Origin: an uncultured SAR86 cluster bacterium
GTDB taxonomy: Bacteria > Pseudomonadota > Gammaproteobacteria > Magnimaribacterales > D2472
Direction of reading: 5' to 3'
Length of the DNA: 64,000 bases
Assembly: GCA_902594515.1 (NCBI GenBank)
Contig: CACJML010000002.1
Span: forward strand, 64,911 to 128,910
In this document: piece after piece, positions 1 through 64,000 of the stretch
How positions within the stretch are numbered: the first letter of the stretch is position 1
Layout: every line of letters starts with the position of its first letter
Made by a program: the position numbers and the translations under genes
The notes under the pieces: model-generated
What the model was told of the DNA's origin: nothing
What the model saw: only the letters and a program-made list of their open reading frames with translations
The model's database searches: none

Positions 1-583
1 TAAATGTAAATGTGGTTCCATATAACTGGAAGTTATCCCACCACTTGAATTCAAAAGTATTTTTTATGTTTTCATTCACTAATAGTTTTTTATCACCCTC
101 AGGAACTAAGAATATAGTTTCGTTATTTATGTTTGATAGTTTGCTTAAAGATGCTATATCTAAATGATCATAATGATTGTGGCTTATTAAAACGATATCA
201 ATTTTTGGTAATTGATTTATCTCAATTGCCGGCGGAATCATGCGTTTAGGGCCAACAAACGAAAACGGAGAAACTCTCTCTGAAAAAACAGGATCAATGA
301 GAATGTTTATCTCACCATTGTTGACAAGAAACGTTGAATGGCCAATCCAAATAGCTGCTTCAGTAATATCAACTTTAACATCATTTATTTCAAGAAATTC
401 TATTTCTAGTGCAGCCGGTAAGTCTCTTTCAACTAACCACCTAACCGTTTCAAAAATTGATTTTTTGTACTGAGTTCCATCAGAATTTTGGTAGGTTTTA
501 TTGGAGCAAGAGCTAAATAGAAATATTAAAAATAAAAGACTAAATGCTCTTAACCATTTAATAAGTGAATTGGAGATGACCAT
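1..583 (-). CDS. MBL-fold metallohydrolase lipoprotein, NAPE-PLD/UlaG-like (partial)
   Basis: Runs off the left edge of the window; 194 N-terminal residues are visible. I chose the ATG at 583, which overlaps the end of the upstream DUF3604 gene by 34 bases. A hydrophobic N-terminus ends in LFSSC (Cys26), a lipobox, so the product is probably a membrane-anchored lipoprotein. Residues 135-142 read HNHYDHLD, the zinc-binding signature of the metallo-beta-lactamase fold. Upstream blocks (IGHSTFLV, then SPFSFVGPKR) match the phospholipase-D-like branch that includes NAPE-PLD. A hydrolase on a phosphodiester or lipid-like substrate is inferred; the true substrate is unknown. The C-terminal metal ligands lie outside the window. 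Confidence 0.85.
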   Translation of the reverse strand, partial: MVISNSLIKWLRAFSLLFLIFLFSSCSNKTYQNSDGTQYKKSIFETVRWLVERDLPAALEIEFLEINDVKVDITEAAIWIGHSTFLVNNGEINILIDPVFSERVSPFSFVGPKRMIPPAIEINQLPKIDIVLISHNHYDHLDIASLSKLSNINNETIFLVPEGDKKLLVNENIKNTFEFKWWDNFQLYGTTFTF

Positions 584-2592
584 GCTCTTTCTTGAATTGT
601 TTTTTGCATATCAGGTCTAGGTGATACGCCCTCTCTAATTGCATCCCAAGTGGACCACCTACAAGTTGGATTTTCCAATACTCGAACATAATAAAATGCT
701 CTCGTATCTTTATCAAAATCAGGATCTGACCAAAAAGAAGAAAGTTCATTTGCACCGTTATTTGAAATAGAGCATGTTTCAATATCAACTTTAGCGCCAT
801 TATCTGGACACCTATTTGTAAGCGAATCTACTTCTAATCCATCTGAGCAGACAACATCATAAACTTTTTCTTTAAGTTGATTATTCTCTATCCAACCCTT
901 CACGATTTGAATCCTTTGCAAGGCAGCGCTATCAAGGTCTCTAATTGCCCACACAAAGAAAGTGGGGTCTGTAGTTTCAGAATGTCTTAAATCACTACCC
1001 ATTGGAACACCGTTTGAGTAAAGATATTCAATCAAATCTTTATTTTCAGCTTTTGTCTGATCTAAGTCATAACCAGCAAAGAATCTGACTTTTATTCGTG
1101 GTCCAGAAGTTGCAAAAGTTTCCTTGCGTCTGAAAGCTGAAAATATTGAATCTCGAGTATTTTCTTCTGCCCAAACTCCAGCTAAGCCAGCTGCGCCCCA
1201 ATAAATACTAGAAGAATTAAAATAATCCTCTCCACCGATATTAATAATCAGCCCATCATCACCGTCGGTATTTTGATGTTCGTCTCTATGCTCAATTAGT
1301 TCAGGAGAGGAAATTGGAACTGATCCTCTAAGTTCACTTGAACTATCCAATAAGCCTATTTTGGAAAAAAAATTATATTCTTCTTGAGATGAAGCAGCAG
1401 TATGAGTATCACTAGAGCCAATAAAACCAAATTTATAAGGATTGTATCCTTTTGCCTCTTCCATTTTTATTCCATTCAATAAAGCCTCTCTAACATAACT
1501 GCCTTTTATTTTTGAAGGTTCAGTGGTGGCAACCTTAAATGGCATAATCTCAAAATCAGCCCATTCATCATTTTTTGAGAAAGCTGGATGAGTATCAGAG
1601 GTACCTTTTACTTGTGTGATTTCAACAATAGGTTCATTTCTCATTCTTTGCGATGCATAAACACTATCAAATCTACCGCCTTCAGTTTTTTTAAGTGCAA
1701 ACATAGCGCCATCAGAACCATTTGAATTATGCGGAATAGCAATACTATCAATTCCATCCTCTCTAATTAAATCCATCCACTCCCAGAGGGCTTCAGGATT
1801 ATTATTGTTTGCTCTTGAGAATGGTAAAGCAGGAACTTTATTCCCATTGCCTCTAAAAATAACGTTTCTGTGAAGGTTTCCCATATTATTAGTAGAAGCT
1901 GTATATTCATAACCAAGGAATGTAGTAAATTTACCAGGATCATTGTGTCTTTCTGCAGCCTCAATAGTATCCAACCATGCATTTCTTGAAACTTCATTTA
2001 CGTAATCTATGTCCAAATCACCAGAAACTAGTGAAGTTACTGCGTTTAGAAGGAATGCGCCAAAGGCATCCCTGCGTTGCTCAAAGGTAGATGCATTTCT
2101 ATTGCCCTCTGCGTTAATATCTCTTACTGCTCTTGATGCTTTACTAAGATAATATTCAGTTCCAGGAGTAGCTGCCTCAGCAACCTGTCCAATAAATGTT
2201 CCATGATCTGTAACTGAATAGAAATCTAATGGTTTTTTTAAACCGACTTTAAATCCTGCGGGATGTTCAATTACTTTTCCTTTTGCAAATTCATATGCAT
2301 CATCTGGAGTGGCTATTGTTCCAAAAATGTAGGCATCAAAGGAATACCTGGTATGAACATGAAGATCACCAAATAGAGCAACCCTTTGAGAGCTTTGTTT
2401 TGGATCAGGATTGATATATGGATCAATCACTTGTCCATTCCAATCTCTTGGGGTTTGTGAATTTAAGGCAATTCTTGCACCTGCAATATTAATAAAATTA
2501 TCTTGATCAGCATCTTCAGAAAGGCCGTCATTATCTGAACAATTCACTAAAAAAGAAAAAATAAATCCGCAGATAAAAAATTTTTTTATCAT
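550..2592 (-). CDS. DUF3604 family lipoprotein (PHP-like metal-dependent hydrolase)
   Basis: 680 residues. The N-terminus is a lipoprotein signal with Cys18 (FLVNC). The segment GDLHVHTRYSFDA (His78, His80) and the later SVTDHG and GSSDTHTA blocks are the conserved metal-site motifs of the DUF3604 family, which resembles PHP-domain phosphoesterases. The family is common in marine proteobacteria and has no established substrate. A strong G-rich ribosome site (GGGGGA) sits six bases before the ATG. It overlaps the following MBL-fold lipoprotein gene, so the two are probably co-expressed envelope hydrolases. Confidence 0.9.
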   Translation of the reverse strand: MIKKFFICGFIFSFLVNCSDNDGLSEDADQDNFINIAGARIALNSQTPRDWNGQVIDPYINPDPKQSSQRVALFGDLHVHTRYSFDAYIFGTIATPDDAYEFAKGKVIEHPAGFKVGLKKPLDFYSVTDHGTFIGQVAEAATPGTEYYLSKASRAVRDINAEGNRNASTFEQRRDAFGAFLLNAVTSLVSGDLDIDYVNEVSRNAWLDTIEAAERHNDPGKFTTFLGYEYTASTNNMGNLHRNVIFRGNGNKVPALPFSRANNNNPEALWEWMDLIREDGIDSIAIPHNSNGSDGAMFALKKTEGGRFDSVYASQRMRNEPIVEITQVKGTSDTHPAFSKNDEWADFEIMPFKVATTEPSKIKGSYVREALLNGIKMEEAKGYNPYKFGFIGSSDTHTAASSQEEYNFFSKIGLLDSSSELRGSVPISSPELIEHRDEHQNTDGDDGLIINIGGEDYFNSSSIYWGAAGLAGVWAEENTRDSIFSAFRRKETFATSGPRIKVRFFAGYDLDQTKAENKDLIEYLYSNGVPMGSDLRHSETTDPTFFVWAIRDLDSAALQRIQIVKGWIENNQLKEKVYDVVCSDGLEVDSLTNRCPDNGAKVDIETCSISNNGANELSSFWSDPDFDKDTRAFYYVRVLENPTCRWSTWDAIREGVSPRPDMQKTIQERAWSSPIHLLNG

Positions 2593-2670
2593 AAATCCCC
2601 CAAATGATGATTAATATATTGACATCATTAATGTCATTAAACAAGCTCAAAAATAATGATTATTTTGCAC

Positions 2671-3549
2671 TTAAGTAGTAATAATTTTTTCCTTTATTGT
2701 TTTCTCAATAACATTTAAACCTTTATAGATCTTAATGCTTTCAGGCATTACTTTAATTGCACTCATCAAAGATTCTGGTGCACCTTTAATTTTCAAAACT
2801 TCCATCAATGGATAGTTGTGCACTCCAATAGTGAACATAATTGCACTTGAGTCATTGAGCTTTCTAAATGTTTGTCTTTCTACTCGAAGAAATAATTCAT
2901 TAGTTTTGTTGATAGATACTGGATATCTTGGATGAAAAAATAATTTTTCTGAAGGGTAAATTGACCAGTTAAATCTTTCAAAAATTCTAGAGGCAGGAAG
3001 CCTATTTAAAAAACTATTCACTTTAGTGCTTAAGGTTTTCTCATAACCAGGGACTGGTTGGTGGATAATATCTAATGATTTATTAATTTTTGATTTTAGA
3101 TCCCAATTTGAAGGTGAAAAAACTGCTGCGCTTCTTAAAATATAATTTTTACTTTCCGGAACAAGAATAAGAATATCCTCTGGTATTAAACTAGACATTA
3201 ATTCAAGGTCTGTTTTTTTACTTGAATTAATTTGACTAGAAAAATCATCTAAATAGATATCAATATACTGATTCTTAAATTTATATTCATCTTCATAATA
3301 GGTGCTTAGATAAGTTTTAAGTACTTCAAAGAATTTTGTGTTGGCTGATTGAAATTCGGAATTCTCAAATAAAATTTCATGAGAAAAATTTTCTAGAAGC
3401 TCGATCTTATTCTTAAAAGAATTCCTTAAAGATTTAATCTCAAGCCAAGACTCCTCCCTTACCTCGTTAAGACCCATATGAAGGACATCAGGATTGGAAA
3501 AAAATGGTAAATGCATACGATTTAATCTAGACATATCCATCATAGACAT
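2671..3549 (-). CDS. DUF3445 protein, heme-dependent oxidative N-demethylase-like
   Basis: 292 residues. Recognisable DUF3445 blocks are FSPSNWDLKSKINKSL, IHQPVPGY, FNWSIYPSE and FLRVERQTFRKL. Characterised members are alpha subunits of heme-dependent oxidative N-demethylases, which remove methyl groups from amines using a PAS-like heme domain. No beta/gamma reductase subunit gene is nearby, so activity on dimethylamine is not assured. The gene diverges from a Zur-like regulator with 33 bases between start codons. Several Met codons lie near the N-terminus (MSMMDM), so the exact start is uncertain. Confidence 0.8.
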   Translation of the reverse strand: MSMMDMSRLNRMHLPFFSNPDVLHMGLNEVREESWLEIKSLRNSFKNKIELLENFSHEILFENSEFQSANTKFFEVLKTYLSTYYEDEYKFKNQYIDIYLDDFSSQINSSKKTDLELMSSLIPEDILILVPESKNYILRSAAVFSPSNWDLKSKINKSLDIIHQPVPGYEKTLSTKVNSFLNRLPASRIFERFNWSIYPSEKLFFHPRYPVSINKTNELFLRVERQTFRKLNDSSAIMFTIGVHNYPLMEVLKIKGAPESLMSAIKVMPESIKIYKGLNVIEKTIKEKIITT

Positions 3550-3582
3550 ATTAAAGTAATTTTTAAAACAAAATGTATTCAG

Positions 3583-4014
3583 ATGTTAGGTAAGATTTCT
3601 TTTGATCAAGTAGTAAATGCGTGCTCGCAAAATGGACTTAGGTTTACATCTTCCAGACAAGAAATTATGTCTGTCCTGATTAATTCAAGTAAACCTAAAA
3701 GTGCTTATCAGATCCTTGAAAAAATTCAAAAAAATTCTCCATCAGCAAAACCAGCTACTGTTTACAGAGGACTAGACTTTCTCTGCAAGCATGGATTTGC
3801 ACATAGAATTGAATCAAATAATGCATATGTAGCATGCGCAAGTTCCAGTGACTGTAATTCAGCTCAATTTTTAATTTGTGAGTCTTGCGATAAAACTTTT
3901 GAATTTCACTCTCATAAATTTTCTAACGAAATTTCTGACCATGCTAAAAAAGAGAATTTTACCATCACCCATAAGATGCTTGAAATTAAAGGAATATGTA
4001 GGGAGTGTAGATAA
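3583..4014 (+). CDS. Fur-family transcriptional regulator, Zur-like
   Basis: 143 residues with the Fur-family layout: an N-terminal winged helix (LRFTSSRQEIMSVL, then AKPATVYRGLDFL as recognition region) and a C-terminal metal domain. The latter has two paired-cysteine sites (CESC and the terminal CREC) and a His-rich stretch FEFHSHKF. The early CASSSDC and lack of the canonical Fur HHDH pattern favour Zur, a zinc-sensing repressor, over Fur. The next gene (SDR) begins on the base after its stop codon, so they form one transcript. Confidence 0.85.
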   Translation: MLGKISFDQVVNACSQNGLRFTSSRQEIMSVLINSSKPKSAYQILEKIQKNSPSAKPATVYRGLDFLCKHGFAHRIESNNAYVACASSSDCNSAQFLICESCDKTFEFHSHKFSNEISDHAKKENFTITHKMLEIKGICRECR

Positions 4015-4893
4015 TTGAGATTAAAAAATAAGGTCTCCATCATAACTGGAGCTGCAAACGGTATCGGCAAAGAAAGTGTTCTTAAGTTTCTTGATGAGGG
4101 ATCTAAAGTTGTTGCAGCAGATTTAAATACTGAAGCCCTAAATAATCTTAAAAACGAAATTGATCATTCCGATGAAGTATTTGAAACCTTTGAGTGTGAT
4201 GTATCTTCAGAAGAAGCAATTAAAGACCTTGTAGGTTTTGCTATTCAAAAATTTAAGAAGCTAGATGTTATTTTTAACAATGCTGGCATTGGAGGCGCAT
4301 TTGGTCCCATTACTGAGATTAACCTTAATGATTGGCAGCGAACAACATCAATTTTATTAGACTCTGTATTCTTGGGTATTAAATACGCAGCAAAAGAAAT
4401 GCAAAGAAATTCTTCAGGTGGCTCAATTATAAATACCTCATCTATAGCTGGTATGGCAGCTGGTTCAGGACCACAGGCTTATTCAGCAGCTAAGGCAGCG
4501 GTCATTAACTTAACTCAAACAACCGCACATGAATTAGGTGAAAATAACATTCGAGTAAATTCTATTTCGCCTGGGGTTATTTCAACTCCTCTTTTGCAAA
4601 CATTATGGGATGATGATCGAGATTCAAATAAAGCCCTTCTTGATCAGCCACTTGAAGCGAAAGGTATGCCAATTGATATTGCAAATACTGCACTGTTTCT
4701 AGCTTCTGATGAATCTAAATTTATAACTGGAATTAATATTTGTGTTGATGGTGGATTAACATTAGATAGAAGTGGTCTTATGAAAAAGGCTGCCGAAGAA
4801 TACGATAAGTTAGATATGGGTCCAGTAAAAGGACTAAATATGGGATCTACTGGTCAAGAAAGTACCATTGAACCTATTGATGACAAAGATTAG
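4015..4893 (+). CDS. SDR family NAD(P)-dependent oxidoreductase
   Basis: 292 residues. It begins with TTG immediately after the Zur stop codon; a GGGAG ribosome site about ten bases upstream supports this start. Classical short-chain dehydrogenase features are present: the nucleotide-binding GAANGIG near residue 12, NNAGIGG, the catalytic Ser of NTSSIAG, and YSAAK. The C-terminal IDGG-type ending (ICVDGG) is followed by an extra tail of about 45 residues. Substrate cannot be deduced. Co-transcription with the Zur-like regulator is likely. Confidence 0.9.
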   Translation: MRLKNKVSIITGAANGIGKESVLKFLDEGSKVVAADLNTEALNNLKNEIDHSDEVFETFECDVSSEEAIKDLVGFAIQKFKKLDVIFNNAGIGGAFGPITEINLNDWQRTTSILLDSVFLGIKYAAKEMQRNSSGGSIINTSSIAGMAAGSGPQAYSAAKAAVINLTQTTAHELGENNIRVNSISPGVISTPLLQTLWDDDRDSNKALLDQPLEAKGMPIDIANTALFLASDESKFITGINICVDGGLTLDRSGLMKKAAEEYDKLDMGPVKGLNMGSTGQESTIEPIDDKD

Positions 4894-6329
4894 CTAATAT
4901 CTCCTATTTGTTCCTTATATTCTTTTAACTCTTTCTTTACTAAAGGTGCTAGTAAATACAATCCAATGATATTTGGTATTGCCACAATAAAGATTATGGC
5001 ATCTGATATTTTAAGGACACTATCAAGATTTATCATGCAGCCTAAAACAATAAAAATACAAAAAATTATTTTAAATATATTCTCAATAAAGGGTGAATTT
5101 CCAAATAAATAAGTCCAGCCTTTCATTCCATAGTAAGACCATGCAAGCATTGTAGAGAACGCAAACAATATAGCGATAAAGGATAGCGGCAAACTTGAGC
5201 CTGGAATTGTAGAATCAAATGCCTTGGATGTTAGCGCAACTCCTTCAATATTAGATGAACTTAATGAAGGATCGTAAACCGTAACCAATATTACCAATGA
5301 GGTCATGGTACAAATTATGATTGTATCGATGAGTGGTTCTAGTAATGCAACATAACCTTCTGTTATTGGTTGATTTGTCTTAACTGCAGAATGTGCAATT
5401 GATGAGGATCCCAGACCAGCTTCGTTTGAAAAAACTGCTCGCTGAAATCCAATTATCATTACCCCAATCATTCCACCTGCTACTGATGATTTACTGAAGG
5501 CCTCACGAAAAATTGATTGTATTGCTAATGGAAGTTCATCTAGATTAAATAAAATTATAATTAAACAAGCGATCACATAGAAGATTGCCATAAATGGCAC
5601 TAAAGTAGATGTCACTTTAGCAATACTTTTTATTCCTCCCAGAATAACAATTGCTACCATACCTGAAATAGCTAAACCAAATAACCAACCCTTATCAGCA
5701 AAAAAACTACTCTCATAACCAGTTAGAAAAACAAATTGCTCAAAAGCTTGATTGGATTGAAACATATTCCCAATTCCAAGACATCCAATAGTAATTGCAG
5801 CTGCATAAAAAATTCCCAATCCCCTGCCCAAATTTTTAAATCCATACTTTTTAAATCCATGTTCTAAATAATGCATCGGGCCACCTGATATAGATCCATT
5901 CTTATGAACACGTCTAAATAAAACGCCAGCCGTGCATTCAATAAATTTTGTGGTCATGCCAAGAAAACCAGCAACAATTAACCAAAAAGTTGCGCCAGGT
6001 CCTCCAATTGAAATTGCTATTGCCACTCCACCAATGTTGCCGATTCCAACGGTACCAGATACTGCAGTCGATAAAGCTTGAAAATGAGAAACTTCACCGT
6101 CAGCTTTGGAATTAAATTTTCCTGTAACTAGATCAATAGCATGCTTTAAGCCAAAAAGATTAATAAATCTAAAATAGAAGGTAAAAAATATACCCGCAAA
6201 GATTAACCACAAAACAATCAGGGGGAAGTCTTGATCAAAAATTTTAATCTCATAAAAAATAAAGCTTGATAGTAATTCAGCAAAAGGCTCAAAGAATTTG
6301 TCTATGGCTCTATCAATGTTCATGAACAA
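4890..6329 (-). CDS. Sodium:alanine symporter family protein (AGCS)
   Basis: 479 residues, strongly hydrophobic, with about 11 predicted membrane segments. The blocks GTVGIGNIGGVAIAI, KFIECTAGVLFRR and RAVFSNEAGLGSSSIAHSA are signatures of the alanine-or-glycine:cation symporter family, which imports alanine or glycine with sodium. It converges on the SDR gene with a four-base overlap. An alanine dehydrogenase lies at 54.4 kb, which would allow the imported amino acid to be used as a carbon or nitrogen source; this link is inference. Confidence 0.93.
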   Translation of the reverse strand: MFMNIDRAIDKFFEPFAELLSSFIFYEIKIFDQDFPLIVLWLIFAGIFFTFYFRFINLFGLKHAIDLVTGKFNSKADGEVSHFQALSTAVSGTVGIGNIGGVAIAISIGGPGATFWLIVAGFLGMTTKFIECTAGVLFRRVHKNGSISGGPMHYLEHGFKKYGFKNLGRGLGIFYAAAITIGCLGIGNMFQSNQAFEQFVFLTGYESSFFADKGWLFGLAISGMVAIVILGGIKSIAKVTSTLVPFMAIFYVIACLIIILFNLDELPLAIQSIFREAFSKSSVAGGMIGVMIIGFQRAVFSNEAGLGSSSIAHSAVKTNQPITEGYVALLEPLIDTIIICTMTSLVILVTVYDPSLSSSNIEGVALTSKAFDSTIPGSSLPLSFIAILFAFSTMLAWSYYGMKGWTYLFGNSPFIENIFKIIFCIFIVLGCMINLDSVLKISDAIIFIVAIPNIIGLYLLAPLVKKELKEYKEQIGDIS

Positions 6330-6425
6330 TTAATTTTTATTGATTGGTTTTTTGATGTATAAAATATATTTAGTTCATATCATAATTAAATTGTATTTAT
6401 TAACCAATTCTAGGATGCCTCAAGA

Positions 6426-7118
6426 ATGTTAAAGGTTGCTATTCTCAACTGTGACTTCATAAAAAAAGAATTTGCTGAGACTTATGGTCAGTATCCTGAA
6501 ATGTTTAGGCATATCATTAAGAAATCTGGGTTAACCTTTGCTTATGAGTCCTTCAATATTCTCGACTTTGATTATCCAACTAACCTTTATGATTTTGATT
6601 TATATCTAATCACCGGAAGTAAGGCTAGCGTATACGATGATAATGAATGGATTTTAGATCTTTTTGAGTTTGTTAGATCATTAGATAACGCAAAAAAAAA
6701 TATATTAGGTTTTTGTTTTGGTCATCAAGTTATTGCCCAAGCGTTAGGCGGTCAAGTTCAAAAACATCCTCAAGGTTGGCATGTTGGTGCCAATGAATTA
6801 ATAGTATCTGATCCTGCATTTAATTCTTCTTATCAACTTCTTTTCAGTCATCAGGATCAAGTCATTGAATTACCAAATAGAGCAAAACTCATAGGGAGTG
6901 CTAAAGAATGTAAATTTTGTTTGATGAAAATAGACAATCATATTTTATCTACTCAAGCGCACATTGAACTAAGCAATAAATATGCAAGCGAACTTTACGA
7001 ATCAAGGAAAGAACTCATTGGAAATGAAAAATATCGTGCTGCTATCAATAGCATGAAGCAAGAATTAGATACTCAGCAATTTACCAACGACGTTTTTACT
7101 TTCTTTCTTAATCAATAA
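6426..7118 (+). CDS. Class I glutamine amidotransferase-like protein
   Basis: 230 residues. The nucleophile elbow GFCFGHQ places the catalytic Cys at residue 97, with His179 and Glu181 (AHIE) completing the triad. LITGSKASVYDD is the typical oxyanion strand. This is a stand-alone GATase1 domain similar to the GuaA N-terminal domain or gamma-glutamyl hydrolase-like enzymes; no synthetase domain follows. It likely hydrolyses a gamma-glutamyl or glutamine amide bond, with unknown partner. Converges with the dioxygenase gene, overlapping by seven bases. Confidence 0.88.
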   Translation: MLKVAILNCDFIKKEFAETYGQYPEMFRHIIKKSGLTFAYESFNILDFDYPTNLYDFDLYLITGSKASVYDDNEWILDLFEFVRSLDNAKKNILGFCFGHQVIAQALGGQVQKHPQGWHVGANELIVSDPAFNSSYQLLFSHQDQVIELPNRAKLIGSAKECKFCLMKIDNHILSTQAHIELSNKYASELYESRKELIGNEKYRAAINSMKQELDTQQFTNDVFTFFLNQ

Positions 7119-7936
7119 GGTGTATCGCCATCAACAGTAATTCTCTCCAAAAGCCTATGCGCTGGGAAATAATCATTGATAGGTTTGTGTTGGGTGCATC
7201 TGTTATCCCAAATAGCGATGGCATTTGGTGTCCATGAGAACCTGCAAGTGAATTCAGGAGTAATTGAGTGCTCATACAAAAACTTTAAGAGTGCATCGCT
7301 CTCTTGTTTAGAGAGCTCATTGATTTTAGTTGTAAAGAGAGGGTTCACAAAAATAGATTTTTTTCCAGTTTGGGGATGAGTTCGTATAACAGGATGACAG
7401 ACTGGAGGATTTTCTTCGATAGCATCCTTAAGCCTTTCACGGCCTCCTGGCTCTGCAATACTTTCCTTAAAGCCATATGAAAAGTCATGCTCTGCAGTCT
7501 TATCGCTAAGAAAAGACTGCATTGCTGGTGACAGGTTTTCATATGCACCATTCATGCTTGACCACATCGTATCTCCACCTTTTGGAGGACATATTTTTGA
7601 TCTAAGGATTGAGCATAGAGGTGGACTTTTTAGAAAAGTCATATCAGTGTGCCATGACTCAATTTTTGTTGGTTTTTCAGCTGTGCTTTCAAGAATAGTT
7701 ATTTCAGGATAGCCATCAGGAGAACTATAGGCTGGATGAGATTGGAGTGATCCAAAATGTGCAGCAATTTCTTTATGTTGTTGCCAAGAAATATCTTGAT
7801 CCCTAAAAAAAATTACTTCATGTTCTAATAGTTGCTTCTCAATTTCATCCAATACTGATTTGTCTAGATCGCTAGTTAAATCAACCCCACTGAGCTCTGC
7901 ACCAATACATCCAGATAGTTTTTTTACCGAAAACAT
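7112..7936 (-). CDS. TauD/TfdA family Fe(II)/2-oxoglutarate dioxygenase
   Basis: 274 residues. The iron-binding facial triad is visible: WHTDMTF (His96, Asp98) and the distal His250 in the CTQHKPIND segment; Arg265 (LLERITV) is placed to bind 2-oxoglutarate. The N-terminal ELSGVDL and EVIFFRDQ blocks are typical of the TauD/TfdA family, which hydroxylates sulfonates, phenoxy acids or related small acids. The substrate is not predictable from sequence. Confidence 0.92.
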   Translation of the reverse strand: MFSVKKLSGCIGAELSGVDLTSDLDKSVLDEIEKQLLEHEVIFFRDQDISWQQHKEIAAHFGSLQSHPAYSSPDGYPEITILESTAEKPTKIESWHTDMTFLKSPPLCSILRSKICPPKGGDTMWSSMNGAYENLSPAMQSFLSDKTAEHDFSYGFKESIAEPGGRERLKDAIEENPPVCHPVIRTHPQTGKKSIFVNPLFTTKINELSKQESDALLKFLYEHSITPEFTCRFSWTPNAIAIWDNRCTQHKPINDYFPAHRLLERITVDGDTPY

Positions 7937-7989
7937 ATCTTGATTTTATAAATACAATGGCTGGAGAACAATAATTTTTTTATCTAACT

Positions 7990-7995
7990 TATAAT
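7990..7995 (+). promoter_or_regulatory. -10 element (TATAAT) of tRNA-Arg
   Basis: A consensus TATAAT lies ten bases before the mature tRNA-Arg 5' end, which fits a transcription start close to the tRNA. I see no good -35 hexamer at the expected spacing. Confidence 0.5.
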
Positions 7996-8005
7996 AAACA
8001 TAATT

Positions 8006-8082
8006 GCGCCCGTAGCTCAGCTGGATAGAGCACTTGGCTTCGAACCAAGGTGTCGGGAGTTCGAATCTCTCCGGGCGTGCCA
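8006..8082 (+). tRNA. tRNA-Arg (anticodon TCG)
   Basis: A 77-base cloverleaf with encoded CCA. The acceptor stem GCGCCCG pairs with CGGGCGT with a G-U at the end. The D arm is GCTC...GAGC and the anticodon arm is CTTGG-CTTCGAA-CCAAG with anticodon TCG, reading CGA. The T arm contains GTTCGAATC. Confidence 0.97.
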
Positions 8083-8103
8083 TTTACTTGAATATGTAAC
8101 AAT

Positions 8104-9786
8104 ATGATTAAAGTAACTTTATATTTAATTTTTTTAGTAATGACTACTATGATTCATGGATATGACAGGTTAACAGGTGAATCTTTTGCCAGTAGATCAG
8201 AAGTTATTGGTCAAAATGGCATGGTGGCAACCAGCCATCCACTGGCTACTCAGATTGGACTTGATATTCTCAAAAATGGAGGTAATGCAATTGATGCAGC
8301 TATCGCAGCTAATATTGCATTGGGCCTAATGGAACCGACCGGAAATGGAATTGGTGGAGACTTATTTGCAATTGTCTGGAGTGCAAAAGATAAAAAGCTG
8401 TATGGATTAAATGCATCCGGTCCAGCACCACAAGATATTTCTATTGACTATATTAAATCCAAGGGATTGAAAAAAATCCCTTCTTTTGGGCCGTTGCCAG
8501 TCTCAGTTCCTGGAGCTGTTGATGGGTGGATCAAGCTCCACGAAAGATTTGGCAATATTGATTTTGAAAATCTTTTTGAACCGACGATTAAGTATGCTCA
8601 AGAGGGTTTTCCAGTTACAGAGACAATTGCTTATTATTTTGAGAGATCAAAATCCAGATATTTAGACTTTCCTAATTTCAAAGAAACCTGGATGCAATCT
8701 GGGGATACTCCAAAAAAAGGGGAGATTTTTAAAAACATAGATCTAGCTAAAACTCTTGAAGAAATTTCAAAAACAAAACGTAAGAGCTTTTATGAAGGCA
8801 GATTGGCTAAGGAGATTTCAAGATTTATAAAAGATCAAGGCGGTTTTCTTTCATTCGAAGATATGTCTAATTATCAATCTGAATGGGTTGAACCTGTTAG
8901 CTCAAATTACCGGGGATACGATGTTTGGGAGTTACCACCTAATGGTCAAGGCATAGCTGCATTACAAATTTTAAATATACTGGAGGGTTTTGACCTCAAA
9001 GCCATGGGCCTTAATTCGGCTGAGTATGTTCATCATTTTGTCGAGGCTAAGAAGATAGCATTTGCAGATAGAGCTAAATATTATGCTGATCCAAAATTTA
9101 ATAACATTAATATTGAGTATCTCATTTCAAAAGAGTATGCAGAACTCAGAAGAAGGGAAATTAACGCATCAAAGGCCTCACAAACTGATTCAGCCGGTGT
9201 TTTAAAAAATGGAGATACTATTTACCTCACTACTGCGGATAAGGATGGAAATATGGTGTCTCTAATCCAAAGTAATTACAGAGGTATGGGTTCAGGGATG
9301 ATCCCAAATAATCTCGGTTTTATGTTACAGGATAGAGCTGAGCTCTTCAGCTTGAACCCAGATCATGCGAACTCACTCATGGGTGGTAAAAGACCATTTC
9401 ATACAATTATTCCAGCATTTGTAACTAAGGATGGTGAGCCATTTTTAAGTTTTGGCGTTATGGGTGGAGCTACCCAACCTCAAGCTCATGCTCAAATAAT
9501 AATTAATCTCGTTGACTTTGAAATGAACCTTCAAGAAGCTGGTGATGCTCCCAGAATTGTTCATTCAGGCTCGTCTCAGCCAACTGATGAACAAATGCTT
9601 GATGGTGGCTACATAAGTTTGGAGAGCGGATTCAAAGATACAGTTATAGATGAATTAAAGAAAATGGGCCATATAATCAAATACGATAAAGGAGTATTTG
9701 GAGGCTACCAAGCAATCATGAAGATAAATAATGTTTATTTCGGTGCCTCTGAAAGTAGAAAAGACGGTCAGGCCTCAGGATATTAA
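8104..9786 (+). CDS. ggt: Gamma-glutamyltranspeptidase / glutathione hydrolase
   Basis: 560 residues with a signal peptide of about 19 residues, so a periplasmic enzyme. It cleaves gamma-glutamyl bonds (glutathione and related peptides). Family blocks: NGGNAIDAAIAANIALG near residue 60 and GNGIGGDLFAIVW near 85. The autocleavage site is in GDTIYLTTADKDGN, with Thr372 as predicted nucleophile and new N-terminus of the small subunit. The C-terminal block SFGVMGGATQPQAHAQ is also present. Length is normal for the precursor. It follows tRNA-Arg by 21 bases and converges with the EamA gene, overlapping four bases. Confidence 0.95.
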   Translation: MIKVTLYLIFLVMTTMIHGYDRLTGESFASRSEVIGQNGMVATSHPLATQIGLDILKNGGNAIDAAIAANIALGLMEPTGNGIGGDLFAIVWSAKDKKLYGLNASGPAPQDISIDYIKSKGLKKIPSFGPLPVSVPGAVDGWIKLHERFGNIDFENLFEPTIKYAQEGFPVTETIAYYFERSKSRYLDFPNFKETWMQSGDTPKKGEIFKNIDLAKTLEEISKTKRKSFYEGRLAKEISRFIKDQGGFLSFEDMSNYQSEWVEPVSSNYRGYDVWELPPNGQGIAALQILNILEGFDLKAMGLNSAEYVHHFVEAKKIAFADRAKYYADPKFNNINIEYLISKEYAELRRREINASKASQTDSAGVLKNGDTIYLTTADKDGNMVSLIQSNYRGMGSGMIPNNLGFMLQDRAELFSLNPDHANSLMGGKRPFHTIIPAFVTKDGEPFLSFGVMGGATQPQAHAQIIINLVDFEMNLQEAGDAPRIVHSGSSQPTDEQMLDGGYISLESGFKDTVIDELKKMGHIIKYDKGVFGGYQAIMKINNVYFGASESRKDGQASGY

Positions 9787-10640
9787 TTTTCTTTAGCTGA
9801 GGAGTTTGAAAAGTAAATTCCTAAGAGGATTAAAATAAATCCTATTGAAATAATTAGTGTGATTTTTTCATCTAAAAAGATACTGCCCCATAAAATACCA
9901 AAGGCTGGTATTAAATAAGTGACGGTAGAAGTACGCACAGCCCCTATTCTTTCTATCAATCTCACATAACCCAAGTATGCAACCCCAGTTGAAATGATGC
10001 CTAACCATAATAATGAAAGTATTGTTTCGGTTTTTGGAAAGCTATTGGGAACATTAAAAAAAGCAAAAGGTGTTATTAATAAAGCGCCAAAAAACATTGA
10101 CCAGCCAATCATCACAAATGTATTCAAATTAGATGCATATCGCTGGATGTAACAACCACAAAAAGCATAACAAAAAGCTCCAACCAAGCATGCAATGCTA
10201 GAAACGAATGTAGTTGAAGCATTAGCAGGATTCATGAGAACTAAAATCCCTATAAAACCGAGTAAAAGTCCCGCGGCCTGTAAATAACTTACCCTGTTCT
10301 TGAGCCAAAAATAAGCAAGTACTGTTGTCATTAGTGCTGTAGTTCCATTTAATATTGCTAGCATATTTGAATTGGCCGCTAATGATGCATAAGCAAACAT
10401 AGTAAATGGAAGAGCATTATTCATAATCGCTAGAATAAAAATAGAGTTAAAGTGACTCTTAAAAAGCTTGAGATATTTTCTTTGTAGTAAGAAAGGGAGA
10501 AATAATAAGCCAGCAAGATAGAGTCTTAAGGTCACTAACATCACAGGACCAAGGTCAGGTGCAGCTATTTTTATAAACATAAATGCGCTACCCCAAACTG
10601 CTGCAAGGAGAATAAGTGTAATCCAGTCTTTAATGTGCAT
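9783..10640 (-). CDS. EamA family (DMT superfamily) transporter
   Basis: 285 residues with about ten membrane segments in two EamA repeats. The N-terminal AAVWGSAFMFIKIAAPDLGP and the second-repeat LLWLGIISTGVAYLGYV are typical of the drug/metabolite transporter superfamily; members export amino acids or metabolites. The ATG lies only six bases beyond the U-run of an intrinsic terminator on the same strand. No well-spaced ribosome site is free of that hairpin, so expression is probably controlled by the upstream RNA. Confidence 0.92.
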   Translation of the reverse strand: MHIKDWITLILLAAVWGSAFMFIKIAAPDLGPVMLVTLRLYLAGLLFLPFLLQRKYLKLFKSHFNSIFILAIMNNALPFTMFAYASLAANSNMLAILNGTTALMTTVLAYFWLKNRVSYLQAAGLLLGFIGILVLMNPANASTTFVSSIACLVGAFCYAFCGCYIQRYASNLNTFVMIGWSMFFGALLITPFAFFNVPNSFPKTETILSLLWLGIISTGVAYLGYVRLIERIGAVRTSTVTYLIPAFGILWGSIFLDEKITLIISIGFILILLGIYFSNSSAKEN

Positions 10641-10644
10641 TGAG

Positions 10645-10672
10645 ATAAAAAGAAGCCTCCCTAAGGAGGCTT
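10645..10672 (-). terminator. Intrinsic terminator directly upstream of the EamA start
   Basis: On the minus strand an 8-bp perfect stem (AAGCCTCC / GGAGGCTT) with a TTAG loop is followed by CTTTTT. It ends the leader RNA below and lies immediately 5' of the EamA ATG. Its CCTCCTT arm is complementary to AAGGAGG further upstream in the same RNA. Confidence 0.85.
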
Positions 10673-10842
10673 CAGCTGTTAAAAAATTATGATTAACAGT
10701 CGGAAATTAAATCTTACCTTGTGTCAAAAGGCAGACCTCCAATTTCCTAGTTCTAAATAAATACTAATAGGACCACCTCCTTCATCAGGGTATTGACACT
10801 AGCGCAGCATAATCCCCTTTTAACTATGCTGAGCGACTACCT
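10652..10842 (-). ncRNA. Unidentified structured small RNA or attenuating leader
   Basis: Defined by a consensus -10 (TATAAT at 10849-10854) and the terminator at 10645-10672; length about 190 nt. It contains a 7-bp hairpin (CAGCATA at 10831-10825 with TATGCTG at 10811-10805) whose loop carries AGGGGAT. A second, larger domain is closed by GTGTCAA (10799-10793) and TTGACAC (10727-10721) and contains several GGA motifs. AAGGAGG at 10782-10776 is complementary to the 5' arm of the terminator and could act as an anti-terminator. I cannot match it to 6S RNA, SRP RNA, RNase P RNA or a riboswitch class I know. It could be a free sRNA, possibly CsrA-binding, or a cis-regulator of the EamA gene. Confidence 0.5.
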
Positions 10843-10848
10843 AAGAAA

Positions 10849-10854
10849 ATTATA
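10849..10854 (-). promoter_or_regulatory. -10 element of the leader RNA
   Basis: Minus-strand TATAAT, located just after the stop codon of the 77-residue gene. No convincing -35 sequence is present, so activity is uncertain. Confidence 0.45.
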
Positions 10855-10871
10855 GCTTACTAATTGAAAAA

Positions 10872-11105
10872 TTAAATAAGTTCTGGTTGATAGTATTGAT
10901 TATTCGATTGATTGATCATTAATGGGTTTGGCAAATCTTTTTCAACACTATCAATATAATTGTCTGAAAGATAATTATGAGCCTCTATTCGATCACCTTT
11001 GAAATATTTAAAGGCAATAGTATTGAGAGCAGCCGTCTTATCAATTGCTTGGTTATATTCTTCCCTGATAGGATCTGCGAAATTAATTGTTATTAAATTA
11101 TTCAT
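10872..11105 (-). CDS. SOS-regulated hypothetical protein, 77 residues
   Basis: Small acidic-to-neutral soluble protein with no signal peptide or membrane segment. I do not recognise a family; it does not resemble DinI, YebG, SulA or UmuD. Its N-terminus (MNNLITINFADPIREEY) is followed by a helix-forming segment and a polar Asn/Gln-rich tail. The start codon lies two bases from a near-consensus LexA box, the best evidence that the gene is real and DNA-damage induced. No ribosome site fits between box and start, so translation may be leaderless or weak. The cupin gene lies upstream on the same strand; the leader RNA follows. Confidence 0.65.
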   Translation of the reverse strand: MNNLITINFADPIREEYNQAIDKTAALNTIAFKYFKGDRIEAHNYLSDNYIDSVEKDLPNPLMINQSNNQYYQPELI

Positions 11106-11107
11106 AA

Positions 11108-11127
11108 TACTGTATATTTATACAGTA
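11108..11127 (-). promoter_or_regulatory. LexA operator (SOS box)
   Basis: TACTGTATATTTATACAGTA, differing from the gammaproteobacterial LexA consensus (TACTGTATATATATACAGTA) at one central base. The CTGT and ACAG half-sites are perfect. It overlaps the region between a putative promoter and the start of the 77-residue gene. Confidence 0.88.
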
Positions 11128-11155
11128 TTTAACTATGAACTGAATTCCTTGTCAA
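11127..11155 (-). promoter_or_regulatory. Putative SOS promoter (-35 TTGACA)
   Basis: A perfect TTGACA lies at 11155-11150, inside the last codons of the cupin gene. A weak -10 (TTAAAT, 11132-11127) follows at 17-base spacing. Initiation would then fall inside the LexA box, consistent with repression by LexA. Confidence 0.45.
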
Positions 11156-11669
11156 TAAGCACTGCTAAAAATAGGCAGGGGATATCACTTTCAACTGACC
11201 ATGCATGGCTAGTACCTTGTTGGATCACAACATCATATGGATTTAGTTCAATCTCATCACTATCAAGAATTAATCTAGCCTTCCCTTCCAATAAGACTAT
11301 GTAATCAACTGTCTTTGTAAGATGCATGCCAGGATGTTTTGCAGTATCAGTTCGTTCATGTGAAGCTCCAATCATCTTGAAAGCAGCGGCAAAAAAAGCC
11401 TCCATTTCCTCTGGCGAATAATTATCATTTTTTGGCGGAAGCTGAAAATATCTAAACTTAGTCCCTCCTTTAGATGGGGACAGCTTGATACCATCCCTAT
11501 TTCTAGCACTACAAACTGTACGGTCGAGATCTTCAGCATCTGTTTCCCAAAGCTCTGTGAACGCCGAGCCCTCCAAATCAATGCTAGGGTTTAGAATGTC
11601 TTCAGCTAAGATGATAGATTTATTATTGCTATCAACACCAGTAATGATTCGTTTTGGTCTTATCTTCAT
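11133..11669 (-). CDS. Cupin domain-containing protein
   Basis: 178 residues. The C-terminal half carries the cupin pattern: GMHLTKTVDYIVLLEGKARLIL (first conserved motif, near residues 113-135), then the LNPYDVVIQQGTSHAWSV segment (second motif with His). Such small cupins are metal-binding isomerases, dioxygenases or sensors. The N-terminal part is a family-specific extension. No substrate can be inferred. The downstream SOS gene has its own promoter within this gene's end. Confidence 0.82.
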   Translation of the reverse strand: MKIRPKRIITGVDSNNKSIILAEDILNPSIDLEGSAFTELWETDAEDLDRTVCSARNRDGIKLSPSKGGTKFRYFQLPPKNDNYSPEEMEAFFAAAFKMIGASHERTDTAKHPGMHLTKTVDYIVLLEGKARLILDSDEIELNPYDVVIQQGTSHAWSVESDIPCLFLAVLIDKEFSS

Positions 11670-11681
11670 ATTCTCTTTTAT

Positions 11682-13037
11682 TTAATTAAATCCAATTTTT
11701 GCTTGCTCGAAGGAATATCCATACTCAAGCAATTTCTTATCACTCCATGCCGTTCCAATAAATGAGAAGCCAACGGGAGATTCATTGATTCTTCCAATTG
11801 GAACTGTAAGGTGTGGATATCCAGCTATTGCAGCAAATGCTCCATTTCCAAAGCTAATGCTGCTTTCAAAAGCACCTGAATCACCATTAATATAATCTAT
11901 TTGCCATGCAGGATTTCGGGTCAACCCTACCAGAGCATCTAAGTTATATTTGTTTAATAGTTCATCTATTTCTCTTCTAGCTTTATCAACAACCAAAATA
12001 GCATTTTTATATTCACTATGTTTTGATGAAGACTCTTGAGCTTGTATGAAGATTTCCTGCTCGAAATAAGGCATTACCGCCTTTTTGTTCTTTATATTAA
12101 ATTCGATAAGCTCATCTAGTGTTTTGTATGGAACTTTTGTTTTTTTAAGATACCTCTCAAGACCGATTTTAAATTCATACAATAAGATTAAGTATTCTTC
12201 TGTCTGAGGATAAACGCGTTTGTCCTCAATCATCACAACTTCTCCACCATTTTGTGTAATTATCTTTTTCGCTAATTCAATCAATCTAGAGGCAGGCTCA
12301 TACTCAATGCCTGATACCAACAAACCAAAACGCCTCCCCACAAGGGAATCAGTATTCATATCTCTAGTAAAATCAAAATTAAAATTATGAGGAATATTAA
12401 TTGTTGCAATATCGTTAGGATCTTTACCAGCAATTGATTCAAGTAAAGTTGCAGCTTGATATACTGTTCTTGTCATCGGCCCAGCTGTGTCTTGTGTATG
12501 AGATATAGGAATAATTCCTGCTCGACTTACTAATCCTACAGTTGGCTTAAAACCAACAATTCCATTTACAGATGCTGGGCATGAGATGGATCCATTAGTT
12601 TCGGTACCAATTGCATAATTAGTAATTCCTGAAGCTACTATTACTGCAGAGCCAGAACTTGAACCGCAAGGTGAAAGATTTTTTCCAAATGGATTATAGG
12701 TTTGTTTACCGACACTAGACCAGCCGCTTACAGAATTGGTGGATCTAAAGTTTGCCCACTCAGATAAATTTGTTTTGCCTAGTATTCTATAGTTATTTGC
12801 CTTTAGTTTTGCTACTAGATAAGCATCTTCTTTTGGGAAATTATTTTGCAACGCCAACGATCCAGCTGTTGTAGCAAAACCCTCAACATCAATATTATCT
12901 TTTATTGCGACCCAATTAATTTCACCAGCAATGAAGTCTTTATTCACAGAAATGAGCGAATTAAATCTATCATCCAAGCAAATTAATATTGGTGTATATA
13001 AAATAGAAAATACAAAAAAGACTTTAATGCGATGCAT
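11682..13037 (-). CDS. Amidase signature family protein, exported
   Basis: 451 residues with a short hydrophobic N-terminus (about residues 5-20) suggesting export. The amidase triad is visible: Lys46 (AIKDNID), the cis-Ser in PCGSSSGSA (125-131) and nucleophile Ser150 in GTETNGSISCPA. AGPMTRTV is also family-typical. It hydrolyses carboxylic amides, but the specific substrate is unknown. The gene is just upstream of the cupin gene on the same strand with a 12-base gap. Confidence 0.92.
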   Translation of the reverse strand: MHRIKVFFVFSILYTPILICLDDRFNSLISVNKDFIAGEINWVAIKDNIDVEGFATTAGSLALQNNFPKEDAYLVAKLKANNYRILGKTNLSEWANFRSTNSVSGWSSVGKQTYNPFGKNLSPCGSSSGSAVIVASGITNYAIGTETNGSISCPASVNGIVGFKPTVGLVSRAGIIPISHTQDTAGPMTRTVYQAATLLESIAGKDPNDIATINIPHNFNFDFTRDMNTDSLVGRRFGLLVSGIEYEPASRLIELAKKIITQNGGEVVMIEDKRVYPQTEEYLILLYEFKIGLERYLKKTKVPYKTLDELIEFNIKNKKAVMPYFEQEIFIQAQESSSKHSEYKNAILVVDKARREIDELLNKYNLDALVGLTRNPAWQIDYINGDSGAFESSISFGNGAFAAIAGYPHLTVPIGRINESPVGFSFIGTAWSDKKLLEYGYSFEQAKIGFN

Positions 13038-13108
13038 GTTTTTATTAATTTATAATTATTTAAGTCTACAAGAAATATTAAACACTTATAAAGTTTTTAG
13101 AGATTATT

Positions 13109-13570
13109 ATGACGATTAGCAATTTAAGGTTTCTTGAGAATATTGAAGAAATTAAAAAATTAAAATATTCTTATTTTCAAGCTTGTGATGTTAATAACCT
13201 TGACCAAATAAAGAGAACCTTCGCAACTCAAAATCTTAATATAGACTTTGAGAACTTTGGCAGCTTTACTGATGTAGAATCCTTTTTGGAGCAATACAAA
13301 AAAAAATCAATTAAAAAAAATCAAGTAGAATGCCATTACGGCAAAAATCCGATCTTTAAAAAAATAGACAATTCAATCCTGGGTGTTTGGGCCCTAGACT
13401 ATTATCTTTTCCAAACAAAAAGACTATTAATGACAACTATTACTGGCTCTTATGAAGATCTGTATATTTTGGAAGATAGTAATTGGGTAATAAAAAAATC
13501 AAAATTTAGAAGAAGTTCTATGAAAACTTTTGATGTATCTCATGGCATAAATCTAAAGAAGATTAATTAA
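13109..13570 (+). CDS. NTF2/SnoaL-like protein
   Basis: 153 residues. The pattern at the N-terminus (IEEIKKLKYSYFQACD) followed by small beta strands is that of SnoaL-like members of the NTF2 fold. These are small cone-shaped domains acting as isomerases, dehydratases or ligand-binding proteins. No clear catalytic pair is evident. The sequence is very lysine-rich. Converges with the VOC gene with a four-base overlap. Confidence 0.65.
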   Translation: MTISNLRFLENIEEIKKLKYSYFQACDVNNLDQIKRTFATQNLNIDFENFGSFTDVESFLEQYKKKSIKKNQVECHYGKNPIFKKIDNSILGVWALDYYLFQTKRLLMTTITGSYEDLYILEDSNWVIKKSKFRRSSMKTFDVSHGINLKKIN

Positions 13571-13980
13571 GCTTTAAATAGATTATTAATATTTTTAAAA
13601 GCCTTAACCTCAATGAAGTTTCCTGAAGGATCTCTAAGAAAAAAAGTGGATTGCTCACCATTAGTATTTTCAAACCTAATCCTAGGCTTAATGAAATAAT
13701 TAATTTTTGAAGCTTCAACATTCTTAATAACTGAGTAAAACTCATCAATTGATAGGACGATTCCAAAATGTGGAAATGGTACGTCATCTCCATCAACATG
13801 ATTGAATCCATCACTCGCTTGGAAGTCCTTATGCTTATGAAGGACAAGCTGATGTCCGTAAAAGTTTAGATCGATCCAGCTATCTGCGGATCTACCAATG
13901 CTGATTGGAAAAATTGATTCATAAAAAGTCACTGATTCCTCAAGATCATGAACGGGTATTGCTAAATGAAAAGGTTTCAT
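13567..13980 (-). CDS. VOC family protein (glyoxalase/dioxygenase fold)
   Basis: 137 residues. HLAIPVHDLEESVTFYE at the N-terminus and FFLRDPSGNFIEVKAF at the C-terminus are the paired beta-alpha-beta-beta-beta modules of the vicinal oxygen chelate fold. Candidate metal ligands are His5, the His of PFPHFGIVL and the Glu of FIEVKAF. Substrate unknown. Confidence 0.9.
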   Translation of the reverse strand: MKPFHLAIPVHDLEESVTFYESIFPISIGRSADSWIDLNFYGHQLVLHKHKDFQASDGFNHVDGDDVPFPHFGIVLSIDEFYSVIKNVEASKINYFIKPRIRFENTNGEQSTFFLRDPSGNFIEVKAFKNINNLFKA

Positions 13981-14045
13981 ATTCAGTCTAAAATAGTTTT
14001 TCTAGTATAATTGAACTACTATCAAAGTAATTTCTTGGGGTAATC

Positions 14046-15860
14046 ATGAAAAAATTTATTAAGTATATTGGTGCAGCATTTGGGATTACTTTTTTGATAT
14101 CTTCAATATATGTTATAAATCTATTTTCATCAAAGCCATTTTCTTTAGATCATTATTTAGCAAAAGAGTTAATGGTTTCATTGTTAGATTCTCCTGAATA
14201 CTTAACTTATATCGGTGCCTTTGATTTTTTAAATCCAATTATCAAACACAACAGTAAACTATCTAACGATAGCTTGAATGATGCTGAAAAGAGCTATATT
14301 GATTCACTTAAGCATTTACAAACATTAAATTCTTATTCAGATGATGAATTAACAGAAAATCAAGTCATCACAAAAAAAATAGCTATCTTTGATACTGATA
14401 ATGATATTAATGAATTTGAGGATTTTAGATTTCATAGCTATCCAGTCAATCAAATAAGCGGAGCACACTTAAATGCTATCGAGTTTATGACAGACATTCA
14501 TCCTATTCGAAGTAAAAGAGAGGCTAATGATTATCTTAAACGTGTAAGTCAGATAGGTGCATCGATGGATAATCTATTACTTTGGCTTGATGAACAAGCA
14601 AAAATTGGTATATACCCTCCTACTTTTGTTTTTGATCATGTAATAAATCAACTATCTGAAATACTTAGCGATCCATCTAATCCTCTTCAAGAAGTTTTTG
14701 GAAAGAAAGTTAGAGAACTTGATTTGTCAGACTCTGAAGTTAATTCACTTAATGTTGAACTCTCCAACATTATTGAAAAGAGTTTTAACCCTGCCTATCA
14801 AAGACTACTAGACAGAATGATTGCAGATAAATCTAACTCAAATCCCAATCACGGAGTGTGGTCTTTACCGAATGGCGATGATTTCTACAAGTTAAGAATT
14901 CGAACCTATACAACCACCAATTACAGTCCGCAAGAAATTCATGATATTGGTTTAAGCGAAGTTAAAAGAATCAGTGAACGAATGAGAGAAATATTTAATG
15001 AGTTAGGCTATGACAACAACAAATCGGTTGGGGTTTTACTGAATGAATTAAATGAAAATCCAGATTTTCTCTATGCGGATACTCCGGATAGAAAAGAAAT
15101 TGTAATAAGGGATTACACAGCAATGGTTGCAGAGGCTGCCAAGAAAGTAGAGCCCTACTTTGAGAGAATGCCTAAAGCCAGTGTTGAAGTCAGGCCTGTT
15201 CCAGAATATTCAGAGCAGACAGCTGCAGGTGGATACTATCAAGGACCAAGCCTGGATGGAAAAAGACCAGGTGTTTTTTATGCAAATTTATATGATATAA
15301 AACAGACTCCAACTTACAGCATGATGGCACTTACCTTGCATGAAGCTATTCCGGGTCATCATATGCAAATAGCTCTAAATCAAGAAAATGAAAACTTAAC
15401 CCTTTACAGAAAACAGGGCTATAGAACCTCAGCTTTTAGTGAGGGATGGGCTCTTTATTCAGAAAAATTATCTCTGGAAGTGGGCGTTGGAAGAGATTTA
15501 TATGATGAGCTTGGAATTCTTCAAAGTGAGATATTTAGAGCCGTAAGACTTGTTGTTGATACGGGTATGCATTATAAGAAATGGACTAGGGAAGAAGCCA
15601 TGGATTTCATGAAAAATGAAACAGGGATGTCAGATACCGAAGTTAGAGCTGAGATTGAAAGATACATCGTTTGGCCTGGCCAGGCACTTAGTTATAAAGT
15701 TGGAATGTTAAAGATTTTAGAGTTAAGAGAAAAAGCAAAAACTGCTCTTGGCGAGAAATTTGATATAAGAAAGTTTCATACAATAGTTCTTGATAACGGT
15801 ATACCTCCACTTTTTGTATTGGAAGAATTGGTGGAAAACTGGATTGAAGCAAGTAGTTAA
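14046..15860 (+). CDS. DUF885 family metallopeptidase-like protein
   Basis: 604 residues with an N-terminal membrane anchor or signal (residues about 8-28). HEAIPGHHM at residues 432-440 provides HExxx-HH-type zinc ligands, and FSEGWALYSEKL supplies the second Glu; both are hallmarks of DUF885. These are probable periplasmic peptidases, distant from carboxypeptidase Taq-like enzymes. GGGG precedes the ATG by six bases, as at other exported-protein genes here. The gene ends next to a convergent winged-helix regulator. Confidence 0.92.
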   Translation: MKKFIKYIGAAFGITFLISSIYVINLFSSKPFSLDHYLAKELMVSLLDSPEYLTYIGAFDFLNPIIKHNSKLSNDSLNDAEKSYIDSLKHLQTLNSYSDDELTENQVITKKIAIFDTDNDINEFEDFRFHSYPVNQISGAHLNAIEFMTDIHPIRSKREANDYLKRVSQIGASMDNLLLWLDEQAKIGIYPPTFVFDHVINQLSEILSDPSNPLQEVFGKKVRELDLSDSEVNSLNVELSNIIEKSFNPAYQRLLDRMIADKSNSNPNHGVWSLPNGDDFYKLRIRTYTTTNYSPQEIHDIGLSEVKRISERMREIFNELGYDNNKSVGVLLNELNENPDFLYADTPDRKEIVIRDYTAMVAEAAKKVEPYFERMPKASVEVRPVPEYSEQTAAGGYYQGPSLDGKRPGVFYANLYDIKQTPTYSMMALTLHEAIPGHHMQIALNQENENLTLYRKQGYRTSAFSEGWALYSEKLSLEVGVGRDLYDELGILQSEIFRAVRLVVDTGMHYKKWTREEAMDFMKNETGMSDTEVRAEIERYIVWPGQALSYKVGMLKILELREKAKTALGEKFDIRKFHTIVLDNGIPPLFVLEELVENWIEASS

Positions 15861-16145
15861 TTAAAAGAATTGAATTAACGATTCTCTTTTATCATTAGGT
15901 GATTGCTCTAAATAGATAACATTTTTTGCCGTTAGCTTTTTAATTGTTTTATAGACTGATGACCTAGACATACCACTAATGTCAACTACATCAGTGATGT
16001 TGCAAGAATTATTTTTAGTTTTAAGCTCGACAATGGTATGCACTACTCTTTTTTCATTTGGAGTAAGAGTATTAATCTTGAGATGCTTTTCAATCTCCTC
16101 AAGCTTTTTTAAAAAGTAACTTAATTCGGAAATTAGAGATGCCAT
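15861..16145 (-). CDS. Small winged-helix (MarR-like) regulator
   Basis: 94 residues. The segment LTPNEKRVVHTIVEL, followed by NITDVVDISGMSRSSVYKTIKKLTAKNVI and YLEQSPNDKRE, is a winged helix-turn-helix with wing, as in MarR proteins. It lacks the flanking dimerisation helices of full-length MarR (about 140 residues). It lies 57 bases from the threonine synthase gene on the same strand. Confidence 0.8.
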   Translation of the reverse strand: MASLISELSYFLKKLEEIEKHLKINTLTPNEKRVVHTIVELKTKNNSCNITDVVDISGMSRSSVYKTIKKLTAKNVIYLEQSPNDKRESLIQFF

Positions 16146-16202
16146 AATATGTCTTATGATAATACATAAATAAAAGTAACTGAAATAATTTTAGTTAATT
16201 TA

Positions 16203-17420
16203 CTAATTAAAGTCTTTTTTAGAAAAGTTATCCTTATTAATTGTATGAGTAATTTTTGGCATCGGATATTTTAGACCAGATGCGCAATTAAATAATACAA
16301 CTTGATCATTTTCATTAATCAAATTCATGGATAGAGCTTTCATATAGCCTGCTGCTGTTGCAGCACCCTCTGGACACATAAGTAACCCTGATTCATTTGA
16401 AATTGCATCCCTAAAATCAGTTATGGATTGTTCACTGACAGCAATCGCTGAACCCTCAGATTCACGAACTGCATCTAGGATGAGGAAGTCTCCTATTGCA
16501 GCTGGTACACGAATACCAGAAGCAATAGTGTTAGCATTCTTCCATAGCTCGGCATGACGTTGATTATTTTCAAATGCTTTTACTATGGGTGCACATGTCT
16601 CAGATTGAATAGCAAACATTTTTGGTAATTTGCAATTCAGCCAACCAAGTTTTTTTAATTCATGAAACGCCTTCCACATTCCTATTAGTCCAGTCCCACC
16701 ACCAGTAGGATAAAAAATAGCGTCGGGTAAGTTCTTATTAAATTGCTCAAATAATTCAAAACCCATAGTTTTTTTTCCTTCAATTCTATAGGGTTCTTTT
16801 AGTGTCGAAACATCAAACCATCCCATTTCATCTTTTAAGTCGTTAATAATTTTGCCGCATTCATTAATAAGGCCATTTACTACTATTGTTTTAGCTCCTT
16901 GAAGTGCTGCCTCATTGATGTTTATTTTTGGTGTATCATCAGGACATAAAACTATTGATTCGATATTAGCCTTTGAAGCATATGCTGCAAGCGCTGCGCC
17001 GGCATTTCCATTGGTCGGTATTGCCATCTTTTGAATACCAAATTCCTTTGCTTTGGCAACTGCTAAGGCCAATCCTCTAGCTTTGAAAGATCCTGTTGGT
17101 AATCTTCCCTCGTCTTTTACGAAAATTTTTGAATTCTTTGGGAACTTAGTTACGTTAATTTTTATTAGAGGAGTTATCAATTCTCCAAGGTCAATAATTG
17201 AGTTTGGTGAATTTATTGGAAGAAGTGGTAAATATTTCCAAAAGCCTGGGTAGTCAGTATGTCGGTTTACAAAATCATTATATGAATAGTCAGTTAATAT
17301 TTTTTTGAAGTCATATTTCACAAGAATAGGCTTACTATCTTCAGATAAATTATGAATTTTATCTTTTGTATATCTTTTCTTTGAGAAAGAGCATTCAAGA
17401 TGGCTCACATAATTGGACAT
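16203..17420 (-). CDS. thrC: Threonine synthase
   Basis: Converts O-phosphohomoserine to threonine with PLP. The PLP lysine lies in GSFKARG, the phosphate-binding loop is TGGGTGL, and TNGNAGAALAAYA is the substrate loop. I chose the ATG at 17420 because homologues begin with a YVSHLECS segment a few residues from the start; an upstream ATG at 17441 would add seven residues. Related PLP enzymes of the same fold (threonine dehydratase, cysteate synthase) are possible, but the N-terminal zinc-less YVSHLEC start favours threonine synthase. Flanked by two winged-helix regulators. Confidence 0.85.
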   Translation of the reverse strand: MSNYVSHLECSFSKKRYTKDKIHNLSEDSKPILVKYDFKKILTDYSYNDFVNRHTDYPGFWKYLPLLPINSPNSIIDLGELITPLIKINVTKFPKNSKIFVKDEGRLPTGSFKARGLALAVAKAKEFGIQKMAIPTNGNAGAALAAYASKANIESIVLCPDDTPKININEAALQGAKTIVVNGLINECGKIINDLKDEMGWFDVSTLKEPYRIEGKKTMGFELFEQFNKNLPDAIFYPTGGGTGLIGMWKAFHELKKLGWLNCKLPKMFAIQSETCAPIVKAFENNQRHAELWKNANTIASGIRVPAAIGDFLILDAVRESEGSAIAVSEQSITDFRDAISNESGLLMCPEGAATAAGYMKALSMNLINENDQVVLFNCASGLKYPMPKITHTINKDNFSKKDFN

Positions 17421-17507
17421 TAAAATTATTTTTACACACATCTTGCATATTTTTAATATTACTTTGTAATGTTTAAATATTTGGAGGAAATGAAAACATA
17501 ATTAAAT

Positions 17508-17516
17508 TGATATAAT
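17508..17516 (+). promoter_or_regulatory. Extended -10 promoter (TGATATAAT) of the MarR gene
   Basis: A TGn extension with perfect TATAAT ends six bases before the ATG at 17523. Transcription would begin at or next to the start codon, so the MarR mRNA is probably leaderless. Confidence 0.6.
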
Positions 17517-17522
17517 CTAACA

Positions 17523-18020
17523 ATGAAAAATAAACTAAATCTAATTGAAGATCTTATTCTCTCGGAGTTAAGAGTGTTCAATATGATGCAGTTTTTTAGA
17601 GGGTTCATCACTGATACGGAATCAAGACTTATTGTCTATGAAGTTTATTGTAGAGATAGAGATGATGCAGAGCCTATTAATGTTAAATGGGTTGAGAAAC
17701 AATTGGAGGTTTCATTTCCCACTGCATTTAAAATCATTGAGAAATTAATAAACGAAGGTTTTTTAAAGAAATCAAGAGGAGCGAAAGATAAGAGATCTTA
17801 TACACTTCACCCAACAAATGCTCTTAAAGAAGGTATCAAGACATATACAATGATGTGGTTAGAGAAAGCTATTGAGCTTGGTTTAATCCAAATGGCTGAT
17901 GAAGAAAGAAAAGAACTCTACAAACATGTAAAGATCAAAGCAGGTGCTGTTAAATTTGATGAGTTTACTCAGGAACTTCAATCAAAACTACATAATGATT
18001 TAATCAATCTAAATGACTGA
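17523..18020 (+). CDS. MarR-like winged-helix transcriptional regulator
   Basis: 165 residues. Central helix-turn-helix: VKWVEKQLEVSFPTAFKIIEKLINEGFL, with wing KKSRGAKDKRSYTLHPT; long terminal helices for dimerisation. This is the MarR-type arrangement. The gene diverges from thrC with about 100 bases between starts, so it may regulate thrC, itself or both. Its stop is one base from the 3' end of the convergent tRNA-Ser. Confidence 0.82.
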   Translation: MKNKLNLIEDLILSELRVFNMMQFFRGFITDTESRLIVYEVYCRDRDDAEPINVKWVEKQLEVSFPTAFKIIEKLINEGFLKKSRGAKDKRSYTLHPTNALKEGIKTYTMMWLEKAIELGLIQMADEERKELYKHVKIKAGAVKFDEFTQELQSKLHNDLINLND

Positions 18021-18021
18021 T

Positions 18022-18111
18022 TGGCGGAGAGACGGGGATTCGAACCCCGGATACGGTTGCCCGTATACTGCCTTTCCAAGGCAGCGCATTCGACCACTCT
18101 GCCATCTCTCC
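18022..18111 (-). tRNA. tRNA-Ser (anticodon GGA)
   Basis: A 90-base class II tRNA with encoded CCA. Acceptor GGAGAGA pairs with TCTCTCC. The anticodon arm is CTGCC-TTGGAAA-GGCAG with anticodon GGA. The long variable arm TACGGGCAACCGTA and T loop GTTCGAATC are present. It is intact and is the ancestral downstream neighbour of pgl; a truncated copy of its 5' half lies at 21595-21635. Confidence 0.97.
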
Positions 18112-18243
18112 TTTTATTCGACTAATAAAATATCTAGATTATCTGCCTTTTCTGTAAGAGCATCGATCGGTAGCGAGGTGGCATTATCTCTTTTTGTCTT
18201 GAGCAAATCTACTTTTTATTGACCGCTAATGAGTAAAACAATT
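18071..18243. repeat. Left direct repeat flanking the R-M island (tRNA-Ser 5' half + pgl 3' end)
   Basis: Aligns without gaps to 21595-21767. By eye about 83% of positions match over 173 bases, including the two-base spacer between the pgl stop codon and the tRNA start. Similarity stops in the tRNA anticodon stem on one side and inside the pgl coding sequence on the other. Confidence 0.85.
18114..18243 (-). pseudogene. Truncated 3' fragment of pgl
   Basis: Reads as the last 42 codons of 6-phosphogluconolactonase (VLLISGQ ... DALTEKADNLDILLVE), ending two bases before tRNA-Ser. The codon for the Glu after SGQ is a TAA stop, and about ten residues differ from the intact copy. No upstream pgl sequence remains; similarity ends where the R-M island begins. 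A relic, not a gene. Confidence 0.85.
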
Positions 18244-18321
18244 ATTGTTTAAGGTATTTAGAAAATCAAAAATATTAAATCTGGTTGAATATCCAACATA
18301 CTGGAATACTATAAGGCCATA

Positions 18322-19461
18322 TTAATTTATAGATTTTTCGAAACCATTTATTTGTCTATGTTTTTTTAAATAATCTTTTCTTTTATCATTTAGAAAAGCC
18401 TTATTTAGACTTTGAGTTATAAATACTTTTCTCCACTCATCTGGCACATTGTCACTTATAAGAACTTTACCATTATCATCAAAGCTTATTTTTCCAGAAT
18501 CAAAATAATAATCAGCATTTTCTCCTAGAAGAAGACCATTATCTACATCATACTCTGCTTCGTCATCACATTTATTATATGCCCAGATATGGCTAGCTAT
18601 AATCTTTGCTTTTGACATTGGGAGATTACTTAACATACATTTACATCTTGAATTATTTTCTGCAAGACCTAGTACTTTGTTTGACTCAATAATTAACATG
18701 TCTCTATATATCTGTTGTTCTGTTTGTGATCTAGGGGGTTTATTTTTTGACTTTGATATTATTTGAATCTCATCATCATCATCACGAAAATGTAATACGT
18801 TATCAATAAATACTATATATTGATCTAAGCATTTCAACATGCTTCTAAAATGGGAAACCTGATTGTACTTTCTATTGATAGCGCCTATTTTTCTAACAAA
18901 ATCCTTTCTTTCTTTTAGCTGATCTATAGACAAAAAATCATTATATTTCTCCGGATTTGTGAACATAATAGCCAAAAGTTCTTCATTATTAAGCTTCTTA
19001 TTATTTTGCAGTGTTCTCAATAAAAATTTAACTCTATTTCCTTCATAACTGTCTTTATTTTTAACTGAGGCATTGAACTGATTATTTTCAAGGAAAATCT
19101 TTGCTTGATATGTATTCCTCTCAAATTCAGAACTAGAATCAAGATATAACCTTGTGAGAGGGTGATATGTTTTTAGTTGAGGATTTACGAACCCGTTTTT
19201 AATCCATGTATTTATTTCTTTTCTTGCATTTGGAGGTCCATTTTTTTTGTCCCAGTTATTAAGCTTTATTATTTTTCCTTGCAACTTTTCATAGCTTGAA
19301 GGGTTTTTGTTATCATTTTGGACGTATGCATCTCTCTCATCGATTGCATCAATAATTAACAAAAGCGATTTTAAAAACTTCGGATTTTTAAAGTTTGTTT
19401 TAGCAGCAGTATATTTCCAATATTCCTCATATTTTTGATTTATTCTATTTTTATAATTCAT
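18322..19461 (-). CDS. HNH restriction endonuclease (putative)
   Basis: 379 residues. The C-terminal quarter is an HNH domain: a CKCMLSNLP start near residue 273, SHIWAYNKC with His291, DNGLLLG with Asn308 and ADYYFDSG with Asp317, then KISFDDNGKVLIS. This SHI...NGLLL...FD.G.ISF pattern is the form found in HNH restriction enzymes. The N-terminal 270 residues are helical and unfamiliar, probably the target-recognition part. The start overlaps the m6A methyltransferase stop by four bases, so it is the third gene of the operon. Cleavage of unmodified DNA is inferred from context. Confidence 0.82.
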   Translation of the reverse strand: MNYKNRINQKYEEYWKYTAAKTNFKNPKFLKSLLLIIDAIDERDAYVQNDNKNPSSYEKLQGKIIKLNNWDKKNGPPNARKEINTWIKNGFVNPQLKTYHPLTRLYLDSSSEFERNTYQAKIFLENNQFNASVKNKDSYEGNRVKFLLRTLQNNKKLNNEELLAIMFTNPEKYNDFLSIDQLKERKDFVRKIGAINRKYNQVSHFRSMLKCLDQYIVFIDNVLHFRDDDDEIQIISKSKNKPPRSQTEQQIYRDMLIIESNKVLGLAENNSRCKCMLSNLPMSKAKIIASHIWAYNKCDDEAEYDVDNGLLLGENADYYFDSGKISFDDNGKVLISDNVPDEWRKVFITQSLNKAFLNDKRKDYLKKHRQINGFEKSIN

Positions 19462-20468
19462 CTTGAGGCTTTAAATAAATATTCTTTGTTTGTCTTTTTA
19501 TTCTCCTTTCCAGTAATTTGATAGTTGTGCTTTTTTTCTAAAAGCTCAACGCGTTTAAAATACTTTTTAAGTAGATTAAGCATAATGTCTTTTTTAGGGG
19601 AAGATTTACTATTAAAGCTTAATAATAGATGTTTAAAATTACCTGAACGAGAAAATAAATAATCAAAATCATCAATTACTTTACTTCTGTCAGTAAAATT
19701 ATTAGGAAATGGTTTTATTTTTTTTTGAGCAACAAATTCATCTAAAAAACCATAAAAGCCAAAATAATCATTCATAGTTCCCGGATATGGCGGATCCAAG
19801 TAAATAATATCAGCATCTACCTTATCTATTACATCAAATATATTCTTGTTCATTGCTTTATTTTTTTTATTATTATCAAAAATGGCATTGTTATAGGCAT
19901 CAACTTCATCTAAAAAGTGGCATTTAAAGCTTTGATTATGGTATGACCTTTTTCTTTTATATTTCTCATAACTAAAATTTTCATCTCTTAGCTGTACGAC
20001 TTTTTTCCATAAAATATTGAACCTAGAGTAAGGCCTTTTTCTTATCATTGCTCTTCTCATCAATGAAATTGCTAGACTCTTCTTGTATGAATTTTTTATA
20101 TTTTTATTTATGTTTAGCCAATACTGATCAAGCTCCATACATTCTTCTGGATAAAAATAAACTTCTGAGTAATTTCTATAAATAAAACCTTTTTTTGGCT
20201 CTCCTTCAAATATCTTAAGAAGATCATTTTTGTTAAGTTTAAATTTATTATTCTGTATTAAAGCCTTTGCAAGATGATAATTTATTTCTAAGACATCATT
20301 AGAAATTACTTTATAACCAAGCTGCTTTGCCCTGAAAGATATTGAGCAGCCCCCAGAAAAAGCATCAAAGATAGAAAATGTTTTTTTTGGAAAATTTGAA
20401 GTTATCCATTCATTAACTTTTTCTTTGTTTCCAATAAAATTTACTTTTGGGAACTTAGCTTGCATCAT
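19458..20468 (-). CDS. D12-class DNA adenine-N6 methyltransferase
   Basis: 336 residues. Motif I is FDAFSGGCSISF (around 34-45), preceded by the NFIGNKEK block seen in Dam-like enzymes. The catalytic motif IV is YLDPPYPGTM (DPPY at 225-228), which marks an N6-adenine methyltransferase of the alpha/D12 class. The segment between them is the recognition domain. The start lies 14 bases inside the end of the m5C methyltransferase. Probably protects one strand of the site cut by the HNH nuclease. Confidence 0.92.
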   Translation of the reverse strand: MMQAKFPKVNFIGNKEKVNEWITSNFPKKTFSIFDAFSGGCSISFRAKQLGYKVISNDVLEINYHLAKALIQNNKFKLNKNDLLKIFEGEPKKGFIYRNYSEVYFYPEECMELDQYWLNINKNIKNSYKKSLAISLMRRAMIRKRPYSRFNILWKKVVQLRDENFSYEKYKRKRSYHNQSFKCHFLDEVDAYNNAIFDNNKKNKAMNKNIFDVIDKVDADIIYLDPPYPGTMNDYFGFYGFLDEFVAQKKIKPFPNNFTDRSKVIDDFDYLFSRSGNFKHLLLSFNSKSSPKKDIMLNLLKKYFKRVELLEKKHNYQITGKENKKTNKEYLFKASR

Positions 20469-21450
20469 TATTCATCTCTATAATGCATTCAGCAATTTTT
20501 TCTGCTAGTAATGGTGGAACTGCATTACCAATTTGTTGCTGTTGAGATATTTTAGATCCTTTAAAAATAAAGTTATCAGGAAAAGTCTGAATTCTTGCAA
20601 GTTCTCTTACTGTTAACGCCCTATTTTGATTGTAATGAAATACTTTTCTCATATCTCCAGTTATACAAATACTAGGTTTTGATGATGCATAGCGGATATA
20701 TTTTCTGACATCCCCAGACTTAGGTCTAATTTTGATAGGAATAAAACTTCTATCTCCTCCATCAGGAATGAAGCTCATTTTTTTGAGCATTTGCTCGGTG
20801 TGTTTCATGGACTCATGATTAATGATGTTAGATCTCATTCCGTTATCGAGCCTTGGTAAATCATCTATAGCTTCTTGAACAGATTTTTCCTTGTTAGCAC
20901 TTTTATATGGAAAAATTATTTCCTTATTTTTTTTACTACCAATAAAAAAAACTCTTCTTCTTTTTTGAGGAATTCTAAAATCGACTGCATTTAATACTTT
21001 GCAAGCGACATTAAATCCAATCTTCTCAAGAGATTTTATAATCTCATTACGAAATCTTTTATTTGAATAGAGTCTTTCAACATTTTCCATAACCACATAA
21101 GTAGGATCTATTATTTTGGTAACTCTTATAAACTCTTTGAAAAGATAGTTTCTTTCATCATCGATAAATTTTCTTCCAATGTTTCCGGCAATACTAAAAC
21201 CTTGGCATGGAGGGCCACCAGCGACAATATCTATTGAATCATTTCCAATAAATTGTAATATTTTTTCTTTTTTTAATTTTTTAATATCTTGAACAACTAG
21301 ATTATGTTTTGGAAAATTTTCTAGATACGTCTGAGCAGAACTTTTATCAAAATCAACAGAAAAAATGTTTTGAAATCCTTTATTTTGAAATCCTAGTGTA
21401 AGTCCTCCAGCTCCGCTAAAAAGGTCTACAAAGTTAATATTTTTATTCAT
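20455..21450 (-). CDS. DNA cytosine-C5 methyltransferase
   Basis: 331 residues, first gene of the R-M operon. Motif I FSGAGG (11-16), catalytic motif IV GGPPCQGFS with Cys82, motif VI MENVE (121-125), motif VIII PQKRRRVFF (161-169) and motif X QQQQIGNAVPP are all present in order. It is therefore a complete Dcm-type enzyme. The target-recognition domain between VIII and X is only about 100 residues, typical for a single specificity. Pairing with an m6A enzyme suggests an asymmetric target modified differently on each strand. Confidence 0.95.
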   Translation of the reverse strand: MNKNINFVDLFSGAGGLTLGFQNKGFQNIFSVDFDKSSAQTYLENFPKHNLVVQDIKKLKKEKILQFIGNDSIDIVAGGPPCQGFSIAGNIGRKFIDDERNYLFKEFIRVTKIIDPTYVVMENVERLYSNKRFRNEIIKSLEKIGFNVACKVLNAVDFRIPQKRRRVFFIGSKKNKEIIFPYKSANKEKSVQEAIDDLPRLDNGMRSNIINHESMKHTEQMLKKMSFIPDGGDRSFIPIKIRPKSGDVRKYIRYASSKPSICITGDMRKVFHYNQNRALTVRELARIQTFPDNFIFKGSKISQQQQIGNAVPPLLAEKIAECIIEMNNDAS

Positions 21451-21594
21451 TAAAATGATTCTAACGTAAATTGAATTAATTTAATCTCATTTGTTACCAT
21501 CCTAATTGCTTTAGGTTCAGCAAGGGTCTATAAGTTGGTTCCTGCACTGGCTAGGTAATAATTGTCTCCTAATTGAGTAGATGTTCTAGCAGTT

Positions 21595-21635
21595 GCTTTC
21601 CAGAGCAGCGCATTCAATAACTCCGCCATCTCTCC
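21595..21635 (-). pseudogene. Truncated tRNA-Ser relic (5' half only)
   Basis: 41 bases matching the 5' acceptor strand, D arm and anticodon region of tRNA-Ser(GGA) with about seven mismatches. Sequence beyond the anticodon stem is unrelated, so no tRNA can form. It sits two bases after the intact pgl stop codon, marking the pre-insertion junction. Confidence 0.8.
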
Positions 21636-21767
21636 TTTTATTCTACTAATAGAATCTCTAGGTTATCTGCATTTTCTATGAGAGCATCAATCGGTAGTAA
21701 GGAGGTATTATGTCTCCTTGTCTTCAGTAAATCTACTTTTTCTTGACCGGTAATTAATAAAACCATT
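21595..21767. repeat. Right direct repeat flanking the R-M island
   Basis: Counterpart of 18071-18243 in the same orientation. It contains the tRNA-Ser relic and the 3' end of the intact pgl gene. Confidence 0.85.
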
Positions 21768-22276
21768 TTCCTAGATTTCAAAATTTCATTAAGTGATAAG
21801 GTTATTCTTGGAACTTCTGGATATCCGGAATCTACTCTGATAATCGGATCAGTGGAATTAATTGCCTCATCAAGATTAGACATATATGGAAAAATAGACG
21901 CAAAATGTCCGTCTGTTCCCATTCCTAGAATGGCAAGATCATGTGATGCAATTTCATTTAGTTTTGAAGGTAAAGATAAATCGTGCAAGCTTAAAATTTG
22001 ATCTTGATTATAAGTATTGAGGTATTTTCTTATCATTCCTTCATTAGAAAGCGGATCAACAGTTGGCACCCTCCTCTCATCAGAGGGTATAAAAGTACAC
22101 AACTTACTTTGCTGCGGAAGAGATCCAAAGGATGAATAAATTTCTTTAGGCGTACTGCCTCCAGATAATAAGATACTTGCTTTAGGATTATCATTAATTG
22201 TTTGTAGTAATAAATCTAAAACAAACTGATTTAATGACTCAATAGAATTAAAGTTTTTGCTATTGGAAAGTGTCAT
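21638..22276 (-). CDS. pgl: 6-phosphogluconolactonase
   Basis: About 212 residues from the ATG at 22276; a TTG at 22306 would add ten unsupported residues. Hydrolyses 6-phosphogluconolactone in the oxidative pentose phosphate or Entner-Doudoroff entry. Family motifs: ILLSGGSTPKEIY near residue 35, SDERRVP...SNEGMIRKYL, and LGMGTDGHFASIFP, which carries the conserved active-site region. It is the last gene of a long minus-strand run and overlaps queF by 17 bases. Its 3' end is duplicated beyond the R-M island. Confidence 0.93.
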   Translation of the reverse strand: MTLSNSKNFNSIESLNQFVLDLLLQTINDNPKASILLSGGSTPKEIYSSFGSLPQQSKLCTFIPSDERRVPTVDPLSNEGMIRKYLNTYNQDQILSLHDLSLPSKLNEIASHDLAILGMGTDGHFASIFPYMSNLDEAINSTDPIIRVDSGYPEVPRITLSLNEILKSRKMVLLITGQEKVDLLKTRRHNTSLLPIDALIENADNLEILLVE

Positions 22277-22979
22277 GAATATTCTTTTTAGGATATTTCT
22301 TTGCAAGGGATCGAATTGGATTGATATCTATTCCACCTCTTCTCATAAATCTTCCAATTACAGTTAGTGATTTAAGATTAAAGGACAAGCTGAGATGCGA
22401 ACATATATCTTCAATGCAACGCTCATGAAATTCGCCTTTAGTTCTATATGTCAACAAGTGATCGATAATCTCCTTACTTGGAGTTACTTCACTTTTGTGT
22501 TGAATGTAGATTGTTGCAAAATCTGGTTGAAAGGTCACCGGGCATAAGGATCTAAAGCCCTTGAATCTAAGTAAGTTACCATTATTTTTTTGCTCTTTAA
22601 CATAACGCAAACTCTTTGGTTTAACAGAGTAGTTTTTTCTAACCATTACCTTAACAATAACATTTGATTTAGTGATATTTGACAAGTCTTTTTTAATCTT
22701 AGCAATAATAATATTTTGTGTTGATCTAAAGTCGCTGTACGAATTTAAGTACAACTTCAGTGATTTTGACTCAACAGTTTTTTCTGAACTTGCTGGTATT
22801 CTGATTTCTAATGGCAATAACATGGGTTGATAGCTTTTTGATAAGAAATTAAATTCATATGCGTTCCAGATATCCTCTCCAAACATTTCTTTTGAGGGCT
22901 CTCTATTGATTGCATCAAGTATGTTCTCGCTGGGAGATTTAAAGGTTGTATTTTTTTTACCTAAGAATTTAGGTTTCAC
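22260..22979 (-). CDS. queF: NADPH-dependent 7-cyano-7-deazaguanine reductase QueF
   Basis: 239 residues, long (unimodular-repeat) QueF type. Reduces preQ0 to preQ1 in queuosine synthesis. Motifs: substrate-binding ESKSLKLYLNSY, the catalytic-Cys region RSLCPVTFQPDFATIYI, the conserved FHE, and RRGGIDINPIRS at the C-terminus. The canonical CPVTGQPDW form is here CPVTFQPDF, a mild divergence. Overlaps the ABC permease by four bases. Confidence 0.95.
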   Translation of the reverse strand: MKPKFLGKKNTTFKSPSENILDAINREPSKEMFGEDIWNAYEFNFLSKSYQPMLLPLEIRIPASSEKTVESKSLKLYLNSYSDFRSTQNIIIAKIKKDLSNITKSNVIVKVMVRKNYSVKPKSLRYVKEQKNNGNLLRFKGFRSLCPVTFQPDFATIYIQHKSEVTPSKEIIDHLLTYRTKGEFHERCIEDICSHLSLSFNLKSLTVIGRFMRRGGIDINPIRSLAKKYPKKNIHDTFQ

Positions 22980-23755
22980 TGTCTTATACCCGTGCCCTTC
23001 TTAAGAAGGTGAAGTGCGAAAGCACCAAAAAGGATAATAAAAAATACCTGCATGATAAGAGAAAATGAAACCGAAATATCACTCACACCTAGCATGCCCT
23101 GTCTGAAAGTATTTACAACATAAAGCATTGGATTTGCTAGAGAAACCTTTTGCCAAAATTCTGGCAAAATTGTAATCGAATAAAAAACCCCACCTAAATA
23201 AATTAGAGGTGTTAATACAAAGGTTGGAACCACCGAGATATCATCAAAAGTATCAGCATAAATTGCATTCAAGAATCCCATTAATGAAAATAATATTGCC
23301 GTGAGAATAAGCACCGAGATAGTTAGTAAAGGATCTACGATGGTGAAGTCCGGATAGAAAAATAAGCTAACTAAAAATACTATGATGCCAACCATCACCC
23401 CCCTTGCAACGCCCCCAATTATAAAACCAGTTAGAATTACAATGTTTGGCATAGGCGAGATCATTAGTTCCTCAATGGATCTTTGAAATTTAACTCCAAA
23501 AAAAGAAGATACAACATTGGCATAGGAGCTTGTTATAACTGATAACATCACTAAGCCAGGGATCATAAACTGAATATAATCAAGGCCATTCATCTCTCCA
23601 ATTCTAGGGCCAATTAAGGATCCAAAAATTACAAAATAAAGCGACATTGTGACCGCTGGAGGAACTAGGGTCTGGACCCAAATTCTTAAAAATCTTCTTA
23701 CCTCTCTTACTGTAAGCGTGATCAAGGAATTTAATATCTCTTTATTTCTAGTCAT
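22976..23755 (-). CDS. ABC-2 type transporter permease (YadH-like)
   Basis: 259 residues with six membrane segments. FGVKFQRSIEELMISPM and the PLIYLGGVFYSITILP block are conserved in the ABC-2 (NodJ/YadH) permease family. It pairs with the ATPase gene directly upstream, overlapping by eight bases. Exported substrate unknown. Confidence 0.9.
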   Translation of the reverse strand: MTRNKEILNSLITLTVREVRRFLRIWVQTLVPPAVTMSLYFVIFGSLIGPRIGEMNGLDYIQFMIPGLVMLSVITSSYANVVSSFFGVKFQRSIEELMISPMPNIVILTGFIIGGVARGVMVGIIVFLVSLFFYPDFTIVDPLLTISVLILTAILFSLMGFLNAIYADTFDDISVVPTFVLTPLIYLGGVFYSITILPEFWQKVSLANPMLYVVNTFRQGMLGVSDISVSFSLIMQVFFIILFGAFALHLLKKGTGIRQ

Positions 23756-24668
23756 TTGATTTAACTATTTCCATAAATAATTCTTCCAATCTATTGGACT
23801 CATTGCGCATTGACTTAACCGAAATTCCTATTTTTGATAATTCTGCAAAAAATTGATTTATTGACTTATCTTTTTCAATTGCAACAACTAAAGTACTCGG
23901 ATCTGAAAGTGTCATTGTGTATCCCGATATACTTGGTAAATTATTCAGAGGTTGGTTTAAATCAAGGACAAAACTCTGAACATCAAGTTTTGAAAGAAGC
24001 TCTTTCATGGATGTATTTTCTACGATTTTTCCCTTGTCAATAATTGCTATGTTTTTGCATAATTGTTCAGCTTCTTCAAGGTAGTGAGTGGTAAGGATAA
24101 TTGTTGTGCCTTGATTGTTTATTTCAGAGATAAAATCCCACATCCCTCTTCTTAACTCAATATCTACACCAGCAGTAGGCTCATCCAAAATTAACAATTC
24201 AGGATCATGAATTAATGCCTTAGCAATCATAAGTCTTCTTTTGAGGCCGCCTGATAGATTCCTTGCTTGTTCAGACCTCTTTTCCCAGAGACCTAGTCTC
24301 TTTAGTGTTGTTTCAGTTTTTGGTTTCGCCTGTGATGCAGAGATTCCATAATATCCTGCTTGGGTAATCACAATATCTTCAACTTTTTCAAAAGGTGAGA
24401 AATTGATTTCTTGAGCAACTACACCTAGCTTTCTTTTTGCTTCATTAAAATCCTCATCGATATCAATATCAAAAATTTTTACACTTCCAGATGTCTTGGT
24501 TACAAGGGAAGAAATAATTCCTATTGTTGATGATTTGCCTGCTCCATTTGGACCAAGCAAGGCAAAAAAATCACCCTTTTTTACTTCAAGATCTATCCCA
24601 TCTAGTGCTTTAACACCTGATGCATATTTCTTTTCTAAAGATGAAATTTTTAATGCGAGATCAGACAT
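23748..24668 (-). CDS. ABC transporter ATP-binding protein (YadG-like)
   Basis: 306 residues. Walker [10 protein letters not shown] near residue 38, signature [15 protein letters not shown], Walker [13 protein letters not shown] and the switch His in [10 protein letters not shown]. The C-terminal 80 residues are a regulatory extension seen in multidrug and O-antigen-type ABC-2 ATPases. Works with the adjacent permease. Confidence 0.93.
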
Positions 24669-26033
24669 TTATGCTTCAGCATCTCTTTCATAACCATCAA
24701 CAAATAATGACAAAATTATCCCAACAACCAAACCAATCCAAGCACTATAAAAAGTTATAAAGAATGCTATCAATAAAGCAGTAGCCATCTCAGAATCTTT
24801 TTTTGGAATTGACATTGCAATGTAAGCACAAGCAAAACCTGTCAGTATTAGAGTTAATGTTAGGGCCATCACCATAAGTGGTTGCATTAAAGTTACAAAA
24901 GGTAATGTGAAGTATAAGAAAGGTATGCCCATTAAGTAATATGATCCAATACCATCAAATATTGAAGGCATTGCTTTAGGGCCTTGTTTCCATCTGTCTG
25001 CCACAACCACATGAACGCCCGTCCATAAAGCGCCCTGAGTTGGAAAAAATGGATTGATAAATATACCTAGAAGATTTCTTATTCCTACTGATAGATGAGA
25101 TCTATTTAAATCGATTGGTAAAGTTTGATCAGGTCTGCTTTTTTGGGCATCTTTAAGCACTTCAGTTCCAGTCACAAGATCTCCAAATAAAAGCATGTAA
25201 CCAATTAAAACTAGTGGAATGGCATCTATGTACATATTTAGGTCTGGAAAACCAAGATATAGAGGTGAGGTCTTCTCAATCAAGCCAAGAACAGCTGGAA
25301 TTTTAAATCCCCATTCAATATTAAACTGTACTTCATTTAAGAAATAAGCAACCAAACCAGCTACTACGAATCCCGGTAGCAATCCCAAAGATCCGAGCAC
25401 AGAGAATACTCTTGATTTTGTTGCCAATCTTTTAAATGGATTTGAAAATGTAGTTATTACACACAATACAATAGCAGTTGTCATTGAGATTGGCTGTGTC
25501 ATATAAGCATCAAAATCTTTGAAAAAGACTTGATAGAATGCCGCAAGAGCAGCCCCTAAAATAATCCCAGCCTTTAGTCCTCTAGGAATTATTTCAACAA
25601 GCTTTTTTCCCATACCTGTAATTCCAAGTACTAAGATAAGAATCGTAAATTCAATACACATCGCAGCAAGAAATCTAAAGCTATCAGGGTTGTATTGACA
25701 CACTCCATCAACACAAGGTTGTACGCCATACATTCCTGCTGTTGCTAAAGCTCCCATTACGAGTGGAACAGCGGGTGTAACCCATCCAGGCGCCATAGGC
25801 TCTCCGAATATAATGGGTCCTGCAGATATTAAAGTTCCAGCTATGAGGCTTAATGCCACAGCTTCTTCAAAGGTTAGTCCTAACTGCATACCTAGGGGTG
25901 CAGCTGCAAAAGCTGTAGCCCCACTGATAACTAAGCCTTGGAGGAATTCTCCGCTTCTAAATTTAATATGAATAAATGGAATTCTTAATGTAAACGGCCC
26001 CCATTTAATACCGTTGCTAATAGAATTATTCAT
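24669..26033 (-). CDS. Membrane permease of the nucleobase-ascorbate/SLC23-like type
   Basis: 454 residues, 12-14 membrane segments. [23 protein letters not shown] near the N-terminus and [13 protein letters not shown] near residue 330 recall the two half-helix motifs of xanthine/uracil permeases and SulP-like carriers. Substrate unassigned. The gene abuts the ABC ATPase by zero bases and overlaps the VWA gene by four, so it belongs to the same transcript. Confidence 0.72.
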
Positions 26034-27205
26034 TTTGAAAGATTACTCATGCCCTCCTCTAAGCCTTTTAATGTAAGTGGAAACATTCTCTGTTCAACAA
26101 GATCACGGATTAAACAGACCGATGAAGTGTAGTCCCAATGATCCTCTTGTACTGGATTTAACCAAGCAACATTTGAAAAATGCTCGCACAAACGCTTAAC
26201 CCAAACCCCGCCTGGTTCTTCATTCCAATGCTCAATGCTGCCTCCAGCATTTGTAATTTCGTAGGGCGCCATAGTCGCATCGCCAACAAAAATTAATTTA
26301 TAGTCAGGTGTATATTTATTAATGATGTCCTGAACAAAAAAACGCTCCTGAGATCTTCTTCTATTATCTTTCCAAACAGTCTCATAGATGCAGTTATGAA
26401 AATAATAGTAATGCAAATGCTTAAATTCTGTCTTCACTGCTGAAAATAATTCTTCACACAACTTTACAAAGGGATCCATGGAACCGCCCACATCAAAAAA
26501 GATAAGAACTTTCACATTATTTGATCTTTCTGGAATCATATTAATATCAAGAATGCCGCCATTTTTTGCAGTTGATTTAATGGTGCCATTCATATCAAGC
26601 TCAAGATCATTGCCGTGTCGAGCAAACTTTCTTAGTCTTCTCAAAGCCATTTTAATGTTGCGTGTGCCTATCTCTGCTGAGTCATCTAAATTTTGATATT
26701 GTCTTTGCTCCCATACCTTTACAGCTTTCTTTTGGCCACCCTCACCGCCCACTCTAACTCCTTCTGGATTTTGTCCATTATTACCAAAAGGAGAAGTCCC
26801 ATTTGTGCCAATCCATTTATTGCCACCTTCATGCCTTTCTTTTTGCTCTTCCATTCTTTTTTTAAACTCCTCAAGGAGTTTATCTAGGCCACCAAGGGAT
26901 TTAATTTTTTTTAATTCTTCTGGATCAAGCTCTTTCTCAAAAGCTTTTCTTAGCCAATCTTCTGGAATAAGTGCTTGAAAAATATCTTCCAAGGTCTCAA
27001 TACCTTTAAAATATATTTCAAAAGCCTTATCAAACTTATCGTAGTGCTTTTCATCTTTTACAAGAATAGCTCTAGATAAATGATAAAAATCATCCAAATT
27101 TGCGTAGGCCAGTCTATTTTCTAATGCACCCAAAAGATCTAATAGCTCTCTTAAAGTGCAAGGCACTCCTGAGGAACGAACCGTATTGAATAAATTAATT
27201 AGCAT
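26030..27205 (-). CDS. VWA domain-containing protein (CoxE-like)
   Basis: 391 residues. N-terminal helical half with a charged KKRMEEQKERHEGG linker, then a von Willebrand A domain beginning at about residue 235 with the variant MIDAS motif FFDVGGSM. The distal block IFVGDATMAPYE completes the metal site. CoxE-like VWA proteins act with MoxR AAA+ ATPases in metal insertion or complex assembly. Start and MoxR stop share a base, a tight translational coupling. Confidence 0.9.
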   Translation of the reverse strand: MLINLFNTVRSSGVPCTLRELLDLLGALENRLAYANLDDFYHLSRAILVKDEKHYDKFDKAFEIYFKGIETLEDIFQALIPEDWLRKAFEKELDPEELKKIKSLGGLDKLLEEFKKRMEEQKERHEGGNKWIGTNGTSPFGNNGQNPEGVRVGGEGGQKKAVKVWEQRQYQNLDDSAEIGTRNIKMALRRLRKFARHGNDLELDMNGTIKSTAKNGGILDINMIPERSNNVKVLIFFDVGGSMDPFVKLCEELFSAVKTEFKHLHYYYFHNCIYETVWKDNRRRSQERFFVQDIINKYTPDYKLIFVGDATMAPYEITNAGGSIEHWNEEPGGVWVKRLCEHFSNVAWLNPVQEDHWDYTSSVCLIRDLVEQRMFPLTLKGLEEGMSNLSK

Positions 27206-28056
27206 TATTTATTTGACTGCTCTCTCCTGGTCATAAAAGCAAGCCTCTCGAGCAAATGAACATCTTGTTCATTCTTTAATAAAGCGCCATAAAGCGGCGG
27301 TATAGCTTTAGAGTTATCAGCATTTTTCAAAATCTCATCAGGAATTTCATCTGATAAAAGTAATTTAAGCCAATCAATCAATTCTGACGTAGAGGGTTTC
27401 TTTTTCATTCCAGGTATTTTCCTTATGTCAAAAAAGATATCCAATGCATCTTTAACTAATTTTTTCTTTATTTTGGGGTAGTGGACATCAACTATGGCCT
27501 CCATAGTAGGTCTATCTGGAAACTGAATATAATGAAAGAAGCATCGTCTTAAAAATGCATCTGGCAGCTCCTTCTCATTATTTGATGTGATAATGATGAT
27601 GGGTCTCTTTTTAGCTTTAATAGTTTCACCAGTTTCATAACAATAAAACTCCATTCTGTCGAGCTCCTGTAACAGATCATTAGGGAACTCAATATCTGCT
27701 TTATCGATTTCATCTACGAGCAAAACTACCTGTTTATCTGATTCAAAAGCTTCCCATAACTTCCCTTTTTTAATGTAATTTTTTATATCTTTAACTCTTT
27801 CATCACCTAATTGAGAATCTCTGAGTCTAGTTACAGCATCATATTCATACAAGCCCTGAGATGCCTTAGTTGTGGATTTGATATGCCATTCGATAAGATC
27901 CATTTTTAGGGATTTTGCTACCTCAATCGCAAGCAATGTTTTGCCTGTACCAGGCTCACCCTTAATTATGAGAGGTCTTTCAAGGGCAACCGATGCATTC
28001 ACGGCCATACTTAAATCATCAGTTGAAACATAATTTTTAGTGCCTTTAAATTTCAT
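27205..28056 (-). CDS. MoxR family AAA+ ATPase
   Basis: 283 residues. Walker A GEPGTGKTLLA near residue 36, Walker B VVLLVDEIDKAD near 112, sensor 1 IIITSNNEKELPDAFLRR with arginine finger. This is the MoxR/CoxD-type chaperone ATPase that works with VWA proteins. AAGGA ribosome site about eight bases upstream of the ATG. Coupled to the VWA gene. Confidence 0.95.
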   Translation of the reverse strand: MKFKGTKNYVSTDDLSMAVNASVALERPLIIKGEPGTGKTLLAIEVAKSLKMDLIEWHIKSTTKASQGLYEYDAVTRLRDSQLGDERVKDIKNYIKKGKLWEAFESDKQVVLLVDEIDKADIEFPNDLLQELDRMEFYCYETGETIKAKKRPIIIITSNNEKELPDAFLRRCFFHYIQFPDRPTMEAIVDVHYPKIKKKLVKDALDIFFDIRKIPGMKKKPSTSELIDWLKLLLSDEIPDEILKNADNSKAIPPLYGALLKNEQDVHLLERLAFMTRREQSNK

Positions 28057-28070
28057 ATTTTTTTCCTTAA

Positions 28071-28916
28071 TTAATTTTTTCTCAATCTTTCATTTGATTT
28101 TAAAACTTTAGCAATTTGCTTGCTTGTTGCAACAAGATTTTCATTTAGATCCCATATTGATAAGTTTTGCTCAAAATATCCTTTATTTAAGTCTGTAGCA
28201 ATTGCATCAATAAAAACCTTTTGCGTTGTCGGTAATTGCTTGATGCTTGTTGTAAGGGTAAGCGTAGGTATCCATCCTAGTGGTCCATACTTGTTTGTAA
28301 CAACAGGTGGCAAAATATCTGCTAAATAAGATAGTGCAAATTGGTCCGGCAGATCGCCTTCTAGCTCTACAAAACCAGAGCATCTTGCATCATAACCCTC
28401 TCCATGAGAATCCCTTGACCACCAAACATGATCGGGGTGAACCGATAAACTTAATTGTTTTACAAATTCTGGCGTAAACCCTTTTTGCAACGAATCATAA
28501 TTCATTGGCACATACGAATCATGATTTGATTCATGAAAAATTCTAGGTAACGGTGTTTGAAGATCTGAGTAGCCTGATATTTTATCTAGATCTGTACAAA
28601 TCCCTGTCATTTTACAGGTAATCTTATCTCTCTGAATAAGCTCTACATCTCCAACAGAGGTGCCTTTACTTATCCTTATAGGTGTTACCTTTATTTCCAC
28701 AGGCTCGTGGTCAATTCTATCAAGATACCAAACATTTGAATTTATTGAGCAGCTGTGCGGGAGTACGCTTACCAAAGCTTTATGCATAATGGCTGCAAGA
28801 TATCCACCATTCGGAGTAGCGCCAACTGAATATTTTTTATCAGGTGTAAATTTAAACAAATTATCCGATTTTTGTTCAATAGATATTGCTTTCTGAAATT
28901 GCAGAAAATGATTCAT
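28071..28916 (-). CDS. Acyl-CoA thioesterase family protein (double hot-dog)
   Basis: 281 residues. Two tandem hot-dog modules are suggested: TPNGGYLAAIMHKAL near residue 35 and the DHVWWSRDSHGEG / LSYLADILPP segment in the second half. This is the TesB-like/acyl-CoA thioesterase family with substrate acyl-CoA inferred. First gene of the minus-strand run ending in pgl; divergent from TatD with 45 bases between starts. Confidence 0.82.
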   Translation of the reverse strand: MNHFLQFQKAISIEQKSDNLFKFTPDKKYSVGATPNGGYLAAIMHKALVSVLPHSCSINSNVWYLDRIDHEPVEIKVTPIRISKGTSVGDVELIQRDKITCKMTGICTDLDKISGYSDLQTPLPRIFHESNHDSYVPMNYDSLQKGFTPEFVKQLSLSVHPDHVWWSRDSHGEGYDARCSGFVELEGDLPDQFALSYLADILPPVVTNKYGPLGWIPTLTLTTSIKQLPTTQKVFIDAIATDLNKGYFEQNLSIWDLNENLVATSKQIAKVLKSNERLRKN

Positions 28917-28961
28917 AATAAATATTTAAAAGACTGTTATTGTAAAGGATACTTTATTCAA

Positions 28962-29753
28962 ATGCCTGAATTCTTTGATATAGCCTGTAATTTAACGCAT
29001 GAATCTATTTTGCCAAATATTGATGATGTAATTAGTGAAGCCAAGTTGGTTAATGTTAATAAACTCGGATTAATCTCAGCTGAATTAGAAGACTTTAGTA
29101 AAATAGCCTCTCTTGTAAAAAGATACCCTAATGATCTTGCCCCAACCTATGGTGTGCATCCTCATCATGCAAGTCAGCTTAATGGGCTCACAAAAAATGA
29201 GTTTCTTCAGCTTGTAAGTAAATACAATCCAAATGTAATTGGCGAGATTGGATTAGATTATTTTAGAAATATTTCAACACCCGAGGAACAGATGCATGCT
29301 TTTGAAATCCAACTTCAAGCCTCAATTGATTTAGAGCTTCCGGTATTCCTTCACCAAAGGGACTCGCATGATGATTTTTTAAAAATACTTCGTAACTACC
29401 ATTCAGAGCTTTCAAGTCTTGTGGTACATTGCTTTACGGGCACACAAAGAGAGTTGGATGAATACTTGGAACTTGGTTCATATATTGGACTAACTGGATG
29501 GATTTGTGACGAAAGAAGAAATCAAGAATTAAGAGCTTCTATAAAAAATATTCCTATTGAAAAATTGATGATAGAAACTGATGCTCCGTACCTAATTCCA
29601 AGAAATTTAAAACCAAGACCTAGTAAAAATATTAATTTGCCAAAGTACTTGCCTCATATTGCAGCAGAGATTTCATCTCTAACAAATTTCAGTATCGGTG
29701 AGATAGCAACCGAAACATACAAAAATGCAATAAAATTTTTTAACTTAACTTAG
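28962..29753 (+). CDS. TatD family metal-dependent hydrolase (nuclease)
   Basis: 263 residues from the ATG at 28962, which has an AAAGGAT ribosome site; an upstream ATG at 28872 overlaps the divergent thioesterase gene and adds no conserved sequence. TatD motifs: FDIACNLTHES, GVHPHHAS, VIGEIGLDYFRN, VFLHQRDSH, HCFTG and IETDAPYLIP. Metal ligands are conserved, although the first HxH is replaced by an N-L-T-H form. 3'-5' DNA/RNA exonuclease activity is known for the family. Confidence 0.92.
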   Translation: MPEFFDIACNLTHESILPNIDDVISEAKLVNVNKLGLISAELEDFSKIASLVKRYPNDLAPTYGVHPHHASQLNGLTKNEFLQLVSKYNPNVIGEIGLDYFRNISTPEEQMHAFEIQLQASIDLELPVFLHQRDSHDDFLKILRNYHSELSSLVVHCFTGTQRELDEYLELGSYIGLTGWICDERRNQELRASIKNIPIEKLMIETDAPYLIPRNLKPRPSKNINLPKYLPHIAAEISSLTNFSIGEIATETYKNAIKFFNLT

Positions 29754-30846
29754 ATTCATCAAGTTTAAATTTTTTTGATATGACGGCATTATCCTGACCA
29801 CATTTTGGAGGTCCGTGCTTAACAGATTCTTTCGTGAGGGAAAATCTTGGCGCTGGTGAAGGTTGAAAGTGTCCATCCAATTCAATAAAAGTATTTCTAT
29901 CTTTTAGATGATGGTGATGTGGAGCTTCTGCGATGCTTAAAACTGGAGCAACACAACCGTCAGTTCCTTCAAAAATCTTTGCCCACTCATCGCGAGTCTT
30001 TGTTTTAAAACGATCTTTGATTACTTCCTTATATTCAAACCACTTACTCTGATCCATTTGATTACCAAAATAATCTTTATCTAATTCAAGCTTATCGATG
30101 AGTATTTCATAAAATTGTGGTTCGATTGACCCAACAGACATATGCTTGCCGTCTTTGCATTCAAAAGTGTCATAAAAATGAGCTCCACCATCAAGTAAAT
30201 TAGACTCTTTGCTTTGTTTCCAAAAACCTGAAGCATCAAAAGAGTAAAACATCGTCATTAAAAGTGAGGCGCCATCAACCATTGCAGCATCAACAACTTG
30301 ACCCTTGCCACCATTTTTAACATTTAATATGCCAGCAAGGATACCCAATGCAAGAAACATGCCTCCTCCGCCATAATCACCAATTAAATTTAAAGGCGGT
30401 GGTGGGTTCTCACCTTTGCGGCCTATAGAGTCTAGTGCTCCTGTTAGGGCTATATAATTCAAATCATGACCAGCTGAATTTGCTAAAGGGCCCGTTTGTC
30501 CCCAACCGGTCATTCTTCCATAGACAATATTTGGATTTATATCTAAGACTTCTTCTGGTCCAAGGCCTAGTCTTTCCATTACACCCGGACGAAACCCTTC
30601 GAATAATGCATCTGCTTGGGATAATAATTTCTTTATTTCATCAATAGCATCAGGCTTCTTCAGGTCTGCGGTTATTGAATATTTTGATCGACTTTGAAAG
30701 TCTAATTCATTACCTTTGCCTAAAGATGAGGCCCTATCTATTTTTATTACTTCGGCACCCAAATCAGCTAATACCATCCCGCAAAAAGGTCCTGGACCAA
30801 TTCCTGAAAATTCTATTATGGTTGTTCCTTTAAGTGGTCCGCTCAT
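29740..30846 (-). CDS. CaiB/BaiF CoA-transferase family, alpha-methylacyl-CoA racemase-like
   Basis: 368 residues. FSGIGPGPFCGMVLADLGAEVIKIDR at the start, EGFRPGVMERLGLGPE, and YGRMTGWGQTGP...AGHDLNYIA are signatures of class III CoA-transferases. The LGLGPE/AGHDLNYIAL version is that of alpha-methylacyl-CoA racemases. Racemases act on 2-methylacyl-CoA from branched chains, bile acids or sterol side chains. Downstream of the MMPL exporter by nine bases. Confidence 0.92.
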   Translation of the reverse strand: MSGPLKGTTIIEFSGIGPGPFCGMVLADLGAEVIKIDRASSLGKGNELDFQSRSKYSITADLKKPDAIDEIKKLLSQADALFEGFRPGVMERLGLGPEEVLDINPNIVYGRMTGWGQTGPLANSAGHDLNYIALTGALDSIGRKGENPPPPLNLIGDYGGGGMFLALGILAGILNVKNGGKGQVVDAAMVDGASLLMTMFYSFDASGFWKQSKESNLLDGGAHFYDTFECKDGKHMSVGSIEPQFYEILIDKLELDKDYFGNQMDQSKWFEYKEVIKDRFKTKTRDEWAKIFEGTDGCVAPVLSIAEAPHHHHLKDRNTFIELDGHFQPSPAPRFSLTKESVKHGPPKCGQDNAVISKKFKLDESKLS

Positions 30847-30855
30847 TTGTCTGCC

Positions 30856-33300
30856 CTATGAATCAAATGCTTTAAAGGATTGTAGCAAAAGTGGTAGTAA
30901 TATTAATGTTGCCACTAATGAGGTAAAAATTGCTAATGATGTAAAAGTTCCAAATAAAACCGTTGGAGAAAAGTTTGAAAAGCTAAAAATTAGGAATCCA
31001 ATAGAAATTGTAAGTGCTGTATACAAGATAGCTCTTCCAATAGTGGTATGCGATTTGAGAATTGCATCACTCCGAGCTACTCCATTGGAAATTTCAACCT
31101 TATATCTATACAAGTAATGGATTGTATTATCCACTGCCATCCCAACACTGATCGCAGCGACAGTGATGGTCATAATGTCCAATGGTATTGATAGAATTCC
31201 AAGTAAACCAAGAACGCTTGACGCAGTTAAGATGTTTGGAATCAGTCCAATAACTGCAACTTTGATTGATCTAAATATTACCAAAAACATAAGCAATATC
31301 ACCCCAAAAACAATACCCAAAGATTTAATTTGAGAATCAAATAACGACTGCAACATGTTGTTGTAAAGAACTGCAAGGCCGGTAATTCTAAATTGATCCT
31401 CTGCTAATCCAAATTTCTCATGTAGATCATTTGAAACATTATTTATTAGTTGGTTCCTATTAAGGGTATTTGAAGTTTCATAAACGCGAGTTGAGATCCT
31501 AACCTGTGAATCATCTTGATTTATATATGAATATAAAAGAGACTCCTTGAGATCTTCAGGCAGAACAGATCTTAATAATGCTAATTCAAGATCATTGAGA
31601 TCTTTCCCATTATTGATAAGTCGTGCCATTTTTATTCCACTTGCAACACTTAAAACTTTTCCTATTTCTGGAGTGCTATCCAAATAATCATGAATGTCTT
31701 CAAGTCGCTTCAAAGTAAAAGAATTCCACCAGTATCCAGATGCTTCGCTTGAATCATCCTCAAAAAGATCATCATCAAATAAATCATCATCCAGACTGAT
31801 ATCTTCAGCTGATTCCTTTGGAGCATCAATAACAATATCTAAAGTTGCCGTCCCTCCAAGTTCTTTATCAAGCAAGTACATTCCTTGATAAATTTCAGTA
31901 TCATCTGAAAAATAATCGATGAACCTATTCTCAACTTTTAGCAGTGAAAACCCATACACTAATGCGCACATCAAAAAGATAGATACCAAAAAAATTCCAT
32001 TCTTTGAAGAATGACTAAATTTGGATAATAAAACTGGCACAGATTGAATCCAATCAGGCTCATTTGCTTTTCTGTTGATTAAAATCTTCATCATCATTGG
32101 TAAAAAAGTGAAAGTTAGTACAAAAGCAAAAATCATACCGACCGCCATCATCTTCCCAAACTCTATTACGGGTTTAATTTCTCCAAAAATTAACGAGATA
32201 AAGGCTACTGCCGTGGTAAATGCGGCAAAAAAACATGGAAACAACATTTGCTTGCATGCCTCTGCAATAGCATCATCCACTGAATTCATCTCATGCCTAA
32301 CATCATTAAATCTTACTAAAACGTGAACAGTTAACGAGATAGTAAGAATTAATAAAAGAGCAATAAAGTTGGATGAAACAACACTAATTTTCCACCCTGC
32401 CAAACCCAGAAAAGAAGCAGTAAAAATTGTTGCCACTATAGCATTTGAAAGCGGTAGGAATACATAGCTTATTTTTCCAAAAAATGTAAACAACAAAAGA
32501 CCAAACACAATTGCAACTGCTATTCCAAAGACCCTAAGATCAGATTCTATAAATGACATCATATCAACCGCAATCATTGATGCTCCACCAAGGAAAATTG
32601 TCCCCTCAGACCTAAATTCATTTAAAACTGATCTTACGTTTTCAATTAATTGCTTTTGTTTTATTGACTCCTGATCATTGATCTCAGAAATAGCTAAATT
32701 TATTTCATCTATCTCATCTTGAACTCTAAGTGTTTGAACTTTATCCAGTAATTCATATCTTTTATTTATTAAAGGTCTATATTCTGGATTTTCTTCTAAA
32801 ACTATTTGTAAAGCAGTAGTTTTTCCGTCAGGACTTATTATTAATTCTGAGTAGATGGGATTATCAAGAATTTCTTCTTTAGCAAGCTGAATATCTACCG
32901 CAGGATCTTCAAGTGTCTTTAAGTTATCTGCTATTTCACTTAGCTCCACTCTTGGTTGAAAGAAAATAGGTGCATCCAATAAAGAGAGAACTGAAGAAAC
33001 GCCCTCTAAATCTAATAATTGTGATTCTAGATTTTTAATAACTGATAATGTTTGTTGATCAAATAAATCATTATTTGGAGTGAAGGTTGCAATTAAAAAA
33101 TCTGAGTTACCAAATGTATTGCCAACTTCTCTATAAGTTTTAAATGCCTCATCACCCTGAATAACCAATGCTTCTGAGGATGCATCAAGCTTAAAATTCT
33201 GCAGTCCAGGTAATAGAAGAAGTAGTCCAAGTAAAAGCATCAGCAATCCGACAACTGGTCTTTGGATAATTTGTTTAAAAATCGTCATTTTTTTACACAC
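30856..33300 (-). CDS. MMPL/RND family exporter
   Basis: 814 residues with about 12 membrane segments in two halves; each half has a large periplasmic loop. SAVAISVGMAVDNTIHYLYRYK-like segment in the second half and LTVHVLVRFNDVRHEM in the first are the RND transmembrane signatures. An acidic repeat (DDDLF twice, then EDDSSEAS) lies in the second loop around residue 490. Related proteins export lipids or hopanoids. Overlaps bolA by 16 bases. Confidence 0.9.
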   Translation of the reverse strand: MCKKMTIFKQIIQRPVVGLLMLLLGLLLLLPGLQNFKLDASSEALVIQGDEAFKTYREVGNTFGNSDFLIATFTPNNDLFDQQTLSVIKNLESQLLDLEGVSSVLSLLDAPIFFQPRVELSEIADNLKTLEDPAVDIQLAKEEILDNPIYSELIISPDGKTTALQIVLEENPEYRPLINKRYELLDKVQTLRVQDEIDEINLAISEINDQESIKQKQLIENVRSVLNEFRSEGTIFLGGASMIAVDMMSFIESDLRVFGIAVAIVFGLLLFTFFGKISYVFLPLSNAIVATIFTASFLGLAGWKISVVSSNFIALLLILTISLTVHVLVRFNDVRHEMNSVDDAIAEACKQMLFPCFFAAFTTAVAFISLIFGEIKPVIEFGKMMAVGMIFAFVLTFTFLPMMMKILINRKANEPDWIQSVPVLLSKFSHSSKNGIFLVSIFLMCALVYGFSLLKVENRFIDYFSDDTEIYQGMYLLDKELGGTATLDIVIDAPKESAEDISLDDDLFDDDLFEDDSSEASGYWWNSFTLKRLEDIHDYLDSTPEIGKVLSVASGIKMARLINNGKDLNDLELALLRSVLPEDLKESLLYSYINQDDSQVRISTRVYETSNTLNRNQLINNVSNDLHEKFGLAEDQFRITGLAVLYNNMLQSLFDSQIKSLGIVFGVILLMFLVIFRSIKVAVIGLIPNILTASSVLGLLGILSIPLDIMTITVAAISVGMAVDNTIHYLYRYKVEISNGVARSDAILKSHTTIGRAILYTALTISIGFLIFSFSNFSPTVLFGTFTSLAIFTSLVATLILLPLLLQSFKAFDS

Positions 33301-33584
33301 TCAGGTGACTCAGGCTCAGATTCTAGTTTTGAGAGTTCTTCATGTGTATAACAATGAAGTGCAAGAGCATGAAATTTTTGCATTAAATCTCTAAGCTGAG
33401 AAAAGACCATTTTATGCCTTAAAACCCTGGGAGTATCAATGAATGAATCATCTGCAATAATTAACTTAAAGTGAGTTTCAGAATTTTCTGGAACCGAATG
33501 CATATGACTTTCATTTTGTAGATTTAAAATAGCATTGGGAAATTTTTCAATGACTTTATTTCTTATTTCTGTTTCGAGATTCAT
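33285..33584 (-). CDS. BolA family protein
   Basis: 99 residues. The pattern IVEK-like start, LQNESHMHSVPENSETHFKLII and FIDTPRVLRHKMVFSQLRD is the BolA class II KH-like fold; the conserved His region is HALALHCYTHEE. BolA proteins partner with monothiol glutaredoxins in iron-sulfur handling. Overlaps genes on both sides (29 bases with the alkyltransferase). Confidence 0.93.
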   Translation of the reverse strand: MNLETEIRNKVIEKFPNAILNLQNESHMHSVPENSETHFKLIIADDSFIDTPRVLRHKMVFSQLRDLMQKFHALALHCYTHEELSKLESEPESPECVKK

Positions 33585-34026
33585 AACTCTCTAGCTTTAA
33601 AAGTTTGTATTTATTTTTTTTTCCAAAAGCATACTTACCGATACTTCCATCAGTTCTTAATACTCTATGACATGGAATTATAAGCGGAATTGGATTTAAT
33701 CTACATGCTGAGCCAACTGCCCTAACAGCACTTGGATTATTAATGGATACTGCTACTTCCTTATAAGAAGATGTTTCTCCATATTTTATTTTAGTAAGAG
33801 ATTTCCAGACTTTTTTTTGAAATTCTGTCCCTTCTAATTTATTAATATTTAGAGGAAGTTCGTTAACTGAAATCTTGCCTTTAGTTAGCTGGTTAATAGT
33901 TTCTTGAAGATTTTGATCAAGAAATAATTTTTTATCTGAATTAACCAACTCCAATTTTATAAGGTATCTATCCTTGAAATGAGCTAAAAAGTTTCCAATT
34001 GGTGTTTTGATAAAAGATGGTTTCAT
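33556..34026 (-). CDS. ogt: Methylated-DNA--protein-cysteine methyltransferase
   Basis: 156 residues. Active site IIPCHRVL with acceptor Cys119; helix-turn-helix GETSSYKEVAVSINNPSAVRAVGSA before it is the DNA-binding wing typical of Ogt/MGMT. Transfers alkyl groups from O6-alkylguanine to itself. Short N-terminal domain without Ada zinc site, so a stand-alone Ogt. Confidence 0.95.
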   Translation of the reverse strand: MKPSFIKTPIGNFLAHFKDRYLIKLELVNSDKKLFLDQNLQETINQLTKGKISVNELPLNINKLEGTEFQKKVWKSLTKIKYGETSSYKEVAVSINNPSAVRAVGSACRLNPIPLIIPCHRVLRTDGSIGKYAFGKKNKYKLLKLESYESRNRNKK

Positions 34027-34034
34027 AAAAAGGA

Positions 34035-34790
34035 TTAGTTGTAATCCTTAATGCCTTTTGATTTTGATCGATCATAAATCTTTTGATCATAGGCTTCCTT
34101 GAAAGAAGTTCTTGTAAAAGGCCTTGAGTGATGTGTAGATTGAATTTTATCTCGTTTCCTAAATAAAAACATGTACATTAGGCCACTCATGAATCCTGCA
34201 ACATGTGCCATATAGGCAACGCCATCGGACATAGAGGATCCCAATGAAAAAAACTGACCAATAATCCATATTGCTAAAACTATACCGGCAGGGACATTAA
34301 TAATTTGGATAAAAATAAAAATCCAAACAAAAACTCTTACATTTGCACTTGGATATAAAATCAAATATGCACCGAGTATTCCGGCAACTGCGCCACTAGC
34401 CCCTATTAAAGGTATTAAGCTATCAGGGTCTACGATTCCCTGGGCTATAGAGGCTATGACGCCACAGACCAAGTAAAAGATAAGAAACTTAATCGATCCA
34501 AGTTCAGCCTCAATATTATCGCCAAAAATCCATAAATAGAGCATATTTGAGAATAAATGAAAAAATCCCCCATGAATAAATAAGGATGTGTATAGATTTG
34601 AATAAAGCAGGCTTGAGTTTGAGAAAAATTCTCCGGAGATAAATCCATTTTCTCTAAAAAATATTTCTAGTGCGCTACTGCTAAGACTAGACTGGAATAA
34701 AAATATCAATACATTTAAGCCAATAATTGTATAAGTTACCCAAGGTATTTTTTTTATTGGGTTATCATCAAAAAGAGGTAAGAAAAACAT
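34035..34790 (-). CDS. Rhomboid family intramembrane serine protease
   Basis: 251 residues, about six membrane segments. Catalytic Ser132 in IGASGAVAG and His196 in AHVAGF form the rhomboid dyad; the HGGFFHLFSNMLYLW block supplies the conserved His/Asn and L1 loop region. Charged soluble C-terminal tail of about 40 residues. Gene start shares a base with the preceding small gene's end. Confidence 0.95.
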   Translation of the reverse strand: MFFLPLFDDNPIKKIPWVTYTIIGLNVLIFLFQSSLSSSALEIFFRENGFISGEFFSNSSLLYSNLYTSLFIHGGFFHLFSNMLYLWIFGDNIEAELGSIKFLIFYLVCGVIASIAQGIVDPDSLIPLIGASGAVAGILGAYLILYPSANVRVFVWIFIFIQIINVPAGIVLAIWIIGQFFSLGSSMSDGVAYMAHVAGFMSGLMYMFLFRKRDKIQSTHHSRPFTRTSFKEAYDQKIYDRSKSKGIKDYN

Positions 34791-34972
34791 TAACTATCTA
34801 AATGTTTTGCATTTTGTAGCTCAATAACCACACTAAGAACTTCCTCCCATATTTTCCACTCAGAATGATTAAGGTTTGCAGCATGCTCAGCTGCTCTTAG
34901 CATGGCTATAGATTCAGCATCATCTCCATATTGAGAAATAAGGTCTCGAGCTGTTTTTGTAACTTGATTCAA
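34790..34972 (-). CDS. Conserved small hypothetical protein, 60 residues
   Basis: Sequence ARDLISQYGDDAESIAMLRAAEHA followed by a W-x2-W-x2-V segment (WKIWEEVLSVV) looks like a short helical family I recall from proteobacteria without assigned function. It overlaps the C-terminal coding end of the glycosyltransferase gene by 53 bases in a different frame and is coupled to the rhomboid gene. Real-gene status is supported by conserved-looking composition and operon position, not by homology search. Confidence 0.6.
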   Translation of the reverse strand: MNQVTKTARDLISQYGDDAESIAMLRAAEHAANLNHSEWKIWEEVLSVVIELQNAKHLDS

Positions 34973-35963
34973 GGCTTTTTGGAATTAATGCATTTTTAAA
35001 TTGTTCTGCAACTTTATCCCAAGTAAAGCTCGATGCAAAGTCTATACAACCAGATGAAGAAACTTTTACAGCCTGATTAATTGCATTTAGTAAGTTATCA
35101 TCAGTAAATCCATTGACTCCATTAACAATTAAATCCTTGGGCCCAGTTACTGGATATGCAGCAATGGGTGTACCGCAAGCTAATGCTTCAAGCAGAACGA
35201 TTCCGAATGTATCTGTTTTTGAGGGAAAAACGAAGGCATCTGCACCTGCATACCACCTAGCTAGCTCGATCTCTTTTTTATATCCAATAAACTTTACGTC
35301 AGGATATTTCCTCTCAAGTTCCTTCCTTTGTGGTCCATCGCCAACTATTACTTTCTTTTGTGATGTCTTCAGCTTTAAAAAAGATTCAATATTTTTTTCA
35401 ACTGCAATTCTACCCGCATAAAGCAAGTAGGGCTCAGAAAATTCAATCTTAGGATGATCTGCGTTAAATATAGTGTGGTCTATGGCTCTATCCCACATAA
35501 CTAAATTCTTAAAGTCCCATGATATTAATTCATCCTTGTGTGATTGAGTATTCACTAGATTGTGAAAAGCAGCACCATGAAACCAGCGCATCAAGCCATA
35601 ACCCCATGATAGAGGTAAGCCGATTCTAGCTTTTACATATTCTGGGAATTTTGTATGTACTGCCGTGGTGAATGAAAGGTTGTTTTTAATTAACAAATAT
35701 CTCCCCATTAAACCAAGAGGTCCTTCAGTAGCTATATGGATTGCATCATACCTATTAAATTTAATAATTTTTTTCAATTCGCCTAGATTTAAGCTAATTC
35801 TTATCTCGCGATAACCAGGAAGTGGGAGTGTTTTAAATCTTGATGGTTCAATGATATCAACTAAATGACCTTTTGATCTTAATTGGTAAGCAACATTAGA
35901 TAATGTGGTGACAACTCCATTAACCTGAGGAAACCAAGCATCTGTAATTATTAAAATCTTCAT
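34920..35963 (-). CDS. Glycosyltransferase family 4 protein
   Basis: 347 residues, GT-B fold. The N-terminal TDAWFPQVNGVVTTLSNVA is typical of mannosyl/glucosyltransferases making glycolipids. The C-terminal domain has the PSKTDTFGIVLLEALACGTPIAAYPV block with the conserved E-x7-E pair. Four-base overlap with the LpxH-like phosphatase. Substrate could be a diacylglycerol or lipid A-like acceptor. Confidence 0.92.
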   Translation of the reverse strand: MKILIITDAWFPQVNGVVTTLSNVAYQLRSKGHLVDIIEPSRFKTLPLPGYREIRISLNLGELKKIIKFNRYDAIHIATEGPLGLMGRYLLIKNNLSFTTAVHTKFPEYVKARIGLPLSWGYGLMRWFHGAAFHNLVNTQSHKDELISWDFKNLVMWDRAIDHTIFNADHPKIEFSEPYLLYAGRIAVEKNIESFLKLKTSQKKVIVGDGPQRKELERKYPDVKFIGYKKEIELARWYAGADAFVFPSKTDTFGIVLLEALACGTPIAAYPVTGPKDLIVNGVNGFTDDNLLNAINQAVKVSSSGCIDFASSFTWDKVAEQFKNALIPKSLESSYKNSSRPYFSIWR

Positions 35964-36733
35964 GAGGCTCTGAGTAATCTTATCTTTTCTCTTTGCTCGT
36001 CAGCCCATCTAATAATTTTAAAATCTCCAGATTCATCTTCAATGAGAGCAGTACATGACTCAACCCAATCACCACAATTCATGTAAGTAGAAGTTTCAAT
36101 TTTTTTAATTTCTGCTTTATGAATATGCCCGCACACAACGCCATCAAAACCTCTGCGTTGACACTCCTTTGAAACATTTATCTCATAATCAGACATAAAA
36201 TTTACTGCACCCTTAACTTTCTGTTTCAAATAATTTGAAAGAGACCAGTAACCATACCCAAGCCTTGATCTAATGAAATTAAGGTAGCGGTTCAAGACAA
36301 GTAAAAACTGATAAATCCAATCTCCCAGCAAAGCCAAATGCCTTCCATAGGTAGTGACAATATCAAATTGATCCCCATGTATGATTAACATTTTTTTATT
36401 TTTGAGAGTTTTATATTCATATTCTTCAGTTAATTCGATATTGCCTAATTGAAGAGGTTGATATCTCCTTAAAAAATCATCATGGTTGCCGGTAATAAAG
36501 AAAACTTTTGTACCCTCTTTAGACATCGATAAGAACTTATTGAATACATTACTATGTTCTTGCGGCCAATAAAGTTTTGAAGACAATCTCCAGCAATCTA
36601 TTATGTCTCCTACTAAAAATAAGTTTTCACAGGAATGCTTATCTAAAAAATCAAGCAGGAGCCTTGATTGGCACCCTTTTGAGCCTAAATGAATATCTGA
36701 GAGAAATATCGAGCGAAACTTAAGTTTGGACAT
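35960..36733 (-). CDS. UDP-2,3-diacylglucosamine diphosphatase-like metallophosphoesterase
   Basis: 257 residues. Calcineurin-type motifs: LSDIHLGSKG, LVGDIIDCWRL, ITGNHDDFL, IHGDQFD and VCGHIHKAEI supply both metal sites. The spacing and GDWVESCTA ending are those of the LpxH/LpxH2 family, which cleaves the pyrophosphate of UDP-diacylglucosamine in lipid A synthesis. Could instead act on a related sugar nucleotide. Confidence 0.88.
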   Translation of the reverse strand: MSKLKFRSIFLSDIHLGSKGCQSRLLLDFLDKHSCENLFLVGDIIDCWRLSSKLYWPQEHSNVFNKFLSMSKEGTKVFFITGNHDDFLRRYQPLQLGNIELTEEYEYKTLKNKKMLIIHGDQFDIVTTYGRHLALLGDWIYQFLLVLNRYLNFIRSRLGYGYWSLSNYLKQKVKGAVNFMSDYEINVSKECQRRGFDGVVCGHIHKAEIKKIETSTYMNCGDWVESCTALIEDESGDFKIIRWADEQREKIRLLRAS

Positions 36734-36788
36734 AGTAGAATAGTAAGGTTAATTTAAGGCATTAGTAAAACAAAAATGTAACAATTGC

Positions 36789-37712
36789 ATGGAAGTTATT
36801 CATATATTTGACCAAAGGCCAGGTCATTCTAACCAAGGAAATATTCTCTTACAATCCCTTGTTAATGAACTTAATTGTTCATCATCAGAATGCTCTATAG
36901 ATAACTTAGACAAGCTCAAACCAAGCTCAAATAGACTTATCTTAATAGGGGTTGGCCATAGAGCGCATAAAGCATTACTGCAACAAAAAAAACTTCTCTC
37001 TAACTCTTATAACATTACTCTTATCGCTGTTCTTAGGCCAACATTTAATGCTAAAAAGTTTGATCTAGTTGTAGCTCCAGAACATGACTACCACGACAGA
37101 AAAATGCCAATAAACTCTTTGTTGTTTAAAGGTAGCCTTTGTAAAACATCCCTTCTTAAACCCAAAAACAATAAACTTGTTGTATGTATTGGCGGCCCAA
37201 TAAAAAATGTGCCGTTTGAAAAAAGTATCTTAATAGATAATTTAAAATACGTCATTGATACACACCAACAGTTTAAAATTTCTATTTTTAATTCGAGAAG
37301 AACGCCCGATGATGTATGGTCTGAAATTTCATGTTTTGAAAATATTAAACTGCATGACTCTAAGGATACTGATTTTAATTTTTTTAATGCCAACCTTGTC
37401 TTGGCTTCGAAAAAATTTATCACACAGGACAGCATTAGCATGATATTTGAGAGTCTTTCCAGTTACGGTGATACTTATTTATTGCAAACCAGCAAATCCT
37501 CTAAAAAACCTTGGTTCGGGATTAAAAGTAATAAGCATCAAAGAATTAACAATGAATTACTTGATGAAAAACGCATTGGTATTGTTCAAAAAAGAGATGT
37601 ATTTAATCAATCGGGTGAAATCGGTCATATGATATCTCCAAATCCAGGCTTTGAACCATTAGCTGAAGTCGAGAAAATTGCTTTCAAAATTAAAAGACTA
37701 ATAAATGAATAA
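36789..37712 (+). CDS. ELM1/GtrOC1 family putative nucleotide-sugar glycosyltransferase
   Basis: 307 residues. FDQRPGHSNQ at the start, NSRRTPDDVW in the middle and KKFITQDSISMIFES near residue 215 are the conserved blocks of the ELM1 (DUF1022) family, named after the mitochondrial fission protein and resembling glycosyltransferases. Precise reaction unknown. Overlaps the next glycosyltransferase by eight bases. Confidence 0.85.
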   Translation: MEVIHIFDQRPGHSNQGNILLQSLVNELNCSSSECSIDNLDKLKPSSNRLILIGVGHRAHKALLQQKKLLSNSYNITLIAVLRPTFNAKKFDLVVAPEHDYHDRKMPINSLLFKGSLCKTSLLKPKNNKLVVCIGGPIKNVPFEKSILIDNLKYVIDTHQQFKISIFNSRRTPDDVWSEISCFENIKLHDSKDTDFNFFNANLVLASKKFITQDSISMIFESLSSYGDTYLLQTSKSSKKPWFGIKSNKHQRINNELLDEKRIGIVQKRDVFNQSGEIGHMISPNPGFEPLAEVEKIAFKIKRLINE

Positions 37713-38691
37713 TATTGCGCATTTAATTTGTAGCAAAAATTTTTCAGGCATTGAGCAACATGTTCATGAATTAACATTAACACTAGCAAATAACTCTGAT
37801 TATGATCTTTATATCTTTGCAGATAAAAAGTTAGAACCTCATTTTCAAAATCACAGATTTCAAGTATTTCCTAATAAATTCAGGTTCAATCTCTTTGCTC
37901 TTTTCAAACTACGAAAATTAATAAAAGATCATAAAATTCAAATACTTCACTGCCATGGTTCAAAATCAATCATCTTAGGTCGTTGGGCAAGCTGGATTAC
38001 AAGGGTAGAGTTAATTGCAACAGTTCATGCTAATAAAAAAAGACCTGTTGCTACAAATGTCTTTAGGAAAACAATTATTGTAAATGAGCTTTTAAAAAAA
38101 ACTTATCCTGCTGCAGAGGTAATAGGTAATTGGGTAAATCCCAAATTAGAAATACTTAATTCCTCAAGAGACGGAAATTTTATTGCGGTTGGAAGATTGG
38201 AAAAAATCAAACGATTCGATTTATTGATTCACGCATGGAAAGGTATCGATGAAAAACTTGAAATCATCGGAGATGGTCTAGAAAAGAATAATTTGCTAAC
38301 CATTATTGAGGATAATAACCTAGACAAACAAATCACCATCAGATCAGAGGTCAATTCTCAGGAACTAAGTAGTATTTATAAAACAGCAAAAGGTTTAATT
38401 ATCACTAGTTTAAGAGAGGGAGGACCTAGGGTGGCTCTAGAGGCAGCAGCGTTTAACTTACCAGTATTTGGAACCAATGTAGGTATTATGGGTGAATTAT
38501 TTCCACAAGAGGTCTTAGCTGATCCTAATAATGAAGAAGAGATTATTTCTTTAATACGAAGTTTTGTGCCCCTAGCAAAAAATCTTGATGTAAGTGCAAT
38601 TAAGGAGCGAATATTTGAATCCTATACAGTAGAAAGCTCTGCAAAAAAGGTTAGTAAAATTTACGATTCGGTATTAAGCAATTCCTTATAA
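37705..38691 (+). CDS. Glycosyltransferase family 4 protein
   Basis: 328 residues. KNFSGIEQHVHELT at the N-terminus and the C-terminal ITSLREGGPRVALEAAAFNLPVFG block identify a GT-B family-4 retaining enzyme. HGSKSIILGRWASW is near the acceptor side. Together with the ELM1-like gene it forms a plus-strand pair probably decorating a cell-surface glycan. Converges on the next glycosyltransferase with a 31-base overlap. Confidence 0.9.
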   Translation: MNNIAHLICSKNFSGIEQHVHELTLTLANNSDYDLYIFADKKLEPHFQNHRFQVFPNKFRFNLFALFKLRKLIKDHKIQILHCHGSKSIILGRWASWITRVELIATVHANKKRPVATNVFRKTIIVNELLKKTYPAAEVIGNWVNPKLEILNSSRDGNFIAVGRLEKIKRFDLLIHAWKGIDEKLEIIGDGLEKNNLLTIIEDNNLDKQITIRSEVNSQELSSIYKTAKGLIITSLREGGPRVALEAAAFNLPVFGTNVGIMGELFPQEVLADPNNEEEIISLIRSFVPLAKNLDVSAIKERIFESYTVESSAKKVSKIYDSVLSNSL

Positions 38692-39758
38692 ACTTTTAGT
38701 GTTGCCTTGGTTTGATAATCTTTTGTGAACTCTTTATTTAAAATTAACTGATCTGGAACCTCTAATAAACCTCTTACTTTAACTTCTAAATCATCCATGG
38801 AATTAAGTTTAGCAAGGCCATTAGATTGGAGGAGAGATAGGGATTCTTTTACCCCTCCATAATCCCATCCCACTACTGAACTGCCGCAAGCGGCAGCTTC
38901 AATCATTGTTCTCCCAAACGGTTCAGCCTTTGATGATAAGTTAAAAACAATAGATGAAATTTTATATACATTTTCAATATCAGGTCTGCCATCACAAAAT
39001 AAAATTTTAGTGTCATCCAAATTAAGATCTGATGCCAACGTTTTGAGCTTTTTAAAATAAGTTTTTTTATTCTTTGCAACAGGCCCCATGACAATGCCGA
39101 TCAATGATGGGTCTTTCAACCTATGGATTAGTTCAACAAACGTTTCAATGCCCTTCCATGAAGTGATCCTACCAGGCATCAATAAGATTTTTTTATTTAT
39201 TGTTTGCGGAAAGTCTGCAAACCATTTATCAAGCCAGCTACTTTTTAAAGGGACTTGATTAAATTTTTCTGTGTCACAACCCCTGTAAATATTGACTATA
39301 TTTTGATTTGAGATTCTGTAATTGTCTTTAATGTATTGCTTTACAGTATTAGAAATACTAATAATTGAATCACTTTTAGCCATTGATTGGCTATACCATG
39401 GCTTGCTGTAAAGACCATGAAAGGTAGACACTAAGAGAGGTTTTTGATGATTTGGCATTCCTCTTGTAGCCAAAAGATATATCCAGGCTGGAAATCTTGA
39501 TCGAACATGAACAATATCTGGTCTCTCTTCAAGAAGAATATTCTTAAGAGCTTTAAACTGCATCAAAGCAGACAAGGATTTCTTTGAAATAGGAATTTGT
39601 AAACTATTTACCTCTGTGTCTAATTCACTTTCAAGAACCCCGCCTGCAGAAATAACAAGTGCATCGTGACCTTGAGAAACCAAAAAATTGGCAAGGTCTA
39701 TGGTTCCACGTTCAACACCTCCAAAATTTAATTCTGGAAGTAATTGAGCAACTTTCAT
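38661..39758 (-). CDS. Glycosyltransferase family 4 protein
   Basis: 365 residues. LNFGGVERGTIDLANFL at the N-terminus, LLMPGRITSWKGIETFVEL at the domain boundary and AEPFGRTMIEAAACGSSVVGWDYGGV in the donor-binding site. GT-B family 4, resembling lipopolysaccharide core glycosyltransferases. It follows the MacB-like permease gene on the same strand with no gap. Confidence 0.93.
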   Translation of the reverse strand: MKVAQLLPELNFGGVERGTIDLANFLVSQGHDALVISAGGVLESELDTEVNSLQIPISKKSLSALMQFKALKNILLEERPDIVHVRSRFPAWIYLLATRGMPNHQKPLLVSTFHGLYSKPWYSQSMAKSDSIISISNTVKQYIKDNYRISNQNIVNIYRGCDTEKFNQVPLKSSWLDKWFADFPQTINKKILLMPGRITSWKGIETFVELIHRLKDPSLIGIVMGPVAKNKKTYFKKLKTLASDLNLDDTKILFCDGRPDIENVYKISSIVFNLSSKAEPFGRTMIEAAACGSSVVGWDYGGVKESLSLLQSNGLAKLNSMDDLEVKVRGLLEVPDQLILNKEFTKDYQTKATLKVYKELLNTES

Positions 39759-40967
39759 CTATTCGTACCTTAGTGATATTGCCGGATCAAGTTTCGCTGC
39801 TCTTTTAGCAGGCCAAATTCCAAAAAATAGTCCTACCATTGCAGAAAAGGTCACTGAGCCGATTATCGCGGTTAGAGGAAATACTATCGGCCATTCTTGT
39901 AAAAAAGCTATTAAAAAATATATTGAGGTTCCAAGAATGACCCCGATAAAACCTCCAATTAAGCATAGCGTGATTGCTTCGATGATAAACTGAAGCAATA
40001 TTGTATTTTGTGTAGCGCCTAACGCCTTCCTTAAACCAATTTCCCTAGTCCTCTCTGTCACTGAAACTAACATAATATTCATCACTCCAATACCGCCTAC
40101 TAAAAGACTTATTGAAGCAATACCAATAATTAAAGCAAAAAAGATAGATGTAGCTTGCCTTTGGAGATCAAGTGCTTGGCCCCAGTCTCTAATACTAAAA
40201 TTATTAGTTTCACCAGGCCCAATGTCATGCTCTCTCCTCAGAATCCTTTCGATAGCAATCATTACTTCTTCTGTAGAGTACTCTACGGGGAAATTTACAT
40301 TAATGGATCCAATTGTCTCTCTTCCAAAGATCCGATCAGAGGCAGTATATAAAGGTGTATAAATTTGTTCATCAGGATTAGGTCCCCAGCCTGCGCCCTC
40401 TTCTTTAATTGTACCAATGACCTTGAATGAAATATTATTAATTAGGATTTCATTGCTTAAGAGAGCCCTGGATGATGTTTTGAGTTCATTAGCAACTTTT
40501 GCGCCTAACACAACAACCCTTTTTCTAGCTAAACTGTCATTTTCAGTAAAAAAGGTGCCCGAATCTAATTCATAGCCACGGATAGAAAAAAAATCTGGGG
40601 TACTGCCAACAATTTGTAAGCTAGCATTCTCACTTTTAAATTTTACTTGTTTTGAGCCTCGTATCTCCGGAGCAATCTGCCAAGGTATTTCTCCATCCTT
40701 TGAAAGAGCGATAGCATCTTTAATATCCAACGGAACCTTACTTGTATTAGTTGCACCTTGCTTAGCAGAGCTTGGATAAACATATATTGTTCTTGCTCCT
40801 AGGTCAGAGATCGAGTCATCAAGTGCCTGTTGAGCACTTGAACCCATAGCAACCATAGCAATGACCGCTGCTGTACCAATAATGATAGCAAGGGTTGTTA
40901 GAATTGATCTTAATTTATTAGCTTTAATTGCATCTATTGCAGTACCTATGGATTCTTGGACAAGCAT
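39759..40967 (-). CDS. MacB-type ABC transporter permease
   Basis: 402 residues. LRSILTTLAIIIGTAAVIAMVA at the first membrane helix and the conserved GGIGVMNIMLVSVTERTREIGLRKALGA are MacB/FtsX signatures; a large periplasmic domain lies between helix 1 and helices 2-4. It forms a tripartite exporter with the adaptor and ATPase encoded upstream. Outer-membrane partner not encoded nearby. Confidence 0.94.
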   Translation of the reverse strand: MLVQESIGTAIDAIKANKLRSILTTLAIIIGTAAVIAMVAMGSSAQQALDDSISDLGARTIYVYPSSAKQGATNTSKVPLDIKDAIALSKDGEIPWQIAPEIRGSKQVKFKSENASLQIVGSTPDFFSIRGYELDSGTFFTENDSLARKRVVVLGAKVANELKTSSRALLSNEILINNISFKVIGTIKEEGAGWGPNPDEQIYTPLYTASDRIFGRETIGSINVNFPVEYSTEEVMIAIERILRREHDIGPGETNNFSIRDWGQALDLQRQATSIFFALIIGIASISLLVGGIGVMNIMLVSVTERTREIGLRKALGATQNTILLQFIIEAITLCLIGGFIGVILGTSIYFLIAFLQEWPIVFPLTAIIGSVTFSAMVGLFFGIWPAKRAAKLDPAISLRYE

Positions 40968-42154
40968 TAGCCAAACCTATTACGTAAGCGTTCTGAGAAT
41001 CTTTGTTGCGATTTAATTAATCCTTCGCTTGGTAAGACGTAAACAATATCATTTTTATTGAGACCCTCTTTGAGTTCGACATAGTTAAGATCAGTTTTAC
41101 CAACCTTGACCCATTGCATTTGTGGCCCGTTATTTGTTTCTTTAAACACTATAAAAGATGTAAAACCTTCACCTTCAACTTTCTTCTCTAGAAATGAACT
41201 AATTTGGTCATCATCAAGCCCTAAAAGCATGGCAACGGTCGCAACATCTCTTCTTGTTCTGAGAGATCCTGAAGGAAGTGCTAGGGCAACTCGTTCATTT
41301 AAAATTTCAATTTCTACATCGGTGTTCATTCCAATTAGTAGCAAATTATTCTCGTTTTTTATATCTATCAATACAGGGAAAGTTGTAACGTTTTGCTCCT
41401 CTTTAGCCTGCGGTTCAATCTTAGAAACTATCCCTGTAAATTTTTTATCCCGATAAGCTGAAACTTTCAGAGTAACTTCCTGACCGATAGTTATTTTGCC
41501 AATATCTATCTCATCGATCAGTGCTCTAACTCTTACTTGATTTAAATCAGCCATCTCCATTAAAAGAGTTCCCCCACCAACAGCCGAGGTTGGAGAAGTG
41601 ATTACTTGTCCAACTTCTGCTGCTCTTGAAATAATGGTTCCACTTATGGGTGATCTGACAAGAGTATCATCAAGCGCTATTTTTGCATTTTCTAAGTAAA
41701 CATTAGATCTTACGTATTGGGATTTTGCTGAGGAAAAAGATTCTTGAGCATCTTCAAATGCTTTATCAGAAATGCTGCCCTCTTTATGAAGAGTTTCTGA
41801 TCTAAGAAATTGGCTTTCAGCGTTTTGTAATCTTACTTTTGCTACGTCTAAATCAGCAGATGCTTGCTCAAGATTATTTTTTGGTGTTCTTTGATCAATC
41901 CTTGCCAATACTTTACCCTTTTCAATGTAATCTCCTATTTCTGCACCTAAATATAATATCTCTCCAGATGCCTTAGACTTTATCTCAATAGATGAAATTG
42001 CCTCAACAGTACCAGACGCCTCAACAGTCAAATCAAGCTGTTGCGCGTCAACTTCTTTTTTTGAATAAAATTTAAATTCCTCTTCAGTACTTGAGCCACC
42101 ACAACTGATAAGAGAAATTGAAATTATTAACAAAGAAAATATCTTATATCTCAT
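40967..42154 (-). CDS. MacA-like periplasmic adaptor lipoprotein
   Basis: 395 residues. Lipoprotein signal with ISLISC (Cys18). VEASGTVEAISSIEIKSKASGEI and SPISGTIISRAAEVGQVI are the two halves of the lipoyl-like domain; a coiled-coil hairpin lies between (about 80-160). Membrane-fusion protein for the MacB-type permease. Four-base overlap with the ATPase gene. Confidence 0.93.
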   Translation of the reverse strand: MRYKIFSLLIISISLISCGGSSTEEEFKFYSKKEVDAQQLDLTVEASGTVEAISSIEIKSKASGEILYLGAEIGDYIEKGKVLARIDQRTPKNNLEQASADLDVAKVRLQNAESQFLRSETLHKEGSISDKAFEDAQESFSSAKSQYVRSNVYLENAKIALDDTLVRSPISGTIISRAAEVGQVITSPTSAVGGGTLLMEMADLNQVRVRALIDEIDIGKITIGQEVTLKVSAYRDKKFTGIVSKIEPQAKEEQNVTTFPVLIDIKNENNLLLIGMNTDVEIEILNERVALALPSGSLRTRRDVATVAMLLGLDDDQISSFLEKKVEGEGFTSFIVFKETNNGPQMQWVKVGKTDLNYVELKEGLNKNDIVYVLPSEGLIKSQQRFSERLRNRFG

Positions 42155-42837
42155 TTGGGCACCTTTTGGTCTTCAAATATTTTACCGTCTTTTATCGAAA
42201 TTATTCTCTCGGCTTGATTTGCAACTTGTATTTCATGTGTAATCACAATTATGGTTTGACCTTGTTTATGTAGACTTGTAAATAGATTCATAACATCGTC
42301 ACCAGTTTTACTATCCAAATTTCCAGTAGGTTCATCAGCAAAGAGAATAGATGGCCTATTAACTAATGCTCTTGCTATGGCGACTCTTTGTTGTTGGCCT
42401 CCAGATAATTCTGAAGGTTGGTGATGAGCCCTAGATTCAAGATCAACTGATTTTATTACCTCCATAGCGATTTCTTCTTGCTCAGACTTATTAATTCCTG
42501 CATATTTTAATGGCAACATAACATTGTCTAAGGCAGTGTTCCTGGCCAATAAATGGAAATTTTGAAATACGAATCCAATCTCATGATTTCTAATTAATGC
42601 AAGAGCATCATCATCAAGCGAGCTCACATTTTTATTGTTTAAAAAATATGTTCCGCTGGTAGGGCTATCTAAACATCCAATGATATTCATCAAAGTAGAT
42701 TTGCCTGAACCTGATGGGCCCATTATTGCCACAAATTCACCTTTATTGATATCAAGTGAAACTCCTCTTAAAGCCTCAACAGTTTGTGTTCCAACAGTAA
42801 AGTGGCGCACCAAATTTTCTGTTTTAATTATGCTCAT
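42151..42837 (-). CDS. MacB-type ABC transporter ATP-binding protein
   Basis: 228 residues. Walker A GPSGSGKST near residue 40, signature LSGGQQQRVAIARAL, Walker B SILFADEPTGNLDS. LolD/MacB-type ATPase of the tripartite exporter. Nine bases before its ATG lies a 20-bp palindrome; no Shine-Dalgarno sequence is evident in that short gap. Confidence 0.95.
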   Translation of the reverse strand: MSIIKTENLVRHFTVGTQTVEALRGVSLDINKGEFVAIMGPSGSGKSTLMNIIGCLDSPTSGTYFLNNKNVSSLDDDALALIRNHEIGFVFQNFHLLARNTALDNVMLPLKYAGINKSEQEEIAMEVIKSVDLESRAHHQPSELSGGQQQRVAIARALVNRPSILFADEPTGNLDSKTGDDVMNLFTSLHKQGQTIIVITHEIQVANQAERIISIKDGKIFEDQKVPK

Positions 42838-42846
42838 ATATTTTGG

Positions 42847-42866
42847 ATGTAAAGTATACTTTACAT
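42847..42866. promoter_or_regulatory. Perfect 20-bp palindrome of TyrR-box form
   Basis: ATGTAAAGTATACTTTACAT, containing TGTAAA-N6-TTTACA, the form of the TyrR/PhhR operator. It lies between the stop of the DDN-like gene and the ATG of the MacB-type ATPase. It is not followed by a U-run, so it is an operator candidate rather than a terminator. Confidence 0.6.
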
Positions 42867-43322
42867 TTAGGCGGGATCACAAATAAACACTGGAATGTCT
42901 CTATCTGTATTATTTTGATAAGTCTGATAGTCGGGATACGTCTCACAAATAACTGGCCAGAGTAATAATTTTTCTTCTTTTGACACCTGTCTTGCAATAA
43001 AAGTTCCATGACTGTTGCGAGTCATTACTTCAACTTTGGGATTTGCTTTAACGTTGTAATACCAGCTTGGATTTTTTGGCATTCCTCCTAGTGAGGCAAC
43101 CAAAATTGGTCTGTCATCCTTATGCACATGAATTAGAGGAATATTTCTAACTTTATTTGTTTTAGCCCCAATCATTTTTACAACCATGACTGGAAAACCG
43201 CCAGGCCACTTATTCCATATCTTGCCTTTAGACATCAAAAAAATAGGTGCTTGGAGCTTCGAAAAAATCCGAATGACAAACTTGCCAAACTTAGCTGAGG
43301 ATTCTGAATATTTTTCTGCCAT
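42867..43322 (-). CDS. DDN-like nitroreductase/deazaflavin-family protein
   Basis: 151 residues. Conserved blocks of the split-barrel DUF385/DDN family: GGFPVMVVKMIGAKTNKVRNIPLIHV and LGGMPKNPSWYYNVKANPKVEV. Actinobacterial members use coenzyme F420; homologues in other bacteria may bind other flavins or fatty acids. Three bases downstream of the glutaryl-CoA dehydrogenase gene. Confidence 0.88.
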   Translation of the reverse strand: MAEKYSESSAKFGKFVIRIFSKLQAPIFLMSKGKIWNKWPGGFPVMVVKMIGAKTNKVRNIPLIHVHKDDRPILVASLGGMPKNPSWYYNVKANPKVEVMTRNSHGTFIARQVSKEEKLLLWPVICETYPDYQTYQNNTDRDIPVFICDPA

Positions 43323-43325
43323 ATC

Positions 43326-44492
43326 TTATTTAAATGCAGATATTCCGGTTTGAAAGTTACCTAAAATAAGTGAATGAACATCATGGGTGCCTTCGTAAGT
43401 ATTTACGGCTTCAAGATTCATGGTATGCCTTATTACGTGATACTCATCGATTACACCATTGCCACCATGCATATCACGGGCAGTTCTAGCAATATCTAAT
43501 GCTTTTCCACAATTATTTCTTTTAACAAGTGAAATCATTTCTGGAATCATTTTATCTTCGTCCATTAATCTGCCAACCCTCAAACTGGCCTGCAATGCAA
43601 GCGTTATTTCTGACTGCATATCAGCAAGCTTTTTTTGTATAAGTTGTTTAGCAGCTAACGGTTCGCCAAATTGATCACGATCAAGAGTGTATTGTCTTGC
43701 AGCCTTCCAACAGAATTCAGCTGCACCAATAACTCCCCATGAAATACCATATCTTGCTAAATTTAGGCACGAAAATGGGCCCTTGAAGCTTTGTACGTTT
43801 GGTAGAACCCTCTCATTAGGAATGAAAAGTTCATCCATAAAAACTTGTCCTGTTGTCGATGCACGAAGAGCAAATTTACCATCCAGCTTGGCAGTACTGA
43901 TATTTTTATCATCTTTTTCTGCAATAAAGCCTCTAAGAATTCCCTGTTCGTCTTTTGCCCATATGACAAAAATGTCTGCAATAGGAGCATTCGTTATCCA
44001 TGTCTTAGAACCTGACAATTTATATCCACCATCAGTTTTTTTAGCAACAGTCTTCATACTTCCTGGATCTGAGCCCGCATCTGGCTCAGTTAAACCAAAG
44101 CATCCGATTAATTTTCCTTTGGCCATTTCTGGTAAATATTTCTTTTTTTGATCATCTGATCCAAATCTGTAAATTGCATACATAGATAATGATGATTGAA
44201 CACTCATTGCAGATCGATAACTAGAATCAACCCTTTCAATTTCTCTGGTAATCAAGCCATATGCAACATAACCAATACCCGCGCAACCATATCCATGAAT
44301 TGTAGGACCAAGCATTCCTAGCTCGCCAAGCTCTTGATAAATTTCTTTGTGAAATACCTCATCTCGGTTAGCCTCAAGAATTCTTGGCATCAAGGAGTTC
44401 TGACAATATTCACGAATATTTCTTTGAATAATCCTCTCCTCCTCAGAGAGTTGCTCATCAAATAAAAGAATGTCTTCCCAATTATTTTGCAT
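43326..44492 (-). CDS. gcdH: Glutaryl-CoA dehydrogenase (acyl-CoA dehydrogenase family)
   Basis: 388 residues. [19 protein letters not shown] and [12 protein letters not shown] are acyl-CoA dehydrogenase signatures; catalytic Glu lies in [16 protein letters not shown]. The [10 protein letters not shown] and ASTTG blocks and the Arg-rich substrate pocket ([10 protein letters not shown]) are the form specific to glutaryl-CoA dehydrogenases. FAD-dependent oxidation and decarboxylation of glutaryl-CoA to crotonyl-CoA, as in lysine or aromatic catabolism. Its ATG directly follows a terminator. Confidence 0.9.
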
Positions 44493-44529
44493 ATAAAAAG
44501 TTAGCCAGTTAATGCGAAATTAACTGGCT
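44493..44529 (-). terminator. Intrinsic terminator after the TonB receptor gene
   Basis: On the minus strand, an 11-bp perfect stem AGCCAGTTAAT / ATTAACTGGCT with a TTCGC loop is followed by AACTTTTTAT. It ends the TonB receptor transcript. The U-run touches the ATG of gcdH. Confidence 0.85.
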
Positions 44530-44544
44530 CGAATAAAAAAGGAT

Positions 44545-46812
44545 TTAGAATTTATACCTAAAATCAAAACCTAATGTTCTTGGTGCACCATAATAGTCAA
44601 GAGTAAGTTGACCAAATGCAGGACCAAAAGGAATATTGTTAACAATATAGCTCTTATCAGCTAAGTTTTTAACCCAAAAAGTTAGGCTAATATCTTCACT
44701 TGGATCCATTAATAATCTGACATCAATAATTCCCCTTGAATCAACCTTAGTAAGATCAGCTCTTGGGTCATTACCATTATATGGAAAAATTGCATGCTCA
44801 GAGATACGACTATAATCCACCCTAGCACGATAAGCTCCATAATCCTTTTCAACTGAAAAATAAATACTATTTTCAGGAGCATAAGGGAACTGCTCAAGCA
44901 TAAAGCCATCGCTGGCAACAGCACCACCTGTGAATTCAGAATCAAGGTGTCCATAGTTGATCATAATTTTTGTTGTATCGTTAAGATAAGCAGTTGTTTC
45001 AATTTCAATACCGGATATATCAGCAGAATTATTGATTACTTCAGAAGCAGCAGCAGCATCAGCAGTAAAATAAGAAATCTGCATATCTTCATGCTCATTA
45101 TCAAAGTAGGCAGCATTAAGCATAAGCCTGTTATCAAAGAAGATTCCTTTAAAACCTATCTCGGTTGATTGCACTGTTTCAGGTGCATACGGTACTGAAG
45201 CAGCAAATGGATTTGAGCTTTCTGCATTAAATCCACCGGCTTTAAATCCATCTGCAACTTTGAAATACATATTTGCAGACTCACTAATATCATGAGAAAC
45301 AATGAAGGTACCGGTTGTATCATCAAAGCTTCCGCTACCGTTAGCTGAAATTACTCCGACATATTCTTTAAAGCCCTCTTTATCTTCCTCTGTTTTTCTT
45401 ACCCCTATAGTGACATCTGTTTTATCCGAAACTGCAAACTCAAATTGGCCATAAAATGCCTCACTATCTCCATCGCCTGAATAATTTTGAGCAAATACTT
45501 GGCCCCCACCAAAGAAAGACTGAGGGTTTGAAGTGTATGCTTCATCCTTAAGGCTGTAGTACCCAAGAACATAATTAAGATTATTTCTCTGACCAGTTAG
45601 TTGAATTTCAACAGTGTCTGATTCATAGGTTGTAAATCTTGAAGTATTGGCAATTGGGAAAGGTCCACCATCTAGGTCAAGATTGTCAGACCATGTTGTT
45701 TCTCTTTTTGCAATTATTGCTTTAACGGTTCCAAAGCTAAGATCACGAGAATATGTTATAGAAGTCCCTTCAACTTTAGAAGTTTCGAAAGTATTTTCAT
45801 TAATATGAGCAACTTTCTCTCTATCCTTTGAGGTAAAAAGCTCGATTGGCCATAATTTTAAGCCGTTAGTAAGTGCAGAAGCACCAACACCAAAAACCGT
45901 GCTCCAATTAGGTATGGTATTACCGAGTTGAGCAAATGGCGGTGTATTATTTTGTCTATTGTAATCCATAGCAAAATCAAGCGAACTTACATCTGAATTC
46001 CAAGAAAGATTTACTCTGTAGCCCTCTGCATCAATCGTATCTAGATCATTTAAAGTGGGTGCAGCTGTTGGCACAACACCTTGCGGGGGTCCAAATGGAC
46101 TTACGAAGTTTTTCACATACCCACCACGATCTTTTTTGTTCATAACAACCTTACCAAAGGTGTTATCACCGAGCTTCAAATCACTAACAAGCTGGAATTG
46201 ACGCAGTCCATAATCACCAATCGTGGACTTAAATTCTGTACCAGAGCCGGAAGGTTTCTTAGAAATTAAGTTTATTGCTCCACCTAATGTATTCCTTCCA
46301 TACAAAGTTCCCTGAGGGCCCCTTAAAATCTCTACCCTTTCTAAATCAACAACATCAAATATCGCTCCTTGAGTTTTACCAAGATAAACACCATCAAGGT
46401 ATACACCAACAGTAGGCTCCCATGTAATTGCAGGGTTAATGGTAACTCCACCACGCATAGCTATAGTAGCTGAGGTATTATTCGAAGGAGTCTCTACAAG
46501 CATTACATTTGGTGAAATACCAGCCATATCAACAACATTCTGAATATCTAGATCTTCAATTGTAGATTCAGTTATAGCAGTTAATGCTATTGGCGTATCC
46601 TGAAGAGATTCCTCTCTTTTTTGGGCAGTTACAACCACTTCTTCAATTCCACCTACTGATCTTGCTTCCATAGTTTGATCAAATGACGAGACTGAATTAC
46701 TTGACTGATTAACGCTTTCAGATTGGACTACACCTACAGGCTCATCAGCTGTAGTAGCAATAGAAAAGGTTGCAATAAATACTATTGACAAGGTAATTTG
46801 TTTAAAATTCAT
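44545..46812 (-). CDS. TonB-dependent outer-membrane receptor
   Basis: 755 residues. Signal peptide about 1-22; plug domain begins at EEVVVTAQKREESLQDTPIALTAI (near 57), with ERVEILRGPQGTLYGRNTLGGAINL. Barrel ends with an aromatic C-terminal residue (FDFRYKF). The EEVVVTAQKR start is typical of the SAR86/sphingomonad receptors for lipophilic or polysaccharide-derived substrates. GTGGGGA precedes the ATG. Substrate inferred from neighbours only. Confidence 0.96.
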   Translation of the reverse strand: MNFKQITLSIVFIATFSIATTADEPVGVVQSESVNQSSNSVSSFDQTMEARSVGGIEEVVVTAQKREESLQDTPIALTAITESTIEDLDIQNVVDMAGISPNVMLVETPSNNTSATIAMRGGVTINPAITWEPTVGVYLDGVYLGKTQGAIFDVVDLERVEILRGPQGTLYGRNTLGGAINLISKKPSGSGTEFKSTIGDYGLRQFQLVSDLKLGDNTFGKVVMNKKDRGGYVKNFVSPFGPPQGVVPTAAPTLNDLDTIDAEGYRVNLSWNSDVSSLDFAMDYNRQNNTPPFAQLGNTIPNWSTVFGVGASALTNGLKLWPIELFTSKDREKVAHINENTFETSKVEGTSITYSRDLSFGTVKAIIAKRETTWSDNLDLDGGPFPIANTSRFTTYESDTVEIQLTGQRNNLNYVLGYYSLKDEAYTSNPQSFFGGGQVFAQNYSGDGDSEAFYGQFEFAVSDKTDVTIGVRKTEEDKEGFKEYVGVISANGSGSFDDTTGTFIVSHDISESANMYFKVADGFKAGGFNAESSNPFAASVPYAPETVQSTEIGFKGIFFDNRLMLNAAYFDNEHEDMQISYFTADAAAASEVINNSADISGIEIETTAYLNDTTKIMINYGHLDSEFTGGAVASDGFMLEQFPYAPENSIYFSVEKDYGAYRARVDYSRISEHAIFPYNGNDPRADLTKVDSRGIIDVRLLMDPSEDISLTFWVKNLADKSYIVNNIPFGPAFGQLTLDYYGAPRTLGFDFRYKF

Positions 46813-46841
46813 AGTTTTTCCCCACTAATTATTTTTTAAAA

Positions 46842-47075
46842 TTATATTTTTAGCACAAATATTATGCCATATCTTTTGATTTCAAAAAAAATTCCATTCT
46901 TAGAAAGCTCATTCATACAAATATCCATCATCTTTTTACTATTGCCGCATATGATTTTAAGTGGCAATTTATCTTGATATTGATAACAAAAATCAATTAC
47001 TTCCACAGGAACACTGTCATGCTTAACTCCATGCAAATCCAGACAAGTAATTCCGCTTTCCTCAAAGGTTTTCAT
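46842..47075 (-). CDS. Small Smr-like domain protein
   Basis: 77 residues. DLHGVKHDSVPVEV and LPLKIICGNSKKM correspond to the DLHG and (T/C)G-N blocks of the Smr (MutS2 C-terminal) fold. Small stand-alone Smr proteins are nucleases or nucleic-acid binders; role here unknown. It diverges from the P450 gene with only 16 bases between start codons. Confidence 0.65.
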   Translation of the reverse strand: MKTFEESGITCLDLHGVKHDSVPVEVIDFCYQYQDKLPLKIICGNSKKMMDICMNELSKNGIFFEIKRYGIIFVLKI

Positions 47076-47091
47076 AGATTATCATGACAAC

Positions 47092-48327
47092 ATGTTAAAC
47101 ATTGAAGAGCTTACAGTAGATCATTTCTTTGATCCATCCTCAAAGAATTTCATAGATGATCCAAAACCAACGATTGAGAAGCTGGTTAATGAGTATCCGA
47201 TAGCTAGATTTAATGCATGGTCGGCATGGTTAGTTACTGGTAATAAAAATATCACTGACTGTTTACTTGATAGAAGACTCTCCACTGACTTTAACCTATG
47301 GGAACATGCGCCTCCAAAGAAAGACCTCTCTGAGATGGATGCTTTTGAAAAATTAATGAACAATAATTTATTTTTTTTAAACAGATCTAATCACTTAAGA
47401 TTAAGAAAGCTTGCGCTTCCTGCATTTTCGCCTCGAATAATGGAACAGATGAAAGTTCGTTTTACAAAGCTGGTTAAAGAGAGGTTTGATGAAATCGGAA
47501 AGCCTGAAAAATTTAATTTTGCGACTGAAATTGCTGAAATTATCCCAACGCAAGCTATTGCAAGTTTGGTTGGGATTCCTAGGGATAAATTCCCAATTTT
47601 TGACTCCTTAGCTTATGGAGTTGTTAGGGGTATCAATCCAATGTTGACACCTGAAGAAAGAGCTCAAGCAATTGCTGGAGTGCCTGCAGGGCTTGATCTG
47701 CTAAACGAGCTAATAGATGAAAAGAGAAAGAACCCATCAGATGATTTTTTGTCTACTCTCATAACAGCGGAGGAAGATGGCGAAAAACTATCAAATTGGG
47801 AGATGTGTGCATTAATCGGAGCTGTTTTAGGAGCAGGATCTGATACTGCTGTTGACTTACATAGTTATTTAATAAGAGCGTTGTTATCTCATCCTGAGCA
47901 ACTAGCTGAGCTAAAAAATGATGAAAGCCTAATACAAAACGCCATCTCAGAGACCTTACGTTATGAATCATCTGGAAAAACTGGTCTAGCGAGATACGCA
48001 TCTGAGGATCTTGAAATTCTTGGTGTTAGTGTCAAAAAGGGTGAAATGGTTCAACTTATTACTAGTACTGCTGGGTTAGATCCAGCTGCATATGAAGACG
48101 CAAACACATTTAATATTCATAGAAGCCATGACAACAGCATAAGTTTTGGACAAGGTCCACATTACTGTATTGGGGTTACTTTAGTAAGATCCCAGACCGA
48201 AGTCATGTTAAAAGAATTATTTACTAGATTTCCAAATTTAAGCCTTTCTGGAAAAATGGATTATGACTATGATCATCATAACGCAAGAAGAATGACGATC
48301 CTTGAAGTTGAAACTAATTTAAACTAA
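47092..48327 (+). CDS. Cytochrome P450
   Basis: 411 residues. Heme-binding SFGQGPHYCIG with thiolate Cys359; I-helix LGAGSDTAVDL supplies the oxygen-activating region; ExxR lies in SETLRYES. Soluble bacterial class (CYP107/CYP125-like length). The N-terminus fits the usual start of these P450s. Hydroxylates a lipophilic substrate; redox partners (ferredoxin, reductase) are not encoded next to it. Confidence 0.96.
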   Translation: MLNIEELTVDHFFDPSSKNFIDDPKPTIEKLVNEYPIARFNAWSAWLVTGNKNITDCLLDRRLSTDFNLWEHAPPKKDLSEMDAFEKLMNNNLFFLNRSNHLRLRKLALPAFSPRIMEQMKVRFTKLVKERFDEIGKPEKFNFATEIAEIIPTQAIASLVGIPRDKFPIFDSLAYGVVRGINPMLTPEERAQAIAGVPAGLDLLNELIDEKRKNPSDDFLSTLITAEEDGEKLSNWEMCALIGAVLGAGSDTAVDLHSYLIRALLSHPEQLAELKNDESLIQNAISETLRYESSGKTGLARYASEDLEILGVSVKKGEMVQLITSTAGLDPAAYEDANTFNIHRSHDNSISFGQGPHYCIGVTLVRSQTEVMLKELFTRFPNLSLSGKMDYDYDHHNARRMTILEVETNLN

Positions 48328-49202
48328 AAAATATTTGGATTAGGTAGGTCACCCCTGCTTAAGATAGAATCAACCCTGTCTTTAAAGGCTTGTTCTGATT
48401 TCTCATTTGCAGGATTTATCCAATACTGCCCTTTCTTAAGTTCAGCTAAACAAAATTCAGCTACCTCATCGGGGGTAGTAGTCTCCATTTCAACACCCAT
48501 TGATTTCATCATATCAACCATATCCTCAACAGAGGAAATTGGATGCTCAGGAGCATTTGGATCTCTGGCCAGCTCCTCCGGCCTATTTCTTTCAGCAGAA
48601 AAAAGGTTAGTTCTAACAGTATGAGGGCCAGGAAATAAGATAGATACTTTTATGTTACTTTCTGATTGATCTAATTGAAGTTTTAAAACCTCACTGATAC
48701 TCGAAACTGCAGCTTTTGATGATGTATAAATTGGAGTGCTTGGCAAGTTAATAAATGCTCCGTTACCAGAACAAGTATTTATTACATTTGCATCTTTTCC
48801 ATGTCTTAACATGTCAGGTATAAAAGCTTGTAAACCGTGGACAATGCCCATAACATTGACCCCGTAAGCCCAATTCCAATCATTTGGATTTGTATCCCAA
48901 ATCGATTGCAATTCAGCAGGTGCAACACCAGCATTATTAAAAAGCATTTGAACATCACCGACTTCAGAAGTAACAAATTTATTAAGTGCGACCATTGAGT
49001 TGTGATCGGAAACATCAGCTTGCTTGATGTCCGCTTTTAAGCCATCTTTCTCTAAATTAGCTTTGGCAGATTCTAGCGCAGAAGATTCGATATCACTTAA
49101 AACTACTTTTGCACCTTCTTTTGCTAGAGCAGCCCCAATTGCATAACCTACTCCAGAGGCTCCACCTGTAATTACAGCAACCTTTTCTTTAAAATTAGAC
49201 AT
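48324..49202 (-). CDS. SDR family oxidoreductase
   Basis: 292 residues. GGASGVGYAIG near residue 13, NNAGVAPAEL, the Ser of NTCSGNGAF and YTSSKAAV form the short-chain dehydrogenase set. The C-terminal tail EKSEQAFKDRVDSILSRG is a common extension in SDRs from lipid catabolism. Converges with the P450, sharing four bases; co-oriented with the decarboxylase-like gene eight bases upstream. Confidence 0.93.
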   Translation of the reverse strand: MSNFKEKVAVITGGASGVGYAIGAALAKEGAKVVLSDIESSALESAKANLEKDGLKADIKQADVSDHNSMVALNKFVTSEVGDVQMLFNNAGVAPAELQSIWDTNPNDWNWAYGVNVMGIVHGLQAFIPDMLRHGKDANVINTCSGNGAFINLPSTPIYTSSKAAVSSISEVLKLQLDQSESNIKVSILFPGPHTVRTNLFSAERNRPEELARDPNAPEHPISSVEDMVDMMKSMGVEMETTTPDEVAEFCLAELKKGQYWINPANEKSEQAFKDRVDSILSRGDLPNPNIF

Positions 49203-49210
49203 TAATCAAA

Positions 49211-49975
49211 TCAGCCGTCGTATCTTGAGTGCATAAATGGAATGTAGCCCATAGGATCAACCTCTTCCATAACTGATGCATTACTTGAAGAAGAGCCCTC
49301 TTCCCATGTCATTGATATAACTTCTTCTACTGGAAGGTCTACGACCGGATCAACAGGAGACTCTCGCAATGTAAGCTCACCATCGAGATTTAAATTAACC
49401 GTTTGCTTTCTGTGCATATCAATTTTAACAAGCAGTGGATTTTGATCACAAACTTTATTTTGCTCACATGATGGAAAGACTTTAAAACAAAAAACCTGAT
49501 CAGTGAATGATGAAGTTTCAGCTTCATTTTTTACACTTCCATTAAACTCAATATATTTAATACCATGCCTTTCAACGCTTGCATGACATGAATCTCCATC
49601 CTTACTTGCTTCAACGTTTGCAATCTTTTTAGGCTCTCCGTAAGTTTCTCTACCACCTACAACAACTCCCTCCCCTTCCATCGGCATTGTAATTTCATAA
49701 ATTCCTTCAATATCTTTATATTTACAGTTAACTCCAAAAGTTGCGGCACCAAACTCAAGACCATCGTGCAGATCAACAAAAACTCGAGACATAACAATTC
49801 TTACGAATGGATCATCAGCAACAGATAAAGGTGCTGGGATCAGTTGTTCAATTAGGCCTGGTGTAGTTTTATAAAAAACTTTTACAGCTTGCATTGTTGC
49901 ATCAAAGAACTCTAAGTTATTTTCGGCTGCTTCCTGAAGTTCAGCCGGTGTTTTTACATATCTTAATGTTGCCAT
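49211..49975 (-). CDS. Acetoacetate decarboxylase family protein
   Basis: 254 residues from the ATG at 49975, which has an AAGGA ribosome site; an upstream TTG at 50014 would add 13 unsupported residues. Family blocks: PGLIEQLIPAPL, FGAATFGVNCKYKDIEGIYEITMPM and GRETYGEPKKIANVEA, the last carrying the ADC family's conserved EPKK. The acetoacetate decarboxylase Schiff-base Lys is in this region. Probable beta-keto acid decarboxylase or a non-decarboxylating aldolase-type relative. Confidence 0.85.
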   Translation of the reverse strand: MATLRYVKTPAELQEAAENNLEFFDATMQAVKVFYKTTPGLIEQLIPAPLSVADDPFVRIVMSRVFVDLHDGLEFGAATFGVNCKYKDIEGIYEITMPMEGEGVVVGGRETYGEPKKIANVEASKDGDSCHASVERHGIKYIEFNGSVKNEAETSSFTDQVFCFKVFPSCEQNKVCDQNPLLVKIDMHRKQTVNLNLDGELTLRESPVDPVVDLPVEEVISMTWEEGSSSSNASVMEEVDPMGYIPFMHSRYDG

Positions 49976-50034
49976 ATCTTTTATCCTTTTAGGTTTAACT
50001 GATATCATAACCAATAATTTGAGAGAATTTAAAT

Positions 50035-51039
50035 ATGCCTAAACAAGAATTTCCATTCCCAATGCCAAATGGTTGGTTTTGCATTAGTCGATCTGATGAA
50101 ATTAAGCCTGGTGAAGTTAAATCATTGAAGTTTTGTGATAATCAAGTAGTTGCCTTTAGAACCGAAAGTGGTGAGGCTACTGTATTAGATGCTTTTTGCC
50201 CTCATTTGGGTGCTCATCTAGGCGAAGGTGGATGTGTCAAGGGTGAAACCATAGAGTGCCCTTTTCATGCATGGCGTTGGAACAAAGATGGGACTTGCGC
50301 AGAGATACCGTATGCAAAAAATTTTCCACCAAAAGCAAAAGAAACACAGATTTATCATTACCCCACCAAAGAAGCAAATGGTTTTATTTGGGCGTGGCAC
50401 CATTTACTAAAAGAGGAACCTTACTTTGAGTTGCCCATGCTTGATGGGTTTAATGGTGATGATGACAAATGGGGAAAGGTTTACAACTATGAGTATAAAA
50501 TCAATACCGTTCTGCAGGAAATTGCAGAAAATGATGTTGATCAAGCTCATTTTCCAAAAGTACATGGTTCCCCGTCTCTTCCAGAAACAGAAGCAATAGT
50601 AGATGGTATTTATAGAAAAACTATTGCGGAGACTTTGATGGATCCAAATAATGATAGCGTCTCTGAGGAGTTTAAAGTTGAGGACCAAGGCATGTTTACA
50701 ACAACCTTTACAAGAGAGTCCTGGGGTTTAGGTTGTGTAGGTCTGCGCATGGTGAATTTACCTCCAAGTGGCGGTGAATTCATTATGGTTAATGCCTCAT
50801 GTCCTGTTGATAATAAAAATTCAATTTTGAGGTGGTCAATGCGAGTCTCAAAAGATATTGAAGATGAGGTTGGTATGGCAATCATTGATGGGATTGCGAA
50901 TGGAGTCTTGGATGATATGCCAATATGGGATAACAAGAGCTATGTAGCAAATCCAATTCTATGTGATGGAGATGGACCGATAAATAAATTTAGAAAATGG
51001 GTGAGTCAGTTTTACTCTGAGATTCCAGATACTGCATAA
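50035..51039 (+). CDS. Rieske [2Fe-2S] non-heme iron oxygenase
   Basis: 334 residues. Rieske ligands CPH (Cys55, His57) and CPFHAW (Cys75, His78). The mononuclear iron site is suggested by END-VDQAHFPKVHG (Asp169, His172, His177). Short oxygenase of the KshA/cholesterol 7-desaturase-like group, acting on steroid or terpenoid rings by homology of architecture. Needs an electron-transfer partner not seen nearby. Next gene starts three bases after its stop. Confidence 0.92.
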   Translation: MPKQEFPFPMPNGWFCISRSDEIKPGEVKSLKFCDNQVVAFRTESGEATVLDAFCPHLGAHLGEGGCVKGETIECPFHAWRWNKDGTCAEIPYAKNFPPKAKETQIYHYPTKEANGFIWAWHHLLKEEPYFELPMLDGFNGDDDKWGKVYNYEYKINTVLQEIAENDVDQAHFPKVHGSPSLPETEAIVDGIYRKTIAETLMDPNNDSVSEEFKVEDQGMFTTTFTRESWGLGCVGLRMVNLPPSGGEFIMVNASCPVDNKNSILRWSMRVSKDIEDEVGMAIIDGIANGVLDDMPIWDNKSYVANPILCDGDGPINKFRKWVSQFYSEIPDTA

Positions 51040-51042
51040 ACC

Positions 51043-51624
51043 TTGGCAAAAGTTCATTTCTTTTATTCAACCATGAATGCGGGTAAATCTACTGCCCTAC
51101 TTCAATCAAACTATAACTACAATGAAAGAGGCATGGATACATTGCTATTTCTTCCTAAAGTAGATGCAGATGCAAATAAAAATAAGATTCACTCTAGAAT
51201 TGGCCTGATTGCTGATGCAATCTCAGTAGACACGAGTTTTAATTTTTTTGAGTATGTTCAGAACTTTAAAAACAAAAAAAAGGTTGATGCAATATTGATT
51301 GATGAAGTTCAATTTCTAACAAAAGATCAGGTTAGGCAAATTTGCAAGATAAGCGATACTCTTAATATCCCATCGATGTGTTATGGAATCAGAACAGATT
51401 TCAGAGGAGAGCTTTTTGAGGGTAGCTCGGAATTGCTTGCACTTGCAGATAATCTCATCGAGCTAAAAACTGTATGTGACTGCGGAAGAAAAGCAACCAT
51501 GGTGGTTCGTCTGGATGAATCCGGCAAGGTGATTACTGCAGGTGAAAAAATACAGATTGGTGGAAATGATACGTACAAAGTTTATTGCAGGAAACACTTT
51601 AGAGAGCTAACTAACCTAATTTAA
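51043..51624 (+). CDS. tdk: Thymidine kinase
   Basis: 193 residues, TTG start. Walker A region STMNAGKST (residues 9-17), DEVQFL Walker B-like acid, lasso-loop region around 160 and zinc ligands CDCG ... CRKH near the C-terminus. Type II thymidine kinase, salvaging thymidine. Placement after the Rieske gene is probably incidental. Confidence 0.95.
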   Translation: MAKVHFFYSTMNAGKSTALLQSNYNYNERGMDTLLFLPKVDADANKNKIHSRIGLIADAISVDTSFNFFEYVQNFKNKKKVDAILIDEVQFLTKDQVRQICKISDTLNIPSMCYGIRTDFRGELFEGSSELLALADNLIELKTVCDCGRKATMVVRLDESGKVITAGEKIQIGGNDTYKVYCRKHFRELTNLI

Positions 51625-52166
51625 GTCCTAAGTCCTCTCCTAAAGCTTTTTAAATGCAAATACAAAGGATCCGTCGGGTCTGAGGTTCCAATATTTGCTC
51701 CTTGAATCATCGGATGTTCAAGATTAACTTCTGAGGGTTCGTTTACATAAACCCAATCTGCATCCACCACTCTTTTAGAAAACTTCCAAACCCCTTTTCT
51801 TTTTTCATATTTATCAAAATATCTCCCACCAATGAGAACATCATGGCCTTGAGCTTCATCCTTTACTTTGTGGAAAGCAATAATATAAGTTTCTCCTTCT
51901 GCCTTGTTACCGTTCAACTTAATGTTGTGGGTCGTTACATTGTGATGAAGGATTGCCATATTGCTTTGGATCTCTGGAAGCATATCAATGAACTCCATAG
52001 CTTTACCTCTAAAAAATGAACCATGATCATCCTCAGCATCTTCATGATATAGAGATCGCATGAGTTCATGATCATGTCTATCAGCTGCCTGACAATAAAG
52101 ATTTACAAGTTCTCTAATAGCTTCTTTATCGATCAATACTCTTATTTCTTTGTTTAAATCTTCCAT
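51621..52166 (-). CDS. NTF2/SnoaL-like protein
   Basis: 181 residues. AIRELVNLYCQAADRHDHELMRSLYHEDAEDDHG is the classical SnoaL_4-type start with acidic pocket residues; LHHNVTTHNI is the second conserved block. Homologues include dehydratases/isomerases and small subunits of ring hydroxylases. Converges with tdk with a four-base overlap. Possibly a partner enzyme of the nearby oxidoreductases. Confidence 0.82.
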   Translation of the reverse strand: MEDLNKEIRVLIDKEAIRELVNLYCQAADRHDHELMRSLYHEDAEDDHGSFFRGKAMEFIDMLPEIQSNMAILHHNVTTHNIKLNGNKAEGETYIIAFHKVKDEAQGHDVLIGGRYFDKYEKRKGVWKFSKRVVDADWVYVNEPSEVNLEHPMIQGANIGTSDPTDPLYLHLKSFRRGLRT

Positions 52167-52228
52167 AATAGTTGTCCTAAATAGTTAGTCCTATAGGCTA
52201 TAATTTTTCATGCACTAAGTAAAAAGAT

Positions 52229-54355
52229 ATGCAATATACAAACCTTCTTGAAAGCTCCTCCATTGGAGATATGCAATTAAAAAATAAAATTGTGATGGCC
52301 CCAATGGGATCCAATTTCGCTTCAGAAGATGGTCATGCAAGCGAAAGATTAAAAGCTTATTACGAGGAAAGAGCTAAAGGAGGTGTAGGATTAATTATCT
52401 TAGAGACCTCTGCAGTAAGTTGGCCTGCGGGATCCTCAATGCCTAATATGATTGGGTATTCTGAGGATAGATTCATTCCAGACTTACAAGAACTTACATC
52501 AAGAGTTCATCAACACGGTGCCAAAATTGCTGCACAACTAAATCATAGTGGAAAAATTTCTCAGGAAGATGTTGTTGCAGGTCGTGAAATTCCAGTTCCA
52601 TCCATCCCCAAAATGCATCCAAGTGACATGTTTGGACTCCTGACTGAATCAGAAATAATGAACTTCATTAAAGCTGCAGGTCCTGATGGAAAAGGCCCTA
52701 GATATCACGAACTTTCAACTGAAGAAATTAAAGACGAGATTAAACACTTTGTTTCCGCGGCCAAAAGAGCAGTAGAGTCAGGTTTTGATGCCATTGAAAT
52801 TCATGCGGGACACGGCTATCTAATCTCTAGCTTTTTATCTCCTGCAGTTAACAGGCGAACGGACGAGTATGGAGGAAGCGCAGAAAATAGAGCAAGATTA
52901 TTGGTAGAGATAATTTCAAATATTAAATCGTCCATTCCTAGTTCTATTCCAGTAATTGTTCGTCTTGATGCATTTGAATACAGAGTTGAGGGTGGAATCT
53001 CAACTGATGATTTTCTCGTTACCATAAAACTTGCTGAAGAAGCCGGTGCAGATGCTCTTGATATTAGTGCTTACGGAAATCCGGCTAAAGGAATTGCCTT
53101 TACGGAAGCTCCTCTTGTTCATGAACCTGGTGGATTCATAAAATTCGCTAAACTTGCTAAAGCTCAATGCTCAATTCCCATCTTGGCTGTTGGAAGAATC
53201 AATCTAGATGTAGCTGAATTGGGCATAAAAAATAATGATTTTGATTTTGTTGTGATGGGACGAAAACTTCTTGCTGACCCGTTTCTTCCCCAAAAGCTGC
53301 TAGACAATCAGGAGTCGCTGATTAGACCCTGTATTTATTGTTACGTTTGCGTAAGCAAAATTTTTATAAATCAGCCTATGTGTTGCTCTGTCAATGCCTC
53401 AATGGGTAAAGAATTTGAAGACAAAGATCTATATTCAAAATCTAACAAAAAGAAAAACATTGTAGTTATTGGTTCAGGACCTGCAGGCATGGAGTCTGCA
53501 AGAATTCTTGGTGAACGAGGTCATGCAGTTACGGTATTAGAAAAGGAAAAAGATATTGGTGGCACTTTAAGAGTTGCCTCACTTGCATATGAACCCAATC
53601 AAGCATTGATTACTTATTTAAAAAATAGTCTTAAACATCTTGGAATAAAAATAAAAACTAGAACTAAAGCAAATCTAGAAGTATTAAAAAAGATATCTCC
53701 TGATCATGTGCTTTTTGCAACCGGAGCCAAAAGAACTGCGCCACAAATTCCTGGAAAAGAATTAGGGCATGTCTTTGATGGAGAGGAGTTAAAGTCCTTA
53801 TTAATTTCAAGTAACAGTGAAGTTGAAAAAAAACTAAATTTCCTTTCAAGGCTAATCTTAAAAGGTGGCAATCTTTCTCAACTCTTAAGAAATATATCCA
53901 CCTTAAGAGTCCTTAGTAAATTTTGGATGCCCCTTAAAAAAGAGCTTGTCATTATTGGTGGCGATCTGGTTGGTTTAGAACTAGCAGAATTTCTAACTGA
54001 AAGAGGTAAAAAGATTACCGTCTTAGAGCCAAGTAATGACTTAGGTCCTAATTTAAGTATTGTTAGAAGATCTCGAGTAATTCATCTTCTTAAATCTCAT
54101 GGAGTTAATATAATTAAGAACGCAAAAGACATTAAAATCTCTAACACTGATGTAAATTTTGAGCTTGATGGAACATCTCAATCAGTCAAAGCAAATCAGG
54201 TCATTATAGCTATGGGTACTGAGTCCAATACTGAGTTTGCTGAAGAGCTTAGAGAAAATAATTTTAATGTTTCTATGGTAGGAGATTGCACCTCGGTCGG
54301 TTACATCGAGGGAGCAATATCTGATGCTAGGATAGCCGTAAAGGAAATTATTTAA
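52229..54355 (+). CDS. OYE-like NADH:flavin oxidoreductase / 2,4-dienoyl-CoA reductase-type enzyme
   Basis: 708 residues. N-terminal FMN TIM barrel (NKIVMAPMGSNF, HAGHGYLISSFLSPAVNRR); Fe-S cluster cysteines at 368, 371, 374 and 386; C-terminal pyridine-nucleotide/FAD domain with GSGPAGMESARIL and VVIGG-like DLVGLELAEF. Architecture of FadH and BaiCD/BaiH enzymes that reduce conjugated double bonds in acyl-CoA or steroid rings. Third cysteine is one residue closer than in FadH (C-x2-C-x2-C-x11-C). Confidence 0.93.
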   Translation: MQYTNLLESSSIGDMQLKNKIVMAPMGSNFASEDGHASERLKAYYEERAKGGVGLIILETSAVSWPAGSSMPNMIGYSEDRFIPDLQELTSRVHQHGAKIAAQLNHSGKISQEDVVAGREIPVPSIPKMHPSDMFGLLTESEIMNFIKAAGPDGKGPRYHELSTEEIKDEIKHFVSAAKRAVESGFDAIEIHAGHGYLISSFLSPAVNRRTDEYGGSAENRARLLVEIISNIKSSIPSSIPVIVRLDAFEYRVEGGISTDDFLVTIKLAEEAGADALDISAYGNPAKGIAFTEAPLVHEPGGFIKFAKLAKAQCSIPILAVGRINLDVAELGIKNNDFDFVVMGRKLLADPFLPQKLLDNQESLIRPCIYCYVCVSKIFINQPMCCSVNASMGKEFEDKDLYSKSNKKKNIVVIGSGPAGMESARILGERGHAVTVLEKEKDIGGTLRVASLAYEPNQALITYLKNSLKHLGIKIKTRTKANLEVLKKISPDHVLFATGAKRTAPQIPGKELGHVFDGEELKSLLISSNSEVEKKLNFLSRLILKGGNLSQLLRNISTLRVLSKFWMPLKKELVIIGGDLVGLELAEFLTERGKKITVLEPSNDLGPNLSIVRRSRVIHLLKSHGVNIIKNAKDIKISNTDVNFELDGTSQSVKANQVIIAMGTESNTEFAEELRENNFNVSMVGDCTSVGYIEGAISDARIAVKEII

Positions 54356-54356
54356 C

Positions 54357-55442
54357 TCAACTTAATGCTTCATTTACTGCTTGGTGCTTGATTTCACCTT
54401 TTGAAATGTTGAGACCATTCTTCAAACCTGCATTTTGATTTAAAGCCTCCTCAACGCCTAAATTTGCTAGCAATTTTATGTAAGGCAAAGTAGCCTTATT
54501 TAAAGCAAGTGAAGCAGTTAAAGGGACTGCACCTGGCATATTAGTAACGCAATAATGAACAACATCATCTACTAGGAATGTAGGCTCATCATGAGTAGTC
54601 GGTTTGCTGGTCTCAAAGCACCCACCTTGATCAATAGAAATATCTACCATTACAGTTCCTGGTGACATTTCACCAATCATTTCCCTAGTTATAATCTTGG
54701 GAGCTTCTTTTCCAATCACATACACCGATCCCACCACTAAATCAGATTTTTTAATGCTTTCAAAGATAGCTTCAGAAGATGATTGAATGTAATTAATATT
54801 ATCTTCACCGTATTTTGCCTTTAGGGAATTCAATTTATCCATGGATAAATCAATCACATTTACAATAGCCTTATTATCCATTGCCTTCTCAATGGCTTGG
54901 GCGCCAGCGACTCCCCCACCGATTACGGTAACAACTCTCGAATCTAAACTTTGAAATGATCCAAGCAAAACCCCTTTTCCATGATTGTGCTTAAGTAAAT
55001 TATATGATCCTACTACTATACTAATTTGCCCTGCGATTTCGCTCATTGGGGCGAGTAATGGCAAAGCATTGTTCTCGTCAGTTACAGTCTCATAAGCTAT
55101 ACCAGTAACGCCAGTACTTACGATCTTTTTTGCACTTTCGGGATTTCCAGCAAGATGAAGATAAGTGAACAACGTCAAATCCTCCCGAAGATAATCCAAT
55201 TCTTGCTCAATAGGTTCTTTAACTTTAATGATGAGATTTGATTTATTAAATACTTCCTCGGCCTCATCAATTACTTTGGCTCCTGAATTAATATAGTCTT
55301 CATTACTGAAACCAATTGAGCTGCCAGCATCTGATTGAATTAATACCTGATGCCCCTCTTTACAAAGAGCCATACTCGATTCAGGAGTCAAGCCGACCCT
55401 GTATTCATTATTTTTAACCTCTTTAGGAACCCCGATGATCAT
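54357..55442 (-). CDS. ald: Alanine dehydrogenase
   Basis: 361 residues. IGVPKEVKNNEYRVGLTPESS at the N-terminus, HLAGNPESAKKI with catalytic His region, TVIGGGVAGAQAIEKAM dinucleotide fold and MVDISIDQGGCFET. NAD-dependent interconversion of alanine and pyruvate. The AGCS symporter at 4.9-6.3 kb could supply alanine. Confidence 0.96.
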   Translation of the reverse strand: MIIGVPKEVKNNEYRVGLTPESSMALCKEGHQVLIQSDAGSSIGFSNEDYINSGAKVIDEAEEVFNKSNLIIKVKEPIEQELDYLREDLTLFTYLHLAGNPESAKKIVSTGVTGIAYETVTDENNALPLLAPMSEIAGQISIVVGSYNLLKHNHGKGVLLGSFQSLDSRVVTVIGGGVAGAQAIEKAMDNKAIVNVIDLSMDKLNSLKAKYGEDNINYIQSSSEAIFESIKKSDLVVGSVYVIGKEAPKIITREMIGEMSPGTVMVDISIDQGGCFETSKPTTHDEPTFLVDDVVHYCVTNMPGAVPLTASLALNKATLPYIKLLANLGVEEALNQNAGLKNGLNISKGEIKHQAVNEALS

Positions 55443-55446
55443 TATT

Positions 55447-56265
55447 TCATTTTAATTGAATATTAAAAAATTCAGAAACTGTTTTGTCGGCTATCCTCTG
55501 AAGTTTGATTGCAACGGATGGCTCGATATTACCAACTCCGCTGTTACCTTCGGTGCTGCGTCCAAAGAGGGTCGCAAATACAACACTTGCGGCAAGGTAG
55601 CTGCCCTCTTCTGAAGGGTGCCTATTATCGCTGGTGTATAAATTAATTTCGGGATGAGACTTATTTCCAAGATCAAAGGCTTCTCCAGCTGGAATAAGAA
55701 GTAGATTATTTAAATTCGCTACTTTTAAAAATTCTTTTTTAAGTTTTTTATACATTGTGGGTTTATTTTTATAGCCCCAGGTCATAAAAAGTATGGGCTC
55801 TGCTTTATTTTTTCTGATAGTTTTTGAATGTTTTACAACGTAACTATAGAAGGCTTCTTTGGTCTTTGGGTGAATTGGGCAAAGACTACAATCAGCCATT
55901 ATTACTGCATCTACAGAGGTCTCATCATATTCAATGTACGAGTTGTCTTTGTTGGCATCGATTTTAAAACTGCCGATATTTTCATTACTTAGATAACTCT
56001 CAACATTATGCCAAGACAATGAAGACCCATTGATAGTAATTGAGCGCCTTTTGATATCGCCTATTTGTGGATCAGCCTTAATTAGTTTTCCAAGGTGGTT
56101 ATGGAGGCTGTTGTTGTAATAAAAAAAACTGTGCCCCACAAACATTACAGATTTAATATCATTTGATTTTGTAGATTTAATGTTTGGGATTAGATTCTCT
56201 GAAGAAAGAGAAATTGTAAAGATTAGACTGACCGCAATAAAAGCATTATTTAACTTAATACGCAT
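55447..56265 (-). CDS. SGNH/GDSL hydrolase-like exported protein
   Basis: About 272 residues from the ATG at 56265; a TTG three codons upstream is an alternative. Signal peptide MRIKLNNAFIAVSLIFTISLS. MFVGHSFFYYNNSLHNHL is block I with the nucleophile Ser of GHS; SDNRHPSEEGSYLAA is block V with the Asp-His pair. SGNH fold esterase or carbohydrate-active hydrolase, substrate unknown. Four bases downstream of ald. Confidence 0.78.
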   Translation of the reverse strand: MRIKLNNAFIAVSLIFTISLSSENLIPNIKSTKSNDIKSVMFVGHSFFYYNNSLHNHLGKLIKADPQIGDIKRRSITINGSSLSWHNVESYLSNENIGSFKIDANKDNSYIEYDETSVDAVIMADCSLCPIHPKTKEAFYSYVVKHSKTIRKNKAEPILFMTWGYKNKPTMYKKLKKEFLKVANLNNLLLIPAGEAFDLGNKSHPEINLYTSDNRHPSEEGSYLAASVVFATLFGRSTEGNSGVGNIEPSVAIKLQRIADKTVSEFFNIQLK

Positions 56266-56296
56266 TTTTAACAATTATATTCTTTGTTAATAATTT

Positions 56297-56372
<76 letters not shown>

Positions 56373-56463
56373 AATATTTAGATTGGCTATTCTAAATTGT
56401 TTTATGGCTAGTTGCTATACAGAGCATTTCAAGATATCTTCGCTAAATTAATCTCTTGAACTT

Positions 56464-57918
56464 ATGAGTAAAAAAACACCTGTCGTTGTTGGTCTCGGAA
56501 TAATCCAACAACATGGAGCATATGATGAGCTTGATGAAGCATTAATTTTGATGGAAGAAGCTACGCTATCTGCTATTGAGGATTGTGGCAACCCAAAAAT
56601 TACTGACTACATTGACATTATTGACATACCCAAAGGTTTTTGGGCATACAGAGATCCAGGTAAGTGGATTGGAGAAAAACATGGTTTTCAGCATGCAAAA
56701 ACAAGCGTTAATAAGATCGGGGTTTTACAACAACACCTCATAAATTCTGCTGCGCTAAGAATTCAGAATGGTGAAATCCGTGGTGGCCTTATTCTTGGTG
56801 GTGAATCTAGAGCAAAAATGATTGCTGCTTTAAAGGAAAAAAAAGACTTTAAAGAGCTGGAGCTAAATACAAATCCAGATATGTACGTTAAAGCAAAAGA
56901 TGATTTGTATGGACCACAAGAAGCTGAAACACTTGGATTGATGGCCGTTGGTTATTATGCAGTTCTTGAGAGTGCTATGAGATTTCATAAAGATCACTCT
57001 TTAAAGGAACATGAATATTATCTATCAAATATGTATGCAGATTTTTCTCAAATTGCTGCAAAAAATCCTCATGCATGGAATCAAAAAGAGTATCAGCCCA
57101 ACGAAATTAGTGAACCCTCTTCAAAAAATAAACCAATTGCATACCCATACAACAAATTACATAACACCTCATGGAATGTTAATCAGGCGTCCGCGATGAT
57201 TATTATTGATGAAGAGATAGCTGATAAATTAAAGATCCCAAAAAATAAAAGATCGTATCCATTGGCTTCATCTGAAACTAACCATATGCTCGCTCTTATT
57301 GAAAGACCAAGCTTTGTAAGTTCTGCTGGATTGGAATTGTCTGCAGCATATATAAATAAAAAGATTTCAAATTACGGGAAGCTCCCATCAATCGTTGACC
57401 TGTATAGCTGTTTCCCAGTTGCTATCCAACAATGTGAAAACGTCCTTGAACTAGATCCCTCAATACCAAAAACTATTACGGGAGGAATGCCATTTGCTGG
57501 AGGACCTCTGAATAACTACATGCTTCATGCCACAGTACAGGCGTTACTTCTATTGCGAGAGAATCCAGATAATATCGCTTTAATAACAGGTATCTCAGGG
57601 ATGATGACAAAACAGGCTTTTGGCCTTTGGTCAGGAATTAAATTAGATGAGTTCTCACATTTGGATACTACTGAGGAGGCTAAAAAAATTGATCTTCCAA
57701 AAGAAATGTCTGCTTTTGAGTCTGGAGATGGGCATGTCATCGGTTACACAGTTTTATTTGATCAATTAGATGCTGAGAAAGCAGTTATATACATTGAGGA
57801 TTTGCAAGGAAAAAGAAAAGTTGTAACATCAAATGAAGTAGATATTTTAAAAAACATGAGGGAAGAAGAATGGGTTGGAAAAGTAATCAAGTACAAAGAC
57901 TCAGTGTTGGTCTCTTAA
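56464..57918 (+). CDS. Thiolase-like acetyl-CoA acetyltransferase family protein
   Basis: 484 residues. NSAALRIQNGEIRGGLILGGES, NPHAWNQKEY, YPYNKLHNTSWNVNQAS and DLYSCFPVAIQQ, then GGMPFAGGPLNNYMLHA, are the conserved blocks of a thiolase-like family common in actinobacteria and marine proteobacteria (SCP2-type). No cysteine lies at the canonical thiolase nucleophile position (around residue 90), so its reaction may differ from classic thiolysis. Confidence 0.85.
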   Translation: MSKKTPVVVGLGIIQQHGAYDELDEALILMEEATLSAIEDCGNPKITDYIDIIDIPKGFWAYRDPGKWIGEKHGFQHAKTSVNKIGVLQQHLINSAALRIQNGEIRGGLILGGESRAKMIAALKEKKDFKELELNTNPDMYVKAKDDLYGPQEAETLGLMAVGYYAVLESAMRFHKDHSLKEHEYYLSNMYADFSQIAAKNPHAWNQKEYQPNEISEPSSKNKPIAYPYNKLHNTSWNVNQASAMIIIDEEIADKLKIPKNKRSYPLASSETNHMLALIERPSFVSSAGLELSAAYINKKISNYGKLPSIVDLYSCFPVAIQQCENVLELDPSIPKTITGGMPFAGGPLNNYMLHATVQALLLLRENPDNIALITGISGMMTKQAFGLWSGIKLDEFSHLDTTEEAKKIDLPKEMSAFESGDGHVIGYTVLFDQLDAEKAVIYIEDLQGKRKVVTSNEVDILKNMREEEWVGKVIKYKDSVLVS

Positions 57919-59306
57919 CACTATTTATTGCATCACTAGATGCCTCACAAAATTCAGTAAATCAATCTATTAAAAAACACCAATCAACATTTGAAAATGT
58001 TGCGATGGATATATGGGATTTAGCTGAAGTTGGTTATCAAGAATACAAGAGTTCAGAAATTCTAATTAATACTCTTAAAAAAAATGGATTCAAAATTACA
58101 ACTGGGGTGGCTAATATTCCTACCGCCTTCATTGCTGAGTATTCTAATGGTGGGCCCGTTATTGGGATATTGGGTGAATACGATGCCCTGCCAGGAGTGA
58201 TGCAAACATCATCTCCCTTCAAAGAAACTCGTGCCGACAGGATCGCAGGTCATGCCTGTGGTCATCACATGTTTGGTGCTGCTTCTGCATGGGCAGCAGT
58301 AACGATCAAAGAGTGGATTGAAGAAACTAATACCCCTGGAACAATAAGATTTTATGGTACGCCAGCTGAGGAAGGCGGTTCAGGAAAAGTCTATATGGTT
58401 AGAGAAGGTTTCTTCAAGGATGTTGATATAGCCCTCCACTGGCATCCTGGTAGTGTAAATCATGCAAATCCTAGAACATCAAATGCTAATAAATCAGCTA
58501 AATTTACTTTTAATGGTATTTCAGCTCATGCGGCTGGATCACCTGATAAGGGTAGGTCTGCGCTCGATGGGGTTGAGTCGATGAATATGATGGTCAATTT
58601 AATGCGTGAGCATATCCCGCAAGATTCAAGAATTCATTATGTAATTACGAAAGGTGGTTTGGCTCCAAATGTTGTTCCCGATGTTGCTGAGGTTTATTAC
58701 TACGTCAGGCATCCTGAAATGCACATGGTAAATGAGCTATTCCAAAGAGTTGTAAAAGCTGCTGAAGGTGCAGCTATTGGCACTGATACCAAGGTGACAC
58801 ATGAAATTATGCATGGTAATTATTCTTTGCTGCCCAATGATGCTATTCAAAAAGTGATGTATCAAAAGCTAACTCAAAGAGGCGGTATTAGTTACGATAA
58901 AAATGAAAAAAAATATGCAGAAAAAATTTATCAAACTCTTGTAAGTCCATCCGGAAAAATTGGTGATCAAGAAAATGTTCTGCCATACAGAGAAACTCAT
59001 GGTTATGGTTCTACTGACGTTGGCGATATTAGCTGGATTGTTCCTACAGGTGGAGTAAGAATTGCTACTTGGGTACCAGGCACATCCGCACACTCATGGC
59101 AAGCCGTGGCTGCTGGCGGGACATCAATTGGCCTTAAAGGTACAAAGTTGGCTGCTGAAATATTGTCTGAAACTGCGATAGAGTTGTTATTAGATACCTC
59201 ATTAATTGATCAAGCGAAAGAGGAATTAAGAATTCGAACGGGTGATAAATTTAAATATGAACCTTTACTGGGAAATCGAGCGCCTCCTTTAGATTATCGA
59301 AATTAA
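57870..59306 (+). CDS. M20 family amidohydrolase (AbgB-like), exported
   Basis: 478 residues. N-terminal signal (LSVGLLTLFIASLDAS) favours the start at 57870 despite a 49-base overlap with the previous gene. GEYDALPG, AGHACGHHMFG and YGTPAEEGG carry metal ligands; WHPGSVN and GISAHAAGSPDKGRSALDGVE mark the lid domain. Similar to p-aminobenzoyl-glutamate hydrolase subunit B; a periplasmic peptidase or amidase. Confidence 0.92.
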   Translation: MGWKSNQVQRLSVGLLTLFIASLDASQNSVNQSIKKHQSTFENVAMDIWDLAEVGYQEYKSSEILINTLKKNGFKITTGVANIPTAFIAEYSNGGPVIGILGEYDALPGVMQTSSPFKETRADRIAGHACGHHMFGAASAWAAVTIKEWIEETNTPGTIRFYGTPAEEGGSGKVYMVREGFFKDVDIALHWHPGSVNHANPRTSNANKSAKFTFNGISAHAAGSPDKGRSALDGVESMNMMVNLMREHIPQDSRIHYVITKGGLAPNVVPDVAEVYYYVRHPEMHMVNELFQRVVKAAEGAAIGTDTKVTHEIMHGNYSLLPNDAIQKVMYQKLTQRGGISYDKNEKKYAEKIYQTLVSPSGKIGDQENVLPYRETHGYGSTDVGDISWIVPTGGVRIATWVPGTSAHSWQAVAAGGTSIGLKGTKLAAEILSETAIELLLDTSLIDQAKEELRIRTGDKFKYEPLLGNRAPPLDYRN

Positions 59307-59308
59307 CC

Positions 59309-59331
59309 AAATGATACTTTGTCATTTTTTT
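59309..59331 (+). terminator. Possible weak terminator after the M20 gene
   Basis: A 6-bp stem AAATGA/TCATTT with a seven-base loop runs into TTTT. Short and AT-rich, so uncertain. Confidence 0.35.
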
Positions 59332-59384
59332 GAGATATTTAAATAAAATTGGTAATATTAGTAGGCAACATTTAGGGGGATAAT

Positions 59385-62303
59385 ATGAAATTAAAATACG
59401 CTGTATTGAGTTTGGGCTTAATTTTGCCATTAGGTCTGTTAGCACAATCTGATCAAGAAATTGAGGAAGTGGTTGTGGTAGGTTCACAAATTAAGGGAGC
59501 TAAGATTACTGGAGCACTGCCAGTGTCAGTAATTTCAAGTGATGATATAGACGCACTCGGCGTTGAGTCTGGTGATGAGCTTTTAGATAACATTGCTGAA
59601 CTAGGTCAAAATACTTTTAACCAAAATGAATTTAGCGGAGGCTACAATGCATCGAGGGGTGATGTGGGTGCCTTTAACCTAAGAGATATTGGCACAGGAA
59701 ATACCCTTACATTGTTAAATGGAAGACGATTAATTACTTCTCCTGGATATCAAACTGAGCCTATTTTAGGTGGTTCAATGCCAGTCTTCACCACTAATTC
59801 AAATGCTATACCAGTTCATGGTGCAGATAGAGTCGAGATCCTCAGAGATGGAGCCTCAGCTATTTATGGAGCTGATGCACTAGCGGGTGTTGTGAATACA
59901 GTTTTAAAGTCAAATTTTGTTGGTACAAATGTTAGGTACAGAATGAGTAAATATGATCATTTTGCAGCCACCGATCACAAAATTAGTGCTCAATGGGGTA
60001 AAGATATTGGTAATACAAATGTCTCAATATATTTTGATGCGTTTCATCGTGAAGAAATTAGAGGTAGTGAAGATCCTAAATGGCTAGCTCAAGATGCCAG
60101 AGTTTCTCCGGGTCTTGGAAAATTTGACGGTACTGCATGGGATGATACTTCTTGGAGAAATACAAATGCTGCATCTCCATATGGTATTTGGCATGGAGGA
60201 GGATCAAGGTACCTGCACACGCGGCCTAACACTGGTAACTGTGCATATACAGGAACCGGAGGAGATACATGTCTTTATCTAAGTTCATCTACTAATCCGC
60301 CTGATTCACTAAGAGCAAAATATAATGAAACAAGGTGGATGAGGCCTGACCTGCAAAGGGAAAATCTTTTTGTCTTTGTTAATTCAGAACTAGATAACGG
60401 TGTAGAGGCTTATACTGAAATTGGTTATTATCATTCATTTGCAACACAACAACTTTATGGTGGAACTACATTAGGAGCTGGTAGTTGTGCAAAAACAGGC
60501 GCTTGTACACAGCCATATTTAGTCCCTTTATCAAACTACTGGTTGAATCAACTGGTCGATGCTGATGGGAATAAACTGGTTGACTCAGCACAGATAAAAA
60601 ATGGTCTTGGATTATGGAAAGCAAGACATAGATTCGATGCTCCAAGAGGTTATGACTCGGACAGAGTTACATTACGCTTTCTTCAAGGATTTAGGGGTGC
60701 TTGGGGTGATTGGGATTGGGATGGAGCAATTTTATGGTCAGATGCGAAATCGAAGCAAAAAAACGTAAATCGACAATCCATGACGCTCTTAAATCAATCA
60801 TTAGCTTTATCTACACCTGATGCATACAACCCTTTCTGTGGAGGTTATGGTTGTAGTGATGAAAGTGCTTTTACGATTGATATTTTCAGGGAAAATACTA
60901 CTGAGCTTTTACTGGTTGATTTCAAAATCTCAAATAATAATGTCTATGAAATGCCTGCTGGTCCAGTTGCTGCATTGGTTGGTTTTGAAAGTAGAGAGGA
61001 AGAGTATACCGATGGAAGGGATCCACGAATTGATGGAAGAATGCCTTATACAGTACCTACCGGGCCAAAAGCTGGACTTACGTTCCCATTGATTTCTGAT
61101 GTAGTTAATTCTAGTGCAACTCCAGCATCTAGTGGTTCTAGAACCACAACATCATTATTTGGTGAGTTGCAGATACCACTACACGAAACTGTTGATGCTC
61201 AACTCGCTGTTAGATATGAAGACTCAGATGACTATGGTGATGCAACGGTAGGAAAATTTGCTATTGGGTGGCAGCCTATTGATCAGGTGAAGCTTAGATA
61301 TTCAGCTTCTGAAACTTTTAGAGCTCCAGCATTGATCTTAGTAAATGAAGGCTTCCTTGGTAGAAGTACTTCTACAAATGATGCATTACTTGAATTTGCT
61401 ACTGGAGTTAATCAGGATGATTACTCTATGCAAAGAGTTACTGAGGGAAATCCTGGTCTTAAACCAGAACTGGGCGAAAATGAATCATTAGGACTGGTTT
61501 TAGAGCCTATTGATAATTTAATAATTACCATGGATAAATGGTCAATTGAGACTGAGGATACTGTGGGAATTTTTGGAATGACTAATGCAATATTACTTGA
61601 TACTTTAATTCGAGCTGAGGGTGGACCTAGCGAATGTGTTGGTAACCCAAATGTCATTAGGAATGCGGTTGCTGAGGACTCAGTTGATTGGGCTGGAGCA
61701 GGTTTATGCCCTGCTGGTCTAGTTGAAAGAGTTAATGATTATTATGTTAATGGTGATACAAGAACCATTGAAGGCTTTGATACAAGCATTCTGTATTCAA
61801 TAGATACTGATATTGGTGAGTTTTCAGCTAAGTTTGTAAACGTTCACTATGATACCAAAGATCAAGAGGCTGGCGGTGATGCACAAAAACTAAGCATAGC
61901 TGGTCAATCTGGTGGTACGCTTGCTGGGCTTGCGCCTGTTAGGGGTGTTGACAATCTGCTTGGTTTAAATGGATCCATTGAAGATAAATATACAATGAGG
62001 CTTTCATGGAGAAATGGCCCATATCAGGTATTTGTATCCGGTACTCAGTGGGGTGAGTTCTTTGAAGGTGGTCATACCGAAACAATTGACGGTGAGAGAG
62101 TCTTATGGACCGTAGATTCAATGAGGGTTATTAATCTAACACTAGGATATACATTCGAAAATGATCTTAGAGTTCGATTCCAGGTCAAAAATATTGAAGA
62201 CGAAAGAGCTCCTTTGGCTGATGAAACCTTCAGTATGTTTTGGGGTGACCTTCATACAGACTATGGAAAGAACTATAACATTGAATTTTATAAAAAATTC
62301 TAA
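59385..62303 (+). CDS. TonB-dependent outer-membrane receptor
   Basis: 972 residues. Signal peptide to about residue 20; plug domain begins at EEVVVVGSQIKGAKITGALPVSVISSDDI with RVEILRDGASAIYGADALAGVVNTV. The large barrel ends in an aromatic residue (FYKKF). GSQI-type plug and size are those of SusC-unlike proteobacterial receptors for peptides, sugars or lipids. AGGGGGA precedes the ATG. Followed by a strong terminator. Confidence 0.96.
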   Translation: MKLKYAVLSLGLILPLGLLAQSDQEIEEVVVVGSQIKGAKITGALPVSVISSDDIDALGVESGDELLDNIAELGQNTFNQNEFSGGYNASRGDVGAFNLRDIGTGNTLTLLNGRRLITSPGYQTEPILGGSMPVFTTNSNAIPVHGADRVEILRDGASAIYGADALAGVVNTVLKSNFVGTNVRYRMSKYDHFAATDHKISAQWGKDIGNTNVSIYFDAFHREEIRGSEDPKWLAQDARVSPGLGKFDGTAWDDTSWRNTNAASPYGIWHGGGSRYLHTRPNTGNCAYTGTGGDTCLYLSSSTNPPDSLRAKYNETRWMRPDLQRENLFVFVNSELDNGVEAYTEIGYYHSFATQQLYGGTTLGAGSCAKTGACTQPYLVPLSNYWLNQLVDADGNKLVDSAQIKNGLGLWKARHRFDAPRGYDSDRVTLRFLQGFRGAWGDWDWDGAILWSDAKSKQKNVNRQSMTLLNQSLALSTPDAYNPFCGGYGCSDESAFTIDIFRENTTELLLVDFKISNNNVYEMPAGPVAALVGFESREEEYTDGRDPRIDGRMPYTVPTGPKAGLTFPLISDVVNSSATPASSGSRTTTSLFGELQIPLHETVDAQLAVRYEDSDDYGDATVGKFAIGWQPIDQVKLRYSASETFRAPALILVNEGFLGRSTSTNDALLEFATGVNQDDYSMQRVTEGNPGLKPELGENESLGLVLEPIDNLIITMDKWSIETEDTVGIFGMTNAILLDTLIRAEGGPSECVGNPNVIRNAVAEDSVDWAGAGLCPAGLVERVNDYYVNGDTRTIEGFDTSILYSIDTDIGEFSAKFVNVHYDTKDQEAGGDAQKLSIAGQSGGTLAGLAPVRGVDNLLGLNGSIEDKYTMRLSWRNGPYQVFVSGTQWGEFFEGGHTETIDGERVLWTVDSMRVINLTLGYTFENDLRVRFQVKNIEDERAPLADETFSMFWGDLHTDYGKNYNIEFYKKF

Positions 62304-62325
62304 TGGTATAATTATCTAAATTATT

Positions 62326-62350
62326 AAGGGAGCATTTGCTCCCTTTTTTA
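62326..62350 (+). terminator. Intrinsic terminator after the TonB receptor gene
   Basis: 8-bp stem AAGGGAGC/GCTCCCTT with ATTT loop followed by TTTTTA. Strong, 22 bases after the receptor stop and just before the next gene. Confidence 0.92.
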
Positions 62351-62352
62351 TA

Positions 62353-63210
62353 ATGAAAAAATTATTATTCTTATTTGCTATTTTTACATTTGTATTATCT
62401 GCAGATGAGGATACTTTTAACTTTTCAACTGATTCAATTGAGGATATTTCAGTTTTCTATGTGACCCCTAAAATAATTAACAAGGATACAAGGCTGGTAG
62501 TGGTAATGCATGGACGAAAACGGAATGGAGAAGAATATAGGGACCAATGGATAGATCATGCTAAAGAGTTAAATCTTGTGGTAGTTGTTCCTGAGTTCAG
62601 TGAAGCTACATTTCCAGGGGTACACTCATATAATTACGGAAATGTGTTTAATGCTGAAGGGCAAAAACAACCAAAAGAATCCAGACTGTTTTCAATAATG
62701 GAACCACTCGTCAAAGAATCATTGAAAAAATTTAAAATTCGATCTGACCATTGGGGGATATACGGTCATGGTGCTGGTGCTCATTTTGTTCACAGATATG
62801 TCCTTTATAATCCACAATCCAGCCATACCCTTGCAATAGCGGCAAATCTAGGATGGTACTTAACAATGACAGATAAAAAATGGCCCTTTGGGTTAAAAAA
62901 TTCAGATATTACAGATGCCATGCTGAAAGATTCCTTTGATAGATATTTTTTATTAATGTTAGGAATGAGTGATGTATCAACAAAACCTAATACTGAATAT
63001 GTTGCGAGTATATTTGATAAGGTAACTGATCAAGGCAAGCATCGATTGGAGCGCGGCAGAAATTTCTTTAATGGAGTGTTGAAGAAGTCGAATGAATTAG
63101 ATACTTTTTTAAAATGGGGTTTAGTTGAAGTGCCTACAAAAGATGGTCATAGCAATACAAAACAAATGGTTCCTTTTGCAGCAGAACTTTTTTATGAAAG
63201 GCTTAAATAA
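62353..63210 (+). CDS. Alpha/beta-hydrolase-like exported protein with altered nucleophile
   Basis: 285 residues with a signal peptide ending near VLSADED. LVVVMHGRKRNGEEYRD and IYGHGAGAHFVHRYV follow the alpha/beta hydrolase pattern of PHB-depolymerase/feruloyl-esterase-type proteins. The nucleophile elbow normally GxSxG reads GHGAG (Gly140, codon GGT); Ser would be AGT. The remaining Asp/His candidates (MLGMSDV, DGHSNT) are kept. Either a pseudo-enzyme, or a nucleophile elsewhere. Start of the next gene overlaps the stop by one base. Confidence 0.82.
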   Translation: MKKLLFLFAIFTFVLSADEDTFNFSTDSIEDISVFYVTPKIINKDTRLVVVMHGRKRNGEEYRDQWIDHAKELNLVVVVPEFSEATFPGVHSYNYGNVFNAEGQKQPKESRLFSIMEPLVKESLKKFKIRSDHWGIYGHGAGAHFVHRYVLYNPQSSHTLAIAANLGWYLTMTDKKWPFGLKNSDITDAMLKDSFDRYFLLMLGMSDVSTKPNTEYVASIFDKVTDQGKHRLERGRNFFNGVLKKSNELDTFLKWGLVEVPTKDGHSNTKQMVPFAAELFYERLK

Positions 63211-64000
63211 TGCAGGCTTATAAGAAAAAAGGTTTTTGGGTAGGTGTTTCTTTGTTTGTTTTATTTAATCTATTGCCGCCTCCTAGTGGGTTAAGCGAGG
63301 CGGGTTGGATTGTAGCCTCAGTTACAGTTTTGATGGCTGCTTGGTGGGCAACTGAAGCAGTTCCTGTTGCTGTAACTGCCCTACTACCTTTAATCTTATT
63401 TCCACTAATGGGCGTTACTGACATAAAAACTACAGCTTTACCCTACGCTAATCCAAACGTTTATTTATTTATGGGTGGCTTTATTTTAGCTCTTGGAATT
63501 GAAGCATCTGGATTACATAAACGCCTTGCATTGCAAATGCTTGTTCTCGTCGGTAGCAGTGGTGCAAAATTAGTTGGTGGCTTCATGTTAGTCTCAGCTC
63601 TTATAAGTATGTGGGTGATGAATACCTCAACGACATTATTGCTGCTTCCAATTGGGCTTGCAGTTTGTGCTTCTGTTGCTTCCTCGATTCCAAACATGGG
63701 CGCAAGCGAAAGAAAAAGTTTTGAAGTTGCGCTCTTACTTGGGATTGCATATGCAGCAACAATTGGAGGAATGTCTACTCTTGTTGGTACTGCACCTAAT
63801 ATTATTTTTGCTGGATTTATGCAAGAGACCTATAACATTGAAATATCATTCATTGATTGGATGAAACTCGGAGTACCGTTGTCCTCTCTGATGTTGATAG
63901 CCTCATGGTATGCCCTAACAAAAATAGTTTATCCAGTTAAGTTTGAAGCAACTATTGAGACTAAAGCGAAGCTTCAAAGCATGTTAGATGATTTAGGTGC
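63210..64000 (+). CDS. DASS/SLC13 family anion transporter (partial)
   Basis: Runs off the right edge; 263 residues visible. ATG at 63210 overlaps the previous stop (TAATG). AAWWATEAVPVAVTALLPLILFPLMGV, YLFMGGFILALGIEASGLHKR and YAATIGGMSTLVGTAPNIIFAG are divalent anion:sodium symporter signatures, with the SNT-like first substrate loop replaced by MNTSTT. Imports dicarboxylates or sulfate. Co-transcribed with the hydrolase-like gene. Confidence 0.93.
   Translation, partial: MQAYKKKGFWVGVSLFVLFNLLPPPSGLSEAGWIVASVTVLMAAWWATEAVPVAVTALLPLILFPLMGVTDIKTTALPYANPNVYLFMGGFILALGIEASGLHKRLALQMLVLVGSSGAKLVGGFMLVSALISMWVMNTSTTLLLLPIGLAVCASVASSIPNMGASERKSFEVALLLGIAYAATIGGMSTLVGTAPNIIFAGFMQETYNIEISFIDWMKLGVPLSSLMLIASWYALTKIVYPVKFEATIETKAKLQSMLDDLG

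What the first reader, a model, noticed from the sequence alone, without database searches (positions are those of the whole stretch)
18071..21767. R-M island inserted at a pgl/tRNA-Ser junction, leaving a duplicated junction
Two direct repeats of about 173 bases, 83% identical by eye and alignable without gaps, flank the three-gene R-M cassette. Each repeat spans the pgl 3' end, the same two-base spacer and the tRNA-Ser 5' half. The left copy has a full tRNA and a broken pgl; the right copy has a full pgl and a broken tRNA. This is the footprint expected from insertion into an ancestral pgl-tRNA-Ser locus, without any integrase.
Basis: seen in the sequence. Interest (0 to 1): 0.8.

Follow-up and report, generated by a model that had tools for sequence, protein, structure and literature searches.

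The report
DNA-cutting defence genes beside a tRNA
A small set of bacterial DNA-cutting defence genes has slipped in between a sugar-metabolism gene and a transfer-RNA gene, leaving a duplicated 172-base junction so that both neighbours stayed whole; it is a clear new example of an insertion pattern already described for such genes in Helicobacter.

Summary
In detail: 18072-18243 and 21596-21767 are ungapped direct repeats, 144 of 172 identical. Each spans the pgl 3' end, a two-base spacer and the first 40 nt of tRNA-Ser(GGA); the left copy has the full tRNA and a pgl remnant, the right copy full pgl and a tRNA remnant. Between them, 3352 bp hold an intact C5-methylase / N6A-methylase / HNH-nuclease operon. 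Insertion is well supported and fits 'insertion with long target duplication', known for R-M genes. The island has no integrase gene, and the repeat runs to the tRNA 5' side, unlike ordinary tRNA-targeting islands (recalled). The route is unsettled: the two copies differ more from each other than from congeners, which favours entry of DNA already carrying the junction, by single crossover, but tests for a crossover mosaic were not significant. New member of a known kind.

The parts
18022..18111 (-). complete tRNA-Ser (anticodon GGA)
   Evidence: ARAGORN; Rfam RF00005 60.4 bits; first 40 nt identical in the five congeners with data, G001-G004 and G006
18072..18243 (-). left copy of the 172-bp direct repeat (tRNA 5' 40 nt + spacer + 3' end of pgl)
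18112..18243 (-). two-base spacer plus pgl 3' remnant, 132 bp, one internal TAA
   Evidence: (G000:C2:83027-83158, 44 residues, 1 TAA)
18244..21595 (.). inserted segment, 3352 bp, 28.7% GC against 33.5% and 35.3% in 8 kb on either side; not present at the junction of G001-G004
18322..19461 (-). HNH nuclease, predicted type II restriction enzyme (379 aa)
   Evidence: PF13391; PADLOC REase_II 1e-50
19458..20468 (-). N6-adenine DNA methyltransferase, D12 class (336 aa), DPPY motif present
   Evidence: PF02086; PADLOC MTase_II 2.5e-121; motif
20455..21450 (-). C5-cytosine DNA methyltransferase (331 aa), PCQG and ENV motifs present
   Evidence: PF00145; TIGR00675; motifs
21596..21767 (-). right copy of the 172-bp direct repeat
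21596..21635 (-). tRNA-Ser 5' remnant, 40 nt, ends three bases after the anticodon; six differences from the native tRNA, three of them in the D-loop
21638..22306 (-). complete pgl (6-phosphogluconolactonase, 222 aa)
17523..18020 (+). MarR-like gene next to the tRNA; the same neighbour aligns in G001-G004 and fixes the left side of the empty site

Best explanation
A three-gene type II R-M operon entered an ancestral pgl/tRNA-Ser(GGA) junction and left a 172-bp duplication of that junction, so that pgl and the tRNA both remained whole (insertion with long target duplication). The step from empty to filled site is shown by relatives. The most likely route, which is inferred, is a single crossover between the chromosome and a circular or transiently circular molecule that carried the R-M genes plus a copy of this same junction from a related strain; host homologous recombination would suffice and no integrase is needed. 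Since then the two unneeded parts, the left pgl end and the right tRNA half, have decayed, and the repeats now share no identical run longer than 19 bp, so excision by recombination should be rare (inferred). The operon most likely acts as an ordinary restriction-modification defence with an asymmetric target, one methylase per strand (inferred from its gene content).
For: Repeat geometry. Empty site with conserved neighbours on both sides in G001-G004; tRNA-Ser(GGA) within about 120 bp of the pgl match in 11 of 13 other family genomes with a pgl at E<=1e-30. Adenine methylase: no close homologue in the other 202 genomes of the order searched. Three genes only in the insert, none a recombinase. 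For a junction copy brought in: in the 132-bp pgl part the two copies are 110/132 (83.3%) identical, less than each of the eight copy-to-congener values (86.4-92.7%, summed); of 118 sites where the congeners agree, none is a change shared by both copies, while 6 are private to the left, 9 to the right and 2 differ in both. At the private rate of the 2.5 kb next door (70 of 2130 agreeing sites) a recent duplication would share about 3.9 changes; none has a probability near 0.02 (arithmetic).
Against: The crossover mosaic is not significant: one-breakpoint permutation p = 0.18, runs p = 0.06. The excess of private changes in the right copy is weak (9/118 against 70/2130, p = 0.034, region chosen after looking), and its changes are not more often amino-acid-changing than in the rest of pgl (5 of 11 against 7 of 19, p = 0.71). 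A one-step duplication soon after this lineage split from its congeners would also leave no shared changes. One degenerate junction pattern found no carrier in viral contigs; metagenomes could not be searched.
Confidence: 0.58

Rival explanations
1. One-step insertion with a true long target duplication: the R-M DNA inserted between two breaks 172 bp apart, and gap filling copied the native junction. Both copies began identical and native and drifted apart since an old insertion.
For: Same empty-site and repeat evidence; the left pgl end and the right tRNA half are free to decay and do so (internal TAA; D-loop changes). Papers name this pattern for R-M genes (passages).
Against: No change shared by the two copies against the congeners (0 of 118 sites) requires the insertion to be nearly as old as the split from the congeners; the coding right copy is slightly less like each of G001-G004 than the decaying left copy is.
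Confidence: 0.22
2. A tRNA-targeting integrative element whose integrase is lost or supplied by another element; crossover in the anticodon loop of tRNA-Ser.
For: The repeat ends at tRNA position 40, just after the anticodon at 35-37, where some integrases cut (recalled). tRNA genes are usual targets (recalled).
Against: The shared block runs to the tRNA 5' side and 132 bp upstream into pgl, whereas such elements restore the tRNA 3' end (recalled); no integrase among the island's three genes, only two Xer-sized PF00589 frames in the genome; one junction pattern found nothing in viral contigs.
Confidence: 0.13
3. A tandem duplication of the pgl-tRNA junction came first, and the R-M genes entered between the copies later.
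For: Would give the same structure; it is a two-step version of the same outcome.
Against: None of the six other genus genomes searched with the right copy has two long matches.
Confidence: 0.04
4. Assembly artefact joining two strains.
For: Draft genome in 16 contigs; reads could not be checked.
Against: Island and both flanks lie well inside one 263,716-bp contig; the repeats are rather unlike (84%, longest identical run 19 bp), so a false join across them is unlikely (inferred); both remnants show decay.
Confidence: 0.03

Closest known systems
Insertion with long target duplication of R-M genes (Nobusato et al. 2000; Furuta et al. 2010), known here only from passages of PMC3031569, PMC1643837 and PMC3874152; the two originals were not read
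   Same: R-M genes inserted; direct repeats of the order of 100 bp made of target sequence; related genome with a single copy; no linked mobility gene
   Different: Another, unnamed host; the passages I saw name Helicobacter pylori and I cannot say which further hosts the originals cover; target here is a protein-gene/tRNA junction with both genes left whole; copies only 84% identical
HpyAV / Hin4II type IIS R-M systems (PMC2816704: one section and passages read)
   Same: C5 methylase, N6A methylase and downstream HNH nuclease in this order and direction; separate methylases as in Hin4II
   Different: No direct sequence comparison with HpyAV or Hin4II was made; target sequence unknown
Tycheposons and other tRNA-bordered islands (PMC10872708, passages read)
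   Same: Island borders a tRNA gene in a small genome
   Different: No tyrosine recombinase in the island; the repeat includes the tRNA 5' half and the upstream gene, where that paper reports repeats of the last 20 nt of a tRNA-Lys for one island type

Membership tests
Insertion with long target duplication (R-M genes) | R-M genes are the inserted cargo | tested here: met
   (by homology; activity not tested)
Insertion with long target duplication (R-M genes) | flanking direct repeats of the order of 100 bp made of target sequence | tested here: met
   172 bp, 84%; target origin from relatives
Insertion with long target duplication (R-M genes) | related genome with one copy and no insert | tested here: met
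   G001-G004
Insertion with long target duplication (R-M genes) | no linked IS, integrase or transposase | tested here: met
   only three ORFs of at least 70 aa in the insert, all assigned to R-M families
Insertion with long target duplication (R-M genes) | repeat arose by duplication of the recipient's own target in the insertion step | tested here: inconclusive
   no shared derived sites, but mosaic and codon tests not significant
tRNA-targeting integrative island / tycheposon | integrase or tyrosine recombinase in the island | tested here: not met
   genome-wide PF00589 only two Xer-sized frames
tRNA-targeting integrative island / tycheposon | repeat spans and restores the tRNA 3' end (recalled) | tested here: not met
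   repeat spans the tRNA 5' 40 nt and the pgl end
HpyAV/Hin4II-like type IIS R-M | C5 MTase - N6A MTase - HNH nuclease, same direction | tested here: met
   same order in 6 of 8 loci with a related adenine methylase
HpyAV/Hin4II-like type IIS R-M | sequence homology to HpyAV/Hin4II | not tested
   those sequences were not at hand
HpyAV/Hin4II-like type IIS R-M | asymmetric target cut at a distance | not testable with these tools
   needs enzyme assay or methylome

The most novel reading that the evidence does not exclude
The R-M operon plus its own copy of the pgl/tRNA-Ser junction is a self-addressing unit: it can leave one strain as a circle and enter the same site of any related strain by host homologous recombination alone, restoring both neighbouring genes each time, so that the carried target sequence does the job of an integrase. 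The right pgl end would then be a foreign allele picked up in transit.
Probability: 0.2. Interest if true: 0.6.

Novelty: new member of a known kind. Interest (0 to 1): 0.38.

Why it matters
How R-M genes without any mobility gene move between bacteria is an open question. This locus is an unusually clean case: empty site in four congeners, conserved neighbours on both sides, and an insertion that spares both a metabolic gene and a tRNA. The divergence between the two repeat copies makes the two main routes (one-step duplication, or entry of DNA that already carried the junction) distinguishable with a few more strains.

Tried and rejected
Copies of the island in viruses: pattern-based searches of viral contigs found no homologous operon (adenine methylase: 5 stretches, none a relative, cytosine methylase: 3 distant relatives of 141 stretches, at most 32% identical, HNH: 23 stretches, none a relative). 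These searches reach close relatives only. Two contigs with an exact 20-base match to the right tRNA remnant show no tRNA gene and no match to this locus's proteins in the pieces held: a chance match. One degenerate junction pattern had no viral match. 161 bases at the right non-coding flank gave only short matches, in 29 of 61 genomes (own included), best apart from itself 35 bases at E 9e-4, taken as chance. Rfam gave nothing above its gathering scores but the tRNA. The plasmid collection holds HNH and adenine-methylase homologues below 60% identity only, the phage collection two partial HNH matches; the cytosine methylase was not searched there.

Reading the crossover point from the repeats looked promising by eye but failed the permutation and runs tests and the codon test; kept as inconclusive.

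Junction as a hotspot: one distant genome (G094) has a short-chain-dehydrogenase-like gene (label by eye) between pgl and tRNA-Ser, and G095 has the same gene after pgl with no tRNA found on the contig piece; no direct repeats of 40 bp or more there. Not enough to call it a hotspot. The 18 genomes with weaker pgl matches (E above 1e-30) were not examined for a neighbouring tRNA.

Nobusato 2000 and Furuta 2010 were not read; the second is not held. Print searches for such a case in SAR86: (SAR86, genomic island, tRNA: 15 papers; SAR86, restriction-modification: 5 papers), listings only, none about such an island by title or abstract start. That this organism is SAR86-like is my guess from genome size and composition and was not tested. 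One search (six terms on integrase-free circles) listed no paper.

Full report
What is there. An ungapped search of the window finds one direct repeat of 50 bp or more: 18072-18243 and 21596-21767, 172 nt, 144 identical. The 600-bp flanks align with score 204, against at most 33 in 300 shuffles. On the minus strand each copy reads: about the last 43 codons of pgl with the stop, two bases, and the first 40 nt of tRNA-Ser(GGA). The left copy continues into a full tRNA (18022-18111; Rfam 60.4 bits); its pgl part is a remnant with an internal TAA. The right copy continues into a full 222-aa pgl; its tRNA part stops three bases after the anticodon and differs from the native tRNA at six of 40 bases, three of them in the D-loop.

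What lies between. The 3352 bp between the repeats have 28.7% GC, against 33.5% and 35.3% in 8 kb on either side, and hold one minus-strand run of three genes with overlapping ends: C5-cytosine methylase, D12-class adenine methylase, HNH nuclease. The methylase motifs PCQG, ENV and DPPY are present. This is the gene order of the HpyAV/Hin4II type IIS systems as described in PMC2816704 (one section and passages read); sequence homology to them was not tested. A pattern-based scan of species genomes gave 8 loci with a related adenine methylase. In 6 of 8 all three genes lie in the same order (in L089 the nuclease is cut by the contig end); L092 starts inside the methylase at a contig end and has the nuclease; L094 is a distant methylase alone. 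The first seven are 52-62% identical in the methylase and come from Bacteroidota records, one alphaproteobacterial and one Patescibacteria record.

Empty site. Of six other genus genomes held, four (G001-G004) have pgl, two bases, tRNA-Ser, then DNA aligning with the window's MarR-like gene, with no insert; G004 is a draft with many Ns and a pgl split over two frames. G006 has the tRNA 18 bases from its pgl match but other sequence beyond; G005 gave no pgl match and is 71% complete. In the family, 13 of 106 other genomes match pgl at E<=1e-30. tRNA-Ser(GGA) lies within about 120 bp of that match in 11; G094 has one gene in between and G095 has that gene and then no tRNA on the piece held. Genomes with weaker pgl matches, 18, were not examined for the tRNA. 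The adenine-methylase search of 203 genomes of the order matched five: the own genome, a 34%-identical protein in G046 and three short matches; the G046 piece held shows no cytosine methylase or HNH match. The HNH search matched 2 of 61 genomes, the own one and a 97-residue match. Cytosine methylases are commoner, 12 of 61, none above 49% identity apart from the own. Searched with the right repeat, none of the six other genus genomes shows two long matches.

Mechanism. Three routes were weighed. Ordinary tRNA-targeting integration is disfavoured: no recombinase among the island's genes, two tyrosine-recombinase frames of 307 aa, Xer-sized, in the genome as held, and a repeat that restores the tRNA 5' half plus the end of the upstream gene, whereas such islands restore the 3' end (recalled). 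Its one point in favour is that the repeat ends near the anticodon loop. One-step long target duplication and single-crossover entry of DNA carrying the junction both fit the geometry. In the pgl part the two copies are 83.3% identical, lower than each of the eight copy-to-congener comparisons (86.4-92.7%, summed). Among 118 sites where congeners agree, no change is shared by both copies, 6 are private to the left, 9 to the right and 2 differ in both. With the private rate next door, 70 of 2130 agreeing sites in about 2.5 kb, a recent duplication would share about 3.9 changes, so none has a probability near 0.02 (arithmetic). Hence the copies parted about when this lineage left its congeners, or before. 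Private sites of the left copy are 4, 18, 26, 90, 106 and 112, those of the right copy 40 to 97 in nine places, roughly as a crossover would give, but one-breakpoint permutation (p = 0.18) and runs (p = 0.06) do not establish it, and amino-acid-changing sites are not enriched in the right copy. The excess of private changes in the right copy is weak (p = 0.034, region chosen after looking). I therefore give the single-crossover route as likeliest but unproven.

Present state. The longest identical run between the copies is 19 bp, at the pgl end and tRNA start. Homologous recombination in Escherichia coli needs about 20-30 bp of identity to be efficient (recalled), so the island is probably stable now.

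Comparison with the known. R-M genes inserted with long, variable target duplications of the order of 100 bp, unlinked to a mobile element, are described in passages of PMC3874152, PMC3031569 and PMC1643837, which credit Nobusato et al. 2000 and Furuta et al. 2010 (not read). This locus meets four of five tested features of that class, the fifth (origin of the repeat in the insertion step) being inconclusive. It differs in host, in preserving a protein gene and a tRNA gene at once, and in the divergence between the copies; I cannot say whether the originals contain tRNA-junction cases. A parallel was seen in Salegentibacter sp. R32 (L093), where a homologous operon, preceded by a helix-turn-helix gene (label by eye), lies between two of three intergenic repeats of about 265 bp; these look like dispersed repeats rather than a target duplication, so I do not count it as a second case. 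The other homologous loci examined for repeats (L087, L088, L089, L090, L091) show no long flanking pair.

Limits. 

Noticed in passing
window 16203-17441: A PLP-dependent (PALP) enzyme gene lies between two MarR-like genes in the window, whereas in G001-G004 the two MarR-like genes adjoin directly: a separate gene difference about 0.6 kb from the tRNA.
   Followed up: partly
L117:3753-4583 and L116:4723-5553: In two genomes of another genus a short-chain-dehydrogenase-like gene (label by eye) follows pgl, in L117 between pgl and tRNA-Ser, without direct repeats of 40 bp or more.
   Followed up: partly
L093:1289-8365: Salegentibacter sp. R32 carries three copies of an intergenic repeat of about 265 bp; one interval holds a homologous R-M operon with a helix-turn-helix gene, the one before it arsenic-resistance-like genes (gene labels by eye).
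   Followed up: partly
L090:3280-5462: A Paludibacteraceae record has two HNH nuclease matches in tandem after the two methylases, 33% and 30% identical to the window's.
   Followed up: no
window 17523-18020: By eye, the MarR-like gene beside the tRNA alternates between stretches close to G004 and stretches unlike all four congeners, which may point to recombination near the island.
   Followed up: no

Follow-up and report, generated by a model that had tools for sequence, protein, structure and literature searches.

A probable Type IIS restriction-modification operon of the HphI/NgoAXVI family in an uncultured SAR86 cluster bacterium

Described systems and the operon in the window

NgoAXVI of Neisseria gonorrhoeae comprises two methyltransferases (MTases), which produce 5mC and 6mA, and a restriction endonuclease; its SMRT motif is GGTGA, with 6mA in the forward strand and 5mC in the reverse strand, the middle cytosine of the complement being the most plausible 5mC (PMC6789123). 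A meningococcal remnant of the system is broken by a truncated galE (PMC7973814). S.NgoVIII is called homologous to HphI in the title of Gunn and Stein 1997, as cited in PMC7973814, and HphI of Haemophilus parahaemolyticus (site GGTGA) is given as a Type IIS system with an HNH nuclease where PMC4081073 cites Cymerman et al. 2006. HpyAV and Hin4II, which recognize CCTTC, also combine a C5 MTase and an N6A MTase (fused to each other in HpyAV) with an HNH nuclease that follows them (PMC2816704).

The window, i.e., the whole stretch of 64,000 nucleotides analysed here, derives from an uncultured SAR86 cluster bacterium and carries an operon of three genes in the order C5, D12 and R, all on the reverse strand:

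20455 to 21450, minus strand: C5-cytosine DNA methyltransferase, 331 aa, ORF intact, PF00145 match
19458 to 20468, minus strand: D12-class N6-adenine DNA methyltransferase, 336 aa, ORF intact, PF02086 match
18322 to 19461, minus strand: HNH-type restriction endonuclease, 379 aa, ORF intact, PF13391 and PDLC03529 matches

The C5 and D12 genes overlap by 14 bp, and the D12 and nuclease genes by 4 bp. An overlapping operon of this composition had been claimed in an earlier, sequence-only reading of the same DNA, and the intact ORFs bear it out: HMM searches of all three proteins against Pfam and PADLOC return a C5 MTase, a D12 MTase and a Type II restriction endonuclease, and the combined Pfam, NCBIfam and PADLOC calls are C5-cytosine MTase, D12 adenine MTase and HNH nuclease. 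No promoter or terminator signal exceeded the shuffled expectation.

The characterized relative was found by tblastn against plasmid records, in the N. gonorrhoeae entry NZ_CP119142.1 (L024), where ORFs for a C5 MTase (333 aa), a D12 MTase (337 aa) and a nuclease (396 aa) follow each other in the same order and with the same overlaps of 14 and 4 bp. The gonococcal nuclease and D12 MTase score 750 bits against PDLC03529 and PDLC03385, which are also the best models of the corresponding window proteins. We read the ORF upstream of the gonococcal operon as galE and, from gene content, order and neighbourhood, we infer that this operon is NgoAXVI and that NgoVIII and NgoAXVI are one and the same system. 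The record itself represents the N. gonorrhoeae chromosome (2.17 Mb), although it is filed as a plasmid and has only 17 annotated features.

The window operon shares with NgoAXVI (S.NgoVIII) three homologous genes, their order, both overlaps and the PADLOC models of nuclease and D12 MTase. It differs in its host, its genomic site and its sequence (identities of 54, 50 and 32% for C5, D12 and R, respectively), and specificity has been measured for NgoAXVI only. The likeness to HphI, a Type IIS system with an HNH nuclease, runs through S.NgoVIII and a literature title. The sequence-only reading had drawn an analogy with HphI without claiming its specificity; the relationship proves to be closer and amounts to homology, as each of the three proteins is homologous over its full length to its counterpart in the gonococcal m5C/m6A/HNH set. 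The two MTases belong with that set and not with unrelated orphan enzymes. In our assessment (probability of about 0.85), the operon belongs to the HphI/NgoAXVI family and encodes an intact Type IIS restriction-modification system that is probably active, would recognize GGTGA and was acquired horizontally. As such it would be an ordinary member of its family, leaving the known picture of such restriction-modification systems unchanged while adding a bacterium with a small genome (1.36 Mb) to the hosts of this textbook Type IIS system. The size and GC content of the host genome may point to a streamlined planktonic lineage.

The three proteins and their relatives across phyla

The C5 MTase matches DNA_methylase (PF00145, E 4e-76) and, over its full length, the PADLOC Type II MTase model PDLC03234 (E 3.5e-103); its identity to the N. 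gonorrhoeae homologue also extends over the full length (54%). The motifs DLFSGAGG, GGPPCQGFS, ENV, QKRRR and GNAVPP are all present, and the catalytic GGPPCQ and ENV are intact. In C5 MTases, target recognition sits between motifs VIII and IX. This interval, residues 208-274 of the window protein, is 63% identical to the N. gonorrhoeae sequence, compared to 51% for residues 1-172; the corresponding family means are 69% and 54%, and long invariant stretches in the interval are common to 71 C5 sequences.

The D12 MTase matches MethyltransfD12 (PF02086, E 3e-29) and, again over its full length, the PADLOC Type II MTase model PDLC03385 (E 2.5e-121), and it is about 49-50% identical to its N. gonorrhoeae homologue (48.6% by tblastn). 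The D225-P-P-Y228 motif is unchanged in 72 sequences, and residues 136-200 form the best conserved part of the protein (66%). In the D12 tree, the window sequence is paired with a Pelagibacteraceae sequence, a grouping whose support is not strong (89/93), and it occupies a long branch (0.77). Its position among other phyla is as expected for horizontal spread. A search of phages for D12 relatives returned a single one, with 30% identity, and scans of viral contigs with D12 and the nuclease yielded no relatives.

The nuclease aligns with its N. gonorrhoeae counterpart at 32% identity across 373 aa (E 5e-44), the various comparisons giving 31.4-34%. It matches HNH_2 (PF13391, E 3.5e-5) and, over its full length, the Type II restriction endonuclease model PDLC03529 (E 1e-50), and is built of a C-terminal HNH domain and an N-terminal part of approximately 240 aa without a matched fold. 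Examination of a 63-row alignment, from which three rows from plasmid records were left out, shows invariant residues at S290, H291, N308, D317, D321, G331 and R361. By analogy with other HNH enzymes, H291 is likely to be the general base and N308 would be the central HNH asparagine. The third HNH position is occupied by Asn (N315) in the window protein and by Asn, Thr or other residues, mostly not His, in its relatives.

The confident AlphaFold model of the nuclease (mean pLDDT 88, pTM 0.87) was compared with the PDB using Foldseek; the matches are confined to the HNH domain, and the N-terminal part is thus left without a template. The best match is VcaM4I (PDB 6yex), a modification-dependent HNH nuclease with a similar C-terminal HNH domain (sequence E 1e-10, Foldseek E 2e-5). 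The likeness does not extend beyond the HNH part, and the window enzyme has a different N-terminal part and MTases of its own. A modification-dependent nuclease of the VcaM4I type was therefore rejected on two grounds, the restriction of the match to the HNH part and the presence of two cognate MTases.

Scanning of genome contigs with the D12 alignment gave 80 loci in named records, distributed among Bacteroidota, Campylobacterota, Bacillota, Pseudomonadota (including Pelagibacteraceae and SAR116), Patescibacteria-type genomes and one Nanoarchaeota bin. The C5 MTase, the D12 MTase and a related nuclease occur together in most of these loci, and in nearly all of those with a contig of sufficient length to show the set. 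Preservation of the three-gene set across phyla indicates that the arrangement in the window is not due to chance. The order C5-D12-R is mostly kept in Proteobacteria, Bacteroidota and Campylobacterota; in several Bacillota loci the R gene comes first or is convergent. The C5 and D12 genes are fused in three loci (L026, L062 and L083).

Some loci depart from the common plan. In Sellimonas caecigallum (L128:3816-6005) an HphI-type nuclease and a C5 MTase are joined in a single ORF of 729 aa, and in a Lachnospiraceae bin (L110:3799-8112) two HphI-type nuclease genes stand one on either side of the C5-D12 pair. Two bins, one of Gracilibacteria (L069) and one of Flavobacterium (L090), seem to have split C5, D12 or R frames; the Gracilibacteria lineage may read TGA as Gly.

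Recognition site and competing explanations

The presumed target-recognition regions of both MTases exceed the catalytic cores in conservation, which leads us to predict the same specificity, GGTGA/TCACC, as in NgoAXVI. Retention of this site is the best prediction that the sequences allow. For the nuclease the site is less certain than for the MTases, given the 32% identity overall and the 33% identity of its N-terminal part to that of the N. gonorrhoeae enzyme; with this lower conservation, the prediction for the nuclease depends on its having to agree with its MTases. In the proposed mode of action, the HNH nuclease would bind the asymmetric GGTGA and probably cut a few bases downstream, outside the site. 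The two MTases may share the protection of the site, with m6A placed by the D12 enzyme on the GGTGA strand and m5C by the C5 enzyme on the TCACC strand. If each strand is marked differently in this manner, the daughter duplexes would each keep one marked strand after replication. The prediction offered for the methylome is consequently m6A in GGTGA, as the putative product of the D12 MTase, and m5C in TCACC, as that of the C5 MTase.

An operon of the same family and architecture could instead recognize a shifted asymmetric site, to which the two MTases and the nuclease had drifted together. The low identity of the nuclease (32%) to its characterized relative would fit such a shift, as would the long branch of the window D12 MTase (0.77) and its grouping with Pelagibacteraceae without strong support. 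The carrier genome also shows no avoidance of GGTGA (O/E 0.97, z -1.3, rank 173/512): O/E came to 0.97 over 1.09 Mb of the carrier and to 0.93 over 0.8 Mb of a genome of the same genus in which the operon has no match, and thus showed no avoidance specific to the carrier. Taken by itself, the missing avoidance neither supports nor refutes GGTGA specificity. We nevertheless consider a shifted site unlikely, because the presumed recognition regions of the MTases outdo the catalytic cores in conservation, the reverse of the usual pattern of specificity change, and because many residues of these regions are unchanged from Bacillota to Neisseria.

Membership in the HpyAV/Hin4II group, with CCTTC as the site, would account for the chemistry (C5 MTase, N6A MTase and HNH nuclease) and for the order in which the MTases precede the nuclease, both of which are as in the window (PMC2816704). 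HpyAV is, however, reported to be homologous to no known restriction endonuclease except Hin4II (PMC2816704), a description that sets this group apart from the window nuclease, a full-length homologue of the nuclease of the gonococcal GGTGA system; this assignment thus appears very improbable. That two independent orphan MTases merely lie beside an unrelated HNH nuclease is hardly credible at all: nothing was found in its favour, members of the three families accompany one another in nearly all sampled loci from several phyla, and both C5-D12 fusions (L026, L062 and L083) and an R-C5 fusion (L128) exist. The reading of the operon as an HphI/NgoAXVI-type system specific for GGTGA accordingly remains the preferred one.

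Insertion at the tRNA-Ser/pgl junction

Nobusato et al. in 2000 and Furuta et al. in 2010 reportedly described restriction-modification genes inserted with a long target duplication. According to a review, the insertion of some restriction-modification systems is accompanied by target duplications that are long and variable, on the order of 100 bp (PMC3874152; also PMC3031569). The window operon lies within a segment of this kind, the features of which are as follows:

18244 to 21595, no strand: inserted segment, 3352 bp, absent in four same-genus genomes
18072 to 18243, no strand: direct repeat, left copy, 172 bp, consisting of the 5' 40 nt of the tRNA-Ser gene and a dead 3' fragment of pgl
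21596 to 21767, no strand: direct repeat, right copy, 172 bp, consisting of the live pgl 3' end and a dead 5' fragment of tRNA-Ser
18022 to 18111, minus strand: tRNA-Ser (GGA), intact, the insertion target (ARAGORN; Rfam tRNA at 18025-18111)
21638 to 22306, minus strand: pgl-like gene (6-phosphogluconolactonase family), 3' end duplicated (PF01182, E 7.5e-33)

The GC content of the insert is 0.287, compared to 0.354 for the window. In four same-genus genomes (G398-G401) the site is empty: the flanks are contiguous, they overlap by exactly 172 bp, and there is one copy of the repeat. Each copy in the window retains one live function, the intact tRNA-Ser on the left and the end of pgl on the right, and the other halves have decayed. 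A flanking repeat together with single-copy empty sites is what defines an insertion with long target duplication, and both are found here. In the preferred reading, the operon was acquired horizontally, and 172 bp of the tRNA-Ser/pgl junction were duplicated on its insertion. The flanking repeat and the neighbouring tRNA-Ser are additions to the sequence-only reading.

Like other insertions of this type, the present one is characterized by the lack of a transposase, a duplicated target on the order of 100 bp and an empty site in relatives. Unlike the published cases, it concerns a 172-bp duplication of a tRNA-Ser/pgl junction, with copies that have diverged to 84% identity. The 16% divergence implies either an insertion of some age or the arrival of one copy with the incoming DNA. 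Inverted repeats near the insert are weak and do not lie at its ends. With its four empty sites, the locus provides a clean case of long target duplication accompanying the insertion of a restriction-modification unit. A more far-reaching combination, in which a new asymmetric site has arisen with the HphI-type architecture kept and the operon is mobile as a self-contained restriction-modification unit, with long target duplication and without transposase or integrase, appears quite improbable.

Among six other same-genus genomes, the D12 gene has no match; the C5 gene has only distant relatives, in two of the six, with 38-42% identity along part of the sequence. A same-order genome (G443) carries a D12 gene with 34% identity that fits another MTase model, PDLC03261, and was rejected as a member of the same system. 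The locus L022:678-2511 of a same-order genome contains two adjacent adenine-MTase-like ORFs, the second of which fits a different MTase model, with no nuclease within the stretch examined. At the right-hand flank of the insert, the pgl-like ORF shares 47 bp with a QueF-like ORF (22260-22979); because its listed start codon is TTG, the true start of the pgl ORF is uncertain.
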